Part shown: positions 1-64,000 of the stretch, piece after piece | Layout: each line of letters begins with the position of its first letter | How positions within the stretch are numbered: position 1 is the first letter of the stretch | DNA from: an uncultured Aquimarina sp. | Lineage (GTDB): Bacteria > Bacteroidota > Bacteroidia > Flavobacteriales > Flavobacteriaceae | DNA: 64,000 nt | NCBI GenBank assembly: GCA_947500845.1 | Contig: CANMTP010000003.1 | Location: forward strand, 186,001-250,000 | Reading direction: 5' to 3' | Translations under genes and position numbers: made by a program | Notes under the pieces: generated by a model | Told to the model about the DNA's origin: nothing | Database searches by the model: none | What the model saw: only the letters and a program-made list of their open reading frames with translations

Positions 1-192
1 TTGCATCAAAAGCAATAAACCCAAGTCTTCTTTCTGTACCAAAGACATATTATTTATCTGTTCTTGTTTCTTATGCTCAATATACCAGATAATTGCATTT
101 TCCATTACTTTTTTTACGCTGGAGTTCTCTATTGCAGCAATCAGTTTTAATTTAGGTATTATTTGATCGTCTATATCTATAATTTTTCTCAT
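1..192 (-). CDS. Partial small protein, probable ribbon-helix-helix regulator
   Basis: The ATG lies at 192 and the frame stays open for 64 codons to the left edge, so the C-terminus is missing. The protein starts MRKIIDIDDQIIPKLK and continues with a predicted helix (about residues 11-20), a turn (IENSS) and a longer helix (about 25-45) rich in charged residues. A short strand followed by two helices is the layout of ribbon-helix-helix DNA-binding proteins and of many antitoxins. That is a judgement from pattern only; no partner gene can be seen because the window ends. The DNA just upstream of its start is almost pure A+T. Confidence 0.5.
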   Translation of the reverse strand, partial: MRKIIDIDDQIIPKLKLIAAIENSSVKKVMENAIIWYIEHKKQEQINNMSLVQKEDLGLLLLMQ

Positions 193-236
193 TATATATT
201 TTATATATATTATATGTTAAATATATATAATTAATT
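193..236. promoter_or_regulatory. A+T-only tract upstream of the RHH-like gene, possible operator
   Basis: This stretch consists almost entirely of alternating TATA/ATAT runs containing short palindromes. It lies directly upstream of the minus-strand start at 192. Small ribbon-helix-helix proteins often autoregulate by binding such repeats. The operator role is an inference; I see no clear conserved half-site. Confidence 0.25.
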
Positions 237-365
237 GGAAAAAAACGACTACAAGATGACGAAGTCAATTATTTTGATAAAAAACATTGTAGTGCAACAA
301 AGCTTGTAGAAATAAACTTTCTTAATTGGTTAGTTTAAGCTATAATGAATAATAGTCTACGAATT

Positions 366-398
366 TTTGTAAAATGATTTTTTGATGAATTATATTTG
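366..398 (+). promoter_or_regulatory. Bacteroidota-type promoter for the CvpA-like gene
   Basis: A TTTG (-33 element) at 366-369 is followed, after 21 nt, by TATATTTG at 391-398. This matches the Bacteroidota primary sigma consensus TTTG-N19-21-TAnnTTTG. Transcription would start near 405, leaving a short leader before the ATG at 419. It is the best promoter match I found in the window. Confidence 0.7.
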
Positions 399-418
399 AA
401 GACAATTACCATTGATTA

Positions 419-916
419 ATGAATTACATTGATATTATTCTAGGGATACTTTTATTATGGGGAATGATAAAAGGCCTTAGTAAAGGATTATTTGCCTCCT
501 TAGCTTCTTTAGTTGCACTTATTGTAGGAATTTATATCGCTGTCCACTTTTCGCATTTTGCAGTAAGTTTTGTACGGCAATATGTAGATTGGTCTGAAGG
601 AGCTATGAAATTAACAGCTTTTGCTTTGACCTTTATTGTCGTGGTTATATTAGTCTCTTTGGCCGGCAAGTTATTAACGAAAATCGCAGATTACGCAGCT
701 TTAGGAATTCTAAATAAAATTCTTGGTGGTGCTTTCGGAATTCTAAAAATGGGATTTATTGCTAGCGTAATTATTATATTTATCAATGCTATAAATAGTA
801 ATATCACCTTCATCAAACAGGAAACACTAGATTCTTCCCTGCTATATCATCCAGTAAGTAGAATTGCTCCTGCTGTACTCCCTAGTGTATTAAAAGAAAA
901 CTCATCAAAAGAATAA
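419..916 (+). CDS. CvpA family membrane protein
   Basis: A 165-residue protein with four hydrophobic segments at roughly 5-25, 28-50, 65-85 and 100-123. The opening MNYIDIILGILLLWGMIKGL with the following GLFASLASL is typical of the CvpA (colicin V production) family, whose N-terminus carries a D-I-I/V-G..xGxxKG..G pattern. CvpA proteins sit in the inner membrane and have been linked to colicin export and envelope stress; the exact function in Bacteroidota is not settled. The gene stands alone behind its own good promoter and converges with the SulP gene downstream, with 22 nt between them. The ATG at 419 fits the start of the first membrane helix. Confidence 0.85.
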   Translation: MNYIDIILGILLLWGMIKGLSKGLFASLASLVALIVGIYIAVHFSHFAVSFVRQYVDWSEGAMKLTAFALTFIVVVILVSLAGKLLTKIADYAALGILNKILGGAFGILKMGFIASVIIIFINAINSNITFIKQETLDSSLLYHPVSRIAPAVLPSVLKENSSKE

Positions 917-938
917 TCTGTAGATGCTCTAAAAAGAA

Positions 939-2807
939 TTAAACTTGATCTGCATCAGGTACATCTTCTACTACGCTTTTTAAATATTCAATACTAGATT
1001 CAAAATCATCAAACACGCAATCTTCAGGCACGAGATCGGGGATGATATCGATACTTTTTGCAAGATATAAGGGTTGTTTTTGAATCCCAACAATATGAGT
1101 TTTAATTCCTTTTTGTTCTAGTCCCAGAATGATTTCTTCGAGCGTATACACTCCAGATTGATCCATATAGGGTACTCGATCCATTCTTAGAATAACATGC
1201 GTGGCTGAGTCGGGTATTTGCTTTGCTAGTTGTTGTAATTCGCTAGTCGATCCGAAAAATACCGGCCCGTTAAGATGTTTTATAAAAATTTCTTCTTTAA
1301 GTTCTTTTGGAAAACTACGTTCATCTTTCCATAATTGATTTAAATTATTACTCTTAAGACCCTGATAAGATTCTATCCGAGACTCACTAGCAGTAACATC
1401 TCCCATTTTTTTCATAAACGTTAAAGATGCTAAAACCAAACCTATACCAACCGCATATACCAAATCCCATACCACAGAAAGTACTAGAACGAGAAACATA
1501 ATAAGAACTTCTATTTTAGGCATGCTCGGGATAGCTTTCAACCCCCTATAGTCCATTACTCCAATCCCAACGGTAATTAAAATACCTGCAAGCACAGCGG
1601 CAGGAATTTGAGACGCGATGGGTCCCAAGGCTAATAAAACGACAAGTAATAGAACCCCTGCTATCATACCCGACAATCTTGTTTTACCTCCAGCATTAAT
1701 ATTCACCACTGTTCTAATAGTTGCTCCTGCCCCGGGGATTCCACCAAAAAACGCTGCAATACTATTTCCAATTCCCTGCCCCACCAATTCTTTGTTTGGG
1801 TTGTGTCTAGTCTTGGTCATATTATCAGCTACTACTGAAGTCAATAAAGAGTCTATGGCACCCAAAAATGCAAGTGATAATGCTGTAAAAATGTAAGGTG
1901 TAATGGCCATTAGACTGAAATCAGTAATTATCGTCAAATTAGGTATGGGAAATCCACTCGGAATTTCTTCGATAGGCCTGTATGGTAATCCAAAGCCGTA
2001 CGCTGCACCAGATACAACCAGCAATGCCACCAATGTGCTCGGAACAGCAGTAGTTATTCTTTTAAATCCGTAAATTATCACTATAGTAAAGACACAAAGA
2101 ATAAGTTCTAAATAATTTATATTCTTTATCGCTCTGGGAAGACTTTTTATTGCTCCTACAACCCCAGATGCATTACTTTGAGCAAGTGTTACGGCCTCTA
2201 GTCTAATTTCTTCTTCCGAAATATTTTCTGCTCTTTTGATAGTTTCTTTGAAATCTTCTAAGACAAGAATCCCTTCTCCTGCTTCCTCTTTAAGGATTTT
2301 ATCGAGAATTACCTCCTCGGCTTCTGGTTTAAATCTTTCTACGTATTCATCGTCCTCTTTAGGATAATATCCCAATGCCGGCAAAAATTGAGTGACTAAA
2401 ATCATCACCCCTATAGCGGTCATAAAACCAGACACCACCGGATAAGGAATATATCTAATGTATTTTCCAATACCAACTGCCCCTAAACCGATTTGCATCA
2501 AACCTGCCAGAAGGAACACTGTTAAAATTGCAGGTAATGCTTTATTTACGTCTCCATTATTCGCACCTATTAAACCAGCAATCACCAGCATGCTTACCGC
2601 TGTCATTGGTGCTGTGGGTCCGGAAATCTGAGTATTGGTTCCTCCAAAAAGAGCAGCAAAAAAGCTAATAAAAATTGCACCATATAATCCAGCACTTGGT
2701 CCTAGCCCAGAAGAAACCCCAAAAGCTAATGCCAATGGTAATGCAACAATTCCTGCAGTTAAACCACCAAAAGCATCTCCTCTAAGATTGCTAAAAAAAC
2801 CTTTCAT
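939..2807 (-). CDS. SulP family anion transporter with STAS domain (copy 1)
   Basis: I chose the ATG at 2807 (MKGFFSNLRGDAFGG, 622 aa); the frame also has a TTG four codons upstream. The first ~145 residues hold the conserved SulP core, including GLTAGIVALPLALAFG and QISGPTAPMT. The C-terminus (about 535-615) is a STAS domain with a DQSG motif. SulP proteins move sulfate, bicarbonate or other anions, and the carbonic anhydrase next door favours bicarbonate. An unusual charged, helical insertion of roughly 45-80 residues (about 150-230) lies between membrane helices and is absent from the second SulP at 3653-5239. A hairpin terminator lies between this gene and the carbonic anhydrase gene, so the two may be separate transcripts. 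Confidence 0.88.
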   Translation of the reverse strand: MKGFFSNLRGDAFGGLTAGIVALPLALAFGVSSGLGPSAGLYGAIFISFFAALFGGTNTQISGPTAPMTAVSMLVIAGLIGANNGDVNKALPAILTVFLLAGLMQIGLGAVGIGKYIRYIPYPVVSGFMTAIGVMILVTQFLPALGYYPKEDDEYVERFKPEAEEVILDKILKEEAGEGILVLEDFKETIKRAENISEEEIRLEAVTLAQSNASGVVGAIKSLPRAIKNINYLELILCVFTIVIIYGFKRITTAVPSTLVALLVVSGAAYGFGLPYRPIEEIPSGFPIPNLTIITDFSLMAITPYIFTALSLAFLGAIDSLLTSVVADNMTKTRHNPNKELVGQGIGNSIAAFFGGIPGAGATIRTVVNINAGGKTRLSGMIAGVLLLVVLLALGPIASQIPAAVLAGILITVGIGVMDYRGLKAIPSMPKIEVLIMFLVLVLSVVWDLVYAVGIGLVLASLTFMKKMGDVTASESRIESYQGLKSNNLNQLWKDERSFPKELKEEIFIKHLNGPVFFGSTSELQQLAKQIPDSATHVILRMDRVPYMDQSGVYTLEEIILGLEQKGIKTHIVGIQKQPLYLAKSIDIIPDLVPEDCVFDDFESSIEYLKSVVEDVPDADQV

Positions 2808-2865
2808 ACGATACCCCAATTTTCTTGAATAACAATAATAGTAAAACTATTGAGAAATAACACAT

Positions 2866-2900
2866 AAAAGCACCATCCCGATTATAGTGATGGTGCTTTT
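2866..2900 (-). terminator. Hairpin terminator after the carbonic anhydrase gene
   Basis: A perfect 12-bp stem (arms 2866-2877 and 2889-2900) encloses an 11-nt loop, with T/A runs on both sides. It lies 24 nt past the carbonic anhydrase stop and upstream of SulP copy 1, so it would end the carbonic anhydrase transcript. The flanking A/T runs would let it work in either direction. Confidence 0.75.
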
Positions 2901-2924
2901 TTGGGAAAAGTTTATGATTGACTT

Positions 2925-3554
2925 TTATTCGAAAAAGGTGACTTTTCCATCGTTTATATCATACATGCCACCAAGAATCAATATATCACCGCGATCTTCC
3001 ATTTCTCGAAGTACTTCGCTTTCTTTTCTAATATTATCTATTGTCATGTGTACGTTCTTTATGGCAACCTCATTCACAAAATCTATATTTTTTGAATTTC
3101 GTAATGTTGTATCAGTAGGTTCTTTAACGGCCGCAACAGCAGGTTTAATTTTACTAATAAGGGCAGTAAGATTACCCAATTGCGCATCATCACAAGCTCC
3201 TTTGATCGCACCGCAGCTGGTATGACCCAAAACCAGCACTAATTTGGTCCCTGCTAATTTACAAGCGAACTCCATACTCCCTAAAATATCTTCGTTTACA
3301 AAATTTCCCGCAACTCTTGCACTAAAAATATCTCCTATTCCCTGATCAAAAATCAATTCTGACGACACTCTCGAATCAATACAACTTAAAATCGTAGCAA
3401 AGGGAAATTGTCCACTTTTTGTATCACTTACTTGCTCTAGAAGATCTCTACCGGCTTTTTTATTCTTCAGAAATCTTTCATTTCCCTCTTTTAGAAGTTG
3501 AACTGCCATTTGTGGGGTTATTGCCGCTTGTGTTTCTTTGGTATGCGCTTTCAT
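2925..3554 (-). CDS. Beta-class carbonic anhydrase
   Basis: Converts CO2 and water to bicarbonate and a proton. The 209-residue protein has the beta-class zinc site: Cys58-x-Asp60-x-Arg62 (ILSCIDSR) and His111-x-x-Cys114 (GHTSCGAIKGA). The Asp-Arg dyad is intact. There is no signal peptide, so it should be cytoplasmic. It lies between two SulP transporters on the same strand, which suggests that bicarbonate uptake or export is coupled to CO2 hydration. Heterotrophic flavobacteria need bicarbonate for carboxylases, and the cluster could also serve pH control. The ATG at 3554 is the first in frame, and length and motif spacing are normal for the family. Confidence 0.93.
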   Translation of the reverse strand: MKAHTKETQAAITPQMAVQLLKEGNERFLKNKKAGRDLLEQVSDTKSGQFPFATILSCIDSRVSSELIFDQGIGDIFSARVAGNFVNEDILGSMEFACKLAGTKLVLVLGHTSCGAIKGACDDAQLGNLTALISKIKPAVAAVKEPTDTTLRNSKNIDFVNEVAIKNVHMTIDNIRKESEVLREMEDRGDILILGGMYDINDGKVTFFE

Positions 3555-3652
3555 CTGTTTTTATGTGTTATTTATATTGTAAAAAGAATTCCTAAATAAG
3601 CGATTGATACGAAAAACATTATTTGGACCTTCTCGTTTTATTTCTTAAAGTT

Positions 3653-5239
3653 TTATGTCGTCTTTGGCCTTAGTTTAAAAAATTCTATAAAACTGCTGGG
3701 ATTTTCAATCTCCCCTCTTTCTGAGATCAATTTAATATCTATATGCTTGTTTTTTGCTTTTTCTGAAAAATCCTCCAGAATTTCGATAATATCATTATCT
3801 AAATATCTTGTTTTTCTAACGTCTAATGTAAGATAAGTATCTTCTGGTAATTGATCAAGCTCCTTAAGGATAGCCCCTTTGTTAAAAAAGGTAACTTCTT
3901 CTGCTAAAGTCATCTTTACTCTATGTTTGCCATTGCTAACATCCTCGATATGCAGGAAGTGAGAATTTTGGTAGCTTTTTAAAAGAATAACAGCAATTCC
4001 TACCAAAAGACCCAGACCAATTCCTACTAAAAGATCTGTAAAAACAATCCCAACAACAGTTACCGTAAAGGGTAGAAACTGTTTCCATCCAAGTGTATAC
4101 ATTTTTTTGAATAATGCTGGTTTCGCTAATTTATATCCTACAATAAGCAAAACTGACGCTAAAACCGATAGTGGTATCATATTTAATAATCTAGGTATTA
4201 GAATCACCGAAATTAAAAGAAAGAAACCATGGATGATTGCAGACATTTTGCTTTTCCCGCCAGACTGAATATTTGCAGAGCTTCTTACTATTACTTGTGT
4301 AATTGGTAACCCTCCAATCATTCCAGAAATGATATTTCCCGTTCCCTGTGCCAACAACTCTCTGTTCGTAGGTGTTACGTGTTTTTCGGGATCTAATTTA
4401 TCTGTCGCTTCAACACATAAAAGTGTTTCCAAACTTGCCACTAAGGCAATAGTGAATGCTGTTACCCAAACATCTGTTCGACCTATAACAGCAAAATTAG
4501 GAAAACTAAACTGTCCTAAGAACGAAGACAAATCTCCTGGTATGGGTACACTAACCAAATGCTCTTGTGAGATAGCCAGGTTCTCATGATCTTTGGTGAA
4601 AACATAAAAAAGGATTCCTACTACAACAGCAACTAATGGCCCTTGTATTAGTTGAAAAATTTTAGCTTTTTTAGTCAAAACTTTATCCCATAAGATTAAT
4701 ATGCCGAGACCTATAATTGCAATGATAGTAGCACCAGGGCTAATAAAGTTAATCGAATTGATGATTTCTGAAAAGGTATTTTCTCCATCAACCTGAATGA
4801 AAGCAAAATCCCCTTCTGGATCGACATCATATCCAAAAAAATGCGGAATTTGTTTTAGAATGATTATAATTCCGATACCTGTGAGCATTCCTTTAATTAC
4901 TGAGGATGGGAAGTAATATCCGATAATACCAGCTTTTAAAATTCCAAAAACCAACTGGATAATACCACCGAGTACTACTGCAACCAAGAAATTTTCGTAA
5001 CCTCCCAGTGCAGCAATAGAACTTAATACTATAGCTGCCAAACCTGCTGCAGGCCCACTTACACCAATTTGAGAACCACTCAAGGCTCCCACAATAATTC
5101 CTCCTACGATTCCTGCGATTACTCCCGAAAATAGAGGTGCGCCACTTGCCAATGCAATCCCCAAACACAAAGGTAATGCTACAAAAAACACTACTATACT
5201 TGCCGGTAAATCATTTTTTAAATTCTTAAAAATGTTCAT
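3653..5239 (-). CDS. SulP family anion transporter with STAS domain (copy 2)
   Basis: A 528-residue SulP transporter. The N-terminal part has the conserved VVFFVALPLCLGIALASGAP and SGPAAGLAAIV segments, about ten further membrane helices follow, and a compact STAS domain occupies roughly 435-520. It lacks the long cytoplasmic insertion of copy 1, so the two are diverged paralogues and not a recent duplication. It lies 98 nt upstream of the carbonic anhydrase gene on the same strand and may be co-transcribed with it. SulP proteins of this subfamily are often annotated as sulfate permeases, but pairing with carbonic anhydrase makes bicarbonate the more likely substrate. Sequence alone does not settle this. 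Confidence 0.88.
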   Translation of the reverse strand: MNIFKNLKNDLPASIVVFFVALPLCLGIALASGAPLFSGVIAGIVGGIIVGALSGSQIGVSGPAAGLAAIVLSSIAALGGYENFLVAVVLGGIIQLVFGILKAGIIGYYFPSSVIKGMLTGIGIIIILKQIPHFFGYDVDPEGDFAFIQVDGENTFSEIINSINFISPGATIIAIIGLGILILWDKVLTKKAKIFQLIQGPLVAVVVGILFYVFTKDHENLAISQEHLVSVPIPGDLSSFLGQFSFPNFAVIGRTDVWVTAFTIALVASLETLLCVEATDKLDPEKHVTPTNRELLAQGTGNIISGMIGGLPITQVIVRSSANIQSGGKSKMSAIIHGFFLLISVILIPRLLNMIPLSVLASVLLIVGYKLAKPALFKKMYTLGWKQFLPFTVTVVGIVFTDLLVGIGLGLLVGIAVILLKSYQNSHFLHIEDVSNGKHRVKMTLAEEVTFFNKGAILKELDQLPEDTYLTLDVRKTRYLDNDIIEILEDFSEKAKNKHIDIKLISERGEIENPSSFIEFFKLRPKTT

Positions 5240-5379
5240 AGTTATAAAAATTTGTCGTTCTTCCCTATACTTAGGATTAAGAACAATTTGATAAAATAGA
5301 TTTGAAAAAGATTAGAAAAAAGGAATATCTTCTTTTGCAAAATAAGGACCACTTTTCGAATCAAATGACTAAAGATGTA

Positions 5380-5703
5380 CTATGAAAATTCTGGTGGAGG
5401 TGTATTCTTTTCAAGATATACCGAAGAATTGGGGTTAAATAGATCAGGATAAAAGCTATCCACTGAATCTATTAATGAAGAAACTCTATCATCGTTATTC
5501 TGAGAAATCTTATCTTTTTCTTTGAGGTCTTCCTTTTCTGAACTTTCCTTTTCTTTTTGTTCAGAACTTTCAGATTCTTCAATAGCAATAGAGGTCTGAT
5601 TGTCATCACTGTAAAAATTAATCAAAACAAGACCGTAATTTGAGATATTTAGAAGAAATCCCAAAACAATCAAGTACTTTGCTATGTATAACTTTATCAT
5701 CAT
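5380..5703 (-). CDS. Small membrane-anchored hypothetical protein
   Basis: A 107-residue protein I do not recognise. An N-terminal hydrophobic helix (about 5-30) is followed by a highly charged, Glu/Lys/Ser-rich stretch (about 40-72) and a short C-terminal tail ending in PPPEFS. It could be an N-anchored envelope protein or a secreted protein with an uncleaved signal. It lies 140 nt upstream of SulP copy 2 in the same direction, so it may open the SulP/carbonic anhydrase operon. The low-complexity middle makes its function hard to read. Start at ATG 5703 (MMIKLYIAKYL), with a second ATG at the next codon. Confidence 0.6.
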   Translation of the reverse strand: MMIKLYIAKYLIVLGFLLNISNYGLVLINFYSDDNQTSIAIEESESSEQKEKESSEKEDLKEKDKISQNNDDRVSSLIDSVDSFYPDLFNPNSSVYLEKNTPPPEFS

Positions 5704-5886
5704 TTAGAAAGGCTAAGGTAGCTAAAATAACAGTATTACTTTCAAAATTTGTTAAACGAATTGTAAATCTATTTAATAATTTGTTAGGCTTTTAGATTAT
5801 TATCAGAACTTTTCTTATATATCAAAAATATACTAAATAATCTGTTCTTTGTTTAATAATTAACTTAAAGCGGTATTTTAATCGTA

Positions 5887-7093
5887 TTGAAAACTAGTAG
5901 ACCAAATAGAATAGTAATTATAGATGCCCTAAGAGGTTTTGCACTTGCAGGTGTAGCACTAGTGCATATGACCGAACAATATATAGCTTCAGCCCCTACA
6001 GACAACTTAATGGAAGTGACAAATGGCACTTTTGACAATATATTGAGTGGTATTATTGGATTTTTTATCATGGGTAAATTTTTTGCTTTATTCTCCATAT
6101 TATTTGGTTTGAGCTTCTTTATTCAAATGGAATCTGCAGCAAATCGAGGACAAAATTTTGCAGGTCGTTTTCTTTGGAGGGTATTTTTGCTTTTTATGAT
6201 CGGATACATACATCAAATTTTCTATAAAGGAGATATTTTAACGATCTATGCCCTCTTGGCACCTTTTCTTATTCCTTTTTATAAGATAAATAACAAATTG
6301 GGTGATACTCATATCGGGATGTTTTTTACTTAGTATTCCAAGATTTATTTCTTACATGATATTAGGTACAGAAAGCGCTTTTAGTTTTTCATCTTTTATG
6401 GATTTTAATAGTGAATTGAACAATTCGTACATTAATACACTTAAAGAAGGAAACATAAGGGATGTACTTATCGCGAATGCTGGCCAGGGAATGCTACAAA
6501 AAATGGATTTTCAAATTAGCTTTTTTGGAAGATTCTATTTAACTTATGGATACTTTCTAATTGGTTTATGGCTTGGTAAAATAGGGTTGTTTCAAAATGT
6601 TGAAAACAATATCCCTATAATAAAAAGATGGCTAATTAGAGCATTAGTGTTTTTTATCATTACTTTATTAATCACCGGAGGTTTATTTGCTTTGGCACCT
6701 CAACCTGTTGATTTTAAAAGCTGGATACATGTATTGGGTATTAATGCCTACGACTGGTCTAATATGGCCCTTACTGCTATTATTCTATGTGGTTTTATCT
6801 TGATTTATATGAAAAATCGGGGAGGAAAATATTTGTCCTTTTTTGCTCCATACGGAAGAATGGCGCTTACAAATTACATCTTTCAATCAATTATTGGTAC
6901 CTCAATACTGTTTGGATGGGGTCTTGGTTTTCTAGGAAAAATCCAAACTTCTTTTCTTTTTGTTATCGCTATAATTTTAATCGCTTTTCAAACCATATTT
7001 AGCAAAATTTGGCTCACCCATTTTAGATATGGCCCGTTAGAATGGTTATGGAGAAGCGCTACTCTGGGCAAACTACAATCATTTAAAAAATGA
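5887..7093 (+). pseudogene. DUF418 family membrane protein, split by a one-base frameshift
   Basis: Two overlapping frames together make one DUF418-type multi-pass membrane protein of about 400 residues. The first frame begins at a TTG (5887) with KTSRPNRIVIIDALRGFALAG, whose DALRGFALAG is the family's opening helix, and stops at 6331-6333. The second frame carries the rest (ILISGCFLLSIPRF to the stop at 7091-7093), including the DUF418 region near the C-terminus (YGRMALTNYIFQSIIG). Removing one G from the GGG run at 6299-6301 joins KINNKL directly to VILISGCF. It is therefore either a true frameshift mutation or a one-base sequencing error. DUF418 proteins are thought to be transporters or acyltransferase-like membrane proteins; their substrate is unknown. 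Confidence 0.8.
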
Positions 7094-7096
7094 CCA

Positions 7097-7846
7097 TTAC
7101 AGCTCTCTTAGATCTGTTGCAGGAATCCAACCAATTTTACCATCGGCAAGTTTAATCTTTTTCCAATTATTTATGGTTTCTGTTACTTGTACTTTAGTTC
7201 CTTCATGAAGTTGAAATACTTCTTCACTACGCAAATTTGGTTCGCTCTTTATTGTGGTTTCTTGTGCAAAAATGATAGCAAACTGATTCTTTTTAATGGT
7301 ATCATATTGTCTAAATGCAAAAAATAACCCAAACAAACCAAAAAACAGAATCAACCAGGATCCAACAAAAAACAATCTTTTTCTTGATGAAACATAAGCG
7401 GTATAATACAATATAAAAAGTACAACAAACAATATCACGCATATCACTGAAAACCAAGCCCAGTTATCATAGGTGATTGCATTAGTAAGTCTATTAAATA
7501 TTCTGGAGACAATACCTTCTGGAATTACATCGATCGCATCGATTGTAGCGTTTTGGGCAAAGATTAGGTTATTTTTGATATCATTATCGTAGGGTGCCAA
7601 CTTTAATGCCTTTTCATAGTAGTAAATACTTGGACCAATATTGGTAAGTTTATAATGGGCATTCCCTAAATTGTAATACAATGATGCTGATTCTTTGCCA
7701 GCATCCAAAACAGATTTGTAAGCATCTATAGCTTCCTGATATTTTTCTTGATTATACAGCGAATTTCCCCTCTGAAATGCTTCTTCATCCTGTGAAAAAG
7801 CCATAGTTACTATCAAAAAAATAAATATTTCAAATGCTCTTTTCAC
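7097..7846 (-). CDS. batE: BatE, TPR and SH3 domain membrane protein
   Basis: Last gene of the Bat operon. The longest frame starts inside batD, but the GTG at 7846 gives a proper signal/anchor sequence (KRAFEIFIFLIVTMAFSQ) directly after the batD stop, so I use it (249 aa). Two or three TPR units follow (about 20-100; SLYYNLGNAHYKL), then two membrane helices (about 130-180) and a C-terminal bacterial SH3 domain (about 190-249; GKIGWIPATDLREL). Bat proteins form an inner-membrane/periplasmic complex; TPR and SH3 modules suggest a scaffold that may touch peptidoglycan. It converges with the DUF418 gene, only 3 nt away. Confidence 0.85.
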   Translation of the reverse strand: MKRAFEIFIFLIVTMAFSQDEEAFQRGNSLYNQEKYQEAIDAYKSVLDAGKESASLYYNLGNAHYKLTNIGPSIYYYEKALKLAPYDNDIKNNLIFAQNATIDAIDVIPEGIVSRIFNRLTNAITYDNWAWFSVICVILFVVLFILYYTAYVSSRKRLFFVGSWLILFFGLFGLFFAFRQYDTIKKNQFAIIFAQETTIKSEPNLRSEEVFQLHEGTKVQVTETINNWKKIKLADGKIGWIPATDLREL

Positions 7847-7859
7847 TTTTTTCGCAATT

Positions 7860-9641
7860 TTATAATTGTTTATCCATAGTCGAAATAACTCTAGACGCTT
7901 TATCATAGTCCTGTTGCATTGCAGAGCTAGAAGATGGGGTATACCTGGCAAACTCACAGCTTTCTAATAAAGCAATAAACTCTATAGCTACAGTATCATC
8001 TACCTCACGCTCTTTTAGTAATCGTTGTATACGATCTTTACTCATTTCACTTGTTTGAATGTGTAACTTTGCCTTTAGATAATTATGCAGAGCTCTTTCC
8101 ATTGCTATATAAAATTCTTTCTGATTGCCTAAATTTTTCTTGGCTTCAGACAAATATTTTCGAGCCAGTTTATCTGCTTTACGTACTCTGTTCCCGCTCA
8201 CATCACTCAATCGTTGTTCTCTCCTTTTTCCGAAGAATAAAAACAAGGGTATCGCAAGCAAAGGAGCTGTGAGAGATACCCAGAATGTTGTAGATTTAAA
8301 AAAATGATCTTTTTGAATGGGTTGTAAATTTGCATTCAACTTCAAAAACCTAAATTGATTGCCGGTTTGTGTCACTGGTTTCTTACCTCTTACTGCAGAC
8401 TCATTCGTAGTAACAACATCTCCTCCATCAGGACCCGTTTTAACATTGATAATAATCTCGTCAGAAGTAATTCGCTTATAGGTTTCGGTCTTTAGATCGA
8501 AATACGTAAATGAAATCGAAGGTATTGGATATTTACCTTTATATTGCGGTACTAAGGTGTAGGTGTCGGATATATTTCCACCCATCCCTGTTAAATTTGT
8601 TCTTACTCTCTCATTATGCTCAGGTTCGTATTGTTCTAAACCATTTGGAACAGTTAATTTGGGCAGATCAAACAATTTTAAATTACCGTTACCAGAGACT
8701 AACACTTTTGCGTCAAGAGACTCAGTAGCATCCAAGGTGGTTTTATTAACAGTAACTTCAAAATCGAATGACCCTACAGCACCAGAAAAGTCATCGGGCT
8801 TACCTTTCTCAGGTAAAGGCTTTACATTTATGGTTCTGTTACCCGCGGCCACCGTTTTATTAACAGTTGAATACAGTCTACCACCAAAAATATCCCTTCT
8901 TTTGGTTGGAACATCTACAGAAACAGTCAATGTAAGTGGTTCTATGTTCAATTTTCCCGTTTTTTGAGGATACAATACGGTTTTACGAAGCACTACAAAG
9001 CGATAAGGTTCTCCATTATATTGACCATTTTCGATCTTGAGCTGTTTCATATCAATAGCCTGGCTCCAGAAATCACTATATTTTGGGCTATCCAATTCTC
9101 TCCAATTACTTACACTAATCCGTGGACTGACATAGAGTTTATAAACTACTGTGATTGCTTCATTGAGGTATGGATCAGCTTTAGAAACTTCAGCAACCAA
9201 ATGTAAATTCTCACTGGCTAGAAAATCAGTATCGTTGCCATCTTTTGGTTTATCAACCGCCCCAGTTACCTCTACAGTCACAGGTAGCGTTTTGTAGGTC
9301 TGGCCATCTATCTCTATCGTAGCTTGTTTTATCGTAAATTTTCCTCTTTTTGTGGGTTCTAAGAAATAACTAAATGTTTTGGCATAGGATCTTTTTCCAT
9401 TAATCCACGAGTTACTAATAGATTGGTTTGGTCCACCAACTACTGTAAATCCCGAGAACGAAGGAGGAGTAAAATTGTCGCCATCCTTGTTCATTTCAAA
9501 ATCTATGCGTAACCTTTCGTTAATTCCTAGCTTATTCTTACTTACTTTGGCCTCAAATTTTACTTGTGCTAAGGTAAGCTGACTTATCGCCAGAACTACT
9601 GTTAGAAAAATTAGTTTTAGTTTCATCTTATTCTCTTTCAT
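7860..9641 (-). CDS. batD: BatD (BatD/oxygen-tolerance family)
   Basis: A 593-residue periplasmic protein with a cleavable signal peptide (LIFLTVVLAISQLTLAQVKF). The long extracytoplasmic part consists of repeated immunoglobulin-like beta modules; GGPNQSISNSWINGK near residue 70 is the typical BatD opening. One membrane helix (about 440-460, STTFWVSLTAPLLAIPLFLF) is followed by a cytoplasmic helical tail with basic residues. BatD proteins go with the VWA proteins BatA/BatB and the AAA+ ATPase MoxR; loss affects aerotolerance or envelope stress in several Bacteroidota and spirochaetes. The ATG at 9641 is used; a second ATG five codons on is also possible. It is 40 nt downstream of batC. Confidence 0.9.
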   Translation of the reverse strand: MKENKMKLKLIFLTVVLAISQLTLAQVKFEAKVSKNKLGINERLRIDFEMNKDGDNFTPPSFSGFTVVGGPNQSISNSWINGKRSYAKTFSYFLEPTKRGKFTIKQATIEIDGQTYKTLPVTVEVTGAVDKPKDGNDTDFLASENLHLVAEVSKADPYLNEAITVVYKLYVSPRISVSNWRELDSPKYSDFWSQAIDMKQLKIENGQYNGEPYRFVVLRKTVLYPQKTGKLNIEPLTLTVSVDVPTKRRDIFGGRLYSTVNKTVAAGNRTINVKPLPEKGKPDDFSGAVGSFDFEVTVNKTTLDATESLDAKVLVSGNGNLKLFDLPKLTVPNGLEQYEPEHNERVRTNLTGMGGNISDTYTLVPQYKGKYPIPSISFTYFDLKTETYKRITSDEIIINVKTGPDGGDVVTTNESAVRGKKPVTQTGNQFRFLKLNANLQPIQKDHFFKSTTFWVSLTAPLLAIPLFLFFGKRREQRLSDVSGNRVRKADKLARKYLSEAKKNLGNQKEFYIAMERALHNYLKAKLHIQTSEMSKDRIQRLLKEREVDDTVAIEFIALLESCEFARYTPSSSSAMQQDYDKASRVISTMDKQL

Positions 9642-9681
9642 TTAAACCTTCAATAGCATTGAAAGTAAGATTGCAAAAGTG

Positions 9682-10572
9682 TTACCAATCTTTTTCAGTT
9701 TTCACTTTGGACCCCTGCGCTTTTTTTGCATTAATCTTATCCTGCACCTTTTTTTCTTCGTTATTCATTGCCTCAAGTAGGCTTTTTACTTGTTGAGGAG
9801 ATAATTGACCTTGAGGCCTTTGAGGTTGCTGCTCTTTAGGCTCTCCTTGCTCATCTTTTTCTTCATCTCCCTGTTCTCCTTTATCTTTTTGATCATCCTT
9901 AGGTTCACCTTCTTCATCTTCTCCCTGATCTTTTTCTTCGTCTCCCTTATCTCCTTGATCTTTTTGATCGTCTTTATTGTCTCCATCGTCACCTTTCTTC
10001 TCTTCTTTATCATCACCGTCCTTTTGATCTTTGTTATCTTCTTTTTGATCCTGATCCTGGTTTTGATCTTTTTGATCCTGGTCCTGATCGTTCTGTTGCT
10101 GTTGCTGCTCTAACATCTTTTTTGCCAATGCCAGATTATATCTGGTCTCGTCGTCTTTTGGATTGTTTCTTAACGCATTTTTGTAAGCTTCAACTGCTTC
10201 TTTATATTTTTTTTGTTCCATATAGGTGTTCCCTTGATTATGAAACGCCTTATGTTTTTCTGATTTAGTTGCATTTGTTGCCTTTGTAGCTTCTGTATAA
10301 CGTAAAGTCGCTTCATCATATTTTTCAGAACCATAATAAGCATTTGCTAAATTATATTTTGCTATCGGACTCACAGGATTTGTAGCAATAGCTTTTCTGT
10401 ACTCGCCTTCGGCTTTAGGAAAATTTCCTTGATCGGTCAACAATTCGTTTCCTTGAGCTATATATTGTTTTGCTTCTTTGGCAGCTTCTTCAAGTTGATC
10501 TTCTTGTGAAAAGATCATCCCAAATTGAAAACAAATTATGATAACTACGTATTTTTTCATTTTACTGTTCAT
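9682..10572 (-). CDS. batC: BatC, TPR protein with long acidic repeat tail
   Basis: A 296-residue protein with an N-terminal signal peptide (VVIIICFQFGMIFSQ) and TPR units at about 30-155 (PISPIAKYNLANAYYG-like and NPKDDETRYNLALAKK). A low-complexity tail of about 90 residues is built from Asp/Gln/Lys/Glu runs, and the C-terminus (LSPQQVKSLLEAMNNEEKKV) is the conserved BatC end. The start at 10572 overlaps batB by 11 nt, and a second ATG (10560) lies just past the batB stop; either may be used. TPRs suggest protein-protein contacts within the Bat complex. The acidic tail is of a kind seen in related BatC proteins but is hypervariable. Confidence 0.87.
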   Translation of the reverse strand: MNSKMKKYVVIIICFQFGMIFSQEDQLEEAAKEAKQYIAQGNELLTDQGNFPKAEGEYRKAIATNPVSPIAKYNLANAYYGSEKYDEATLRYTEATKATNATKSEKHKAFHNQGNTYMEQKKYKEAVEAYKNALRNNPKDDETRYNLALAKKMLEQQQQQNDQDQDQKDQNQDQDQKEDNKDQKDGDDKEEKKGDDGDNKDDQKDQGDKGDEEKDQGEDEEGEPKDDQKDKGEQGDEEKDEQGEPKEQQPQRPQGQLSPQQVKSLLEAMNNEEKKVQDKINAKKAQGSKVKTEKDW

Positions 10573-11596
10573 TAAACAGATTTAATTTTTTAACCCAAGA
10601 TGTTTTTCTCTCTAGCAAGAAAATATCCAAAAATAGTAGCAACAATCCTGCTCCCAGAAACCACTGAAATTGGTCTTTAAAATCTGCAAATTGCTTAGCT
10701 TCAAATTCCTTCTTATCCATGTTCTGAAGAATCGTTGTGACTTCTTCCACTACATTGGCTGTATTTTTACCATCAATGTACGTGCCATTTGCTTCATTGG
10801 CAATTTCCTGTAAAGTTGTCATATTTAACTTGGTAATTACTGTATTGCCTTGATTATCTTTTTTGTAACTCTGAACAATTCCATTCCTTTTAATGGGAAT
10901 TGGTGCTCCTTTTTCAGATCCTACCCCGATGGTAAATATCTTGATTCCTTCTTTTGAAGCTTCTTCGGCTATGGTTTTTACATTTCCTTCATGGTCTTCG
11001 CCATCACTTACCAAAAATAATACTCTATTGGTTTGCTCCTCGTCGTTATAATAAGTTTTTGCCAACTCTATAGCCTCATAAATTGCCGTACCTTGTGAAG
11101 AAAGCATATCGGTATTCATCGCCTGTAAGAACATTTTTCCAGAAGCGTAATCGGTAGTAATTGGTAATTGTGGGAATGCACTACCAGCATAGGCAATAAT
11201 ACCTATTCTGTCACTCGCCAGATTATTAATAATCTGTGTAATTAGCTGCTTAGATTTTTCTAATCTATTAGGTGCTATATCTTCTGCCAACATACTTTTG
11301 GAGACATCTATCGCAAAAACCACATCGACTCCTTCGCGTTTTACCGTTTCTAGTTTGGTACCTACCTTTGGATTAACCAGGGCCAAAACAAAACATGCCA
11401 AAGCGAGACTAATCACAATAATCTTTAAGATCGATTTAAAAACAGACTGATTTGGACTTAATTTTTTAAGCAACGAAGCATCTGCAAATTTCTTTTGTGT
11501 GGTTTTTTTCCATATCAAAACTCCCAAAAAGAGTAGTATAAGTATTGGGATACCCAATAGCAACCAAAAATATATTTTTTCTTCTAATAAGTACAT
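10562..11596 (-). CDS. batB: BatB, membrane-anchored VWA protein
   Basis: A 344-residue protein with two N-terminal membrane helices (about 8-28 and 55-75), a von Willebrand factor A domain (about 90-290) and a C-terminal helix (about 310-330). The MIDAS metal site is intact: AIDVSKSM (DxSxS), a conserved Thr in the middle of the domain and VSDGEDHEG. VWA domains bind partner proteins through a divalent metal; in Bat systems they are thought to be remodelled by MoxR. The gene is separated from batA by the flavodoxin-like gene and a 69-nt spacer that carries a dispersed repeat. Confidence 0.9.
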   Translation of the reverse strand: MYLLEEKIYFWLLLGIPILILLFLGVLIWKKTTQKKFADASLLKKLSPNQSVFKSILKIIVISLALACFVLALVNPKVGTKLETVKREGVDVVFAIDVSKSMLAEDIAPNRLEKSKQLITQIINNLASDRIGIIAYAGSAFPQLPITTDYASGKMFLQAMNTDMLSSQGTAIYEAIELAKTYYNDEEQTNRVLFLVSDGEDHEGNVKTIAEEASKEGIKIFTIGVGSEKGAPIPIKRNGIVQSYKKDNQGNTVITKLNMTTLQEIANEANGTYIDGKNTANVVEEVTTILQNMDKKEFEAKQFADFKDQFQWFLGAGLLLLFLDIFLLERKTSWVKKLNLFNEQ

Positions 11597-11638
11597 TTTT
11601 CTTTCTTCAAAAATTCAGAGCCCTCTTAAAAAAAATAA

Positions 11639-11660
11639 GCTTCGAGAGGCTCAGTATGAC
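11639..11660 (-). repeat. Dispersed palindromic repeat, TTCGA..GCTCAGTATGAC family
   Basis: The spacer between batB and the flavodoxin-like gene holds GCTTCGAGAGGCTCAGTATGAC. A close relative (CTTCGACAAGCTCAGTATAAC) occurs at 49753-49774. Similar short repeats are common between genes in Flavobacteriia. The core can fold weakly (GAG..CTC), and the ATGACA tail is shared with the other repeat families in this window. Confidence 0.65.
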
Positions 11661-11665
11661 AATTT

Positions 11666-12175
11666 TTAGTTTTTTATAGCTAATGCAAACGCATTTATTC
11701 TTTCTTTTACGTCTTCTGGCACTATACCTTTCTCTATCCATGCATGTACATCTCCCAAATAATTCATGCCCAGGTATGCTGCGCTTCTTGAAAATGGCAA
11801 GTTAAATTCTTTTGGGCGATCATTGGCATTACTACAACTAATTAAAGCCATATTTTTTCCTCGCAGCATTCGTCCGTACTCCTTTTCATTTTTCAAAAAG
11901 TCTGAAATCCTATCTAAAAACGTTTTCATGATACCACTCATGGTATACCAATATACTGGTGTGGCAAACACTATCGTCTTGTAATTCTGAACGATCCCTT
12001 TGAACAAAAAATTGAAATCATCATTTTCATTGTTGAATTCATAATCATAATGACCTATGTCCTTTTGATAAAGATCTATAATCTCAAATCCAGTTATGTC
12101 GCTTAAATAAGAGACTGATTTAAAAGTGTCTCCGTTACTTCTTGAACTCCCTAGTATGATGATTCCTTTTTTCAA
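11666..12175 (-). CDS. NADPH-dependent FMN reductase / flavodoxin-fold protein
   Basis: A 169-residue protein with the flavodoxin fold. The phosphate-binding loop GSSRSNGDT follows the first strand (KKGIIILG), and FATPVYWYTMSGIMKTFLDR is the second flavin contact typical of the FMN_red family. These enzymes reduce flavins, quinones or other acceptors with NAD(P)H. The start is a TTG at 12175, 4 nt after the batA stop; it gives the usual MKKGIIILG opening and no ATG is better placed. The gene lies inside the bat operon, between batA and batB, which is not the usual order. It may be an insertion that kept the operon intact, or it may link the Bat system to redox state. Confidence 0.85.
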   Translation of the reverse strand: MKKGIIILGSSRSNGDTFKSVSYLSDITGFEIIDLYQKDIGHYDYEFNNENDDFNFLFKGIVQNYKTIVFATPVYWYTMSGIMKTFLDRISDFLKNEKEYGRMLRGKNMALISCSNANDRPKEFNLPFSRSAAYLGMNYLGDVHAWIEKGIVPEDVKERINAFALAIKN

Positions 12176-12179
12176 ATTT

Positions 12180-13184
12180 TTAAATAAAACTTCTAAACAC
12201 AGTATACCGTAATAAAAACTCCATAAAAATTAACAATCCGGCCAACAATACCAAGGATCTGAATTTCTCTTCGTAATTATAGAATTTAAATTCTTCGATA
12301 TCTGTCTTTTCCAATTTATCAATTTCTTGATATATCTGTTCTAATTTTTTGTTATTTGTTGCCCTAAAATACTTGCCTCCGGTAGCTTTTGCTATTTCTT
12401 TAAGTAAATCTTCATCAATTTCTACCTGAACTCTGCCATATTGAAAAGATCCATTAGGAAGTAATGCCACAGGGGCCAATGCCATTCCGTTAGTTCCTAA
12501 ACCAATCGTGTAGGTCTTGATGCCATATTCAACTGCTAATTCTGAAGCAATTTTTGGATCGATGAATCCTGCGTTATTAGAACCATCGGTAAGTAAAATG
12601 ATGACCTTGCTTTTAGCTTTACTGTCTTTAAGTCTATTAACCGAAGTAGCCAATCCCATTCCGATTGCGGTACCGTTTTCCAGAACATTATCATATTTCA
12701 CATCCTTCATACTGCTAAGGACGATAGACTTGTCACTGGTTATAGGTGTTTTGGTAAAACTCTCTCCGGCATAAATAACCAAACCAATACGGTCATTTGG
12801 TCTGCCTTTTACAAACTCTGCTGCAACATCCTTTAGTGCTTCCAATCGATTAGGTCTAAGGTCTTTTGCAAGCATACTTGCCGAAACATCGATTGCCATT
12901 ACAATATCTATACCTCTGGTAGTCTTAGTTTTGGTGGAAACGTCTACTGTTCTTGGTCTGGCCAAGGCAGTAATGATTAATGACATAGCTGCAAGCCTGA
13001 GAACAAACAAAATAGGTTTTAGCTTGGAAAATAGGCTTCCTGAAGCTTTAAACCCTTTGATACTAGATATTTTTAATTCAGCTTGCTGCTTATTACGTTT
13101 CCAGATAAACCATGCAATTGCCAGTGGTAATATTAAAAATAACCAGAAAAACTGTGGGTTCTCAAATGTAAAATTTTCAAACAT
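12180..13184 (-). CDS. batA: BatA, membrane-anchored VWA protein
   Basis: A 334-residue paralogue of batB. Two N-terminal membrane helices (about 10-27 and 58-76) precede the VWA domain (about 85-290), which has an intact MIDAS: AIDVSASM, the conserved Thr in SFTKTPITSD and LTDGSNNAG. A C-terminal membrane helix (FRSLVLLAGLLIFMEFLLRY) anchors the end. BatA and BatB are thought to form the metal-dependent core of the Bat complex, acted on by MoxR. It directly follows the 549-residue membrane protein upstream with a 2-nt gap, so the two are translationally close. ATG at 13184. Confidence 0.92.
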   Translation of the reverse strand: MFENFTFENPQFFWLFLILPLAIAWFIWKRNKQQAELKISSIKGFKASGSLFSKLKPILFVLRLAAMSLIITALARPRTVDVSTKTKTTRGIDIVMAIDVSASMLAKDLRPNRLEALKDVAAEFVKGRPNDRIGLVIYAGESFTKTPITSDKSIVLSSMKDVKYDNVLENGTAIGMGLATSVNRLKDSKAKSKVIILLTDGSNNAGFIDPKIASELAVEYGIKTYTIGLGTNGMALAPVALLPNGSFQYGRVQVEIDEDLLKEIAKATGGKYFRATNNKKLEQIYQEIDKLEKTDIEEFKFYNYEEKFRSLVLLAGLLIFMEFLLRYTVFRSFI

Positions 13185-13186
13185 GG

Positions 13187-14836
13187 TTATTTGGCATTTC
13201 TTAGTTCAACAGAATTAATAATACGTTGCGCAACATCTTTTGCATAACGATCGTTAATATCATAAATTACTGTTATTTGCTGAAATCCTCCTTTTTCTGC
13301 AAAATTCAGCATCACGTATTCATTTTTTTTGGTCTCATTCTGGACAACATTTTTTACATCAAAGTTTCCGAAAACCTTAATTCCTTTTGCTCCTCCCAAC
13401 GTTTGATACTCTTCATTTTTTACCGTGATATTCTTCGCTCCTTGCCCTTCTAGATATCCAACTACTCCTTCAACCGCTTTATTGAGATCTACTTGAGTTT
13501 GTTGTTGATAAGACATGGTAGTTACCACAATATAAAAATTCCCAAGAATACTACCATAAGTAAATGTTTCATTTCCTTTAAGGATCTGTTTCTGCTCTTC
13601 TGTTAGTTTGAAATTATTTCGGAGTAAAACCTTGGGAGTAGCTATAGTAACTGGCGGAGAACCATATGCACTGGTTATCCATTGTGTTTCTGCCAGTTCT
13701 TTTGTGGGATGCCCCAGCAAGGTATCTTTAACAATATCGTATCCTTTTATCGCAATAAAAATAATTAGAGTGATCGACACCACCCCCAGTCCAGCCAGAC
13801 TTCCAAATATTATTTTTTTTCTACGTTTTTTTTCTGCAACCGTTCTTCTATACTCTGCATCGGCCAGTAATTCTTCTTCTGTTGGTTCAGGAATGGCTTC
13901 TTTTGTTTCGGTGATCACGCGTTCAATTACATTTCGATCAGCCTTTGCAGTTCCTATATCGGGTTTTGATCTTGCAAACTTTGCCATATCAGCTGTCTTA
14001 AGAACGCTTTTAAGTTCCTCGATTGTGTGTTTATCCAGATTTAGAGATCCTGATTTTATTTCTTCATCAAGACGAATAATTAATTCATCTGTAGTACTTT
14101 CTAACGCGTGGTCGTATACCTCTTCATCAATATACCTACGCGCAGTTTCACTTAATCGCGAATAGTACTCTTTATGAGAGTCTTTCTCTAATAAATGAGA
14201 TTCGTCGATACGCCTTAACGCCATCATTGCTCTTTCATAGGGAGGCAATTCTTCTTCTTTGGCTTCTTTTCGTTTCTTTCTTCTGAAAACAAAAAAGGCA
14301 ATAAAGCCTAGTAGCAGTAGAGGAATAAGCACCCACCAGATATATTTTTTCCAATTAAAGAAAGACGTATCGACAGTTACCAAAGGTTTAATCTCAAACA
14401 TTTTCTGTTTGGTAGTATCTACGAGCACGTCTCTTACCTCAACTTTAATCGAATCTGTGTAAAAAATCTGATCACCTATCATCACTTTTTGCCGCGGAAT
14501 TGTATACTTGCCAGAGTCGAACTGCGTTAATGCATACTCTTTGGTTAATTCCAGTTGGCCTGCTCTTTTCGCGGTGTCAATTTTATAGGATTCGATTACT
14601 TCTAACGGGGTAAATGTTTGTCCTTCGGGAAAAACAACGATTTGAGTAGAATCTGCCTCAACTTGCATTTTATAACGAATTTCTTCACCAATTTTGATTG
14701 ATGTCGAATCGATTGTGGCAGAAACCTGGGCAAAGCTCGTTTTGGCAAAAAGTAATAAAAAGGACATCAGCAACATCCCCCTAGCCCCTTTCAAAGGGGG
14801 AAATGACAATTGTGTATTTTTGAAATTTTCTTTCAT
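13187..14836 (-). CDS. BatD-like membrane protein of the moxR-bat operon
   Basis: A protein of unknown exact function always likely to travel with MoxR, DUF58 and BatA. I use the ATG at 14836 (MKENFKNTQLSF, 549 aa); the longer frame begins in a dispersed repeat. A signal sequence ends at TSFAQVSA, then comes a BatD-like extracytoplasmic beta domain (about 40-150; TSIKIGEEIRYKMQVEAD), a membrane helix (about 165-185), a cytoplasmic basic/helical part (about 190-330), a second helix (about 340-360) and a C-terminal domain outside. The stretch SFPPLKGARG between the start and the signal core is the translation of a repeat of the CCCCTTTCAAAGGGG family, so the true start could instead be one of the later ATGs (14776 or 14767). 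Confidence 0.75.
   Translation of the reverse strand: MKENFKNTQLSFPPLKGARGMLLMSFLLLFAKTSFAQVSATIDSTSIKIGEEIRYKMQVEADSTQIVVFPEGQTFTPLEVIESYKIDTAKRAGQLELTKEYALTQFDSGKYTIPRQKVMIGDQIFYTDSIKVEVRDVLVDTTKQKMFEIKPLVTVDTSFFNWKKYIWWVLIPLLLLGFIAFFVFRRKKRKEAKEEELPPYERAMMALRRIDESHLLEKDSHKEYYSRLSETARRYIDEEVYDHALESTTDELIIRLDEEIKSGSLNLDKHTIEELKSVLKTADMAKFARSKPDIGTAKADRNVIERVITETKEAIPEPTEEELLADAEYRRTVAEKKRRKKIIFGSLAGLGVVSITLIIFIAIKGYDIVKDTLLGHPTKELAETQWITSAYGSPPVTIATPKVLLRNNFKLTEEQKQILKGNETFTYGSILGNFYIVVTTMSYQQQTQVDLNKAVEGVVGYLEGQGAKNITVKNEEYQTLGGAKGIKVFGNFDVKNVVQNETKKNEYVMLNFAEKGGFQQITVIYDINDRYAKDVAQRIINSVELRNAK
14775..14806. repeat. Palindromic repeat of the CCCCTTTCAAAGGGG family
   Basis: The sequence contains CCCCTAGCCCCTTTCAAAGG followed by GGGAAATGACA. 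The CCCCTTT/AAAGGGG arms form a tight palindrome. Related copies lie at 27479-27554 (two, inverted) and 49600-49634. This copy lies within the coding frame of the gene at 13187-14836, near its signal peptide, and ends in the ATGACA tail shared by the other families. Confidence 0.7.
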
Positions 14837-14844
14837 GTTAACAG

Positions 14845-14868
14845 TTTCCAGCCTACGCTGGAATGACA
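14845..14868. repeat. Palindromic repeat, TTCCAGC-CTAC-GCTGGAATGACA
   Basis: Seven-base arms (TTCCAGC and GCTGGAA) flank CTAC, followed by the TGACA tail. It lies in the 41-nt gap between the DUF58 gene and the next gene, only 40 bp from the repeat at 14775. Short repeats of this build (arms, 4-nt loop, ATGACA) are widespread between genes in Bacteroidota. Confidence 0.65.
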
Positions 14869-14877
14869 AAAAATGGT

Positions 14878-15744
14878 TTATCCTCTTCTTTTAAAATAGC
14901 CTAATAATTTTTTAACGTAACTTTCATCAACTCTACTACTCAATGACCCTGCTCCACTTCTGGTAAAACTATCTCTGAAATAAGCTACCCGTTCCTGATA
15001 ATATTTACTATAATTTATACGTGTTTTTTTTGATCCTGTGTTTACAAGCATTAGTTCGCCAGTCTCTTCGTCCTCCATTTGCACCATTCCTAAATTCGGA
15101 ATCTCTTCTTCTCTTCTATCATATACCCTGATACCGGTCACATCATGTTTCCCCCCAACGATCTTGAGTGTTTGTTGATAATCATCAGTGATAAAATCTG
15201 AAAGTATGAAAACAATTGCTTTCTTTTTCATCACATTAGACAAAAACTTCAGCGCTTCTGTGATATCGGTCTTTTTGCTCTTAGGTTCGTATTCTAGTAA
15301 CTCTCTGATAATTCGAAGGACGTGCGATCTTCCTTTTTTGGGTGGAATGAATAATTCTATCTGATCTGTAAACAGGATCAGGCCTATTTTATCATTATTC
15401 TGGGTAGCCGAAAAAGCCAATGTAGCAGCAATTTCAGTAATAACCTCTTTCTTGAACTGCTGCTGTGTTCCAAAAAACTGGGAGCCAGAAACATCGACCA
15501 TGAGCATCATAGTGAGCTCTCTCTCTTCTTCAAATACCTTAATGTAGGGTTCGTTATAGCGAGCCGTTACATTCCAATCGATATTGCGCACATCATCTCC
15601 AAATTGATATTGTCGAACTTCACTAAAGGTCATACCACGCCCTTTGAAGGTTGAATGATATTCTCCTCCAAAAATATGGTCACTTAAGCGACGCGTTTTA
15701 ATTTCAATTTTTCGAACTTTTTTTAGTAACTCTTTAGTATCCAT
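14878..15744 (-). CDS. DUF58 domain protein
   Basis: A 288-residue soluble protein. The DUF58 signature lies at about 40-75 (GRGMTFSEVRQYQFGDDVRNIDWNVTAR, split here as GMTFSEVRQYQFGDD and VRNIDWNVTAR). A VWA-like part follows with MVDVSGS (DxSxS) near residue 90 and ILSDF near 180. DUF58 proteins nearly always sit next to MoxR ATPases and are thought to be their first substrates or adaptors. It lies 83 nt downstream of moxR, with a repeat-rich spacer between. The C-terminus ends FKRRG. ATG at 15744. Confidence 0.9.
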   Translation of the reverse strand: MDTKELLKKVRKIEIKTRRLSDHIFGGEYHSTFKGRGMTFSEVRQYQFGDDVRNIDWNVTARYNEPYIKVFEEERELTMMLMVDVSGSQFFGTQQQFKKEVITEIAATLAFSATQNNDKIGLILFTDQIELFIPPKKGRSHVLRIIRELLEYEPKSKKTDITEALKFLSNVMKKKAIVFILSDFITDDYQQTLKIVGGKHDVTGIRVYDRREEEIPNLGMVQMEDEETGELMLVNTGSKKTRINYSKYYQERVAYFRDSFTRSGAGSLSSRVDESYVKKLLGYFKRRG

Positions 15745-15750
15745 TTGTTG

Positions 15751-15827
15751 GATTTATGATTTACGATTTGAGATTTACGATTTAAGCTGAAAACAATTCT
15801 GAAATCGTAATTCTGAAATCCAAAATC
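15751..15827. repeat. GATTTA(C/T)GATTT repeat spacer between moxR and the DUF58 gene
   Basis: The left half repeats GATTTATGATTTACGATTTG and GATTTACGATTT; the right half carries the inverse (GAAATCGTAATTCTGAAATC). The whole could fold into an imperfect hairpin in the transcript. Spacers of this kind recur in Flavobacteriia. It fills most of the 83-nt gap and ends next to the moxR stop, so any such fold lies in the moxR-DUF58 mRNA. Confidence 0.55.
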
Positions 15828-16829
15828 TTACGGTACTTCAATCTCATTTACGATCTTATTAATAATGTCTACAGAGGTTACATTTTCGGCTTCGGCTTCA
15901 TAAGTAATACCAATACGATGACGTAATACATCATGAACAATAGCGCGAACATCTTCTGGGATTACGTATCCTCTTCTTCGAATAAATGCGTAGCATTTTG
16001 CTGCAGTGGCCAAATTAATGCTACCACGAGGTGACGCCCCAAAACTTATTAAAGGTTTAAGCTCTTCTAACCCATATTTTTCTGGATACCGTGTAGCAAA
16101 AATGATATCAAGAATGTATTTTTCGATCTTCTCATCCATATATACCTCTCTAACAGCCTTTTGTGCATTTAAAATCTGCTCTAGAGATATTACGGGATTT
16201 ACCTGCTCGAATGATCCTTTAAGGTTCGCGCGAACAATAAGTTGCTCTTCATCTAATTTTGGATAATCGATTACTGTTTTTAGCATAAAACGATCCACCT
16301 GGGCTTCTGGTAAAGGGTAAGTTCCTTCCTGTTCTACCGGGTTTTGAGTTGCCATCACCAAAAATGGTTTGTCCAATATGAAGGTTTCATCACCAATAGT
16401 TACTTGTTTTTCTTGCATTGCCTCTAACAAAGCACTTTGTACTTTGGCAGGAGCACGGTTAATTTCATCTGCCAAAACGAAATTAGCAAAAATGGGTCCT
16501 TTTTTAATAGAGAAGTCATTCTCTTTCATATTAAAAATTAAGGTTCCTACAACATCTGCAGGCAAAAGATCCGGTGTAAATTGTATTCGGCTAAAGCTAC
16601 CATGTACTGCTCTGGCCAAAGTATTAATAGCTAACGTTTTTGCTAATCCAGGAACCCCTTCTAGTAGAATATGACCTTGGCCTAATAGTCCAATCAGTAG
16701 GCGTTCTACCATATGTTTCTGACCCACAATTACCTTATTCATTTCTAAAGTGAGTAAATCCACAAAGGCAGATTCTTTTTCTATTTTCTGGTTGATTGAA
16801 GCAATATCAATAGAACTGTTTTCTTCCAT
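15828..16829 (-). CDS. moxR: MoxR family AAA+ ATPase
   Basis: First gene of the Bat operon. The 333-residue AAA+ protein has Walker A (GVPGLAKT, about 75), Walker B with the MoxR-type FVLADEINRAP (about 118), the sensor region MATQNPVEQEGTYPLPEAQ and the C-terminal lid (about 260-320, GASPRGSINLATAAKCYAF). MoxR ATPases act as chaperones that assemble or activate VWA-domain partners, here BatA, BatB and the DUF58 protein. The start is ATG 16829. The 251-nt region upstream, shared with the divergent SDR gene, should hold the operon promoter, but I see no exact consensus there. Confidence 0.93.
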   Translation of the reverse strand: MEENSSIDIASINQKIEKESAFVDLLTLEMNKVIVGQKHMVERLLIGLLGQGHILLEGVPGLAKTLAINTLARAVHGSFSRIQFTPDLLPADVVGTLIFNMKENDFSIKKGPIFANFVLADEINRAPAKVQSALLEAMQEKQVTIGDETFILDKPFLVMATQNPVEQEGTYPLPEAQVDRFMLKTVIDYPKLDEEQLIVRANLKGSFEQVNPVISLEQILNAQKAVREVYMDEKIEKYILDIIFATRYPEKYGLEELKPLISFGASPRGSINLATAAKCYAFIRRRGYVIPEDVRAIVHDVLRHRIGITYEAEAENVTSVDIINKIVNEIEVP

Positions 16830-17080
16830 CTATTTTATTTTTTTTAAAGGCGTGAATTTAATATTACTTATTCAGCATTGCAAATTGTTAAAATATTTTT
16901 CGACTTCTTGTTAATTGTTGGTTAAATATAGACCATGTGTACCTTAAATTTACAGTATATTTAAAGTCTGTTTTGAAAAAATCCAAGACACAACAATACA
17001 CATCATTTTTCAATAATGCGCCTAGAAAAGACTATAACCAAATGCTAGTGTTGCACTTTTTTTAAGAAATTATATCATCT

Positions 17081-17836
17081 ATGAAAACAGCATTAATTAC
17101 AGGAGCTACCAGCGGAATCGGAAAATCTACCGCTATAGCCCTCGCAAAGCATAATATTAACCTCATTATTTGTGGAAGAAGACAAGATCGATTAGACAAT
17201 TTGCAACAAGAATTGACCAAAATTGTAAAAGTTCATACACTTTGTTTTGATGTTAGAGATAAAGAAAAAGTATTTGAAAGTATTGATAGTCTCCCTTTAC
17301 AGTTTAATAAAATTGACATCCTGATTAATAATGCTGGAAACGCGCATGGTTTGGACCCTATCCAAACCGGAAGTATTCATGACTGGGATGCTATGATTGA
17401 TATTAATGTAAAAGGCTTATTATACGTTTCTAAAGCGGTAATTCCTAAAATGATTAACCAAAAATCTGGGCATATTATCAATATTGGATCTATTGCAGGA
17501 AAAGAAGTGTATCCAAATGGAAACGTGTATTGTGCCAGTAAACATGCGGTAGATGCTATTAATAAAGGTATGCAAATGGATCTTAACCCCTACGGAATTA
17601 AAGTAGGAGCTATTCATCCCGGATTAGTGGAAACTGAATTCAGTAATGTACGTTTTAAAGGTGATGATAAAAAGGCTGACAGCGTATACGACGGTTTTGA
17701 TCCACTAACTCCAAATGATATTGCCGATATTATTGCATTTGTCGTAACGAGACCTTATCATGTTAATATTGCCGATTTGATTGTATTCCCAACTGCGCAA
17801 GCGAGTAGTACAATAGTTAAGAAAAACTTTGACTAA
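17081..17836 (+). CDS. Short-chain dehydrogenase/reductase (YdfG-like)
   Basis: A 251-residue NAD(P)-dependent oxidoreductase with the Rossmann motif TGATSGIGKS (about 7), NNAG (about 86) and the catalytic Ser...Tyr-x-x-x-Lys (NIGSIAG and VYCASKHAVDAI, Tyr about 150). The Arg pair after the second strand (CGRRQDR) suggests NADPH preference. It resembles E. coli YdfG, which acts on 3-hydroxy acids such as L-allo-threonine and serine, but the substrate cannot be read from sequence. It starts divergently from moxR and is followed by the decayed S23 gene. Confidence 0.88.
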   Translation: MKTALITGATSGIGKSTAIALAKHNINLIICGRRQDRLDNLQQELTKIVKVHTLCFDVRDKEKVFESIDSLPLQFNKIDILINNAGNAHGLDPIQTGSIHDWDAMIDINVKGLLYVSKAVIPKMINQKSGHIINIGSIAGKEVYPNGNVYCASKHAVDAINKGMQMDLNPYGIKVGAIHPGLVETEFSNVRFKGDDKKADSVYDGFDPLTPNDIADIIAFVVTRPYHVNIADLIVFPTAQASSTIVKKNFD

Positions 17837-17869
17837 TTTTTAATTTTCTATTTTTATTATTTATTGAAT

Positions 17870-18256
17870 ATGACTCATTATAAATCGTTTGAAGAATTAG
17901 AAATTTATAAATTAGCAAGAGTTCAATGTGATGAAATTTGGGGATTAATTATTTCAACCGCTCTTGGTAAAGATTACAAATTGCGAGAACAAATTAATGG
18001 TTCTTCGGGTTCAGTAATGGATAATATAGCCGAAGGATTTGGTAGGGGGCGGAAATAAAGAATTTATTAATTTTTTGAGCTATGCCACAGGATCTTGTTC
18101 AGAAACCAAAGCTCAATTGCAACGGGCATTGGATAGAAATCATATTTAGAAGATTACTCGCGGTTATCAAATAAATCACAAGAATAAATAGATCAGATTT
18201 CAAGATTTATCAACTATCTTAAAAAATCTGAAAGAAAGGGTGCGAAATTTGATTAA
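17870..18256 (+). pseudogene. Four-helix-bundle (S23/IVS) protein, decayed
   Basis: The first part (ATG 17870) reads MTHYKSFEELEIYKLAR and includes IAEGFGRG, the hallmark of the small four-helix-bundle proteins related to the 23S rRNA intervening-sequence protein. The frame stops at 18058. Removing one G from the GGGGG run near 18048 restores GNKEFINFLSYATGSCSETK. A second lesion near 18147 shifts frame again before EDYSRLSNKSQE, and further damage (a TAA around 18185 and another shift) precedes the last part, RFINYLKKSERKGAKFD, ending at 18254-18256. Several lesions in a family of about 120 residues show a real pseudogene and not a single read error. Confidence 0.85.
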
Positions 18257-18289
18257 TAAATAATAAATTAAAGAATAAAGAATCTTGTA

Positions 18290-19426
18290 GTGATCAATAA
18301 GCGCCTTCTTATTAAAAACCTACTAGCCCATAATGACGAAAACAGTTTTTATGATAAGAAGCGTAAGCTCAATATTGGTGAAAAGGAAGGTAAAGCGAAA
18401 TTCCTGAAACATATCTGTGCCTTAGCCAATTCTAATCCTAAAAACAACTCATATATCGTAATTGGAGTTGAAGATGAGGACAATCAAATTGTTGGCGTCG
18501 ATTTTTTTGACGACAGTAAAATACAAAACCTAGTCAATGCTTATTTAGACAATCCTCCATTGGTTGCATACGAGAATATTCCTTTTCCTCATTTGCCTAG
18601 CGATAAGGTAGTAGGTCTTGTTTCAATTCGACCTCTTGAAGGTAAACTGTGCGCCCTTCGTAAAAACATTTGGAAATATTATGGCGGCACAGTTTTTCTT
18701 AGAGATGGCAGCATAAGTATGCCCAAAGTATTTGATATCGAAATTAAAGATATTAATTCAGAAATCGTTAGTGCTATAGAAAGTCATGCGCAGAACAACA
18801 TAGAGCTTACACTCGATGGAGTTTTTGATTTTATGAATTCAAGAAAAGATTACAATCCCAATTATAAGGTATTCAAAGAATATTTCGTGGTGTGTTGGGC
18901 AGCAAAAGAAAAGAGGCAAAATGGTGAAATATATTATTCTAGAGTTGATATCGAATTGATTAATGAACATGTAAAGCTTTTTTATTCAGAATTGGATGAA
19001 GTAAGTATTGCTTTGTCAGATGATCAATTTAAAATTATCGAATATGTACAGTTGGGCCTTCAAGATACCTACAGATACTATCCTTTAGAGGAGGTTGTAA
19101 TTACATTTAAAGATAATGCCAGTTATGACATAGAAAGTAAACTTCTTTTTGAACCTCCTCAATTTGATCGCAAAACATTATTTCATTTATATAACAGTAA
19201 TAACACGTTAATTGAAAAATTAAAGAACAAAATACCACTAACAAAAAACGAAGAAAAAGATATACGTAACCTTCCCGCTACGTATCTTCTATGCTATTTT
19301 AATAATTTTAGTGAAGCCATAGAAAGATTAGAGGAGGCCAAAGCATATTTAAAATCCTATGATAATGAGATTTATTCTTCGTATAAGGAAAGTATAAGAA
19401 TTCTCAGAAAAGTACGATATAGTTAG
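18290..19426 (+). CDS. AlbA_2 (Schlafen-type) domain protein
   Basis: A 378-residue protein with an N-terminal AlbA_2 domain (about 15-150): ENSFYDKKRKLNIGEKEGK, ICALANSNP.NNSYIVIGVED and a following GVDFF, matching the putative ATP-binding domain of bacterial Schlafen-like proteins. The rest (about 155-378) is not recognised; it is acidic and partly helical, with no clear DNA-binding C-terminal motif. Such proteins are often described as transcription regulators or ATP-binding proteins, with little experimental support. The start is a GTG at 18290, with no better ATG upstream. It follows the S23 pseudogene on the same strand. Confidence 0.75.
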   Translation: MINKRLLIKNLLAHNDENSFYDKKRKLNIGEKEGKAKFLKHICALANSNPKNNSYIVIGVEDEDNQIVGVDFFDDSKIQNLVNAYLDNPPLVAYENIPFPHLPSDKVVGLVSIRPLEGKLCALRKNIWKYYGGTVFLRDGSISMPKVFDIEIKDINSEIVSAIESHAQNNIELTLDGVFDFMNSRKDYNPNYKVFKEYFVVCWAAKEKRQNGEIYYSRVDIELINEHVKLFYSELDEVSIALSDDQFKIIEYVQLGLQDTYRYYPLEEVVITFKDNASYDIESKLLFEPPQFDRKTLFHLYNSNNTLIEKLKNKIPLTKNEEKDIRNLPATYLLCYFNNFSEAIERLEEAKAYLKSYDNEIYSSYKESIRILRKVRYS

Positions 19427-19497
19427 AGTTTTTACTCCTTCAGTTAGTTAAAATAGAGCACTTAGAAAACTATGTTTTTATAAAAAAATACAAATAA

Positions 19498-20226
19498 ATG
19501 AGCAGAACCTTAGTTATTGGAGACATGCATGGTGCCTTAAAAGCATTACAACAAGTACTTGAAAAAGTAAAAATAACTACAGATGACAGACTAATTTTTT
19601 TGGGAGACTACGTAGATGGTTGGAGTCAAAGCGCACAGTTGGTTTCTTTTTTGATTGAACTCAAAGAAAAACAGAATTGCTTATTTATAAGAGGTAATCA
19701 TGATGAGCTTTGTTATCACTGGCTCAGAAAAAAAACGTATAATCCAGAGTGGATTAAACATGGTGGGCAAACGACTATGGATTCTTATTCGGAACTATCT
19801 CAAGAAGAGGTTAATGCACATCTTCAGTTTTATGAAAATCTTACCAACTTTCATGTAGACGATCGTAATCGACTTTTTTTGCATGCGGGATTCACAAATC
19901 TTCACGGTCCCGATAGAGAGTATTTTAGTAAGTTGTTCTATTGGGACAGAACATTATGGGAGATGGCCCTTTCTATAGATACAGATCTTGAAAAAACAGA
20001 CCCCAGGTATCCAAAAAGATTACTACTTTTTGATGAAATCTATATCGGTCACACACCAGTAACCAGAATAGGCAAAACTACGCCTGCTCAAGCTACCTGC
20101 GTTTGGAATATTGATACCGGTGCAGCTTTTAAAGGACCATTAACCGCCATCGATATTGATACCAAAGAATTCTGGCAAAGCGATCCTGTGCATACACTCT
20201 ATCCTGAAGAGAATGGAAGGAATTAA
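19498..20226 (+). CDS. Metallophosphoesterase, PPP serine/threonine phosphatase type
   Basis: A 242-residue cytoplasmic enzyme with all the PPP-family metal motifs: GDMHG (about 8), GDYVDG (about 38), RGNHDE (about 66), HAGF (about 125) and GHTP (about 185). It hydrolyses phosphomonoesters, either on proteins (PrpE/PphA-like) or on dinucleoside polyphosphates (ApaH-like); length and the GDYVDGWSQS motif fit the PPP bacterial group. The start is ATG 19498. It lies 67 nt upstream of the SPFH-GYF gene in the same direction, so it may be part of that small operon. Confidence 0.88.
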   Translation: MSRTLVIGDMHGALKALQQVLEKVKITTDDRLIFLGDYVDGWSQSAQLVSFLIELKEKQNCLFIRGNHDELCYHWLRKKTYNPEWIKHGGQTTMDSYSELSQEEVNAHLQFYENLTNFHVDDRNRLFLHAGFTNLHGPDREYFSKLFYWDRTLWEMALSIDTDLEKTDPRYPKRLLLFDEIYIGHTPVTRIGKTTPAQATCVWNIDTGAAFKGPLTAIDIDTKEFWQSDPVHTLYPEENGRN

Positions 20227-20293
20227 TTAATTAATTTTCCATCAATCATTCTATTTCGTAGCTTTAGGACACAAATTTAAAATCAATTCAACT

Positions 20294-21433
20294 ATGGGGA
20301 TTTTTGACGAAATAAAGAAGAAACTAAGCCACGAGTTTATAGATATCATAGAATGGTTAGACTACACAGAGGATACGATTGTTCACAGGTTCGAACGCTA
20401 TCAAAATGAAATAAAGAATAATGCTAAGCTCATAGTAAGGGAAGGACAAACTGCAGTTTTTATTAATGAAGGGCAACTTGCCGATGTGTTTACACCAGGA
20501 ACCTATACATTAAACACAAAGAATCTTCCGATTTTGACTACGCTTAAAGGTTGGAAATACGGTTTCGATAGTCCGTTCAAAGCAGAAGTATATTTTGTGA
20601 ACACTCACTTATTTACCGATGAAAAGTGGGGTACAAAAAATCCGATTACGCTTAATGATGAGCGTTTTGGTCTGGTTGAAATAAGAGCTTTTGGCACCTA
20701 TGCTTTTAAGATTAATGATGCAGGTAAGTTTATAATTGATATCGTAGGTACAGATGCTAATTTTACCAATTTTGAAATCAACGAACACCTTAAGAGCCTA
20801 ATATCAACCCGTTTTACAGATACTATTGGCGAAGCAAACTTGCCTATAGAGTTGTATGCGGCCAATACTACGGAATTATCTGAAACTTGTCTTGAAGTCA
20901 TGCAACCCGAATTCAATTCTGTAGGCATCTCCTTGAAAAAATTCTTTATCGAAAATGTCTCCATGCCAGAAGAGCTTAAAAAGGAGATTTTTGAATACAG
21001 TAGAATCGACAAACTTGACCTGGATAAACTCACCAAATTTAAAACTGCCAAAGCTATTGAAGCTGCAGCAGCCAATGAGGGTGGTACTGCAGGGGCAGGA
21101 ATGGGTATGGGAATGGGGTTTGTTCTGGCGCAACAAATGGGAGGTCTGATGAATCCTATGAGTAGCCAACCAAAAGCTACTGTACCTCAACAAAATACTC
21201 CTGTGGCTCCACCACCTATGCCTGTACAGGTACAATATTTTTATGCCAGCAATGGTCAACAAGCTGGCCCTGTATCTTTTGATAGATTAAAGGCTTTGTT
21301 TGCCAACAGAACAATTAATAAAGACTCTTTAATATGGAAACAAGGAATGGCTGATTGGACAGCTCTTAAAGATATTGAAGAACTAAAATCATTCCTTGGT
21401 GGTAGCACTCCTCCTCCACTACCTGGAAATTAA
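20294..21433 (+). CDS. SPFH domain protein with C-terminal GYF_2 domain
   Basis: A 379-residue protein with an SPFH (stomatin/flotillin-like) domain of the virion-core/YdjI type at about 30-265 (NAKLIVREGQTAVFINEGQLAD, split as LIVREGQTAVFINEG; GTYTLNTKNLP). A Gly/Met-rich linker (about 262-285) and a Pro/Gln linker follow, then a GYF_2 domain at about 313-368 with the WKQGMADW motif. GYF_2 domains in bacteria usually sit in membrane or multi-domain proteins and bind proline-rich partners. Bacillus YdjI, the best known relative, works with the zinc-ribbon membrane protein YdjG and recruits PspA. The next gene here encodes a zinc-ribbon membrane protein, which supports that parallel. Confidence 0.87.
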   Translation: MGIFDEIKKKLSHEFIDIIEWLDYTEDTIVHRFERYQNEIKNNAKLIVREGQTAVFINEGQLADVFTPGTYTLNTKNLPILTTLKGWKYGFDSPFKAEVYFVNTHLFTDEKWGTKNPITLNDERFGLVEIRAFGTYAFKINDAGKFIIDIVGTDANFTNFEINEHLKSLISTRFTDTIGEANLPIELYAANTTELSETCLEVMQPEFNSVGISLKKFFIENVSMPEELKKEIFEYSRIDKLDLDKLTKFKTAKAIEAAAANEGGTAGAGMGMGMGFVLAQQMGGLMNPMSSQPKATVPQQNTPVAPPPMPVQVQYFYASNGQQAGPVSFDRLKALFANRTINKDSLIWKQGMADWTALKDIEELKSFLGGSTPPPLPGN

Positions 21434-21473
21434 TAAAACTTCTAAAAATAGTAAAAGATCCGGGCTAGCGTTT

Positions 21474-22577
21474 ATGGAAGAAGAAAAAAAGAAAGTAGCT
21501 TCAGAACTAAAGAAAGCCTGTATAAACTGTGGGGCAGAATTAAAATATAAACCTGGTACTACCAATATCACTTGTGAGTATTGCGGACATGAGGAAACCA
21601 TAGTTCAAGATCAAGACGGATTTAAAGAGCTTGAACTTAAACCTTATCTTGATGAAATGGGCTCTCAATCACATTCTCAGGAAATCATGATGTTGCATTG
21701 CAAAAATTGTGGGGCCAATCAACATATCGAAGAAAACTATAAATCCCTACATTGTGTTTACTGTACTATGCCATTGATTGTTGAAGATGCCTACAAAGAA
21801 GACTGGATTTTGCCAGGTGCTGTTCTGCCTTTTCAGTTTGATCAAAAAAAATCACATCAGATATTTTCTAAATGGGTGAAAGGATTATGGTTTGCTCCAA
21901 ACAACCTTAAAAAAGCAGCATTAGACCCTCAGAACACCAAAGGCTTATACTTACCCTACTGGACTTTTGATGCGCAATTACATGCTACATATACTGGTGA
22001 ACGTGGTGATTATTACTATGTTAGTGTGCCTTATACTACTACGGTTAATGGAAAAACCGTTCGAAGAACGCGACAAGAAAGAAGAACCCGATGGACTCCT
22101 GCGAGCGGAAACATCAATGGTTTTATAGACGATACTTTGATTAAGGCATCTCATCAAAAAAAGAATGCTATTCCGTCAAAAATCTCAAATTGGAATTTGA
22201 ACTCGCTCCAACCGTTTAATACTAGTTTTCTATCTGGCTTTGTCACCGAAAAATATACTATTCCTTTAAAAGATGGTCACCTGTCGTCTACTAAAGAAGC
22301 AGAGAAAATTGCAATTTCCTGGGCCAGACGAGATATTGGTGGAGACACACAGCGCGTACATGATGTAGATATGAGTTTAAGCGAGCAAACTTTTAAACAT
22401 ATTCTATTACCGGTTTACATAAGTGCTTATCGATACAGTGGGAAAAAATATAATTTCTTCGTGAATGGTCAAACAGGAACCATTTCTGGCAGTAGGCCAT
22501 ATTCTTTTTGGAAGATATTCTTTTTTGTAGTGTTCATTATTATTCTTATCGCAATACTAATTTTTATATCATCATAA
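21474..22577 (+). CDS. Zinc-ribbon (TFIIB-type) membrane protein, YdjG-like
   Basis: The frame opens at 21396 inside the SPFH gene, but the first ATG (21474, MEEEKKKVASELKK) lies 40 nt past that gene's stop and gives a 367-residue protein. It has two zinc ribbons: CINCGAELKY...CEYCGHEE (about 16-45) and CKNCGANQH...CVYCTMP (about 76-105). A beta-rich middle domain with an Arg-rich loop (VRRTRQERRTR) and one C-terminal membrane helix (about 345-365) follow. The build matches YdjG-type proteins, which anchor SPFH proteins at the membrane. Tight spacing supports a common operon with the SPFH gene. No pspA gene lies nearby. Confidence 0.82.
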   Translation: MEEEKKKVASELKKACINCGAELKYKPGTTNITCEYCGHEETIVQDQDGFKELELKPYLDEMGSQSHSQEIMMLHCKNCGANQHIEENYKSLHCVYCTMPLIVEDAYKEDWILPGAVLPFQFDQKKSHQIFSKWVKGLWFAPNNLKKAALDPQNTKGLYLPYWTFDAQLHATYTGERGDYYYVSVPYTTTVNGKTVRRTRQERRTRWTPASGNINGFIDDTLIKASHQKKNAIPSKISNWNLNSLQPFNTSFLSGFVTEKYTIPLKDGHLSSTKEAEKIAISWARRDIGGDTQRVHDVDMSLSEQTFKHILLPVYISAYRYSGKKYNFFVNGQTGTISGSRPYSFWKIFFFVVFIIILIAILIFISS

Positions 22578-22591
22578 AAAACCTTAGCCGA

Positions 22592-23050
22592 TTATTGAAT
22601 ATTGAAACGAATAATCTCATAAACTGTTTCATTCATATCGGGACATAGACTTTCTCTCACTATAAAAAGGACTTGTTGATCTTTTACGAATTTTTGCTGT
22701 AAAGTTTTAAAATCCTCTACATTACCTCTCAAAAAACCAAAAGTAATTTCTTGTCCCGAAGAAATTAAATTTACAATACCAGAGCCAGAACCAGTCACTT
22801 CATTAACTTTTATGACTGTAGTAGCTTTATATGATTTGCCGCAAATTTCTTTATCTTTAAAAACCCCTACAACAGAGCCGGTAAGATACACTGTGCCCGG
22901 TTCAATCTGATTATTAGTGTCCACGTCACCAAATTTTGGTTTTTCCACTTTTGGTTTATCAGTATTTGTCTTTTCTTTTTCCTGTGCAGCACTATTTGAT
23001 TTACAAGAAAACAATACAGATATTAATATAATGTATACTATTTTATTCAT
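22592..23050 (-). CDS. Lipoprotein of unknown function
   Basis: A 152-residue protein with an SPII signal (YIILISVLFSCKSNSA; lipid on the Cys of FSCK). A Lys/Pro-rich linker (about 25-45) leads into a small beta-rich domain (about 50-150) with one further Cys pair (ICGKSYK and SLCPDMN) that could form a disulfide. I do not recognise the family. It is an outer or inner membrane lipoprotein by signal. It converges with the zinc-ribbon gene (14 nt) and starts just after the terminator of the T9SS cargo gene, so it needs its own promoter or gets read-through. Confidence 0.65.
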   Translation of the reverse strand: MNKIVYIILISVLFSCKSNSAAQEKEKTNTDKPKVEKPKFGDVDTNNQIEPGTVYLTGSVVGVFKDKEICGKSYKATTVIKVNEVTGSGSGIVNLISSGQEITFGFLRGNVEDFKTLQQKFVKDQQVLFIVRESLCPDMNETVYEIIRFNIQ

Positions 23051-23064
23051 GATCTTAAAATAAA

Positions 23065-23093
23065 AAAAGGAGCTGATATAATCAACTCCTTTT
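23065..23093 (-). terminator. Terminator of the T9SS cargo gene
   Basis: Arms 23065-23077 and 23081-23093 pair over 13 bp, with one G-U wobble in the minus-strand RNA and a 3-nt loop. The minus-strand transcript then runs into U-rich sequence. It lies 31 nt past the stop of the 1230-residue gene. Confidence 0.75.
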
Positions 23094-23123
23094 GAATAAT
23101 ATTTAGAATCTTTTAAAGATGAT

Positions 23124-26100
23124 TTATCTTCTCACAAGTTTCACATTTGCAGAAAATGTATCACTAGTAATCTTTGCAAAATAGAATCCTGGTGTTATTC
23201 CGGATGCATTCCAGTCAAATACAGTTGAGTCTGTATCTAAACCAGATTTTTGATAGACTAGATTACCGGTAATATTAAAAATACTGATATCTACTCGCTC
23301 TTTTATTTTTAGATCTTTTAAATTAAATCTAAACACATCAGAAGAAGGATTAGGGAACACTAATGCACTCGTTTTTCCTTCTAATGTAGCTAAAGGCTCT
23401 TTATTAAGTTCTGTGCCAATACCTGCACCAGCATCATCAATTTCTCCGTAAATCTGAAACACCTGATCGTAGGGGCCTCTACCAAAAGCAGAAGTTACAG
23501 GGGTCCAATCTAGTGCTCCTGCACCAAATAAATTACCTGGATCCTTCAGATGAGACTCCTGGCCAATTCCTGCATTTTGAGCAGACCAGAACCATTGTTG
23601 CTGTGCCGCACCAAAGGCCAAATTAGCATAAACCGTTATCCAATAAGTTCCACTTTCTATGGTAACCGCTGAAGGAAGTAACAAGTTCATATTAGTATCA
23701 TTTAGCTCAGAAATCGGTACAATTTCGCCACTATTATATACTTCATCACCAGGAACGCCACCGTTATCAGCATAAATTATCACTGTTGCGCTAGTTAATT
23801 CAGGTGAGTTATTTGCGCCTCCAAACGCCAAAATCCTTTCAATAGTCCAGCTATTTCCTTCAGGAATTGTAAAATCGTCTGCTGATTGTACTAAAGCACC
23901 AAAATCAAGGAAATTTTGTGATGGTAATGAAGAAACTGCTGCTGCATTTTGCTGGTATATCGCAAACTCAGAAATTGAAACAGTAAATCCTTCAGCAACC
24001 TGCTCATTTCCAGAAGTAGCAATTAAACCAATAGTAGCATCACCAAGACTATCAGGAGCAAAAGAGAGTGTGATGGTATTACCGTTTAATGATGCGGTCA
24101 CCAACTCTGGATTTGAATTCGTAAACTCTATATCTACAGGATTTCCATTGGACTGTACAAATAAATCGGTAACATCTATTTCGATATCTTCGCTATTCTC
24201 AGCCACTAAAAGATCCGGTAATAGATAAGCAACACTTAAAGTGTTTTCTGGTAATTGATTGAAAATAGGAAACCTCGCACTGTATAAACCATTACCATGA
24301 GCAGAAAGTGCAATAAATCCATCCTTACGAGTCTTTACTTCGTCTGTAACAGCATTACCAATTGCAAAAGGTTCTTTTATCCAACGAGTTCCCTCACCAT
24401 TTAGTCGATTTGTATAATACAGCCCCGTACTTGTAGCTGCGTATATTTTTTGTAATCTAGATCCAAAAAAACCTTGACTACCTCCTAAAAACGCAGTACT
24501 TCTTACAGAAGGTCCGTTTCCGGTTCCATCTGCATTTTCCTCTAAATTACCACTAATATTAGTCCAAGTATCTCCTCCATTTTCGGTAAGGAATAAACTA
24601 ATAACACCATAGTTTGAAAAAGTGACTATTACTCTGTCTGCATCTGAAGGATCAACGTTAATATCGTTTACAAATCCAACCGGCAACCCTTTTCCTGTAG
24701 TAATATCAATCGCTTCCTGTCCATCAAGATTTGCATTATCCATTCTATACACCTGACCTCCATTGGTACCATAGTACAATCTGTTTGCCACAGGGTAATC
24801 AGAAACATCTAAAGAAGTAATAGAAGTTCCGGAAGGTGTATCAGAATTAGGAAGATCAACCCAATTGACTGTCGCGAATGCATTTGAGAATAATGGAATC
24901 TCATCTAAATTGTTGTTTCTCCAAATTCTATTACCCGCCGGTAAGTACATAATATTGTCATTATTTGGATCTAAAACGAATGGAGCAACAAATGCCAGAT
25001 TATTAGCCCCTGCAGGTCTAACTCTTGTAAATGATTCAAATTCTCCTGTCTCATTAAAATTAAATCTGTATACATTTCCTCTTTGAGAAGAAACGTATCT
25101 AGTTCTGCCTCCATCGGCAATTGCGTTATAAGAACCATCCCCTCCAAAATCTTCTATCCAGGGTGCAGTAGGATCTGTAGAATCAGTAAACCAGGTTCCA
25201 TTATCTTGAAAACCTGCTACCAAATCATCAGAATTAGCTTCTGGATCGAAAGAAACATGATAAGGCTGAGTGGTTAAGTAGCCATTATTTAACGATGTCC
25301 AATCTACAGGCTCTTCTGCAGAAAGAGAAGTAGTTATATCTTCAGTAACCGCTACTCCACCATCACTACCAGACAATACTTTGTTGGGATTCGATGGATA
25401 GAAAAGTAACGCATGTTGATCGGGATGCTGACCGGGATAAGTACTTACATTATTGATAGGTGAATATCCACCTATCCAGCTTTCTTGACCCGTAGGTGTA
25501 GTAAAACCAGTAGTAGATCTATAAATATTTGTTCCTCCAACGAACATCAAATTTGGATCTGCAGGACTAACCTCAATCACCATATTGTAACCTCCTTGAA
25601 GGTTTAAGTTTCCTACTGACCCTCCTATTGTTGTTGGAAGATTTGCACTTAGGTCTGTCCAAGTTTCTTCGGGAGTAGTAGCAGTTGAGTCATATTTTAA
25701 TAATAAAGCAGTAAGGCCCGGAACACCGATTGCCTCGGTGAAGAAATATACTGTATCTTCATTAGAAGGATCTGCTTCCATTACTGTTCTTCCATACTGC
25801 CCTGGTAATTCAGATAAAATATTAGGTGAAATTTCTGTCCATGTATCCCCATCTGTAGAAGTGAAATAACCATTATTTGGATCACCCTCAGAATCTAAAG
25901 CTGCATAAATTTTACCAGATGGAGTAATCATTACTTCACCCTTACTATCAAATCCTCCACTTAAAACCTCTGTAAAGGTTCTTCCATCATCCTGAGATCT
26001 TTGTATTCCAAGAATAGTACCCGCATAGATGTCTCCGTTAGTGGGGTTTATAGCAATAGAATTTATAAGATCCAAAGCACCAAAACCTCTTACATCGTTA

Positions 26101-26816
26101 TCATTGGTGGCTTCGAGAAGTCTAAATGTTCTTCCGCCATTTACTGATTTGTAAATACCCTTACCTTGATAGAATGCTCCACCTGCTCCTGCAGAATTAC
26201 CAAGACGTTCACCAGAACCATAATACCAGATTCTTTCTTTTCCTGGTCTTGGATCCTGCACAATACACGTAATGCTAGGAGACTGTCTACTGTTAGTCAC
26301 CTTCCTCCAGGTTTGTCCTCCATCTGTAGAGCGCCATAATCCACCAGACACTCCACCGGCAAGAATGATATTCTCGTTAGTACGATCAATAGCTAATGCT
26401 CTAGTTCGACCACCTACATTAAAAGGACCTCTATTCTTCCAGTATGAAAAACGAGCAGCCTTTGATGATTTTGCGGCAGACGCAATAGCTTGTTTTGAAT
26501 CATTTCCGATAGCAATCTTACTAGAAAATTTAAGCTCTGCCTCTCTTTTAAGAATTTTACCGGTTTTTGGATCTTCGAATCGACCAAACTCCCAATCATA
26601 TCTATCAATTGCGTTATCGCCTACAGCTTGAATATCTGCTGTATTATCATGAAGCTTGGACATTTTATAAGCCTTATGACCTTGATTATGAGCTTTGGCT
26701 CCTTTTGAATCTGCTTCTGTTTTAAGTTGTGTAGATTGAGCGTTCACAGAAGTAATGATTCCCATTAGGGAAAACGCCCAAACCAAATGTTTGAGATAAA
26801 ATAAAAATGTTTTCAT
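23124..26816 (-). CDS. Secreted beta-propeller protein with T9SS type A sorting domain
   Basis: A 1230-residue exported protein. The signal peptide is at 1-27 (ending TSVNAQS). Residues about 125-860 hold VPS10/sialidase-like propeller repeats with Asp-boxes such as SVNGGRTF, STDGGQTW and TENGGDTW. A beta-sandwich region (about 870-1130) follows. The last ~75 residues form a type A C-terminal domain (PNPSSDVFRFNL..., ending FSANVKLVRR), which directs export by T9SS and usually surface attachment. The repeats resemble glycoside hydrolase or peptidase propellers, but no catalytic residues can be assigned. The final Lys-Leu-Val-Arg-Arg is typical of such CTDs. Its partner SprE is encoded at 58.7-61.3 kb. 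Confidence 0.87.
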   Translation of the reverse strand: MKTFLFYLKHLVWAFSLMGIITSVNAQSTQLKTEADSKGAKAHNQGHKAYKMSKLHDNTADIQAVGDNAIDRYDWEFGRFEDPKTGKILKREAELKFSSKIAIGNDSKQAIASAAKSSKAARFSYWKNRGPFNVGGRTRALAIDRTNENIILAGGVSGGLWRSTDGGQTWRKVTNSRQSPSITCIVQDPRPGKERIWYYGSGERLGNSAGAGGAFYQGKGIYKSVNGGRTFRLLEATNDNDVRGFGALDLINSIAINPTNGDIYAGTILGIQRSQDDGRTFTEVLSGGFDSKGEVMITPSGKIYAALDSEGDPNNGYFTSTDGDTWTEISPNILSELPGQYGRTVMEADPSNEDTVYFFTEAIGVPGLTALLLKYDSTATTPEETWTDLSANLPTTIGGSVGNLNLQGGYNMVIEVSPADPNLMFVGGTNIYRSTTGFTTPTGQESWIGGYSPINNVSTYPGQHPDQHALLFYPSNPNKVLSGSDGGVAVTEDITTSLSAEEPVDWTSLNNGYLTTQPYHVSFDPEANSDDLVAGFQDNGTWFTDSTDPTAPWIEDFGGDGSYNAIADGGRTRYVSSQRGNVYRFNFNETGEFESFTRVRPAGANNLAFVAPFVLDPNNDNIMYLPAGNRIWRNNNLDEIPLFSNAFATVNWVDLPNSDTPSGTSITSLDVSDYPVANRLYYGTNGGQVYRMDNANLDGQEAIDITTGKGLPVGFVNDINVDPSDADRVIVTFSNYGVISLFLTENGGDTWTNISGNLEENADGTGNGPSVRSTAFLGGSQGFFGSRLQKIYAATSTGLYYTNRLNGEGTRWIKEPFAIGNAVTDEVKTRKDGFIALSAHGNGLYSARFPIFNQLPENTLSVAYLLPDLLVAENSEDIEIDVTDLFVQSNGNPVDIEFTNSNPELVTASLNGNTITLSFAPDSLGDATIGLIATSGNEQVAEGFTVSISEFAIYQQNAAAVSSLPSQNFLDFGALVQSADDFTIPEGNSWTIERILAFGGANNSPELTSATVIIYADNGGVPGDEVYNSGEIVPISELNDTNMNLLLPSAVTIESGTYWITVYANLAFGAAQQQWFWSAQNAGIGQESHLKDPGNLFGAGALDWTPVTSAFGRGPYDQVFQIYGEIDDAGAGIGTELNKEPLATLEGKTSALVFPNPSSDVFRFNLKDLKIKERVDISIFNITGNLVYQKSGLDTDSTVFDWNASGITPGFYFAKITSDTFSANVKLVRR

Positions 26817-26843
26817 TTTTTAAGCTGATTTGTGAGTAATTCG

Positions 26844-26851
26844 CAAATCTA
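26844..26851 (-). promoter_or_regulatory. Probable -7 element for the T9SS cargo gene
   Basis: On the minus strand this reads TAGATTTG, an exact TAnnTTTG. The expected start would be near 26838, about 22 nt before the ATG at 26816. The -33 box at the right distance is poor (TTTC-like), so confidence is moderate. Confidence 0.4.
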
Positions 26852-26902
26852 ACTTAAATTTTCGAATTTTTTTCTTAAAATTTAAGGAAATTTAAGAGTT
26901 TA

Positions 26903-27277
26903 TCATCTTCTTTGTAGTACTACCTCCAAACTTTCTGTAATTACATGGCAGATATCCTCATCTACAACAATGGGTTCGCTGGTTTTATCGTTGTATCCAT
27001 TTTTGCTAACCGTAATGATGTAGGTTCCTGCTCTTTCGAACGCTCCAATAAAATTATTAGCACCTGTAAAGTTTTCAAGTGTTTCTTTATATTCATTATC
27101 GATGGCTACCACGGTTACTCCCTCTGTTAAAAATTCTCCTGCTATACCATCTTTTACGGTTACTTCTAGACCTGCTCGTAATTCTTCGGTACAAAAAACA
27201 GGATCTTGCGTTTGATCATCATCGTTGTTACATGCATAACATAGTAGTACAGTACTTATTAAAAAAAACTTCTTCAT
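26903..27277 (-). CDS. Lipoprotein with carboxypeptidase-regulatory-like fold
   Basis: A 124-residue lipoprotein: signal and lipobox FFLISTVLLCYACNNDDDQ, with an acidic stretch after the Cys that is common in surface lipoproteins. The rest (about 30-120) has the pattern of a transthyretin-like/CarboxypepD_reg beta-sandwich: LEVTVKDGIAGEFLTEGVTV and a later GTYIITVSKNGYNDK, ending in a short beta strand (LEVVLQRR). Such modules bind or stabilise partners at the surface. The two cysteines (about 29 and 111) may form a disulfide. It lies 86 nt upstream of the T9SS cargo gene on the same strand, though that gene has its own putative promoter. Confidence 0.7.
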   Translation of the reverse strand: MKKFFLISTVLLCYACNNDDDQTQDPVFCTEELRAGLEVTVKDGIAGEFLTEGVTVVAIDNEYKETLENFTGANNFIGAFERAGTYIITVSKNGYNDKTSEPIVVDEDICHVITESLEVVLQRR

Positions 27278-27370
27278 TTTTTTATATATTTTGATCCACT
27301 TCCCTTTAACTATATACTAGATGCTTTTAAAATGTGATGGTTGCGTTTTACTTCTTTTCAAGTATAGTTC

Positions 27371-27406
27371 AAAAAAATGAAGCATTTACAAAACGTAAAT
27401 GCTTCA
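27371..27406 (-). terminator. Terminator downstream of the aldehyde dehydrogenase gene
   Basis: A perfect 12-bp stem (arms 27378-27389 and 27395-27406) encloses a 5-nt loop. In the minus-strand RNA it is followed by seven U residues (the A run at 27371-27377). It is a strong intrinsic terminator about 215 nt past the dehydrogenase stop. Confidence 0.85.
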
Positions 27407-27478
27407 AAACTATTTTGTCATACAACAAATTAGGTTCTAGTTTAATATAACGTTGGTATTTTTAACCAATACATCTTT

Positions 27479-27554
27479 TATCCCATCCCAGCCCTTCCCT
27501 TTGGGAAGGTGGTCAAAAAGTCCTTTCCTCTGGAAAGGATTTAGGATAGGAGAC
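27479..27554. repeat. Two inverted palindromic repeats (REPIN-like pair)
   Basis: Left unit: CCCATCCCAGCCCTTCCC with TTTGGGAAGG. Right unit, inverted: CCTTTCC TCT GGAAAGG with ATTTAGGATAGG. Each has its own stem, and the outer ends also complement one another, so the pair can fold as one long hairpin. The units belong to the same loose family as the repeats at 14775 and 49600. Confidence 0.65.
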
Positions 27555-27621
27555 ATTCCTATTTATCAAGCAAATAAATATCTTACAATTATCAATGCCA
27601 TGTTGAACTACAGCCAACAAA

Positions 27622-29178
27622 TTATTCCAAATCGAACTTGATCCCTTGCGCCAAGGGTAATTCTGTGGTGTAGTTTATAGTGTTGGTTTGTCTACGCATA
27701 TAAACTTTCCAGGCATCAGAACCTGATTCACGACCGCCCCCTGTATCTTTTTCTCCGCCAAATGCACCACCAATCTCTGCGCCAGAGGTCCCGATATTAA
27801 CATTGGCAATCCCACAATCTGACCCTGCATGAGAAAGAAAATGTTCTGCTTCGCGCAGGTTATTAGTCATAATTGCTGATGACAATCCTTGAGCTACCCC
27901 ATTTTGAATTTCGATAGCACTTTCTACATCACCACTATATTTCAAAAGATATAGCACAGGAGCAAAAGTTTCATGCTGAACAATCTCAAAAGAATTTTTG
28001 GCTTCAGCTATCGCAGGTTTTACGTAACAACCACTCTCATATCCTTCACCAGAAAGTACTCCTCCTTCTACCACAATATTACCCCCTTCTTGTACTACTT
28101 TTTCAAGTGCATTTTGATATCCTTTTACGGCATCTTTATCGATTAATGGGCCTACATGATTATTTTCATCCAAAGGATTACCAATTCTTAATTGCCCATA
28201 CGCATCGACAACTGCTTTTTTAACCTTGTCATAAATGGATTCGTGAATAATCAATCTTCGAGTTGAGGTACAGCGTTGTCCAGCGGTTCCTACAGCTCCA
28301 AAAACGGCCCCAATCACTGTCATTTTCATATCGGCATCTGGCGTTACAATAATAGCGTTGTTTCCACCTAACTCGAGCAGTGATTTACCAAGGCGCTCTC
28401 CAACCGTAGCTGCTACGATCTTACCCATACGAGTAGAACCCGTTGCAGAAATTAGTGGAACTCTTTTATCGCTAGTCATCATTTCTCCCACCTTATAGTC
28501 ACCATTGATCAGGCAAGAAATTCCTTCGGGCAGCTTATTTTCTTTTAATACTTTGGCAATAATATTTTGGCAGGCAATACCACATAAAGGTGTTTTTTCG
28601 CTGGGTTTCCATACACAAACATCTCCACAAATCCATGCCAAAGCAGTGTTCCATGCCCATACGGCAACAGGAAAGTTAAATGCTGAAATAATACCAACGA
28701 TCCCTAGTGGATGATACTGCTCATACATTCTATGTCCAGGACGTTCTGAGTGCATTGTAAATCCATGCAATTGTCGTGACAGGCCGACCGCAAAATCACA
28801 TATATCGATCATCTCTTGCACCTCACCCAATCCCTCTTGATAGGATTTTCCCATTTCATAAGAGACTAATTTACCAAGCGGTTCTTTGAGTCTACGAAGT
28901 TCTACACCGAACTGTCGTACAATCTCTCCTCGTTGTGGAGCTGGCATTACCCTCCAGGATTTAAATGCTTCGGATGCAGTCTGAATTACTTTTTCATAAT
29001 CTTCCTTTGTAGTAGTTTCAACTTTCCCGATTAGCTCACCATCTACAGGCGAATACGATGAAATTGTTTCTTGAGAAGAAAACCAGTTTGCTCCGGTTGA
29101 AGTTCCTTTATTATGATCTGAAACGCCTAATTGTTTTAGTGCTTCTTCGATTCCGAAATCTGCTATTGCTGTTGCCAT
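27622..29178 (-). CDS. Aldehyde dehydrogenase, ALDH7 (aminoadipate-semialdehyde) type
   Basis: A 518-residue NAD-dependent enzyme. The catalytic Cys lies in GQRCTSTRRLIIHE and the general base Glu in LELGGNNAI; both fit the ALDH7/antiquitin group, including the AmaB-type L-piperidine-6-carboxylate (aminoadipate semialdehyde) dehydrogenase of lysine breakdown. Cofactor-binding segments (ATGSTRMG near 240) are intact. Because the 3-hydroxyanthranilate dioxygenase gene is the upstream neighbour, a role as aminomuconate-semialdehyde dehydrogenase was considered, but those enzymes have a different Cys context. ATG at 29178; the terminator lies downstream at 27371-27406. Confidence 0.87.
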   Translation of the reverse strand: MATAIADFGIEEALKQLGVSDHNKGTSTGANWFSSQETISSYSPVDGELIGKVETTTKEDYEKVIQTASEAFKSWRVMPAPQRGEIVRQFGVELRRLKEPLGKLVSYEMGKSYQEGLGEVQEMIDICDFAVGLSRQLHGFTMHSERPGHRMYEQYHPLGIVGIISAFNFPVAVWAWNTALAWICGDVCVWKPSEKTPLCGIACQNIIAKVLKENKLPEGISCLINGDYKVGEMMTSDKRVPLISATGSTRMGKIVAATVGERLGKSLLELGGNNAIIVTPDADMKMTVIGAVFGAVGTAGQRCTSTRRLIIHESIYDKVKKAVVDAYGQLRIGNPLDENNHVGPLIDKDAVKGYQNALEKVVQEGGNIVVEGGVLSGEGYESGCYVKPAIAEAKNSFEIVQHETFAPVLYLLKYSGDVESAIEIQNGVAQGLSSAIMTNNLREAEHFLSHAGSDCGIANVNIGTSGAEIGGAFGGEKDTGGGRESGSDAWKVYMRRQTNTINYTTELPLAQGIKFDLE

Positions 29179-29334
29179 GTTGTTTGTTACTTTTTAAAAA
29201 GGTAAAGATACTGCGTTTTGCAGATAAATTAAATTTTGATCTGTTCTTATGTCAATTTTTAGTGAATCTCTTCGAAAACCATGTAAAAAAAATCAATTTT
29301 TCAAAAACTTGGTAGGTTACGAATTAATTTGGTT

Positions 29335-29877
29335 CTACACTTCTTCAGAAACAAATCGGGGATCTGTGGGCATTACAGTACCACAATTATTGCAAGTTCG
29401 TAAAACTTCGCTTTCATAAAAATGCTTGAAATGTTTCAGGAAATCTTTTTCAATATCATTAAGCATAAAATATACCTCATGCAATTTGTTATTGCAATGA
29501 TCACAAAACCATAATAATCCATCTTTTGCATCAAGGGCTACCCGTTTTCTTTCGATTACCAAACCAATAGATCCTTCTTGTCGAACAGGTGAATGTGGCA
29601 CCTTTGCGGGATGTAAGTACATATCCCCCGGACCTAATTTCATCGTTTTCTTTTGTCCATCTTCCTGAATATGCACTTCGATGTTCCCTTCTAGCTGATA
29701 AAAAAGTTCTTCGGTTTCGTTATAATGGTAATCTTTTCTTGCATTGGGACCTCCAACAATCATTACTATATAATCACCGGCATCTTTATATAAGTTTTTA
29801 TTCCCAACAGGAGGCTTTAAAGTATCACGATTTTCTTCAATCCATTTTATAAGATTGAAAGGTTTTTGAATAGCCAT
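29335..29877 (-). CDS. nbaC: 3-hydroxyanthranilate 3,4-dioxygenase
   Basis: Opens the ring of 3-hydroxyanthranilate in the kynurenine route of tryptophan breakdown, giving 2-amino-3-carboxymuconate semialdehyde. The 180-residue cupin has the iron ligands His and Glu in KDYHYNETEELFYQLEG and a second His in LHPAKVPHSPVR. The C-terminus carries a rubredoxin-like site of two Cys pairs (CDHC and CNNC), typical of the bacterial enzyme and absent from the animal one. ATG at 29877. Other kynurenine-pathway genes are not in the window, apart from the ALDH downstream, which may or may not serve the same path. Confidence 0.93.
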   Translation of the reverse strand: MAIQKPFNLIKWIEENRDTLKPPVGNKNLYKDAGDYIVMIVGGPNARKDYHYNETEELFYQLEGNIEVHIQEDGQKKTMKLGPGDMYLHPAKVPHSPVRQEGSIGLVIERKRVALDAKDGLLWFCDHCNNKLHEVYFMLNDIEKDFLKHFKHFYESEVLRTCNNCGTVMPTDPRFVSEEV

Positions 29878-30056
29878 GCGCTTTATTTTTTAGAATATAA
29901 AATTACGGTTTTGTGAAGGAAATTTATTATAAATTGAAGTAATCTTAATTACAAATTTGTTTTAAATTATAGATAATAAAATAATGAAACACAAAATTTA
30001 CATCTCATTAATTAGGAAGAATTTAAAAAGCGTAGATGAATTCTTAGTACTAATAT

Positions 30057-30082
30057 AAAAAAAAGCGAACCTAGGTTCGCTT
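30057..30082 (-). terminator. Terminator of the Gly-Gly peptide gene
   Basis: The palindrome AAGCGAACCTAGGTTCGCTT (30063-30082) gives an 8-bp stem with CTAG at the tip. In minus-strand RNA it is followed by a U run (A run ending at 30062). It lies 10 nt past the peptide stop. Confidence 0.85.
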
Positions 30083-30092
30083 AATTATAAAA

Positions 30093-30305
30093 TTAACATC
30101 CTGTGTCTTCATATTCCAAACTTCCATCGATTGGACATGGTATAGAGCAAGGTTGTGTAATGAATATAGGAAACATACTGTTTCCCGGTCTAAAAATACA
30201 ACTACAACAATCATCAAAAATAGGAACTATCCCACCTCTTACAGACTTTTGCTCATTCTTACTTAGTTTTTTGGTGTTTTCGATGTTTAAAACTTTTTTT
30301 AGCAT
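30093..30305 (-). CDS. Gly-Gly leader, cysteine-rich secreted peptide (bacteriocin/RiPP-like precursor)
   Basis: A 70-residue peptide. The N-terminus MLKKVLNIENTKKLSKNEQK with SVRGG is a double-glycine leader of the type cleaved by C39-peptidase ABC exporters; the predicted cut is after Gly25. The core of 45 residues (starting IVPIFDD) has six cysteines (33, 34, 36, 53, 57, 70), which suggests disulfides or modification. Similar KKLSKxEQKxVxGG leaders are known in flavobacterial bacteriocin-like families. No exporter, C39 peptidase or modifying enzyme lies in the neighbourhood, so such partners would have to act in trans. The strong terminator directly downstream indicates a monocistronic gene. 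Confidence 0.75.
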   Translation of the reverse strand: MLKKVLNIENTKKLSKNEQKSVRGGIVPIFDDCCSCIFRPGNSMFPIFITQPCSIPCPIDGSLEYEDTGC

Positions 30306-30678
30306 ACTATTAAATTGGATTTGTTATAGTAATAAAGTTAAAAAATATTATGCCTAAATATCTAATTTTTAGAAAATTAAATTTCTTTCGCCAAATGTTT
30401 CGTCAAAATTGTTCTCTAGGTTGTAGAAACATAGTATATGGGATATACTTTTTAAGTGAAATTAGTTGGATTACACATTTAGCTTTAATTAATCATTCAA
30501 TGCTAAATTGAAAAAATCCCGACAATCATTTGGATTAATTCGAATAGATTTATTCGACTCTTTTTAGTTGCAAACCAAGAGTATTATTAAAAAGAAATCG
30601 CCCCAACAAGATTTCTCTTGTAGAGCGATTCCCAACTAAATAACCAACCAAAAAGTTAAATATTGTTTAGCGCGATCC
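30306..30678. other. Intergenic region upstream of the Gly-Gly peptide gene
   Basis: The 373-nt gap has no supported coding sequence. It should contain the peptide gene's promoter and leader (not identified; no exact TAnnTTTG on the minus strand) and ends with the terminator of the upstream lipoprotein gene (30591-30631). Confidence 0.6.
30591..30631 (-). terminator. Terminator of the lipoprotein gene at 30679
   Basis: Outer stem AATCGC/GCGATT (30596-30601 with 30625-30630) and inner stem ACAAGA/TCTTGT (30606-30611 with 30616-30621) make a two-part hairpin. The minus-strand RNA continues into UCUUUUU. It is about 50 nt past the stop of the 310-residue lipoprotein gene. Confidence 0.75.
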
Positions 30679-31611
30679 TTACTTTTTATTTTCAAGCTTC
30701 ATGAAATCGGCTTTTTTATATCGTTTAGTTTCGTTCTGAGAAGGTTTTCCATTCTCAGAACTCTTAAATTGAATACGTCCTCTTCCAACAAATTCATAAA
30801 CAGTTTCAGAAGCAGGATGAAACAATTCTATTTTACTGTCATTTATAACGGATAATTCGAAGAATTCATTGCCCAGGTAATCGTAACTAAGTGTTAAAGT
30901 TTTCCTATCAAAAGTGTTAATGATATCGTTAACCTCGTAAAACCCTGTATAATCGTAAAAAATATCATTGATCGGAAGTCCGTTTTGATCCTGTGAACTT
31001 TTGAAGTTTTCTCCAGCTCCAAAATATTCAAATTTTAAATAGTTTTCATTATCAAATTCATTTAGCACTCCGAATTCGCTGGTATATACTTTTTCCCATA
31101 CTCTATACTCCTGGAGAAAATAATGGATGTTGTCATAAAATACACGGTCAAAATCAAACGTACTTCTTTGGTATCCCACTAGATAATAGCTGGTATTGGT
31201 TACGCCGTCATATAATTCGATTTCATTACGCGATAATTGCGACACTACTAGTTCATAAACTCCATCGATATCATGATCAATATCTATTGTCATTCTAAAG
31301 GTATCATAAAAGCCTACATCTAATCCAAAACCATTTCCATTACTACCCATCCCTACCAGATTGTTGTTCGCAAAGAATGTTCCATTCCTAAAAGAAACTG
31401 TAAACGCTTTTTGTAAAAACGGAATCTCGCCATTGCCGCTCGTACGTTCAATATCAACGTACCAAATCTCATAAGTACTTAATAGAGCATTTAAGTTAAT
31501 GCCTGCTGGTTCTTCGATAAAAACGTCCTCTTCGACAATAACCTCTGTTACACAAGACGTTAATAATAATGATCCAAATAAAATAACCGAAAGTAATTTT
31601 AGCGTTTTCAT
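30679..31611 (-). CDS. Conserved flavobacterial lipoprotein
   Basis: A 310-residue lipoprotein (signal ending LLLTSCVTEV, lipid on that Cys) followed by an acidic stretch and a large beta-rich domain (about 40-270) with many aromatic residues (WYVDIERTSGNGEIPFLQ, YYLVGYQRS, FLQEYRVWEK). I recognise the pattern as a conserved flavobacterial family often mislabelled as nicotinic acid mononucleotide adenylyltransferase; no nucleotide-binding motif (HxGH or SxTxxR) is present, so that label is not supported. The C-terminal tail (about 280-310) is Lys-rich. It is divergent from gpsA. Confidence 0.72.
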   Translation of the reverse strand: MKTLKLLSVILFGSLLLTSCVTEVIVEEDVFIEEPAGINLNALLSTYEIWYVDIERTSGNGEIPFLQKAFTVSFRNGTFFANNNLVGMGSNGNGFGLDVGFYDTFRMTIDIDHDIDGVYELVVSQLSRNEIELYDGVTNTSYYLVGYQRSTFDFDRVFYDNIHYFLQEYRVWEKVYTSEFGVLNEFDNENYLKFEYFGAGENFKSSQDQNGLPINDIFYDYTGFYEVNDIINTFDRKTLTLSYDYLGNEFFELSVINDSKIELFHPASETVYEFVGRGRIQFKSSENGKPSQNETKRYKKADFMKLENKK

Positions 31612-31685
31612 AAGCTATGTATTTTCTATTTCCCTAACTTAAAACCAAAACATATGCCAAACTTACAACATACTGATTATCAGAT

Positions 31686-31717
31686 TTTTAATTTAAAGGG
31701 TATTTTACTTATTTTTG
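31686..31717 (+). promoter_or_regulatory. Probable gpsA promoter
   Basis: TATTTTTG at 31710-31717 is an exact TAnnTTTG. TTTT at 31686-31689 lies 20 nt upstream as an imperfect -33 box. The expected start, near 31724, leaves about 11 nt before the ATG. Confidence 0.4.
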
Positions 31718-31734
31718 AACTCACAATTTTTTGA

Positions 31735-32730
31735 ATGGAAAAAAAACTAAAATTTGCGGTCCTTGGTGGTGGTAGTTGGGCTACCGCTATTGTAAAAATG
31801 CTAACTGAAAACCTTGATGAAGTTGGTTGGTACATGCGAAGTGTATATGCCCTTGAACATCTAAAAAGACAACAGCACAACCCTAATTACCTTAGTTCGG
31901 TAGAATTTAAATTAGAACAGCTAAAACTTACCAATGATATCAATGAAGCTGTGGCGTATGCAGATTATTTAATTTTTGCTATTCCATCGGCATTTTTGCA
32001 TAGTGAATTAGAAAAACTTACCGAGTCTTTAAAGGACAAAGTAATTTTTTCTGCTATTAAAGGGATCGTACCAGAAACTGGATTGATCGTTGGAGAACAT
32101 TTTCATGACGAATATAATATTCCATTCAATAATATTGGTGTAATAACAGGACCCTGTCATGCTGAAGAAGTAGCACTTGAACGACTTTCTTATCTTACCA
32201 TTGCTTCTAACGATGAAGAAAAAGCGAAGGTAATTGCTAAAAACTTAAGTAGCGACTATATCAAATGTAAAACCAGTGATGATATTATTGGTACAGAGTA
32301 TGCTGCAGTGCTCAAGAATATTTATGCTGTAGCTGCAGGAATTGCACATGGATTAGGATATGGGGATAATTTCCAAAGTGTTTTGATGAGTAATGCAATT
32401 CGTGAGATGAAGCGTTTCATTAAAAAAGTACATAAAATGAAACGCAACATTAACAACTCTGCATACCTGGGAGATTTGTTAGTGACAGGTTATTCTGTTT
32501 TTTCGCGTAATCGTATGTTTGGTAATATGATTGGTAAAGGATACACCGTAAAAAGTGCACAAATGGAAATGAACATGGTGGCCGAAGGATATTATGCTGC
32601 CAAAACAGCTTACGAAATGAAAGCTACCAAAAGTGCAAGAACACCTATTATAGATGCCGTTCATGATATTCTTTATGAAAACAAAAATCCCAAAAAGATT
32701 TTCAAGAAATTAGCAGAAAAATTAGACTAA
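31735..32730 (+). CDS. gpsA: Glycerol-3-phosphate dehydrogenase [NAD(P)+]
   Basis: Makes sn-glycerol 3-phosphate from dihydroxyacetone phosphate for phospholipid synthesis. The 331-residue cytoplasmic enzyme has the Rossmann GGGSWATAIVKML motif at about 10-22 (GxGxWA/GxA variant), FAIPSAFL near 84 and the catalytic Lys in EYAAVLKNIYAVAAGIAHG (about 188-206). SAIKGI is the conserved loop before the phosphate site. Length and motif spacing fit the Bacteroidota form. It is monocistronic, with a promoter candidate just upstream and a 226-nt gap after it. Confidence 0.92.
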   Translation: MEKKLKFAVLGGGSWATAIVKMLTENLDEVGWYMRSVYALEHLKRQQHNPNYLSSVEFKLEQLKLTNDINEAVAYADYLIFAIPSAFLHSELEKLTESLKDKVIFSAIKGIVPETGLIVGEHFHDEYNIPFNNIGVITGPCHAEEVALERLSYLTIASNDEEKAKVIAKNLSSDYIKCKTSDDIIGTEYAAVLKNIYAVAAGIAHGLGYGDNFQSVLMSNAIREMKRFIKKVHKMKRNINNSAYLGDLLVTGYSVFSRNRMFGNMIGKGYTVKSAQMEMNMVAEGYYAAKTAYEMKATKSARTPIIDAVHDILYENKNPKKIFKKLAEKLD

Positions 32731-32956
32731 ATTAGAGATTAATGCGCTGCGCTTTAAGAAGTGATTCTAAAGAATCTTTAAAACCTGCGATGATCAAATT
32801 ACAAATTATAACAGTATTTAAATATTACTCTTATCTCGAGAGCGTAGAATCAAGAAATCCTATATCTATTTTACTTAAGTGTATTTTAACTAAATAAGGT
32901 ATGCTTCAAAGAAGATTATTCTTATTTTTCAGTATTCCTTTTATAATCGCAACTTA

Positions 32957-33412
32957 ATGAAGAAACTCATCGAAACATTTTATACCGGTTTACGTGATCT
33001 TGATGCTGATAAAATGGTATCATGTTATCATAAAGATGTTGTTTTTGAAGATCCTGCCTTTGGAAAACTAGAAGGAGATCGAGCCAAAAACATGTGGCGT
33101 ATGCTTTGCCAAAATGCAAAAAATTTTAAAGTTGAATTTTCAGAGGTTGAAGCCAATGATCAAAAGGGCTCTGCACATTGGGAAGCTTGGTATACTTTTA
33201 GCAAAACAGGTAGACCAGTCCATAATAGAATTGATGCTCAATTTGAGTTTAAAGATGGGAAAATTATAAAACACATAGATCATTTTAACCTTCATCGATG
33301 GGCATCACAAGCTATGGGTTGGAAGGGTCAATTGCTGGGAGGCACAGGATTCTTTCAGAAAAAAATGATACAACAAACCAATCAAATGCTTGATAAATTT
33401 ATTGCTAATTGA
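32957..33412 (+). CDS. SnoaL-like (NTF2-fold) protein
   Basis: A 151-residue NTF2-fold protein: MKKLIETFYTGLRDLDADKM, CYHKDVVFEDPAFG and a long FEFKDGKIIKHIDHFNLHRW strand, then an extra C-terminal tail with RWASQAMGWKG. It is one of several small SnoaL-like proteins in this region. These fold into a cone that may bind a small ligand; no catalytic residue can be named with certainty. It is closely similar to the N-terminal part of the next gene, so the two look like a tandem duplication. ATG at 32957, 17 nt before the fusion gene. Confidence 0.82.
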   Translation: MKKLIETFYTGLRDLDADKMVSCYHKDVVFEDPAFGKLEGDRAKNMWRMLCQNAKNFKVEFSEVEANDQKGSAHWEAWYTFSKTGRPVHNRIDAQFEFKDGKIIKHIDHFNLHRWASQAMGWKGQLLGGTGFFQKKMIQQTNQMLDKFIAN

Positions 33413-33429
33413 TCTTTAATATATAACCC

Positions 33430-34746
33430 ATGAAGGAGCTCATCGAAACTTTTTACACTGCACTGGATGATCACGATGTTGATACCATGATGACCTGTTA
33501 TCATGACGATATTGTTTTTGAAGATCCAATCTTCGGAAAACTAGAAGCGGAAAAGGCTAAAAAAGTTTGGTACTGGCTTTGTGAGAACGGAAAAGATCTC
33601 ACCGCAAAATTTTCAGATATAACTGTAGATGGAAATAAAGGATCTGTTTACTGGGAGGCACGATATACCTTTGGCGACAGGAAAAGACCTGTTCTTAACA
33701 AAGTTCACACCACTTTTGAGTTTAAAGACGGAAAGATTATAAAACATAATGATCATTTCAGTCTAAAACGATGGGCTTCACAAGCTATGGGTTGGAAAGG
33801 TAAAGCTCTGGGCGGTACTTCTTATTTTAAAAAAAAATTGCAACATAGGTCTGGTCGATTATTAGACAAATTTCAAGTAAGATCTCATCCTAACACCAAT
33901 AGAAAATCAACTTTCGGCAGTCCTTTGGTTGATGTGCAATGGTTATCAGATCACTTAGATGACCCGGATTTAGTCATTCTGGATGCCACAATTAAAAAGG
34001 AGACTTCAAAATATAAAGACGATATCTCAAAATTCAAGATAAAAGATGCACTTTTTTTTGACATCAAGAATACATTTTCAGAAACAACTAGTGATCTCCC
34101 GAATATGTTACCTTCTCCCGAGTATTTTGAAAAGGCATGTCGTACCCTTGGTATTAGTTCCCATCACAAGATTGTGGTGTATGACAAATTAGGAGTTTAC
34201 TCTAGCCCAAGAGTGTGGTGGATGTTTAAAGCTATGGGGCATCGGGATATTGCTGTTCTTGACGGGGGGTTGCCGGCATGGAGACGTGCTAATCTACCTT
34301 GTATTATAGAAACTAAACCTGCCAGTCGAAAACCAGGTAATTTTAGAGCTATGTTCGATCCCAAGCTCGTAACGAACTCAAAAAATATACTCGATGAAAT
34401 GGATAATAAAAATACCTTGATTCTAGATGCCCGATCGCAAGGTAGGTTTTTGGCGAAAGAGGCAGAGCCAAGGAAAAACTTAAAGGGTGGACACATCCCG
34501 AATTCTTTAAATTTACCTTATACCAAGGTTCAACATGATGGTAAAATGCTTCCGGTCGAAGAGCTAAAAGAAATTTTTAATGATTTTAATCTTGAAAAGA
34601 AAAAACTGATCTTTACTTGCGGATCAGGAATCACCGCATGCATTATCATGTTAGCTGCAGAGCTCGCAGGATATCAAAATGTGTCAGTTTATGATGGTTC
34701 CTGGAGCGAATGGGGACAACTAGACGGTGTTCCTATTACTTGTTAA
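33430..34746 (+). CDS. SnoaL-like domain fused to a mercaptopyruvate sulfurtransferase
   Basis: A 438-residue fusion. Residues 1-148 form a SnoaL/NTF2 domain paralogous to the preceding gene (RWASQAMGWKG shared). A linker (about 149-160, QVRSHPNTNRK) leads into a two-domain rhodanese: inactive N-terminal domain at about 163-290 (STFGSPLVDVQWLSDHL) and catalytic C-terminal domain at about 310-436, with the active Cys397 in FTCGSGITACI. The CGSG[IV]TA loop marks a 3-mercaptopyruvate sulfurtransferase more than a thiosulfate one. Free-standing sulfurtransferases usually begin just before the STFGSPLV segment, so here the NTF2 domain has been joined in frame. ATG at 33430. Confidence 0.85.
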   Translation: MKELIETFYTALDDHDVDTMMTCYHDDIVFEDPIFGKLEAEKAKKVWYWLCENGKDLTAKFSDITVDGNKGSVYWEARYTFGDRKRPVLNKVHTTFEFKDGKIIKHNDHFSLKRWASQAMGWKGKALGGTSYFKKKLQHRSGRLLDKFQVRSHPNTNRKSTFGSPLVDVQWLSDHLDDPDLVILDATIKKETSKYKDDISKFKIKDALFFDIKNTFSETTSDLPNMLPSPEYFEKACRTLGISSHHKIVVYDKLGVYSSPRVWWMFKAMGHRDIAVLDGGLPAWRRANLPCIIETKPASRKPGNFRAMFDPKLVTNSKNILDEMDNKNTLILDARSQGRFLAKEAEPRKNLKGGHIPNSLNLPYTKVQHDGKMLPVEELKEIFNDFNLEKKKLIFTCGSGITACIIMLAAELAGYQNVSVYDGSWSEWGQLDGVPITC

Positions 34747-34776
34747 TTACATACAAATATCACTTTTATCCAAAGC

Positions 34777-35877
34777 ATGAAATACTTTTCCCTTTTACTA
34801 TTGACTTTTTTATTCCTGTCGATACCTACTTTCTCTCAGCATTCAAAATTTACTTTAGATGACTTTTATTCCGATAATGCGGCACTAAATAGAACTGTAG
34901 ATTCTATTTTTAATACACTATCAGACCAACAAAAAGTAGCACAAATGATCATTAGCTGCACCGGGGAATTGGGAAAACCAGAAGCGGTGGTAAAAAAACT
35001 AGTAACAAATCAAATTATTGGTGGGGTGGTTTTTTTAAAAGGAAGTAAAAAAACACATGCCGAAACCATAGAAGAGCTTAATTCAATTTCAGAAAAGAAT
35101 AAAACGTTACCTCTTATCTTTAGTATGGATGCAGAGCCAAGTTTGTTTGCCAGTAGAATAAAGGGAGCACAAAATGTTGGTAAAACAATCGATATCAAAA
35201 CCCATGCTCAATCTGATGCTGTTGTAAATATTATTAATAGAGAACTCAAAGAAATTGGAGTACACCATAATTTTGCACCCGTTCTGGATATTAGTCCGAG
35301 TAACGAAGCCATAAAATCACGTAGTTATGGAAATAATAAAGATTCGGTGATTGAATTAGCCAATCGGTTTATAAAATGTACACAAGAAGGGGGTATCATT
35401 GCTACTGCAAAACATTTTCCCGGTCACGGACTCGTAAAAGGCGACACCCATAAGCAAAGTGTATATATTGATGGCCCGCTACAAGAAATTGATAACTACA
35501 AACCCATTATTGATGCTGGTGTGCTATCAATTATGATTGCCCATATTACTGTGGTGAATAATGATACGTTTGGAACTGACGGTTTACCGTCTAGTTGTTC
35601 AAGAAGAATCATTACTGATCTATTAAAAGACGGAATGTGCTTTGAAGGTATTTTGGTTTCTGACGCTCTTAATATTATGAAAGCCGTTACCATTCTCGAA
35701 AATGCTCCGCTTCTTGCCTCAAAAGCAGGATGTGATATGATTCTGATGCCTCAAGATGAAGAAAAAACCATGAATTCTATTCTTTCCGAAATAAAAACCG
35801 ATCCAGACTATCATAAACAAGTGACCAAATCTGTGAAGAAGATTTTAAGGCTGAAAATCTGCTCAGGGATTATATAG
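34777..35877 (+). CDS. Glycoside hydrolase family 3 protein (NagZ-like)
   Basis: A 366-residue exported protein with a signal peptide (LLLLTFLFLSIPTFSQHS). The GH3 N-terminal barrel shows AQMIISCTGELG, IFSMDAEPSLFASR, the conserved KHFPGHGLVKGDTH (about 209-222) and VSDALNIMKAV, whose Asp is the expected nucleophile. These point to a beta-N-acetylhexosaminidase of the NagZ type, which trims N-acetylglucosamine from peptidoglycan fragments; exported homologues are common in Bacteroidota. The DSDDL variant of classic NagZ is here SDALN. It follows the fusion gene by 30 nt. Confidence 0.82.
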   Translation: MKYFSLLLLTFLFLSIPTFSQHSKFTLDDFYSDNAALNRTVDSIFNTLSDQQKVAQMIISCTGELGKPEAVVKKLVTNQIIGGVVFLKGSKKTHAETIEELNSISEKNKTLPLIFSMDAEPSLFASRIKGAQNVGKTIDIKTHAQSDAVVNIINRELKEIGVHHNFAPVLDISPSNEAIKSRSYGNNKDSVIELANRFIKCTQEGGIIATAKHFPGHGLVKGDTHKQSVYIDGPLQEIDNYKPIIDAGVLSIMIAHITVVNNDTFGTDGLPSSCSRRIITDLLKDGMCFEGILVSDALNIMKAVTILENAPLLASKAGCDMILMPQDEEKTMNSILSEIKTDPDYHKQVTKSVKKILRLKICSGII

Positions 35878-35958
35878 CTAAATTATTTATAGAAGATATC
35901 ATCATTGTTATCAAGTTATACTAAAAAAGAGTTTACTTTTTTTCGAAAAAATCATACC

Positions 35959-36369
35959 ATGAATAATCAAAAAGGACTAGCACTATGGCATCAATTTGTA
36001 AATTATAGAGATACATCAAGACTAGATGATCTTATAGCAGACGATGCGATATTGCATTCCCCTGTAGTATGGACACCGCAGAAGGGAAAGAAGATTGTAA
36101 ATATTTATCTTACCGCTGCGGCCAGTATCATTGCCAATGAGAATTTTAAATATGTGAGAGAAGTGACTAATAAAGAGCATAGTATATTAGAATTTAGCAC
36201 TGTAATCGAGGGCGTTACTGTAGAGGGCGTCGATATGCTTACTTTTGATAAAGAGGGGAAATTAAAAGATATCAAAGTAATGCTTCGCCCCCTAAAAGGA
36301 ATACAGATTGTACATCAAAAGATGGGGGAATTTCTGGAACGTATGAAAAAACAGTTAGGTGCACTGTAG
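35959..36369 (+). CDS. SnoaL-like small protein
   Basis: A 136-residue NTF2-fold protein starting at the ATG 35959 (MNNQKGLALWHQFVNYRD); the frame upstream to 35905 lacks a good start. Typical features are DDLIADDAILHSP, a helix with FKYVREVT and the FDKEGKLKDIKVMLRP strand. It is shorter than the other two SnoaL proteins nearby and not obviously from the same duplication. Its function is unknown; such proteins include ketosteroid isomerase-like enzymes and binding proteins. It lies 81 nt past the GH3 gene, so weak linkage is possible. Confidence 0.75.
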   Translation: MNNQKGLALWHQFVNYRDTSRLDDLIADDAILHSPVVWTPQKGKKIVNIYLTAAASIIANENFKYVREVTNKEHSILEFSTVIEGVTVEGVDMLTFDKEGKLKDIKVMLRPLKGIQIVHQKMGEFLERMKKQLGAL

Positions 36370-36511
36370 CATCAATTTATCTTCCAAAGGAGAAGTTTAG
36401 TCTGTAAACCCATCAAAAACAAGCTACTCTTACGTGATTTTAACTTTTTATTCTTAAAGTGGTATTGCTCAAGTTTAGTATCTTTCTCGCATCAATCAAA
36501 GAGAAATACCT

Positions 36512-39500
36512 ATGTTCAAATCATTCTTATCTTCACTCTCCTGTTTTTTATTGATTTTTATACCTTCATCGATATATGCTCAAGAAGCATTTTTTACGCT
36601 AGACCCAACACTTACTCCAGATGGAAAAACTATTATTTTTAGCTATGACGGAGATTTATGGAAAGTACCCATTTACGGTGGAGAGGCAGCTAGATTAACA
36701 GGTATGAGAGGCGACGAAACATTGCCAAGAGTTTCACCTGATGGACAATGGATTGCTTTTAGTGCTACCCAATATGGTAATAAAGATATTTATATTATGC
36801 CTATAGAAGGCGGAGAAATTCGACAACTTACCTTTCATGATACAAACGATGATGTAGATAGTTGGTCGTGGGATTCAGAAAAAATATACTTTACATCATC
36901 TAGAGAAAATCGCTATACCGGATACGAAATTACCGCTTCTGGTGGCACACCCACTCGCCTCTTCCCTAATTATTTTAATACTACCCATAATATTGCCGTA
37001 CATCCAATTACTAGTGAAATTTTCTTTAATGAAAGCTGGGAAAGCAAAAGTTTTACTCATAGAAAGAGATATAAAGGAGATTATAATCCAGATATAAAAT
37101 CTTATAACCCGAAAACTAAAGAGTATAAAGAATATACAACCTACAGAGGAAAAGATTTTTGGCCAACTCTCGATAAAAACGGGATTCTTTATTTTGTTTC
37201 AGACGAAGCCAACGGAGAATACAATCTTTATACCTTCAAAGACAATAAAAAAACAGCATTAACCACATTTAGTACCTCTGTCAAACGACCACAAGTAAGT
37301 GCAAATGGAAATAAAATAATATTTGGTAAGGATTACCAAATCTACAGCTACGATAAGACTTCTGGTACTTCAAAAAAAGTACCTATCAAAATCTATCGCA
37401 ATAATACCTTAAACAAAACTCAGGACTTTCAAGTGAAAGGAAAAATTTCTTATTTTGACGTCTCTTCAGATGGAAAAAAAATAGCCTTTGTTTCCAGAGG
37501 AAGATTGTTCGTTTCTGATCATAAAGGAAAATTTATAAAACAAATTCCTGTCAATCCTAATGAGCGTGTGGTAGAAGTAAAATGGCTTGACGACGATAGA
37601 ACTTTACTGTATAATCAAACCTATAATGGGTATTTAAATTTATTTACGATTTCGGCTGACGGAAAAGGAAAGGAAAAACAAATCACCAATGAGACAAGAA
37701 ATAATGTAAATATAGAGCTAAATCCAGAGTCTTCGCTTGCGGCCTATATAAGCGGAAGGGACGAATTACGACTTCTCGATTTAAAAAGTCTTAAAAGCAC
37801 AATGGTGGTGAAAGATGAATTTTGGGCACTTTATGCTCCACAACCCAAATTTTCTCCCAACGGACAATATTTGGTTTATAACGCCATTCGCAATTTTGAA
37901 AATGACATTTTTATCTATCATATCTCTTCAAAAAAAGTACTAAACGCAAGTCAAACCGGAGTGACCGAAAATAGCCCCTATTGGTCTCCCGATGGAAAAT
38001 ATATATACTTTACCTCTAATTTAACCCAGCCCAGTTATCCTTACGGGTTAAGAGAAGCTAACATCTACCGTATGGCTCTTGATAAATATGAAGTCCCCTA
38101 TACTTCTGCAAAGTTTGACGAGCTATTTCGTGAAAAGAAGGATAAAGACAAGGATGAAAAAAACGAGGAGAAGAAGAAAGAAGACAAAACAGAAGAAGTT
38201 AAAATTACTATTAATGAAAGGGGATTGATGGATCGTCTAGAGCGTGTGGGTCCAGAATTTGGGTTTCAAGGAGGTGGTCCGGTAGTTATTTCAAAAGAAG
38301 ATGCATCCTATGTGTTTTATATTTCTAATCATGATCAAGGCGATTCAAAATTATGGAAAACAACGATAACACCTTTTGAAAAAAACAAAACCGAAAAAGT
38401 CGGAGACGATAAAATCTCAAGCTATCAAATAGCTTCAGGAAATGATAGTCATTATGTATTACTAGATGGTCATCTTTATACATTGGATATTGAAAGTAAC
38501 AAAATTGATAAAATTGAAATTGATTTTAAATTTAGAAAGGCATTATTAGAAGAATTTAAACAAATGTTTGAAGAGGCCTGGGCCGGTTTCGAAGAGAATT
38601 TTTATGATGGCGATTTTCATGGTGAAGATTGGAAAAAACTTAAAAAAAGATATGCTGCATACTTGCCCTATATAACCAATCGCTCTCACTTAAGATTACT
38701 TTTTAACGATATGCTTGGTGAATTAAACACCTCTCATTTTGGATTTCGCTCTACCGGTAAAGAAGAGAAAGAATTCTATAAAACCCACACGTTATCAACC
38801 GGAATCGTATTCTCAAAAAACGACCCGTATATCGTAGAAAGAATTGTTACAGACAGCCCCTCAGATATTACTAATAAAAATATAAAACCCGGAGATCGAC
38901 TAGTAGCCGTAAATGGAAAAAAAATCAATCCAAATAATAATCGAGAATCATACTTTACACAACCTTCTTTAGATAAAGAGATGCAGTTAACTCTCGATCG
39001 CAAAGGACAACAGGTTACTGTAGAATTACATCCAATCACATCCAACAAACTAAGAAGCCTGTTATATGATGAGTGGGTAGATAATAACCAGAAATATATA
39101 GATCGTAAAAGCAATAAAAAAATTGCCTATGTTCATATGAAAAATATGGGACGCAGCGAATTAAATAATTTTAAGAAAGAAATGGTGTCTGAAGCATACA
39201 AAAGAGATGCCCTAATTCTAGATTTAAGGAATAATACCGGTGGTAACGTACATGATGAAGTATTAAAGTTCTTATCACAGAAACCATATCTTAAATGGAA
39301 ATATAGAGATGGGGAGCTCACACCGCAACCTAATTTTGGCCCTGCAGCCAAACCAATTGTTCTTTTGATCAATGAGCAGTCGTTAAGTGATGCCGAAATG
39401 ACCTCTGCGGGCTTTAAGCAATTAGGACTAGGAAAAATTATTGGTACAGAAACATATCGTTGGATTATTTTTACTTCTGGAAAAGGTTTGGTCGATGGGT

Positions 39501-39673
39501 CATTTTATCGCTTACCTTCTTGGGGTTGCTATACACTTGATGGTAAAAATTTAGAAAAAACCGGTGTACAGCCAGATATCTATGTAAAGGAAAACTTTAA
39601 GCATCGTTTAGAAAAAAACCAACCTCAATTAGACAGAGCATTATCAGAAATAAAGAAGCAGCTTCATAATTAA
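36512..39673 (+). CDS. Tricorn-like S41 peptidase, exported
   Basis: A 1053-residue periplasmic or secreted protease with a signal peptide (FLLIFIPSSIYAQEAFF). A beta-propeller of PD40 repeats spans about 30-500 (GGEAARLTGMRGDETLPRVS, LVSPDGQ-like WSPDGKYIYFTSN). A charged Lys/Glu linker is at about 540-570, a second propeller-like part follows, a PDZ domain lies at about 770-860 (KPGDRLVAVNGKKI) and the S41 catalytic domain near 880-1040. The likely nucleophile is Ser959 in SLSDAEMTSAG. The design matches tricorn-core proteases that cut peptides. No partner operon gene is seen; it stands alone between 142-nt and 84-nt gaps. Confidence 0.88.
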   Translation: MFKSFLSSLSCFLLIFIPSSIYAQEAFFTLDPTLTPDGKTIIFSYDGDLWKVPIYGGEAARLTGMRGDETLPRVSPDGQWIAFSATQYGNKDIYIMPIEGGEIRQLTFHDTNDDVDSWSWDSEKIYFTSSRENRYTGYEITASGGTPTRLFPNYFNTTHNIAVHPITSEIFFNESWESKSFTHRKRYKGDYNPDIKSYNPKTKEYKEYTTYRGKDFWPTLDKNGILYFVSDEANGEYNLYTFKDNKKTALTTFSTSVKRPQVSANGNKIIFGKDYQIYSYDKTSGTSKKVPIKIYRNNTLNKTQDFQVKGKISYFDVSSDGKKIAFVSRGRLFVSDHKGKFIKQIPVNPNERVVEVKWLDDDRTLLYNQTYNGYLNLFTISADGKGKEKQITNETRNNVNIELNPESSLAAYISGRDELRLLDLKSLKSTMVVKDEFWALYAPQPKFSPNGQYLVYNAIRNFENDIFIYHISSKKVLNASQTGVTENSPYWSPDGKYIYFTSNLTQPSYPYGLREANIYRMALDKYEVPYTSAKFDELFREKKDKDKDEKNEEKKKEDKTEEVKITINERGLMDRLERVGPEFGFQGGGPVVISKEDASYVFYISNHDQGDSKLWKTTITPFEKNKTEKVGDDKISSYQIASGNDSHYVLLDGHLYTLDIESNKIDKIEIDFKFRKALLEEFKQMFEEAWAGFEENFYDGDFHGEDWKKLKKRYAAYLPYITNRSHLRLLFNDMLGELNTSHFGFRSTGKEEKEFYKTHTLSTGIVFSKNDPYIVERIVTDSPSDITNKNIKPGDRLVAVNGKKINPNNNRESYFTQPSLDKEMQLTLDRKGQQVTVELHPITSNKLRSLLYDEWVDNNQKYIDRKSNKKIAYVHMKNMGRSELNNFKKEMVSEAYKRDALILDLRNNTGGNVHDEVLKFLSQKPYLKWKYRDGELTPQPNFGPAAKPIVLLINEQSLSDAEMTSAGFKQLGLGKIIGTETYRWIIFTSGKGLVDGSFYRLPSWGCYTLDGKNLEKTGVQPDIYVKENFKHRLEKNQPQLDRALSEIKKQLHN

Positions 39674-39757
39674 AAGAAGTATTTTTATATTGAAATACAT
39701 AGAATTTTAATCTAGATAAAGATCGCTAACCATAGTATTGATATTAAACTGCTTGAT

Positions 39758-40468
39758 ATGATCAAAAAAGTGTTGATTGGTTTATGGGGAATAACATTAC
39801 TTTTTTGCTGTTGTTCGTCAAATTCTGAATCCCAGGCAATCGAACCTGAAATCGAATCAGAAAATGATCAAACTCAGACATTTTCTTTTCTTGCATTGGG
39901 AGATTCATATACTATTGGTCAAGGAGTGAAACAGGAAGAAAGCTGGCCATATCAATTAAAAACTGCTACGAGAACTTCAAAAAATAAAATTGAAAATCTT
40001 ACTGTTATAGCAAGGACAGGATGGACCACAACTGATCTCCTGGACGCGATACAAGAACAATCACCATCAAATCATGATTTAGTATCATTGTTGATAGGAG
40101 TGAATAATCAATTTCAAGGAGGTAGTTTCTCAACATTTCAAGAAGAGTTTGATGTATTACTTGATATTGCAATTAATTTGGCTAATTCTAATACAAAGGT
40201 AATGGTGGTTTCTATTCCAGATTACGGTGTTACTCCTTTTGGCATAAATAATAGTGAAACTATAGCAAAAGAGCTTGATAATTACAATGAATACATCAAA
40301 CAGCAATGTACAGCGAACGAAATAGCGTTTGTAGATGTTACTACTATTTCCAGAAATCTAGGAGCTTCAGAAAATGCTCTAGCAGATGACCGCTTACATC
40401 CTAGTGGCTATCAGTATAACTTATGGGTAGAAAAAATGATTCCGATTATAGAAGAAATTTTAAAATGA
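39758..40468 (+). CDS. SGNH/GDSL-family hydrolase, lipoprotein
   Basis: A 236-residue lipoprotein (GLWGITLLFCCCSSN; any of the three Cys could carry the lipid, the first matching LFC best). The SGNH hydrolase core begins at about 45: block I FLALGDSYTIGQGV with the nucleophile Ser, block III SLLIGVNNQFQG and block V DDRLHPSGYQY with the Asp-His pair. Esterases, lipases and carbohydrate esterases share this fold; the substrate cannot be read. It converges with dprA (48 nt), and no terminator hairpin was seen between them. Confidence 0.87.
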   Translation: MIKKVLIGLWGITLLFCCCSSNSESQAIEPEIESENDQTQTFSFLALGDSYTIGQGVKQEESWPYQLKTATRTSKNKIENLTVIARTGWTTTDLLDAIQEQSPSNHDLVSLLIGVNNQFQGGSFSTFQEEFDVLLDIAINLANSNTKVMVVSIPDYGVTPFGINNSETIAKELDNYNEYIKQQCTANEIAFVDVTTISRNLGASENALADDRLHPSGYQYNLWVEKMIPIIEEILK

Positions 40469-40516
40469 ATTTTAGAAGTAACAAATCGTATGGTCCTTGT
40501 TTCTGGTTAGAATAGT

Positions 40517-41620
40517 TTAAATCGCTTCAAATAACTTACCCGGTAAAGGTTTGATCACTCCTTTAAGCTCCATATTTAATAAAATAGAGGCGGCTTTGAA
40601 TGTTGGGATCTGGCACTGTAATGCAATGATATCTAACAATTCTTTTCCATTATTATTTAAAAAGGTATAGATTTTCTTTTCGTCACCCTCTAGTTCTACA
40701 AACAGCTTTTTCTGCACTGTGGGTTTCTCTTTTTCTTCTAACTCCCAGTTGAGCATATAGATTAAATCCACTGCATTAGTAAGCATATGGGCTCTTTGCG
40801 TTTTTATGAGCATATTACATCCCTTGCTTAGAGCATCATTTGCTCTACCAGGGACTGCAAATACTTCACGATTATATGAATTGGCAATATCGGCCGTAAC
40901 AAGCGAACCTCCTTTATCGGCACTCTCGATTACTACAGTAGCTTCACTAAGTCCTGCAATAATACGATTGCGGCCCAAAAAGTTTTTTCGATCAAAGGTA
41001 TCGGTACTCCAAAAATCTGTAAAAAACCCACCGTTTTCTTCAATCTGAGATACGTACTTTTTATGAGCTTTTGGATAGATTTGATTCAGTCCATGAGCCA
41101 AACAACCTATGGTTTGTAAATTGTGTTGTACTGCCGCTCTCTGTGCCGTAATATCAACTCCATATGCAAAACCCGATACAATAACGGGGTCGATAGGTGC
41201 AATAGCCTCGATCAATTCTTCACAAAACCGAACCCCATAGCTAGTGACTTTTCGAGTACCAACGATACTTACTATTTTCTTGTTTAGTAGATTGATATTT
41301 CCACGGCCAAAAAGTACTACAGGGCCATCAATACAATGCTTTAATTTTTCGGGATAATCAGGCTGGTCATATACCCAATAATTAATCTTGTTTTCTGTAA
41401 TAAATTCTAATTCATTTTCTGCGGCCTTACAATGACCTGGATTATGAAGATCCTTTATTTTTATAGCACCAATACCATCAATTTTTAACAAATTACTCGG
41501 TTTTTCAGCAAGAACTTCTTCTGCCGAACCTATTTCACGTATCAGTTTTTTGATAGAATTATCCCCTAGATTTGCTACTTTTTTGAGTCTAAGTAGTGCA
41601 ATTAGTTTTTCGACGGTCAT
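40517..41620 (-). CDS. dprA: DNA-processing protein DprA
   Basis: Loads RecA on incoming single-stranded DNA during natural transformation. The 367-residue protein has a N-terminal helix-hairpin region (about 1-70), the Rossmann-like DprA domain (about 80-290) with GTRKVTSYGVRF, SGFAYGVDITAQRAA, CLAHGLNQIYP and GGSLVTADIANSYNR, and a C-terminal winged helix (about 305-367). All the core motifs are intact, so it should work. The gene is divergent from the HU-CCDC81/SPOR gene. ATG at 41620. Confidence 0.93.
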   Translation of the reverse strand: MTVEKLIALLRLKKVANLGDNSIKKLIREIGSAEEVLAEKPSNLLKIDGIGAIKIKDLHNPGHCKAAENELEFITENKINYWVYDQPDYPEKLKHCIDGPVVLFGRGNINLLNKKIVSIVGTRKVTSYGVRFCEELIEAIAPIDPVIVSGFAYGVDITAQRAAVQHNLQTIGCLAHGLNQIYPKAHKKYVSQIEENGGFFTDFWSTDTFDRKNFLGRNRIIAGLSEATVVIESADKGGSLVTADIANSYNREVFAVPGRANDALSKGCNMLIKTQRAHMLTNAVDLIYMLNWELEEKEKPTVQKKLFVELEGDEKKIYTFLNNNGKELLDIIALQCQIPTFKAASILLNMELKGVIKPLPGKLFEAI

Positions 41621-41688
41621 GTAATATTTTATATGTCAACGCAAGAAACAAAAAAAAACAAAACTGTTAATAAATTTGTAAGCCATTG

Positions 41689-41719
41689 TTTTAATGACTT
41701 TCATTTTTTTTTACCTTTG
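41689..41719 (+). promoter_or_regulatory. Promoter of the CCDC81/SPOR gene
   Basis: TACCTTTG (41712-41719) is an exact TAnnTTTG. The -33 region at 41689-41692 is TTTT, 19 nt upstream, following TTG. A start near 41726 leaves about 40 nt of leader before the ATG at 41766. Confidence 0.5.
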
Positions 41720-41765
41720 GGTTCTAACCGCACACTGTTAAAACAGCATATTTTAGAAGGGGATA

Positions 41766-42767
41766 ATGAACAATACAGCCAAGTACATAAGCGAATTATT
41801 ATATAGATATGAATGTGTAATTTTACCGGGTTTTGGAGCATTTTTAACAAGACGTCAGCCAGCTGAGATTCAAGAATCTACCCATTCGTTTTTTCCTCCT
41901 CAAAAACTCATTTCGTTTAACAGTCAATTGAAAAATAATGATGGTTTATTAGCAAATTATATTGCTTCTTCAGAAAATATCTCCTATACCGATGCTGTAG
42001 CTAAAATTCAGCGTTATGTCTTGTACCTAAATGAAAAGATGGCACAAGGGCAGCGTTTAGAATTAGAGAATATAGGAGCGTTTTTTACCTCTGTAGAAGA
42101 CACTTTACAGTTTGAACCCTTGCAAGAAGTAAATTATCTTACTGAAGCTTTTGGATTACATACTTTTGTGTCCCCGACCATCAAACGTGAGATTAAGGTA
42201 AAGCGTGAAGCATATAAAGAAGAGGTTGAAGCTCTTGAAGAGGTTACTCCTCTAGCTTTTACGCCAGAAAAACGTCGTGAGCGTCCATATTTACAATACG
42301 CGGCAACCGCTGCTATCATCTTAGGAATTGGTGGGTTCTTTGGTTTGAAGCAAATTAGTGATAATACCATAAGCTACAACAATCAGGAGTGGAAAAAAGC
42401 TAATGCCGAAATTGAAAACAGAATTCAAGAGGCAACATTTGAGATTTCAAATCCACTACCAGCGATTACCTTAAATCTTACTAAAGAAGAATCGACTAAG
42501 ACTGCTGAATCGAAAAATGAATCTGAGGTCGTAACAGGAAAATATCATGTTGTTGCTGGTGCTTTTAGAATTGCATCAAATGCCGATAAAAAAGTGAGAA
42601 AACTTAAAGCTAAAGGTTTTGATGCACGTCTTATCGGGGTAAACAAATATGGTCTTCATCAAGTGGTTTATCAAAGTTACTCAGATCGAATAGAAGCATT
42701 ACAAGCACTTCGAAAAATAAAAAGAGAGGAAAGTCCAAGGGCCTGGTTATTGGTTCAGGAACTCTAA
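41766..42767 (+). CDS. HU-CCDC81-like and SPOR domain membrane protein
   Basis: A 333-residue protein with an N-terminal HU-CCDC81-like domain (about 1-125; ISELLYRYECVILPGFGAF), a single membrane helix at about 175-195 (YAATAAIILGIGGFFGL) and a C-terminal SPOR domain (about 255-333; YHVVAGAFRIASNADKKVRK and a closing WLLVQEL). SPOR domains bind denuded glycan strands at the division site, so this is a predicted envelope/septum protein of a type common in Bacteroidota. The HU-like part may bind DNA or form filaments. Divergent from dprA. Confidence 0.85.
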   Translation: MNNTAKYISELLYRYECVILPGFGAFLTRRQPAEIQESTHSFFPPQKLISFNSQLKNNDGLLANYIASSENISYTDAVAKIQRYVLYLNEKMAQGQRLELENIGAFFTSVEDTLQFEPLQEVNYLTEAFGLHTFVSPTIKREIKVKREAYKEEVEALEEVTPLAFTPEKRRERPYLQYAATAAIILGIGGFFGLKQISDNTISYNNQEWKKANAEIENRIQEATFEISNPLPAITLNLTKEESTKTAESKNESEVVTGKYHVVAGAFRIASNADKKVRKLKAKGFDARLIGVNKYGLHQVVYQSYSDRIEALQALRKIKREESPRAWLLVQEL

Positions 42768-42946
42768 TTTCTTATATTTTTTCTTTCAAAGAAATGTAGA
42801 CAACATTTCATTATTTTTAAGATTTTTTTCGTTTTTTATTGATATTCGTACTTTTTGAATAAAATCTACACCAAATTCGCATTCAAGCAATTTTTCAAGT
42901 AATACACTTTTATTCTACTGTATAGTAATAGTTATTTCTGCGTGAT

Positions 42947-42954
42947 TATCTTTG
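42947..42954 (+). promoter_or_regulatory. Possible -7 element for the thioesterase gene
   Basis: TATCTTTG is an exact TAnnTTTG, 19 nt before the ATG at 42974. A clear -33 TTTG is missing at the usual distance. Confidence 0.35.
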
Positions 42955-42973
42955 CCAAAAAAATACACTGTAT

Positions 42974-43483
42974 ATGAAAGCCAGGCACCCATCGGAATCT
43001 CTTGCTATACTTACCGATTTTGTACTAACCGGAGAAACTAATTCTCTAAACAACCTATTTGGCGGAGAGCTATTGGCTCGAATGGACCGTGCTGCTGGTA
43101 TTGCTGCTGGCAGACATTCAAGAAGAGTTGTAGTTACTGCATCTGTGAACCATGTGGCTTTCAATAAAGCAATTCCGTTAGGTAGTGTTGTAACTGTAGA
43201 GGCAAAAGTTTCAAGAGCTTTTACCTCGTCTATGGAAGTATATATTGATGTTTGGGTAGAAGATCGTCAAAGTGGAGATAAGACAAAAGCCAATGAGGCT
43301 ATTTATACCTTTGTTGCCGTAAATGAATCTGGGAATCCAGTAGAGGTGCCTCCAATAGAACCTCAGACCGATCTCGAAAAAGAACGATATGATGCAGCCT
43401 TGCGTCGCAAGCAACTTAGCCTAGTACTTGCCGGTAAAATGAAACCAAATGATGCTACAGAGTTAAAGGCATTATTCATCTAA
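42974..43483 (+). CDS. Acyl-CoA thioesterase (hotdog fold, YciA-like)
   Basis: A 169-residue hotdog enzyme that splits acyl-CoA to free acid and CoA. Key stretches are NNLFGGELLARMDRAAGIAA, the helix-containing motif of the acyl-CoA hydrolase family, HSRRVVVTASVNHVAFNKAI and EAKVSRAFTSSMEVYIDVW. The acidic residue after the helix (LLARMD) is the expected general base. It is cytoplasmic and its chain length preference is unknown. No close partner; the small membrane peptide follows 92 nt later. Confidence 0.87.
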   Translation: MKARHPSESLAILTDFVLTGETNSLNNLFGGELLARMDRAAGIAAGRHSRRVVVTASVNHVAFNKAIPLGSVVTVEAKVSRAFTSSMEVYIDVWVEDRQSGDKTKANEAIYTFVAVNESGNPVEVPPIEPQTDLEKERYDAALRRKQLSLVLAGKMKPNDATELKALFI

Positions 43484-43575
43484 CTTGATTTTACCTAAAA
43501 CTATCTTAAAATCTGAAGAAAAGAAAAAAATTTCGTTGCTTTTTTATATCTTCAAATGAATGGAAATTCGTTGAA

Positions 43576-43725
43576 ATGAAAAGAGGTAAAAATCTTGTCT
43601 TCTCGCTTGTCATTACGCTAATCGGGTTAATTCTGGCTATCGCAATTTTTATAAGAATTCGATATTGTGATGATCAAGAATATCCAGATGTTACTAGTGT
43701 ACCACAATATGAATTAAAAGTCTAA
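43576..43725 (+). CDS. Small single-pass membrane peptide (49 aa)
   Basis: A short frame from ATG 43576 to TAA 43723-43725. It encodes a basic N-terminus (MKRGKNLVFSLVITLIG), one membrane helix (about 8-28) and a polar C-terminal tail (RYCDDQEYPDVTSV, ending YELKV). The inside-positive layout (K, R before the helix) would put the tail outside. Codon use looks like the neighbours, but there is no independent evidence that it is expressed. It converges with the TPR lipoprotein. Confidence 0.5.
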   Translation: MKRGKNLVFSLVITLIGLILAIAIFIRIRYCDDQEYPDVTSVPQYELKV

Positions 43726-43748
43726 TTGGGCTCATTTAAAATTTCTCA

Positions 43749-44621
43749 CTACTTATTTTTAACCATACGATCTGCGATTAATTTTTTAAGCCTTAATAAC
43801 TGTTGAGGATATATCTGCCTAATTTCTTCAACATATGCCCGTTTACTATAATATCCATTCTTATAATCATCGATTGCTTTATTAGTCGCAGCGATAGCTT
43901 CATGATACTCCCCTTCTTCCAAATATAATAAAGCACTGTAATAATGACTATCAGCAGATACATTTTGGAAATACCGTAATGCTTTTTCTATATTAATTCT
44001 AGCCTTTTTGAATTTAGAATCTTCAAAGTACGTTATACCCAAATATAAAAATGCACTGGGCTCTACCCAGTCCTCACCAGAATCCTCGCGCACTCTAGTA
44101 ATATGAGTATTAAAATAATGTGCTGCATTCTTATAATCTTTTAGGCCTAAGTATGCAATACCTCTCCAATAATCAACGCTATGGCCTTGAGGAGAATCTA
44201 CAAAATTTGGAGTAAGGATATCACTGGCATCGAAGTCCTCAATTGCTTTGTTATAATCTCTATAAAACCATAAATACAAGTACCCCCGCCATGGTTGCCA
44301 TGTTTTTGGATCACATGCCACCGCTTTATCAAATAAGGGTTTCCATTCATGGGGCATTCCTCTTTTAAGATAGGGTACAGAATATGATCTTAAGGCTTCA
44401 CAATTATTAGGATCCAGGGCAAGAATACTATCCAATAATTTCATTGACAATGGCGTTCCCTGGTAAGGACCATCAAAGTCATGTTTTGCTTGCTCCTTAT
44501 CGAATATTTTCTGAGAAAGTATTTTGTCTTCTTCTGACGCCTCCTTCAGATTCTTGTTATAACAAGAACAAAAGAATAAGCTTATAAAAATACTAAGGAA
44601 GTATCTCTGTAACATTTCCAT
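43749..44621 (-). CDS. TPR repeat lipoprotein
   Basis: A 290-residue lipoprotein: signal and lipobox SIFISLFFCSCYNKN. TPR-like helical pairs run from about 65 to 280 (ALDPNNCEALRSYSVPYLKR, YWRGIAYLGLKDYKNAAHYF, FLYLGITYFEDSKFKKARIN). It overlaps the TonB-like gene by 29 nt (start at 44621; ATG of LQRYF also possible), so the two are translated together. The pair lies at the end of the flippase-envC operon. A scaffold role at the envelope is likely, with no closer assignment. Confidence 0.72.
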   Translation of the reverse strand: MEMLQRYFLSIFISLFFCSCYNKNLKEASEEDKILSQKIFDKEQAKHDFDGPYQGTPLSMKLLDSILALDPNNCEALRSYSVPYLKRGMPHEWKPLFDKAVACDPKTWQPWRGYLYLWFYRDYNKAIEDFDASDILTPNFVDSPQGHSVDYWRGIAYLGLKDYKNAAHYFNTHITRVREDSGEDWVEPSAFLYLGITYFEDSKFKKARINIEKALRYFQNVSADSHYYSALLYLEEGEYHEAIAATNKAIDDYKNGYYSKRAYVEEIRQIYPQQLLRLKKLIADRMVKNK

Positions 44622-45138
44622 TTTCGATTTTAAAGATTAAATACATGTAGTAATTAATCGTAGGGTGATCTGCGGTACGCCAATTTTCGTTTCTCATCGA
44701 CAAATCTACAAGTTGTTCTACCAAAGTAGTACTCAATTTTGATGGTTCAAGGTCTGCATTCAATTCATTAATTATGAGATTACCTGTTTCACCCTGACAA
44801 TTAATATGAAATCTTAGGTTTAGGTAACCATTATCATTCCTGTTTCTATTTTGATAATGCTGTACAATAAACTCCCTAAATTCTAATTTATTATTTTTGT
44901 ATATATGTGGGGCTGAACTACTGTAAAATCCGTGAGGTTTATTCTCATCTTTACAAAGAGAGAATTCAGTAGTTCGTGTCGCCTTATCTATATCTATTTT
45001 ACCAACATAATCAGGATATTTTGGTTGAACTTTAGTGATTCGAGAAGGATTTGCGAAAAACAAAAACGTGATGCCTACCATCAGAAGAAATACTACAATC
45101 CCTATACTATATTTTTTTAATTTCATTCTACTATACAT
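44593..45138 (-). CDS. TonB-C-like envelope protein
   Basis: A 181-residue protein with an N-terminal membrane helix (SIGIVVFLLMVGITFLFFA) and a periplasmic region. The middle (about 80-150; GYLNLRFHINCQGETGNLII) has the beta-pattern of the TonB C-terminal domain, in which a similar YxxxRFxVNxxGxV strand is followed by two more strands. The Pro-rich spanning linker and the box-binding residues of real TonB proteins are missing, so it is probably a TonB-like fold used for another role. The start at 45138 overlaps the envC stop (TAATG); another ATG lies at 45126. Confidence 0.65.
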   Translation of the reverse strand: MYSRMKLKKYSIGIVVFLLMVGITFLFFANPSRITKVQPKYPDYVGKIDIDKATRTTEFSLCKDENKPHGFYSSSAPHIYKNNKLEFREFIVQHYQNRNRNDNGYLNLRFHINCQGETGNLIINELNADLEPSKLSTTLVEQLVDLSMRNENWRTADHPTINYYMYLIFKIENGNVTEILP

Positions 45139-46367
45139 TACATCCTATAAATCCAACTCTGCGGATTTAGTCTTTTTGCATTTTGATAAATCAAGAATTT
45201 CATAATTGCCCTACCTGTTGTTGGGTTCACACGTACTTCACCTATAGATTGTTTTGTGTTTACCTTTTGACCTTCTTTAACGGTGATATTCTCTATGTTA
45301 TAATATGTAGTAATGTAATTACCGTGTCTTATCTGTACAAGACGACTAGCGCCTTTTAATTTTTGAATAGCAATCACTTCGCCTTCAAAAATGGCTCTAG
45401 CCTTCTCTCCTTTTCTGGTTTCAATTTCTACACCGCTGCTATTGATTTGTATATTTGGAAGCGTAGGATGCGGCTGACGACCAAATTTTTTGGTGACTCT
45501 GCCCGTTCCTACCGGCCAAGGTAATTTTCCTTTATTAGATGTGAAATTATCGGCTAGTATTTTAGCTTCAGCGGTTAATGCAAATGTAGTAGCAGATCCT
45601 TTATTCGTAACTTTTTTACCAGCTTTTTTATTGGCTTTGGCAATAGCTTCGCGAATCAACTTCTCGATAGCTTTATCAATAGCACTAGCCTGTTCTTGCT
45701 TTTTCTTGATTTGCTTCGTATACACTCCTTGTTTCTTGCGTATAGAGGCCATCAAAACCTGTTGCTCCTTTTTTTCTTCTTTAAGTTTCTCTTGCGCTTC
45801 TCGATTTTCTACAATAAGATCTTGTTTGTTTTCTTTTTGCTTTGACAAGTCTCGGTTAAGTTTCTGAAGCTCGAGTGTATTGCCTTCTATTCGCTCTGCT
45901 TGCTCTTTACGGTGCTCGTTATATTGCTTCATATACTGCAATCGCTTATATGCCTGTGCAAAATCTGATGAAGACAATAAAAACATAATCCTGCTCTGGT
46001 GAGATTTACTTTTATATGATTTCTTAATCATTTTGGCATAATCTTCCTTGAGCACTTTAAGCTCAGTACGATATACATCTATCTTCTTGAGATTCGTGTT
46101 GATCTCTCTTGTTAATAAATTTGCTTGCTGATTCGTAATTTTTATAAGATTTTCCCGAGTACTAATTTGAGAATTAATTGCTTCAACCTGATCAAGTACC
46201 GAAAGCTCTTTTTGCTTATTATCTTCGCGCAATTTTTTCATTTGCGCAATTTCCTCTCTAAGGCGTTGCCGTTCTTCTTCGAGTTGTTGTTGTTTTGTAC
46301 TTTGCGAATAAGATGGACCACAAACCAATAACAATCCAATAACATATATTACTCTTAAAAACCTCAT
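45138..46367 (-). CDS. envC: EnvC-type murein hydrolase activator
   Basis: A 409-residue periplasmic protein with a signal peptide (VIGLLLVCGPSYSQS), a long coiled coil (about 25-255) and a C-terminal LytM (M23-like) domain (about 285-405). In the LytM part the metal-binding residues are lost: the first His-x-Gly-x-Asp is SSGVEI and the later HxH becomes YYNIEN, with HFEI replaced by MKFLIY. That fits a catalytically dead activator of amidases, like EnvC, and not an active endopeptidase. It acts at cell separation. The start overlaps DUF4292 by 4 nt. Confidence 0.88.
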   Translation of the reverse strand: MRFLRVIYVIGLLLVCGPSYSQSTKQQQLEEERQRLREEIAQMKKLREDNKQKELSVLDQVEAINSQISTRENLIKITNQQANLLTREINTNLKKIDVYRTELKVLKEDYAKMIKKSYKSKSHQSRIMFLLSSSDFAQAYKRLQYMKQYNEHRKEQAERIEGNTLELQKLNRDLSKQKENKQDLIVENREAQEKLKEEKKEQQVLMASIRKKQGVYTKQIKKKQEQASAIDKAIEKLIREAIAKANKKAGKKVTNKGSATTFALTAEAKILADNFTSNKGKLPWPVGTGRVTKKFGRQPHPTLPNIQINSSGVEIETRKGEKARAIFEGEVIAIQKLKGASRLVQIRHGNYITTYYNIENITVKEGQKVNTKQSIGEVRVNPTTGRAIMKFLIYQNAKRLNPQSWIYRM

Positions 46368-47140
46368 TGAATAGTAACTTCCTTATAACCTGATGGTATT
46401 TTAAACGGAAAACTTACCCGTGCATTGTAATCTACCATTCTATATTCTATCCCTATACTAGTTTTTTGATCTTCTTGCAACGCTTCAATATTTATTTCTT
46501 TGGGAAAATCCTGATTTCCTACTTTTTGATAACTGAGATAATTGATGGTTAGATTTCTATTCGCTATAGGCTGACTTAGTTGTTGAGAAGCCATTTTAAA
46601 ACTATTGGGGCGTACTAAAAATAAACGTTCAAACAATGCTAATTCTGTTTTAGGTTGTAGTAAGTACCCTTGCTCTGCAATCGAAGATTTGTATTTATCG
46701 TTTCTAAGGTTAAACAATGCCTGCCCTAAAAGCATTTGTTGCACTTTATCATAATCAAGATCATCTGTACCTAACCACTCGCTCAACACCTTAAAATCTC
46801 CTTCAAAATATGTGTTTTCGATTTTCTCGTAGTAACTCACTTTTTCTGGAGTGATCAATGCCTTTGCCAATGTAATTCCTAACATTTTTACGCTAATCCA
46901 AATGGCTTTGTCTTTTTCTATTCGCAAAGTAGCCGACGGACTGTATGAATTTTTTCCATCGTCATATCGCACTTTAACCTTGGCATTAAGCGTTTCAAAA
47001 TTAAACGATTTATTGTAGTGGTTAGCAATAATCTTTTCGGCACTAAGTTTTTTTATTTTCGCCCCTGTCGTTGCTTTAGATCCTTTACAAGAACTTAGTG
47101 CAATTAAAGAAAAACACAATAGATAAAATATTCTGTACAT
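46364..47140 (-). CDS. DUF4292 lipoprotein
   Basis: A 258-residue lipoprotein (signal ending LIALSSCKGSKAT, lipid on the Cys). The DUF4292 domain spans about 40-245 with FNFETLNAKVKVRYDDGKN and IWISVKMLGITLAKALITPE, a pattern that resembles LolA/LolB-like folds with a hydrophobic groove. DUF4292 proteins are found almost only in Bacteroidota, next to envC and TPR genes. A role in outer-membrane lipid or lipoprotein handling is plausible but unproved. The 4-nt overlap with envC and 1-nt overlap with the TPR gene show tight coupling. Confidence 0.82.
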   Translation of the reverse strand: MYRIFYLLCFSLIALSSCKGSKATTGAKIKKLSAEKIIANHYNKSFNFETLNAKVKVRYDDGKNSYSPSATLRIEKDKAIWISVKMLGITLAKALITPEKVSYYEKIENTYFEGDFKVLSEWLGTDDLDYDKVQQMLLGQALFNLRNDKYKSSIAEQGYLLQPKTELALFERLFLVRPNSFKMASQQLSQPIANRNLTINYLSYQKVGNQDFPKEINIEALQEDQKTSIGIEYRMVDYNARVSFPFKIPSGYKEVTIQ

Positions 47141-48519
47141 TAACCGTTATGATTTTTCTGGAGTTGATTTGCCTTTTGTTGATATTCTGAAGCTTTTGTT
47201 GTATTGCCTAATTTTTGATAAGCTACACTCATTTGAGTATAAAAATCAGATTCCATTTTTTGATTTTCTATGATATAATCTATACCGAGTGAAAGGATTT
47301 CGATGGCCTCTTCTGCCTTTTCAAGATTAATTAACGAAACACCGTTTACTAAATAGAAAATCGGTTGTGCAGGATACATCTCTAAGGCCAATTGACTTCC
47401 TATTTCTGCTTTTTCATATCGTTTCAGATCCAATTGTAATAATAAAATTCTTTTTAAGAGTGCAAAATCATTAGCATTGCTTTTTATGCCTCTTTCATAA
47501 AAATTGAGAGCCTGCTCCTTTCGATCTTTTTTATAGTAAAAATGTCCCAGTTCTGTAAAAACCTTCGAATTATTTTGACCACCCGAAACCAAAGCCATGA
47601 TTTCTGCTAATTGTGATTCGTATTGAGGATTTTTATCTAGAAAGGGCAAAAAGTCATTAACTATTTTATATTTGGATGCTGTGTCTACTTTAGAGCTTTG
47701 TAAAGCGATCTTCATAGAATTAATCGCATCATCATTCTTATTGTTTTGTAGATAAAACTTATACAACGCCAAATGAACCAATGCTGATTTTGGTTTTTTC
47801 TTAAGCAATTGTTGTGCCGTCTCGAAGGCTTTTTCACTCTGATTGTTCTGGCTATAGATATAGATTAAGTTAAGATAGTTTTGCTCTACTTTTGGATTCT
47901 CTTTTATCTTTTTTTCAAGAATGGCAATTCTGCTATTGGGATTTGTAATTTTTGAAGTAATTCTCTTTCGTAATTGATTTCGATAAGCATCAGTTCCATA
48001 TTCTTCATTAAGTTGGTCCAGCATTTCTAATGCATCGTCATAACGTTTTTCGAGAAAATACAGATTGGCTAATTGTTCTTTAAACATGGTGTTAAAAGGA
48101 ACCAATCTTTCAACTACCCCGACAGATTCTTTGTATTTACGTTGCTGAAAATAAACCTCATACAGAAGCTCTAAAACATATCTGTCGTTGGGCTTAGCTT
48201 TGAGAACTTTATTAAAATTCTCTTCTGCTTTTTCATATACTTTGAGCTCGAGATAGTTTTTACCTAATTCTGAATATAGAAAAACAGGTTTTGGATCGAT
48301 TTCAATACATTTTTCTAAAGCTTCAATTGCTTTATCGTAGTTGGTAATAGCTTTTTGCTTTAGCGCTTCAAAAAAGTTTTCCTGAAATTCGTCTGAAACA
48401 TCTCCTAAATCGTCAATATTGATTTCTTGTTTTGGTTCTATATCCTGGGAAAAGACAATTGCATTTCCCGTTCCAAAGAACGCTATCAAAATGTATATAT
48501 ATGTCCAAATTTTACTCAT
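47140..48519 (-). CDS. TPR protein of the envC operon
   Basis: A 459-residue protein with a signal peptide (ILIAFFGTGNAIVFSQ) followed by TPR repeats nearly to the C-terminus (NYDKAIEALEKCIEIDPKP, FLYSELGKNYLELKVYEKAE, ELGHFYYKKDRKEQALNFYE). Twelve or so units fit the length. It is a periplasmic or outer-membrane scaffold, as expected in the Bacteroidota envelope cluster with DUF4292 and envC. No enzymatic domain is seen. ATG at 48519, 34 nt after the nucleotidyltransferase stop. Confidence 0.85.
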   Translation of the reverse strand: MSKIWTYIYILIAFFGTGNAIVFSQDIEPKQEINIDDLGDVSDEFQENFFEALKQKAITNYDKAIEALEKCIEIDPKPVFLYSELGKNYLELKVYEKAEENFNKVLKAKPNDRYVLELLYEVYFQQRKYKESVGVVERLVPFNTMFKEQLANLYFLEKRYDDALEMLDQLNEEYGTDAYRNQLRKRITSKITNPNSRIAILEKKIKENPKVEQNYLNLIYIYSQNNQSEKAFETAQQLLKKKPKSALVHLALYKFYLQNNKNDDAINSMKIALQSSKVDTASKYKIVNDFLPFLDKNPQYESQLAEIMALVSGGQNNSKVFTELGHFYYKKDRKEQALNFYERGIKSNANDFALLKRILLLQLDLKRYEKAEIGSQLALEMYPAQPIFYLVNGVSLINLEKAEEAIEILSLGIDYIIENQKMESDFYTQMSVAYQKLGNTTKASEYQQKANQLQKNHNG

Positions 48520-48553
48520 AAAACCACTGAAACTCTCTTTTATTCCTCATAAA

Positions 48554-49570
48554 TCATTCCAAAATAGAATAGTCTCCTATACTCACTGTTTTGAAGTTTC
48601 CGTCATAAACTGCATTATTTCCGATCATTGCATTGTCTAAGTTAGCATTTTTTATGACAGTTTTGGTCTGAACAAGACTATTTTTGATGGTTGTATTGTC
48701 TAATGAACATCCATCACCAATAGAAACATTAGGACCAACAGCCGTGTTCCTTAGAACTACATTTTCTCCTATATAACAAGGAGGTGTTATTGTTGAGTTC
48801 TCTAAAGTAACCGTCTTACTTACCAGTTCTTCTCCATCATCCTGCAAAAAGCCCAGCATTCTCGAATTAGTTTCTACGGTAACATTTTTGTTTCCACAAT
48901 CCATCCATTCATCTACCCGGCCAGTAACAAAAGTTTTACTATTGGCCATCATTCTTTTGATACCATCGTTGATTTGGTATTCACCACCATTAATAATGTT
49001 ATTATCCAAAACATATTGCAATTCGTTTTTCAAAATAGCGACATCTTTAAAATAATAAATACCAATTACGGCAAGATCAGACACAAACTCCTTCGGTTTT
49101 TCTACCAATTCTACAATTTGTTTTTTATCATTGAGTTTTACCACTCCGTAAGCTTCCGGATGATCAACCTGCTTTACCCAGATCACAGCATCTGCTTCTT
49201 TATCAAGGTTGAAATCTGCTCGAATAAGCGTATCTGCGTAGGCAATCACTGCAGGACCCGAAAGTGATGCTGCAGCACACATAATGGCATGACCAGTACC
49301 TAGCGGTTGGTCCTGTCTGTAAATTGATGCTTTTGCACCCAAACTCTCTGCCAATTTGGTCAAGCTGGTTACCACATCCTCCCCAAAAAATGCAGGATCA
49401 CCAAGTACGAAAGCAATTTCGTCGATAGGTTCTCCCAAAACCTTTGCGATATCAGACACCAATCGATGCACGATTGGTTTTCCTGCAACTGGAATTAAAG
49501 GTTTTGGAACAGTAAGTGTATGAGGTCTAAGTCTAGAACCTCTCCCTGCCATGGGTACGATGATTTTCAT
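48554..49570 (-). CDS. Sugar-phosphate nucleotidyltransferase with left-handed beta-helix
   Basis: A 338-residue enzyme. The N-terminal nucleotidyltransferase domain starts MKIIVPMAGRGSRLRPHTLT and continues VPKPLIPVAGKPI, the NTP-binding motif GxGxRxxPxTxxxPKP. The C-terminal part (about 245-335) has hexapeptide repeats of a left-handed beta-helix (NAMIGNNAVYDGNFK). It joins a nucleoside diphosphate to a sugar phosphate, most likely glucose-1-P or N-acetylglucosamine-1-P. The neighbouring flippase and dut fit precursor supply for envelope polysaccharide. ATG at 49570. Confidence 0.86.
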   Translation of the reverse strand: MKIIVPMAGRGSRLRPHTLTVPKPLIPVAGKPIVHRLVSDIAKVLGEPIDEIAFVLGDPAFFGEDVVTSLTKLAESLGAKASIYRQDQPLGTGHAIMCAAASLSGPAVIAYADTLIRADFNLDKEADAVIWVKQVDHPEAYGVVKLNDKKQIVELVEKPKEFVSDLAVIGIYYFKDVAILKNELQYVLDNNIINGGEYQINDGIKRMMANSKTFVTGRVDEWMDCGNKNVTVETNSRMLGFLQDDGEELVSKTVTLENSTITPPCYIGENVVLRNTAVGPNVSIGDGCSLDNTTIKNSLVQTKTVIKNANLDNAMIGNNAVYDGNFKTVSIGDYSILE

Positions 49571-49599
49571 TCTCTTTTTTGTTTTTTGTTTATTTACAT

Positions 49600-49634
49600 C
49601 TCCCTAACCCCCTCTTCAAAAGGAGAATTAAGGT
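49600..49634. repeat. Palindromic repeat of the CCCTAACCCC family
   Basis: The unit CTCCCTAACCCCCTCTTC followed by AAAAGGAGAATT carries the CCT/AGG arms of the family seen at 14775 and 27479. It lies in the spacer between dut and the nucleotidyltransferase gene, close to another repeat at 49753. It lacks the ATGACA tail. Confidence 0.6.
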
Positions 49635-49752
49635 GTTTTTGTTTCATTGTTTTTTCCGAAGTGTCTCTCCCAAAAAGCGGTAATCCTCAAAGAGTTCAAT
49701 TTTTAGTCTTTAGTTTATAATTTTCACACTTCGGCTACAGGACTTCGATAGT

Positions 49753-49774
49753 ACTTCGACAAGCTCAGTATAAC
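49753..49774. repeat. Dispersed palindromic repeat, TTCGACAAGCTCAGTATAAC
   Basis: Nearly identical to the repeat at 11639-11660. It lies in the 241-nt spacer between dut and the nucleotidyltransferase gene. A similar short word (CTTCGGCTACAGGACTTCGA) occurs just before it, at about 49732-49747. Confidence 0.6.
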
Positions 49775-49811
49775 ACCTCAGTCCTCAAGCTTACTACCTA
49801 AAACCTCATAC

Positions 49812-50246
49812 CTATTTTACTCCTGTGCTTCCAAATCCTCCTTCGCCTCGAGAGGTTTCAGATAATTCGGTTACTTCTATCCACTCTGCGCGCTCATGTT
49901 TTGCAATTACCATCTGTGCAACTCGCTCACCATTCTCAACTGTAAAATCATCATTAGAAAGGTTTACAAGAATTACTCCGATCTCTCCTCTATAATCTGC
50001 ATCAATAGTTCCTGGGGCATTCAATACGGTGATCCCTTTTTTGGCTGCCAAACCACTACGTGGTCTAACCTGCGCCTCGTACCCCACTGGTAATTCTATA
50101 AAAAGACCTGTTTTTACAATTGTTCTTTCAAGAGGTTTTAACGTTACAGATTCTGAAATATTGGCTCTTAGATCCATTCCCGCCGAGGCAATGGTTTCGT
50201 AATTAGGAAGATCATGCGATGACCTATTGATAATTTTTATTTGCAT
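49812..50246 (-). CDS. dut: dUTP diphosphatase
   Basis: Removes dUTP to keep uracil out of DNA and supplies dUMP. The 144-residue trimeric enzyme has all five motifs: [44 protein letters not shown] and the glycine-rich C-terminus [10 protein letters not shown], which closes over the active site. Metal-coordinating Asp residues are present. ATG at 50246. The flippase gene lies 31 nt upstream. Confidence 0.95.
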
Positions 50247-50277
50247 ATTTACTATGATACTCAGAATTTATGAGTAT

Positions 50278-51735
50278 TTATCTTTTTAAAATCTGTTTTA
50301 ATTCCTTTTTCTCAAAGGTGTACAAAATTACTAAAAACAGGAGTAACAAGGGAATAGAAATCATATAATTACTCTCGAAGACATAAAAAGACAGTATTGA
50401 AAATACAATAGATATCGTAAGATACATTCCTATCTTTTTGAGATTATAAGGTATCGGGTAATATTTTTTTCCGAAATACCAAGACAACAGCATCATCGTG
50501 CCATATGCCGCCAACGTGGCAATGGCAGAACCTAGATAGTTGTATTTTGGAATTAACAAGAAGTTAAGTGCAAGGGTTATTATAGCTCCTACTATAGAAA
50601 TATAGGCGCCGAATTTAGTTTTATCAGTAATCTTGTACCAAACCGAAAGGTTATGATAAATCCCAAGGCATAGGTTGGCAACTAGTATGATTGGAACCAC
50701 TATCATAGCTTCCCAATATGATGAGTCTGGAATAATTAGTCTTTTAAGAACATCAGAAAATATAACTACTGTAAGCAATATAAGACTGCCTAGTACCGAA
50801 AAATAAAAAGTAATTTTTGCATAGGTTTCTTTTGCATTTTCAGCTCTGGCATGATTAAAAAAGAAAGGTTCGATACCGAGTCTGAACGCTGTACTAAATA
50901 GGGTCATAAATACCCCAATCTTATAGCAAGCAGCATAAACTCCTACTTCTGCTTCTGCAATATCAGCCGGTAGCAAATATTTGAGAAGAAGCTTATCAAA
51001 AGCCTCATTAATTGAGAAAGCAATTCCAGCTATTAGTACTGGAAAAGCATATTTCATCATTGATTTCCAAATTGTGCTACTAAACCCAAATCCAATTTTC
51101 GCATACACTGAAAGTACCATGAAGAATGTAAGCAGACTTGCGATCAAATTTGCTATAAAAACATACGAGACCAAATCTTGTTCAAAATAAATTGTATTCC
51201 AGAAAGAATTAGAATTCTTGGCAAGAAGAGGTAAAATCAGAAAGAAAAAGATATTGAGTCCAAAATTAATGATTACATTCAGAATTTTAAGAATCGCATA
51301 TCTGATAGGGCGTTCATTCACTCTAAACCATGCAAACGGTAAAACAACCAAAGCGTCAAGGGAAAGTATTAATATCCCATAAGTTATGTATTGCGTTTCG
51401 AATTCCAAAAAGTTTGACAGATGCTCTCTGAATGTTAATCCGAGACTCAAAAAGAATATAGAAGATACCGTTATCGAAGTCAGAGCGGTAGACTGAACCT
51501 TTTTTTTATCATTTCCTTCTTTATTAATGAATCTAAAAAAGGCTGTTTCCATTCCATAAGAGAAAAGAATATTACCTGTAATCAACAGGGCCATTAATGA
51601 AGCATAGACCCCATAATCATCTCTTTCGAGAACATCGACATATAGTGGAACCAAAACAATACCCAGGACTCTTGGTAAGACCGTTGCTAATCCGTAGATA
51701 AAGGTTTGCTTAAATAATTTCTGAAATATGCTCAA
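50278..51735 (-). CDS. Polysaccharide flippase (Wzx/MVF type)
   Basis: A 485-residue multi-pass inner-membrane protein with about 12-14 helices. The opening IFQKLFKQTFIYGLATVLPR and VPLYVDVLERDDYGVYASLM are characteristic of the oligosaccharide flippases (Wzx, MATE-like MOP superfamily) that move lipid-linked sugar units to the periplasm. The start is the TTG at 51735, giving SIFQKLFKQ directly; no ATG is better placed. It is the first gene of the flippase-dut-nucleotidyltransferase cluster and likely serves envelope polysaccharide or glycan-linked lipid assembly. The cluster is conserved in Flavobacteria. Confidence 0.88.
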   Translation of the reverse strand: MSIFQKLFKQTFIYGLATVLPRVLGIVLVPLYVDVLERDDYGVYASLMALLITGNILFSYGMETAFFRFINKEGNDKKKVQSTALTSITVSSIFFLSLGLTFREHLSNFLEFETQYITYGILILSLDALVVLPFAWFRVNERPIRYAILKILNVIINFGLNIFFFLILPLLAKNSNSFWNTIYFEQDLVSYVFIANLIASLLTFFMVLSVYAKIGFGFSSTIWKSMMKYAFPVLIAGIAFSINEAFDKLLLKYLLPADIAEAEVGVYAACYKIGVFMTLFSTAFRLGIEPFFFNHARAENAKETYAKITFYFSVLGSLILLTVVIFSDVLKRLIIPDSSYWEAMIVVPIILVANLCLGIYHNLSVWYKITDKTKFGAYISIVGAIITLALNFLLIPKYNYLGSAIATLAAYGTMMLLSWYFGKKYYPIPYNLKKIGMYLTISIVFSILSFYVFESNYMISIPLLLLFLVILYTFEKKELKQILKR

Positions 51736-51797
51736 TGGGTGATGTACTAGTCGTTGTAAAAATACAATTTTTTGTCACCTAAGCTAATTGATTACTA

Positions 51798-52262
51798 TTA
51801 CTCTTTTTTTTCAGGCACATTTTCTATTTTGAAATGCCCTTCTTTACCGTCTTTTGTGTATACAATTACACACTCATTGTCTTTAAGTCTAAAAGGTATT
51901 CGTTCAATCCCAACGGGAACTGTATTTTGAAATTCTTCTTTAGGATCACTGCTCATTATCAAATCTGTTGCTTTTTTGGGGTAAACATAACTTCCAGTAT
52001 ACAATGATTTACCTTCTTCTTTGGTAAGCGTTATTCTTTTCTGTTTGAAGTATGCATATTTTAATGAAACCCTAGAAGTATCTTCTGTTGGGATGTATAT
52101 TGTAAAACCATTATTATCTTGGGAAGTCCATTTTTGAAAATATAGCTCTTTGATTTGTATTGAAGAGGTGTTTTTCATGTTTTGACTACTTGCACACTGC
52201 ATAAAAGTACTACCAATCAATAATATACATATTCTAATACTTATTGTTTTAAAATTCTTCAT
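51798..52262 (-). CDS. Lipoprotein of unknown function
   Basis: A 154-residue lipoprotein: signal and lipobox CILLIGSTFMQCASSQN. The rest is a beta-rich domain (about 35-140) with many aromatic and charged residues (LYFQKWTSQDNNGF, YTGSYVYPKKATD). I do not recognise the family. It lies between the ATP synthase terminator and the flippase gene, with its own start at ATG 52262. The C-terminus ends FKIENVPEKKE. Confidence 0.65.
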   Translation of the reverse strand: MKNFKTISIRICILLIGSTFMQCASSQNMKNTSSIQIKELYFQKWTSQDNNGFTIYIPTEDTSRVSLKYAYFKQKRITLTKEEGKSLYTGSYVYPKKATDLIMSSDPKEEFQNTVPVGIERIPFRLKDNECVIVYTKDGKEGHFKIENVPEKKE

Positions 52263-52355
52263 ACTACTTACTTATATTCTCACAGAAGGCAAAACCAATG
52301 CCAAACTGTTTTAATCAATTATAAAGATAGAAAAACATGATTTTACCAAAATAAA

Positions 52356-52381
52356 AACCTCGCAAGAAAAATTGCGAGGTT
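52356..52381 (-). terminator. Terminator of the ATP synthase operon
   Basis: A perfect 10-bp stem (AACCTCGCAA/TTGCGAGGTT; arms 52356-52365 and 52372-52381) encloses a 6-nt loop. It is followed in the minus-strand RNA by U residues. It lies 22 nt past the atpG stop and marks the end of the operon, which therefore lacks atpD and atpC. Confidence 0.85.
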
Positions 52382-52403
52382 CGTAGTTTAAAAAATAATC
52401 TTT

Positions 52404-53264
52404 TTAGCTATTCAATGCTTCTGCACCACCTACGATCTCAAGAATCTCATTAGTAATAGCAGCTTGCCTTGCTTTGTTATATGATAGTTTAAGCGCGTCT
52501 CTCAACTCTGTAGCATTATCGGTTGCCTTATGCATGGCTGTCATACGAGCACCATGTTCTGAGGCAAACGAATCACGAATTGCCTTATACAACTGAGTTT
52601 TGAGTGATTTAGGAATTAATTGTTCTACAATTTCTTCTTTAGAAGGCTCAAAAAGATAGTCTACATTAGTAGCTGTACCTCCTTCGATCGGAACGATAGG
52701 TAAAAACTGCTCTGTAGTCACATCTTGGGTAGCTGCATTTCTAAACTTATTATAAACTATAACGATCTTATCATAAGCACCTTCTGTAAACAACTGCATT
52801 AATTCTTCAGCAATGGCAGCAACGTTTGCAAAAGTAAGATCATCAAACACTTCACTTTTATTAGCAACCACAGTATGTGTTTTGGAAACTACATCATTTA
52901 CTTTCTTACCAATGCTAACAAAATCAACTTGTTTTCCTTGATACTGATTTTGATAAAGGTCTCTTACTGCCTTAACAATATTTGTGTTAAAAGCACCCGC
53001 CAAACCACGATTTGAAGCAATCGCTACGACCAACACCTTATTGACTTCACGTTGCTCTGCGTAGGCACTTGCGCTGTCTCCTTCTAAAGAAGCACTTAGG
53101 CTTTGCAAAAGCTCGGTAAGTTTATCTGCATATGGTCGCATAGCCGTAATAGCCATCTGTGCCTTATTCAACTTTGCAGCAGATACCATTTTCATGGCAC
53201 TGGTAATTTGCATCGTTGAAGACACTGATGTAATTCTACTACGTAATTCTTTTAGATTCGCCAT
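52404..53264 (-). CDS. atpG: ATP synthase F1 subunit gamma
   Basis: A 286-residue protein, the rotating central stalk of F1. The N-terminal helix MANLKELRSRITSVSSTMQI and the C-terminal helix MTAMHKATDNATELRDALKL with YNKARQAAITNEILEIVGGA are the two coiled-coil arms inside the alpha-beta ring. The middle Rossmann-like domain has NRGLAGAFNTNIVK. It is the last gene of the operon and comes 125 nt after atpA, with an inverted-repeat spacer between. ATG at 53264. Confidence 0.95.
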   Translation of the reverse strand: MANLKELRSRITSVSSTMQITSAMKMVSAAKLNKAQMAITAMRPYADKLTELLQSLSASLEGDSASAYAEQREVNKVLVVAIASNRGLAGAFNTNIVKAVRDLYQNQYQGKQVDFVSIGKKVNDVVSKTHTVVANKSEVFDDLTFANVAAIAEELMQLFTEGAYDKIVIVYNKFRNAATQDVTTEQFLPIVPIEGGTATNVDYLFEPSKEEIVEQLIPKSLKTQLYKAIRDSFASEHGARMTAMHKATDNATELRDALKLSYNKARQAAITNEILEIVGGAEALNS

Positions 53265-53270
53265 TTTTTT

Positions 53271-53392
53271 TAGTATTGAGTATTGAGTAGTTAGTAGTTA
53301 GTACTTCCCTAAATCAATACTTTTTCAACATTAAACTTTATGAAATACAGAGTAATAAGATTCTACGGCTTTATACGCTGTACTCAATACTA
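53271..53392. repeat. Inverted repeat in the atpA-atpG spacer
   Basis: The arms TAGTATTGAGTA (53271-53282) and TACTCAATACTA (53381-53392) are perfect 12-bp complements. The right arm contains the atpA stop codon (TAG). The left end has a tandem (AGTATTGAGTATTGAGTAG, then TTAGTAGTTAGT). A fold of about 120 nt could form in the mRNA between atpA and atpG. Confidence 0.55.
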
Positions 53393-54970
53393 ATTTTTAT
53401 ATTTCGCTGAAATTTCTTTACAAGCAGCCATTAATACATCGGTTACTTCATCTGTAAGTTTTCCAGCTTTAAGAGTGTCTAAAGTATCTCTATGTTTTGC
53501 ATTAAGATATTCAAGATAATCTCTTTCAAATTCTTTTACTTTATTTACAGGAACGTCTCTTAACAAGTTTTTAGAACCCGCATAAATGATCGCAATCTGA
53601 TCTTCTACAGTATAAGGGTCATTTTGAGCTTGTTTAAGGATTTCAACGTTACGCTTTCCTTTTTCAATTACATTAAGGGTAGCGGCATCAAGATCAGAAC
53701 CAAACTTGGCAAACGCTTCTAATTCACGAAACTGAGCCTGATCAAGTTTTAATGTACCTGCAACTTTCTTCATCGATTTAATCTGGGCAGATCCACCTAC
53801 ACGAGATACAGAAATACCTACGTTAATCGCTGGACGTACACCAGAGTTAAATAGGTCTGAAGTTAAGAATATCTGACCATCGGTAATCGAAATTACGTTG
53901 GTTGGAATATAAGCAGAAACGTCACCCGCTTGTGTTTCAATTATAGGAAGTGCGGTTAATGATCCGCCTCCTTTTACTTTATTTTTTAAGGAATCAGGAA
54001 GGTCGTTCATATCTTTAGCAAGAGTATCATCAGCAATTACCTTTGCAGAACGCTCTAATAGTCTTGAGTGAAGATAGAAAACGTCTCCAGGATACGCCTC
54101 ACGACCTGGTGGACGACGTAATAATAACGAAACCTCACGATATGCTACTGCCTGCTTAGATAAATCATCATAAATGATTAAAGCGGGACGACCAGTATCT
54201 CTAAAGTACTCGCCAATTGCAGCACCTGCAAATGGAGCATATACCTGCATTGGAGCAGGATCAGAAGCATTAGCCGCTACGATGGTCGTATAGGCCATCG
54301 CGCCTTTATCTTCTAACACTTTGGCAATACCCGCTACCGTAGAAGCTTTTTGTCCAATTGCCACATAGATACAATATACTGGCTCACCGGCATCATAAAA
54401 TTCTTTCTGATTAAGGATGGTATCGATACAAACTGTCGTTTTACCAGTCTGACGGTCACCAATGACCAACTCACGTTGTCCTCGACCAATCGGCACCATG
54501 GCATCGATTGACTTAATTCCTGTTTGAAGTGGTTCATTTACCGGCTGACGGAAAACTACCCCCGGAGCTTTACGCTCTAATGGCATTTCGAAAGTTTCAC
54601 CTTCGATCGCACCTTTTCCATCTATAGGATTTCCAAGCGTTCCTACTACACGTCCTACAATTCCTTCACCAACATTGATCGACGCAATACGTTGCGTACG
54701 TTTTACTGTCGCACCTTCTTTTACTTCTGTATAAGGACCTAAAAGTACTACCCCAACATTATCTTCTTCAAGGTTAAGGACGATACCTTCTAGTCCAGAA
54801 TCAAACTGTACTAATTCTCCGTATTGAGCATTAGATAACCCATATACACGTGCAATACCATCCCCTATTTGTAATACAGTACCTACCTCTTCTAATGAAG
54901 CTGATGCTTCGAATCCAGATATTTGTCGTTTTAAAATTGCTGATACCTCAGCAGGATTTACTTCTGCCAT
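53390..54970 (-). CDS. atpA: ATP synthase F1 subunit alpha
   Basis: A 526-residue nucleotide-binding subunit of F1. Walker A is GDRQTGKT (residues 171-178), followed by the conserved AIGQKAS and the [20 protein letters not shown] segment, with the regulatory Arg region intact ([20 protein letters not shown]). The stop (TAG) lies inside the spacer's inverted repeat. The order H-A-G after B-E-F is usual. The gene is 58 nt from atpH. ATG at 54970. Confidence 0.97.
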
Positions 54971-55028
54971 TTTATAGTAATTTAGGAGAACAAGATAAAA
55001 TACTTATTCCCTTATTATTAATTTATAT

Positions 55029-55556
55029 TTAATTACTTAATTCTCTTTTTAAATTGGTAAGCTTATTGGCAATACTCGCATTGTATTGCAAATCACCCAC
55101 TCTTAAGATAAATCCGCCAATGATACTTTCATCAACGATATTTTCTAAAATAGCTTCGTTACCGGTCAGCTGTTTAACCTTGTCTGAAACTTTTTTACTC
55201 AATGCTTTATCCAAAGGCACTGCAGTAGTCACTTTTGCAACTTGAGCGTTATTTAATCGATCAAACAAAACAATGTATTGCTTAGCAACTTCAGCTAATA
55301 GATCAACTCTTTTATTTTGAATCAATGTATCAAATAGTTGTTGAGTAATGCTACCCGTATTCTTAAAGATCTCACGCAAAGAAGCAAGCTTTACTTCACT
55401 TTTGATCAACGGGCTATTTAATACCATTTTGAGCTCTGCACTATTCTGTACAGTAATAATAATACTTTGCATATCCTTCTGAACATCTTCAGTGGCTTTT
55501 TTGTCTTGAGCCAAACTCAAAACAGCTTTTGCATAACGTATTGCTGCTCTACTCAT
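55029..55556 (-). CDS. atpH: ATP synthase F1 subunit delta
   Basis: A 175-residue peripheral-stalk subunit that joins F1 to the b subunits. The N-terminus (SRAAIRYAKAVLSLAQDKK) and the C-terminal GGFILRVGDLQYNASIANKL fit the OSCP/delta family; the latter is the standard delta signature. It follows atpF by 7 nt. ATG at 55556. Confidence 0.95.
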   Translation of the reverse strand: MSRAAIRYAKAVLSLAQDKKATEDVQKDMQSIIITVQNSAELKMVLNSPLIKSEVKLASLREIFKNTGSITQQLFDTLIQNKRVDLLAEVAKQYIVLFDRLNNAQVAKVTTAVPLDKALSKKVSDKVKQLTGNEAILENIVDESIIGGFILRVGDLQYNASIANKLTNLKRELSN

Positions 55557-55563
55557 TCTGTGA

Positions 55564-56064
55564 TTAGTTTAAAGTAACATCTCCCAACATAGAGTCAACC
55601 AATTCTAATTGGTCCTTTTTGTTGGCTAATTCTTTTCTCACTACTTTTTCTGCAATCTCTACAGAAAGCTCTGCTACTTGACTTTTCAATTCTGCAATTG
55701 CAGCTTTCTTTTCGCTAGCGATTGTAGCTTGTGCCTGTGCAACGATCTTATCTGCTTCTGCCTGAGCTTCTGCTTTTGCATCTGTAATAATTGTTTCTTT
55801 AAGCTGTCTGGCTTCTTTCAACATTCCATCACGCTCTGCTCTTGCTTCATTTAAGATTCGCTCATTATCTGCCTGAAGATTTTGCATTTCTTTCTTAGCT
55901 TCTTCTGCAGATTCTAATGCATTTTTAATTCCCTCTTCTCTATTATTTAAAGAATCCAGAATTGGCTTCCAAGCATATTTTCTTAATAAGAATAATAATA
56001 CCAAAAGTATTATTGCCTGCCAGAAAAATAATCCGAATGAAAAATCATTAATTAATTTATCCAT
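55564..56064 (-). CDS. atpF: ATP synthase F0 subunit b
   Basis: A 166-residue peripheral-stalk protein: one N-terminal membrane helix (LFFWQAIILLVLLFLLRKY), then a long coiled coil (about 30-150) rich in Lys/Glu/Ala. The tether region LRKYAWKPILDSLNNREEGI is the hallmark of F0 b subunits. The gap to atpE holds a perfect 16-bp hairpin. ATG at 56064. Confidence 0.95.
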   Translation of the reverse strand: MDKLINDFSFGLFFWQAIILLVLLFLLRKYAWKPILDSLNNREEGIKNALESAEEAKKEMQNLQADNERILNEARAERDGMLKEARQLKETIITDAKAEAQAEADKIVAQAQATIASEKKAAIAELKSQVAELSVEIAEKVVRKELANKKDQLELVDSMLGDVTLN

Positions 56065-56114
56065 TTCTTATGTACTTAAATTTTCTTTGTCTAACTATTC
56101 ATTTTTTTTAAAAT

Positions 56115-56151
56115 AAGCATTATCTGCAACCAACCGTTGCAGATAATGCTT
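56115..56151 (-). promoter_or_regulatory. Perfect 16-bp hairpin between atpE and atpF
   Basis: Arms 56115-56130 and 56136-56151 (AAGCATTATCTGCAAC and its complement) are perfectly paired around a 5-nt loop. It lies 12 nt past the atpE stop and 51 nt before the atpF start, inside a 98-nt gap. In minus-strand RNA only four U residues follow (AUUUUAA), so it is weak as a terminator and may serve as a transcript-end stabiliser or attenuator. Confidence 0.8.
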
Positions 56152-56162
56152 TAAAATTTTGC

Positions 56163-56357
56163 TTATTTTCCAAGGATTAAAGCAGCGAATGCTAACCCTT
56201 CTAAAAGCGCCGCGATAATAATCATCGCAGTTTGAATTTTACCAGTAGCTTCTGGTTGACGAGCGATTGCTTCCATTGCAGAACCACCAATTTTTCCTAA
56301 ACCGATACCTGCTCCGATTACGATCAAACCTGCACCTACTAAAGCTGGAATTTCCAT
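56163..56357 (-). CDS. atpE: ATP synthase F0 subunit c
   Basis: A 64-residue ring subunit with two helices: Gly-rich GAGLIVIGAGIGLGKIGGSA and, after the polar loop RQPEA, the helix with Glu53 (ALLEGLAFAA), the ion-binding carboxylate. The residue after Glu53 is Gly and no Gln/Ser/Thr ligand set for sodium is evident, so proton translocation is likely. The ring needs many copies, and the hairpin just downstream may help raise its message level. ATG at 56357. Confidence 0.95.
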   Translation of the reverse strand: MEIPALVGAGLIVIGAGIGLGKIGGSAMEAIARQPEATGKIQTAMIIIAALLEGLAFAALILGK

Positions 56358-56389
56358 AAAATAAATATTAAATAATTAAACAATTGTTA

Positions 56390-57469
56390 TTAATGATGCT
56401 CGTGATCCTGAACTGCGAGCCCAATAAACAAAGCCGATAACATCGTAAAGATGAATGCTTGTAGAAAGGCTACCAGAAGTTCGATCACTGATATAAATAT
56501 TGTTAATAGTAATGAAATCGGTGTCATTACGTATAAATTGTCTGCCATAATAATTAATGCAATCAAACTCATGATCACTACGTGACCCGCAGTTATGTTT
56601 GCAAAAAGACGTATTAAAAGTGCAAAAGGCTTAGTCAATGTTCCTAAGATCTCGATTGGCATTAAAACAATCTTCATAATTACCGGTACTCCAGGCATCC
56701 AGAAGATATGTTTCCAGTACTCCTTATTTGCACTAAACTGTGTAATGAAATAAGTAAACAAGGCCAAACAAACTGTTATTGCAATATTACCAGTCACGTT
56801 AACTCCTAGAGGAGTCATCCCCAATAAATTTAATATCCAGATAAAGAAGAACACTGTAAGCAAGAAGCCCATAAACTTTCTGTGCTTTTCGTAGCCAATA
56901 TTTGGAATTGCTATTTCGTCACGCACATAAATTACGAGCGGCTCTAAAACTCTACCAAAACCTGTTGGCAATGCTCCTTTTTTATAAGACCTAGCTAAAC
57001 CACCAAATAGCAATAACATAAGTACTCCTACAAATATCATCGTAACGACATTTTTGGTAATCGAAAAGTCTAATGGTTTTGCATTTGTAGGATGGTGATC
57101 TTCGTCGTAATTGATAGTTCCTTCTGCATCTGTCTTATAAATTTTACCGTGATACAGCTTATAATAATTACCATCAACCTCAGCAATAGTTTCACCATGA
57201 TGAAATCTAGAAGAAGAAAAAACCTTAAGCCCGTTATCCAATAGAATCACGGGAAGTGGAAAACCAACATGAGAACCAGTTTCTCCGTCAGACCAAAGTG
57301 TAAAATCATGAGAATCCTGAAGGTGATGCTCTATGTATGCATCGATTTCAGATTTTGTATTTACTTTTCCACCATCATCTCCTTTTTGAGGTTCTTTAGC
57401 AAACAGATTTGCAACGTTCAAAACCAGGGTAAAAATCAATAAAATCCTAACAACAGTACGTTTTTGCAT
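56390..57469 (-). CDS. atpB: ATP synthase F0 subunit a
   Basis: The longest frame opens at a TTG, but I use the ATG at 57469 (MQKRTVVRILLIFTLVLNVA), which gives 359 residues and follows an AT-rich promoter match. The N-terminus is a signal sequence with an extended periplasmic region (about 25-130; FTLWSDGETGSHVGFPLPV), as in other Bacteroidota a subunits; the common short forms begin near the first of the five transmembrane helices. The essential Arg is in LLIRLFANITAGH. It forms the two half-channels for ions. Confidence 0.92.
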   Translation of the reverse strand: MQKRTVVRILLIFTLVLNVANLFAKEPQKGDDGGKVNTKSEIDAYIEHHLQDSHDFTLWSDGETGSHVGFPLPVILLDNGLKVFSSSRFHHGETIAEVDGNYYKLYHGKIYKTDAEGTINYDEDHHPTNAKPLDFSITKNVVTMIFVGVLMLLLFGGLARSYKKGALPTGFGRVLEPLVIYVRDEIAIPNIGYEKHRKFMGFLLTVFFFIWILNLLGMTPLGVNVTGNIAITVCLALFTYFITQFSANKEYWKHIFWMPGVPVIMKIVLMPIEILGTLTKPFALLIRLFANITAGHVVIMSLIALIIMADNLYVMTPISLLLTIFISVIELLVAFLQAFIFTMLSALFIGLAVQDHEHH

Positions 57470-57502
57470 TACGTGTATAAATTCGGTTCCTAAATTTCGG
57501 TG

Positions 57503-57510
57503 CAAATGTA
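57503..57510 (-). promoter_or_regulatory. Promoter element upstream of atpB
   Basis: On the minus strand this reads TACATTTG, an exact TAnnTTTG. A GTTT lies 20 nt further upstream as an imperfect -33. The expected start near 57497 gives about 28 nt before ATG 57469, which supports that start over the TTG at 57505. Confidence 0.5.
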
Positions 57511-57591
57511 CATAATTATGTTAGATTCTTAAACTATTTTAGCCAAATAAGTTATGTGTAGTTTAAAATATATTAAAATACTGTAAATCAA

Positions 57592-57969
57592 TTATTTAAT
57601 TGATTTAAGCATTTTAGAAACATAATAAACTTCTAGAATCAAACAGATACCATAAGGAATAAAAAAATCCAGAAAGACATTTTTATCGATTTCAATATTA
57701 TTAACTTTAATTAACACTAAAAAAATTCCGGTTTTTACAAAACTACCCACCAAAAAGATAAATCCAATCTGATCTTTGTATTTATTACTAAGTAAAATTA
57801 TGGTTGTAGTAAAAAGAAAAGTGAATGACGCATTAAACAAATACGACAAACTAATAATGTTTATATTTTTACTTGAAAATACGCGATCTGCAATTGTATG
57901 ATGTACAAAATAACTTCCCCCAACAACAATAATAAATAGCGCAACAAACCTAATGATTTTCTGAAGCAT
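57592..57969 (-). CDS. Four-helix membrane protein in the atpI position (DUF6168-like)
   Basis: A 125-residue protein with four hydrophobic helices (about 5-22, 38-60, 68-85 and 100-118). It resembles DUF6168 and has the size and helix number of AtpI, the accessory protein often encoded ahead of atpB. It lies between the AtpZ-like gene and atpB. AtpI/AtpZ help assemble the c ring and, in some bacteria, import Mg2+. No signature residue links it to AtpI by sequence, so the role is inferred from place and shape. ATG at 57969. Confidence 0.65.
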   Translation of the reverse strand: MLQKIIRFVALFIIVVGGSYFVHHTIADRVFSSKNINIISLSYLFNASFTFLFTTTIILLSNKYKDQIGFIFLVGSFVKTGIFLVLIKVNNIEIDKNVFLDFFIPYGICLILEVYYVSKMLKSIK

Positions 57970-58014
57970 ACCTATTTTAAATATTTTGCAAAGGAAATAA
58001 ATTATGCTTCAAAA

Positions 58015-58266
58015 TCAATTAGACTTATTGATTTTGTTAAGTTGCTTGATCACAATATATAAAGAAATTGCAACTCCCAAAAGGACAAAGAGGATCGTGA
58101 ACCATTTCTCTGTTAGTTCATAATAGGTGTCTAGTTTCTCCCCTACGTATGCAAACAAAAAAATGATTGCCCCCATTTCGAAAGCAATACCTGTAAGCAC
58201 CGCAAATCTTCTAAGCTGACTTCCCTTGTCCTTGTGGTTGCCCTGGTTCTGGTTGTTTTGACTCAC
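58015..58266 (-). CDS. AtpZ-like two-helix protein
   Basis: An 83-residue protein with two membrane helices (about 26-45 and 55-75) and a hydrophilic N-terminus (SQNNQNQGNHKDKGSQLRR). The LTEKWFTILFVLLGVAISLY region fits AtpZ (AtpI-related) proteins. The start is the GTG at 58266, inside the bactofilin gene: the two overlap by 56 nt. No internal start gives both helices intact. It is expected to help ATP synthase assembly or Mg2+ uptake next to the four-helix protein. Confidence 0.78.
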   Translation of the reverse strand: MSQNNQNQGNHKDKGSQLRRFAVLTGIAFEMGAIIFLFAYVGEKLDTYYELTEKWFTILFVLLGVAISLYIVIKQLNKINKSN

Positions 58267-58666
58267 TACTCGTTGTTGGTTTGCTTAGTGATTTTACACC
58301 GCCCTTCATAGAACAAGATGCATTAAAGTTTGCTCCAGGTTCAACGGCCAATTTACCTACGGTAACTTCACCTTCGATATGTGCTGTTGGTTTTAAGGAT
58401 AAGGTGTTTGAAACAACTAGGTTTCCTGAAAACTTACCTTCGAAATCTGCGTCAGAACATTCTAGAGTTCCTTGTATAAAACCAGATTTTCCTACTACTA
58501 CTTTACCTGTAGTCTTAAATGTTCCTTCGATCGTTCCTTCAATTCTAAAACCTCCTTCAGCAACAATGTCACCGACCATTTTTGTTCCTTCAGAAATTTT
58601 GTTCTGATTGCGTGAAAAATCTGTCATTGGTCCTTGGTCTCTTCCTTTTTTATTATCTGAAAACAT
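58211..58666 (-). CDS. Bactofilin (polymer-forming cytoskeletal protein)
   Basis: A 151-residue bactofilin: short N-terminal tail (residues 1-25), then the right-handed beta-helix core (about 30-120) with GGFRIEGTIEGTFKTTGKV and the repeated GxVxVGxxGxIxG rhythm, and a C-terminal Ser/Pro/Gln/Gly-rich tail (about 125-151). Bactofilins polymerise into membrane-bound filaments that shape cells or localise partners. The last 56 nt overlap the AtpZ-like start. ATG at 58666. Confidence 0.9.
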   Translation of the reverse strand: MFSDNKKGRDQGPMTDFSRNQNKISEGTKMVGDIVAEGGFRIEGTIEGTFKTTGKVVVGKSGFIQGTLECSDADFEGKFSGNLVVSNTLSLKPTAHIEGEVTVGKLAVEPGANFNASCSMKGGVKSLSKPTTSSESKQPEPGQPQGQGKSA

Positions 58667-58693
58667 AATATATAGGGGGATTAATTAATAATT

Positions 58694-61330
58694 TTATTTT
58701 GTTTCTTCTGTTTCTGTTTCTTTATCATACTCTTCAAGATTCTTATGAATCTGAAGTATTCTATAATTTGGAGATGCTATGGTAAAATATGGAGCATCTA
58801 CTTTTTTGTAATATTTCTTTTTTCTATTCCATCGTGTTAGATCTACACCTCTGGTATCCTCTGTTTTACCTAACGACAGTAATTCGCCTAAGCCTTCGGC
58901 TTCTAATTTATTTCTTTTAGTATGTACAACTACAAATTGCTGGTCTTTAGTATATATATCTAAAGAAACTTTCATTTTCTCATATCTTAGTTCTTTAAGA
59001 ATCTCTTCTATGAGTTCTTTTAAACCGGCGGCCTGATTATCTCCAAATGTCGAAAATACATATACCAGTTTATGATTTTCGTCTTCATTAACATCAGTTA
59101 AAAATACGTTATTTTCTATCTGTGGAACAGTAACCTGATAAATGATTTGTGCTTTTTTCCCCTCTGGGCTTTGCGGATAATTTAAGGCTACATAATTTAG
59201 TGCTTTTTTATATGCTTCAAAACCCCTATAACGGCCTATCGCTTGTGCTTTTAGCAGCTCAAATTTCGGTAAAAATTCATCGTCTCCGCCAAATTTAGTA
59301 ATGAGTTCATCACTTTTTTGAATAACCTCGGCATATTTTTGATTCTGAAAATCCTTGTACAGCCCGTTGTACATTGATTCTGGACTATCTCTATCTTCTA
59401 GTTCCTGATTTGGGTTCTGAAGGATCTTAGCATACCTGGATTCTGCATGATTATTGATTATATCTTGTTTAAAAGCATTGGCCTTCGTTGAATCGCCTCG
59501 AGCAGTATAAATTTTATACAAGTTATATTTTGAAGGAACAATTAATCGCTCTTCGGGATTATTTTGAAGCAAATTCTCAAACTTATCTATGGCCAGATCA
59601 TACTCCTGGAACTTTTCCTTGTAAATAACGCCTAACTGGTAATATGCAAAGTTCCTGTCGGTATGCAAACTATCAAGTGTACTTTGCTCTGTAGGGAGTT
59701 GAGCAATATAAGTTTGTGGGTCAAAAGTTGGGTCGTTTTCGATAGCATACTCTTCTTCTTTTTCTTCTACCTCTGCAGAAAACACACCGGGATTTGAAAT
59801 ACTGGACACCCTCCAATTATCTTGCAATTCCCTATTGCCGTAGGTTCTCTTGAAAGCCGTTTTACCATAAGCCACAGTAGTTTGGTTATAGAAATAAAAT
59901 TTCCCTTCTCGACCTTGACCCTGTGCCGGTGTTATTCCTCTTGACGTGCCGGGTTGCCCAAAACGTTGTTCTGCTGGTAATTGACTTTTTAATTTAGCTA
60001 TTTCTTCTGCTTCCTGAGCGGCTATTGCTTTCGCCTTTATTTTCTCTGTGTATTCTGAGTAGTATGCTAATTGTTCTGCTGGTGACATAGCAGCGACTTT
60101 TAAAATACTATCATTTGTTTGGGCAATACCCTCATATAGGATCACATCATCAAGATTAACGCGTTTTTTCTTAAGTACTCGATATCTCTTTGAATCAACA
60201 ATCATTCTCTGTAAAGTACTATCATAAAATGCGCCAGCAGTAGCATACTCCTTTCTATCAAAATTAATATCGCCAAGCGTATAATAATTTAATGATTCTA
60301 GATACTTATCATCAGAATTGGTACGTAACGATTTATTATAATATGCTACCGCCATATCGATAGAATCTAAGGTTTTAAAATATACCGCCTTTTGGTTATA
60401 AATTTTATCTAGAAAAGGCCTGTTTTCCCGATTTTCTTCAAGATCGGTAAGTAATTCGAGAAATTCTTCTTTATTACCTTTCTCATAATCGAAGTTTCGC
60501 GCTTTAGCCATCTCTGCATTGATCATATACATGCGAGGTGTTCTTCTGTTAAGCGCTATTACCTGATCAAAAGCATAATTGGCACTATCCTTATAACCCA
60601 ATTGGTTCAACAATTGTCCTTTTATATAAAGATAACGACCCTTTTGCTCAAAGTTTTTGGTGTGAATTGCTGCTTTATTGATATAAGTAACGGCAGAATC
60701 TGTTTGTTTCAAGTTAATATAGGCTTGTGCCATCATTGATACAGCATCGGCATAATCCTGAGGCTTCATATACTCCTGCTCGATCATTCTTGTTAAATCC
60801 TCGATGGCCTTTTCATTATTATCAAGGCGAAGATTAGTCTTAGCCCTCCAGACCTTGGCGTGATTGATCGTGTTACTTGTAGGATATTTATATAAAATGT
60901 AGTTAAACGCTTCTAGTGCCGGAATGAATCGTTGTTCAAAATATCTTGATTTACCCAATAACAAAAATGCTTCGTCAATTTTTGGGTTACGTTCCCTGCC
61001 ATCGATCAACATGCTATGTTTTTGAATTGCTTTTACTGCTTTCTCTTCGGCTTTATCAAAATTTTGATTTAATACCTCGTTAGGAAGTCTTACATCTTCG
61101 CTAACAATCATCCTTTCTATCGGAAGTAGTTCCCAGAAGTTATCTTTATAGGATTGAATTAGTTCTTCACCGCCCGTATCAAAAGCTACGCGACCATTGT
61201 ATAAGGTATTGTTTTTGGTAGTCACATCATGCCACGCACGATTGACGAATTTGTCTTTCTTTCGTGAACAAGCAAATCCTAACAATGCTAAAAGCAATAC
61301 CAGTATGATTTGTGATACTTTTTTCCCCAA
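58694..61330 (-). CDS. sprE: T9SS-associated lipoprotein SprE/PorW
   Basis: An 878-residue lipoprotein with many TPR-like helices. The signal and lipobox are ILVLLLALLGFACSRKK; the start is the TTG at 61330, the only start that gives a full signal, as no ATG lies nearby. The segment FVNRAWHDVTTKNNTLYNG and a nearby GGEELIQSYKDNFWELLP are typical of SprE/PorW, which is needed for type IX secretion and gliding in Flavobacteria. Long helical repeats fill the rest. It forms the upstream end of the bactofilin-atp cluster. Confidence 0.87.
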   Translation of the reverse strand: MGKKVSQIILVLLLALLGFACSRKKDKFVNRAWHDVTTKNNTLYNGRVAFDTGGEELIQSYKDNFWELLPIERMIVSEDVRLPNEVLNQNFDKAEEKAVKAIQKHSMLIDGRERNPKIDEAFLLLGKSRYFEQRFIPALEAFNYILYKYPTSNTINHAKVWRAKTNLRLDNNEKAIEDLTRMIEQEYMKPQDYADAVSMMAQAYINLKQTDSAVTYINKAAIHTKNFEQKGRYLYIKGQLLNQLGYKDSANYAFDQVIALNRRTPRMYMINAEMAKARNFDYEKGNKEEFLELLTDLEENRENRPFLDKIYNQKAVYFKTLDSIDMAVAYYNKSLRTNSDDKYLESLNYYTLGDINFDRKEYATAGAFYDSTLQRMIVDSKRYRVLKKKRVNLDDVILYEGIAQTNDSILKVAAMSPAEQLAYYSEYTEKIKAKAIAAQEAEEIAKLKSQLPAEQRFGQPGTSRGITPAQGQGREGKFYFYNQTTVAYGKTAFKRTYGNRELQDNWRVSSISNPGVFSAEVEEKEEEYAIENDPTFDPQTYIAQLPTEQSTLDSLHTDRNFAYYQLGVIYKEKFQEYDLAIDKFENLLQNNPEERLIVPSKYNLYKIYTARGDSTKANAFKQDIINNHAESRYAKILQNPNQELEDRDSPESMYNGLYKDFQNQKYAEVIQKSDELITKFGGDDEFLPKFELLKAQAIGRYRGFEAYKKALNYVALNYPQSPEGKKAQIIYQVTVPQIENNVFLTDVNEDENHKLVYVFSTFGDNQAAGLKELIEEILKELRYEKMKVSLDIYTKDQQFVVVHTKRNKLEAEGLGELLSLGKTEDTRGVDLTRWNRKKKYYKKVDAPYFTIASPNYRILQIHKNLEEYDKETETEETK

Positions 61331-61601
61331 ACCAGATAATTTATACGTGTGATAACTAAAAAACTTGTTTTTTAGTGTATTCTACCTTCACAAAAATAAC
61401 AAGTGGATGGTAAAAATACATTTCTTTGATTAAAAAACAGGTTGTTAACACCTTTTTCTCTGTCAAATATCATTTTTATTAGATACCGGTTGAGTTATTA
61501 ACAATAAAAAATTACTTTATGCAAAAGCATAATTACTAGAACATAGTGGTAAAATAAAAAATCGGTGTTTTTATCTATCGCAATGTAGATATATTTTTCA
61601 G

Positions 61602-62297
61602 TTATTTATTAAAGTGAGCTTCAAGTTCTTTAAGTGTTTCTTGCGATGTAGCCAGATCTTTTACCACCTCACCCTTATCCAATACCACAATTCGCTCACA
61701 TACTTCTGTAACATGCATTAAATCATGACTAGAAACTAACACTGTAACCTCTGGATCTGCAGAAAGTTCTTTGATTATCTTTTTTAATCGTATCTGAGTG
61801 GTAGGATCTAAATTGGCAAAAGGTTCATCAAGCACAATGACTTCGGGATTGCCGATAAGTGCCGCAATAATTCCTACTTTTTTTTGATTTCCTTTAGAAA
61901 GGTCTCTTAAGTATTTCTTCTGTCCTAAGATTTCGCCATGAAAAAAATCTTCAAATCCAAAAAGTAATGCATCCACATCTGCTTTGTTTTGACCACGCAG
62001 TTCGCCGATAAAATAAAAATATTCTTCGGCAGTCAAATATCCTATCAAAAAGGTTTCGTCTATAAAGGCGGCCGTAGTTGCTTTCCATGCTTCACTTTCG
62101 TGAACCTTAACACTATTATTTTCTATATAACCAGAAGTGGGCTGTATCAAGTCTAATAAAGCACTAAACAAGGTAGTTTTTCCTGCACCGTTATTACCGA
62201 CCAAGCCAAAACTATTCCCTTTTTGAATTTCGAGATGCCCTATATTCAACACTGTTTTTCCTGAATAGGTTTTAATAAGATTATGTATTGCTATCAT
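61602..62297 (-). CDS. ABC transporter ATP-binding protein
   Basis: A 231-residue ATPase with Walker A GNNGAGKTT (about 34), the ABC signature DLSKGNQKKVG (about 135), Walker B VIVLDEPFANLDP (about 155) and the H-loop VSSHD. It follows the membrane gene by 5 nt, with both starting on the same strand, so the two form one exporter. No periplasmic binding protein is present, so export is more likely than uptake. The substrate is unknown. Confidence 0.9.
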   Translation of the reverse strand: MIAIHNLIKTYSGKTVLNIGHLEIQKGNSFGLVGNNGAGKTTLFSALLDLIQPTSGYIENNSVKVHESEAWKATTAAFIDETFLIGYLTAEEYFYFIGELRGQNKADVDALLFGFEDFFHGEILGQKKYLRDLSKGNQKKVGIIAALIGNPEVIVLDEPFANLDPTTQIRLKKIIKELSADPEVTVLVSSHDLMHVTEVCERIVVLDKGEVVKDLATSQETLKELEAHFNK

Positions 62298-62302
62298 TCT
62301 TT

Positions 62303-63775
62303 TTAATTTTTTTGTTTATAGGCCGAAATAGTCTTGTATTTCTCTGATTTATAAATGTTCTCAATTTTATCGAATACTTTATCTTTAAAAGCAAAACCTG
62401 CTACTCCGGCTACCGCAACCAAAGCATAACCGGCATAAGGACTATGTGCATAATAGCCGATAGCATATAACAGCATAGGTAATGCCATTTTGGGTAGTGA
62501 TAACAAAAGTGTCTTTGTATTAAACGCTTGTTTATCGCCAAAAGCCTTTTTATTGCTGGTGAGATCTATAGGGGTTTTAACGTATGCACCTGCCCAAAGA
62601 ACTACATGAGAATTTACTCCAATATTATAAATTGAGGCCACCAGTATCGCTGAATATACCTCCCAACCAAAATATAGATATCCTGATGCAAGTATGGTAG
62701 ATATCAATGTTGCAATTACCATTAGCCACCACTTGGAAGATAAATACTCTTTATACTTTATATTTTGACTCATCATAAGTGGATAATAGGCACTATCCCA
62801 ACTAGGCACAAATTGCCCGAAGCTTAATAGAAATCCACCGGTGACAAAAATTGCAGCAAAAATGGTCCAAACCGGTCCTTGGTAAGCATCAATTGCTCCT
62901 GTAAAAAATAATAATCCGTAAAAAAGAAATAAAATACTTACCAGAACCGTTGATCGGGCTCTTTTATTCCTTTTGATGAGTTTTATATCGTTTTTAAGAA
63001 ATGTTGCTGTTTTTCCGAAACGATCAAGCCAATCCAGATTTTCGGTTTTTACATCTTTAGATTTTGCTGCCAGACCAGCATCTAGGTAAAGGTCTTTTAC
63101 AAATGATTTAAAGGATACCGACACTAGCAACACCCATGTTATTATTGGAATAAAGATCAGAATAGGAAGGTCGTATAACCCCTGGAAAAATGGTCCAGTA
63201 TATAGCGTTATGTCAAAATATCCTAAATAATGTAACCCACCAAGTATTGCGAATATACTTCCTGTAAAGAAAATTAGATTATCTTTTTTATTCAGGATAA
63301 TATTTAAAAAATTATTACTGTAAATTAATGCGATCAATCCAAAATTCCATAGCAAAACATTCATTGCAGAATATCCATTTATTATCAAAATAATTGAAAA
63401 TGGAATAAAAAAGAACGCATGGATGATGTTGAAGAATGAAAATATTGTTTTTCCAAAAGCAAAAGACACAATCCTGTTCTTAGGAAAAGGTAAAATGAGT
63501 AACGGTTTAATATTAATGACAGGCATTTTTTGTAAAGCATACCTAAATATTAGATCAAAAACCCACCAGTAGATCAAAAATCTATTTATGGTTTCTAAAG
63601 GATCCAGATTAAACTGTTCTTTGATGAGCTCGAAAACGGCCACTCCCCCTAAAGCAAACATAAATGCAAACCAAAGTGCCCAAAAACCCATAAACAATTT
63701 CATAAAAAGTCCTGAAGTTAAAGAGGCAGACCTCCAAAAGGATTTCCATTGTAGTACAAAAAAGTGTCTAAACAT
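62303..63775 (-). CDS. DUF5687 ABC-2-like permease
   Basis: A 490-residue membrane protein with about ten or more hydrophobic helices in two groups (about 25-230 and 275-470), separated by a cytoplasmic part with LKNDIKLIKRNKRAR. The DUF5687 family of Bacteroidota is the usual partner of the ATPase gene downstream. It opens FVLQWKSFWRSASLTSGLF. Like ABC-2 permeases it has no periplasmic binding partner. It likely exports an envelope component or a drug, but the substrate is not known. ATG at 63775. Confidence 0.82.
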   Translation of the reverse strand: MFRHFFVLQWKSFWRSASLTSGLFMKLFMGFWALWFAFMFALGGVAVFELIKEQFNLDPLETINRFLIYWWVFDLIFRYALQKMPVINIKPLLILPFPKNRIVSFAFGKTIFSFFNIIHAFFFIPFSIILIINGYSAMNVLLWNFGLIALIYSNNFLNIILNKKDNLIFFTGSIFAILGGLHYLGYFDITLYTGPFFQGLYDLPILIFIPIITWVLLVSVSFKSFVKDLYLDAGLAAKSKDVKTENLDWLDRFGKTATFLKNDIKLIKRNKRARSTVLVSILFLFYGLLFFTGAIDAYQGPVWTIFAAIFVTGGFLLSFGQFVPSWDSAYYPLMMSQNIKYKEYLSSKWWLMVIATLISTILASGYLYFGWEVYSAILVASIYNIGVNSHVVLWAGAYVKTPIDLTSNKKAFGDKQAFNTKTLLLSLPKMALPMLLYAIGYYAHSPYAGYALVAVAGVAGFAFKDKVFDKIENIYKSEKYKTISAYKQKN

Positions 63776-63821
63776 AGTTTGGATAGTATTTAACTATTTA
63801 GTAATCAAAAAAGAGGTTTTG

Positions 63822-64000
63822 TTACAAAACTATCTTCAAAACTTCACTTTGCTGGTATTTTTTGATCATTGGTTTTGAATCTGCTAAAACTTTTATACTG
63901 CATGATGGAGCTACATGTACGTAAAGAACAGACAGGTTTATTAAGTATTTCATCTCGTTAATTACCAATCGCTTCCTGGCGAGATCCTGAATCAAGTTCA
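63822..64000 (-). CDS. Partial hypothetical protein at the right edge
   Basis: An open frame enters from the right edge and stops at 63822-63824 (TAA), 58 codons. The visible end includes NLIQDLARKRLVINEMKYLI and the tail QQSEVLKIVL. Such a run without a stop is not expected by chance in DNA this A+T-rich, but I do not recognise the family and no second piece of evidence exists. It lies upstream of the ABC permease on the same strand, 46 nt away. Confidence 0.4.
   Translation of the reverse strand, partial: NLIQDLARKRLVINEMKYLINLSVLYVHVAPSCSIKVLADSKPMIKKYQQSEVLKIVL

Follow-up and report, generated by a model that had tools for sequence, protein, structure and literature searches.

What does a lone gene for a small cysteine-rich peptide with a double-glycine (GG) leader produce when the DNA around it offers no exporter, and by which machinery might the product be processed? 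The gene lies in a stretch of 64,000 nt from an uncultured Aquimarina sp., which is referred to here as the window. The initial annotation had described it as an orphan leader peptide gene closed by a strong terminator, and this description holds. The open reading frame at 30093-30305 is present on the minus strand (start at 30305) and encodes 70 residues with Cys at positions 33, 34, 36, 53, 57 and 70, a GG at 24-25 and a core of 45 residues, while the plus-strand frame is interrupted by stops. Past the stop codon, at 11-30 nt, comes an 8-bp hairpin with a T run behind it (region fold z -2.1). The features of the locus are as follows.

30093..30305, minus strand: coding sequence of the six-Cys, GG-leader peptide (70 residues) with its stop codon (an orthologue in 18 of the 66 genomes of the genus; dN/dS about 0.12)
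30231..30305, minus strand: leader, residues 1-25, MLKKVLNIENTKKLSKNEQKSVRGG (G24, G25, L14 and Q19 identical in 18/18 orthologues)
30096..30230, minus strand: core, residues 26-70 (six Cys, net charge -5; predicted beta-hairpin 33-38 / 47-52)
30063..30082, minus strand: intrinsic terminator hairpin, then T run (similar hairpin after 17 of the 18 orthologues)
30333..30340, minus strand: TAACTTTA box, located 28-35 nt upstream of the ATG within a partly conserved stretch (upstream alignment of 18 orthologues)

The TAACTTTA box may be the -7 element of a promoter of the Bacteroidetes type (TAnnTTTG). The window has 45 ORFs of 55-100 aa that start with ATG; the peptide gene is the only one of them to encode at least six Cys, and it also has a GG at 15-35; moreover, it is the only window ORF that matched the leader model at E < 0.1.

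Orthologues were searched in 140 genomes, including 66 of the genus Aquimarina with the window's own genome among them. Full-length orthologues were found in 18 of these 66 genomes, all within the genus, and the 17 other than the window peptide share 57-80% identity with it (E 6.6e-22 or better). A similar six-Cys peptide was detected in one other genus. The six Cys, the GG and the stretches ITQ, PCP, DG, EY and TGC are identical in 18/18 orthologues. The dN/dS of the gene was about 0.12 over the 18 orthologues (NG86 with JC; leader 0.13, core 0.12), a rough figure since synonymous change is close to saturation (pS 0.62); in four non-identical orthologue pairs with pS < 0.45 it was 0.06-0.20. 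The frame is under purifying selection, which together with its unique Cys and GG content among the 45 window ORFs rules out a chance ORF.

All 17 other orthologues occupy a common syntenic site, between a lipoprotein gene, named from its sequence as no family matched, and a gene for 3-hydroxyanthranilate dioxygenase (HAO) or aldehyde dehydrogenase: HAO adjoins the peptide gene in 15 of the 17, and aldehyde dehydrogenase does so directly in two. A mobile bacteriocin island is ruled out by these same flanking genes. Of the 48 genomes of the genus that have no peptide gene, 40 were examined at this site as well. There the lipoprotein was kept near the site in 29/40, and both neighbours, without a peptide match between them, were present in 12/40; the 11/40 stretches without a lipoprotein match say little. 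This persistence in peptide-lacking genomes rules out the lipoprotein as a dedicated immunity protein. On the tree of the gene at 31735-32730, which we take to encode glycerol-3-phosphate dehydrogenase, presence of the peptide changes 8 times (58 genomes; G021 and G055 were left out as incomplete and G031 for want of a match). Because the orthologues share one site despite these 8 changes, the simplest reading of the distribution is an old gene with repeated loss. Elsewhere in the window, 33430-34746 is occupied by one ORF of 438 aa with homologues of about 283 aa in relatives; its additional N-terminal segment is similar to the adjacent gene at 32957-33412, as if a copy of that gene had been fused to what we take to be a rhodanese-like protein.

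The closest relatives of the core share the pattern C-x-C-[IV] ... C-x3-C-[PE]-(x)-D-G with the window peptide, and Cys34, 36, 53 and 57 as well as D60 and G61 are invariant in 36/36 sequences. Cys33 and Cys70 behave as a pair: among 41 distinct sequences, hand-chosen as the C-x-C...C...C(P/E)DG core type, both are present in 20, both absent in 21 and one alone occurs in none. Similar cores with other Cys spacing (L124, L220, L233, L252) fall outside this count. The pattern corresponds to two coincident changes on a weakly supported peptide tree. Since the two residues covary, a Cys33-Cys70 disulfide is suggested. A structural model of the peptide, built with 36 sequences, reached a mean pLDDT of 76, with 85-91 in the blocks from residue 31 on, and places a predicted hairpin at 33-38/47-52. 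When the PDB was searched with the peptide by fold and by sequence, no match at E up to 0.001 and no Z of at least 2 came up; a Pfam search returned one match below the cut-off, and NCBIfam searches assigned it no function.

Substrates of peptidase-containing ABC transporters (PCATs) have a consensus of GG, L-12, E-8, L-7 and a hydrophobic residue at -4, as given in the excerpt of PMC6363468. The window peptide carries GG, L-12, E-8 and V-4, with Gln instead of Leu at -7. This Gln is found in 18/18 orthologues; GG, L-12 and V-4 fit the consensus, and E-8 fits in the window peptide. Using a leader profile built from 21 sequences, we found 14 matches in the window's own genome (E up to 0.1) and up to 48 in relatives, these counts being lower bounds where candidates were partly scored (e.g. 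99 of 131 in G001). An ORF with the leader could be read for 13 of the 14; a few leaders end in GA, GS or the like rather than GG, and 5 of 187 leader hits have no recognisable leader end. At least one leader match at E up to 0.01 is present in 46/61 genus genomes. The cores behind these leaders are mutually unlike and Cys-rich; in a non-redundant set of 97, the Cys count is even for 80. The proposal of an undescribed small system therefore erred in scale, as the window peptide is one of 14 leader matches in its genome. Three identical leader peptides (L124-L126), counted among the 14, stand in tandem, about 264 bases apart, on another contig of the same genome (C26, 6167-6869); their core is loosely like that of the window peptide and has another Cys spacing.

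The three places in the genome that match Peptidase_C39 all lie outside the window, which bears out the statement that no C39 exporter is encoded there. Comparison of the window with the exporter, adaptor, VKOR and LanC-like proteins gave a single match, at 62288-61608 (27% over 237 aa), which is probably another ABC ATPase. The genome-wide search for a C39-peptidase ABC exporter, which had been proposed as a check, yielded two complete PCATs, both outside the window. One of them, on contig C5 (C39 peptidase plus ABC), adjoins a gene for an HlyD-type adaptor and has no leader gene within the surrounding 19.9 kb, nor is there one near the VKOR gene of this genome described below. With two PCATs in the genome and leader homologues across most of the genus, the refutation that had been envisaged, absence of both an exporter and homologues with a conserved GG leader, does not apply, and a processed peptide exported in trans, one of the options originally listed, is favoured.

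An orthologue of the C5 PCAT (at least 82% identity) was found in 45/61 genus genomes, and 44 of these 45 have at least four leader matches; of the 16 genomes without it, 14 have no leader match and 15 fewer than two. This co-occurrence is strong when kinship is left uncorrected (Fisher 3.6e-12 with a threshold of two leader matches), but it comprises 2-4 independent tree pairs and is not significant with kinship, being mostly one deep clade split. Genomes without the C5 orthologue can hold other PCATs of 71-75% identity (G007 75%, G003 73%, G013 72%), and 7 of the 16 are less than 90% complete. Individual genomes depart from the pattern: G039 has the exporter and the VKOR protein and no leader match at the cut-off; leaders are present in G013 and G047, which lack an 82% exporter orthologue; and in G003, placed inside the exporter-bearing clade with moderate branch support, there is no leader match and the best PCAT reaches 73%. 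Residues that we take to form the C39 active site are intact in 15 aligned PCAT sequences, 13 of them from the C5 orthologue group. The C5-type exporter is present in 17 of the 18 peptide-bearing genomes.

The region around the exporter was annotated in 12 relatives, and in four of these it encodes, at a distance of a few kb at most, GG peptides that contain Cys and carry a leader of another type. Peptides of this other type near the core exporter (L157, L159, L160, L162) have leaders such as MKKDFLNRIKEARLLSKEESKTISGGYGG. They show that the neighbourhood of the C5 PCAT handles Cys-containing GG peptides. They also weaken the link of this exporter to the window leader, since its own or main cargo may be the other leader type. 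The second PCAT, on contig C33, is also a possible exporter of the window peptide. It belongs to a row of genes at 355-5546 of that contig encoding a LanC-like protein, the PCAT, an HlyD adaptor and two GG peptides, one without Cys and one with a single Cys, which could not form several thioether rings.

The genome also encodes a protein that combines VKOR with thioredoxin domains and weakly matches C39. Its VKOR domain matched PF07884 with 57.1 bits (cut-off 27.5) and its thioredoxin part PF13462 with 33.3 bits (cut-off 23.2); the VKOR Cys 193, 201, 268 and 271 and the thioredoxin Cys 381 and 384 are invariant in 41/41 sequences. The protein occurs in 47/61 genomes, of which 45 have at least two leaders, as opposed to none of the 14 genomes without it, and it is present in 18/18 peptide-bearing genomes. 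In 24 of 40 relatives a leader gene lies less than 400 nt downstream of the VKOR gene on the same strand, compared to 0.03 expected under random placement; the other 16 have no downstream leader gene, and the count excludes 2 of the 42 first-form VKOR genes (G024, G047). The first downstream leader gene has the core type of the window peptide in 6 of the 24. A second VKOR form, 28-33% identical, directly precedes the C5-type exporter in 8/45 genomes, four of which were seen in full.

The N-terminus of the VKOR protein (residues 1-155, alignment of 41 sequences) is predicted to adopt a C39 fold (pLDDT 84, pTM 0.75). Foldseek placed the model closest to ComA (best E 3.8e-5), and VIA-align matched it to PCAT1 with substrate (Z 13.2; 3.2 A over 122 residues), to LahT with leader peptide (Z 12.8) and to the HlyB C39-like domain (Z 10.6). 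Papain-like toxins and other papain-fold proteins also match this fold (Z 7-11). The 41 sequences have no Cys column in this region, L223 having one Cys and L237 two at unshared places. In sequence comparisons the N-terminus scored 19.4 bits against Pfam C39 (cut-off 22), or 22.2 in the genome search, a profile-profile comparison with PCAT C39 domains was not significant (probability 1.1%), and a PDB sequence search listed an unrelated PC4/SFRS1-interacting protein first (0.00026) and a C39 protein at E 1.3. The C39 assignment, which draws on the predicted fold, is tentative; sequence methods alone do not suffice for it. With the topology usual for bacterial VKOR proteins, this N-terminal domain would lie in the cytoplasm and the oxidase in the periplasm, an arrangement in which the domain could keep its grip on the leader during oxidation of the core.

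Altogether, we infer that the gene product is a precursor whose 45-residue core is matured and exported in trans to give a secreted peptide with disulfide bonds, a reading to which we give a probability of about 0.65. Its leader would serve as a PCAT-type signal. A PCAT encoded elsewhere, most likely the genus-wide C5 protein, together with the adjacent HlyD-type adaptor, would cut after the GG and export the core, and the membrane VKOR-thioredoxin protein would form the disulfides. The six Cys would give three bonds, 33-70 being one of them. The Cys-less C39-like domain of the VKOR protein probably docks the same leaders, and the same machinery may serve the other scattered leader-peptide genes. 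The more specific proposal of a leader-guided disulfide-forming enzyme, in which the catalytically inactive C39 domain would recognise GG leaders on the cytoplasmic side, the VKOR-thioredoxin oxidase would oxidise the emerging cores and the oxidase together with one core PCAT would serve a dispersed genome-wide repertoire including the window gene, is held tentatively, at slightly under even odds.

Concerning the role of the released peptide, we regard antagonism and signalling as having about equal odds, and either is compatible with the export mechanism. It might be a class II-type bacteriocin or microcin of the bacteroidetocin kind that kills related Bacteroidetes, which we rate at somewhat less than an even chance. 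The GG leader, the Cys-rich core of similar size and the occurrence of a C39 exporter and a thiol oxidoreductase in the genome are as expected for it, and the size and diversity of the whole leader-peptide repertoire fit antagonism. Bacteroidetocins also seem to have no immunity protein, as far as the excerpt of PMC6671954 shows. Against killing, the core is acidic (net charge -3 to -6 in 18/18 orthologues) and strongly conserved rather than diversifying, the gene occupies a single site and its presence varies over the tree, no exporter or oxidoreductase gene adjoins it, and the upstream lipoprotein, persisting where the peptide is lacking, does not behave like a dedicated immunity protein. 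Because the core is acidic and conserved and has no dedicated immunity neighbour, a diversifying bacteriocin in particular is less likely. The acidic core, its conservation, the single orthologue at a fixed site and the absence of an immunity-like neighbour suit a conserved role outside the cell no less well than killing.

Such a role could be that of an extracellular signal, a pheromone sensed within the genus, which we consider possible, if nearer to improbable than to probable. Purifying selection extends over the whole core, each genome has one orthologue copy, and the acidic peptide is probably not membrane-active. However, no sensor is found among the named neighbours, and 48 of the 66 genus genomes are without the peptide, which would be odd for a shared signal.

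A lanthipeptide or other enzyme-modified RiPP, made by LanB-type or other enzymes of the genome, is very unlikely. A search for such enzymes had been proposed, and candidates do exist, namely two LanB-type proteins, one SPASM protein and a LanC-like protein beside the C33 PCAT; nothing found here ties them to the peptide, and none of their genes adjoins it. The LanB-type dehydratase genes are located at 41120-43084 of the window's contig and at 41198-43111 of contig C24, not near the peptide gene. LanB precursors were looked for within 1.5 kb. Another leader type that was observed, MKKxxLxxLxLNKKxIS..., resembles that of LanB substrates. Furthermore, the only invariant Ser/Thr of the core in the 18 orthologues are Thr50 and Thr68, and two such residues versus six Cys speak against lanthionine rings; the even Cys numbers that dominate the family are those expected for disulfides. 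A small intracellular metal-binding protein with a fortuitous GG, suggested by the abundance of Cys, is the least probable alternative, given that the leader has dozens of homologues in front of unlike cores and that the core is without any C-x2-C pair.

If the reading of a disulfide-bonded peptide exported in trans is correct, Aquimarina would secrete tens of small disulfide-bonded peptides, and cluster-based mining would tend to miss them, as many of their genes have no adjacent exporter or enzyme. An oxidase that binds leaders through a domain of its own would couple disulfide formation to the export of peptides in a new way. As a first case the window peptide would serve well, with its conserved core and a Cys pairing that gives a clear prediction. 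Among the matches listed in searches of the open-licence literature, by title and start of the abstract, we found no paper on a VKOR protein with GG-leader peptides or on the window peptide family; likewise, none among the matches listed dealt with lone genes served by machinery in trans or with a C39-like domain on an oxidase.

The best family match of the window peptide is the NCBIfam model NF047798 (leader_Chryseo, 'bacteriocin-like protein'), which describes leaders of like build ending in GG. The match, with 18.1 bits and E 0.0022, is below the curated cut-off of 23.5; 17 of the 21 members of our alignment A1 match the model at E up to 1 (best E 0.00097). NF047798 is a leader model of 18 positions and is silent on export, oxidation and function. 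The organisation resembles that of the cyanobacterial prochlorosins, where one machinery acts in trans on many unlike cores behind one leader type; prochlorosins carry lanthionines, whereas the window family would carry disulfides. Substrates of the PCAT/AMS type such as ComC, CtA and LahA, as presented in the excerpt of PMC6363468, are akin to the window peptide in L-12, E-8, V-4, GG and an exporter with intact C39, and differ from it at -7, where the orthologues have Gln. The C39-like domain (CLD) of HlyB, as outlined in the excerpt of PMC8277102, has a C39 fold without the catalytic Cys and recognises cargo, but it sits on the ABC transporter, whereas the C39-like fold proposed here is predicted on a VKOR-thioredoxin oxidase.

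The bacteroidetocins (proposed class IIf) come close in several respects. According to the excerpt of PMC6671954 they are Bacteroidetes peptides with a GG leader and Cys, a C39-type exporter, a thiol oxidoreductase and no evident immunity protein, and deletion of the thiol oxidoreductase attenuates toxin activity. Their leaders have 15-16 aa and bacteroidetocins A and B four Cys, compared to 25 aa and six Cys in the window peptide. Their cluster comprises four adjacent genes for a TM protein, the peptide, the oxidoreductase and the exporter (PMC6671954, excerpt). Unlike these, the window gene, with neither an exporter nor a VKOR protein encoded in the window, stands alone, and its likely machinery is encoded elsewhere in the genome.
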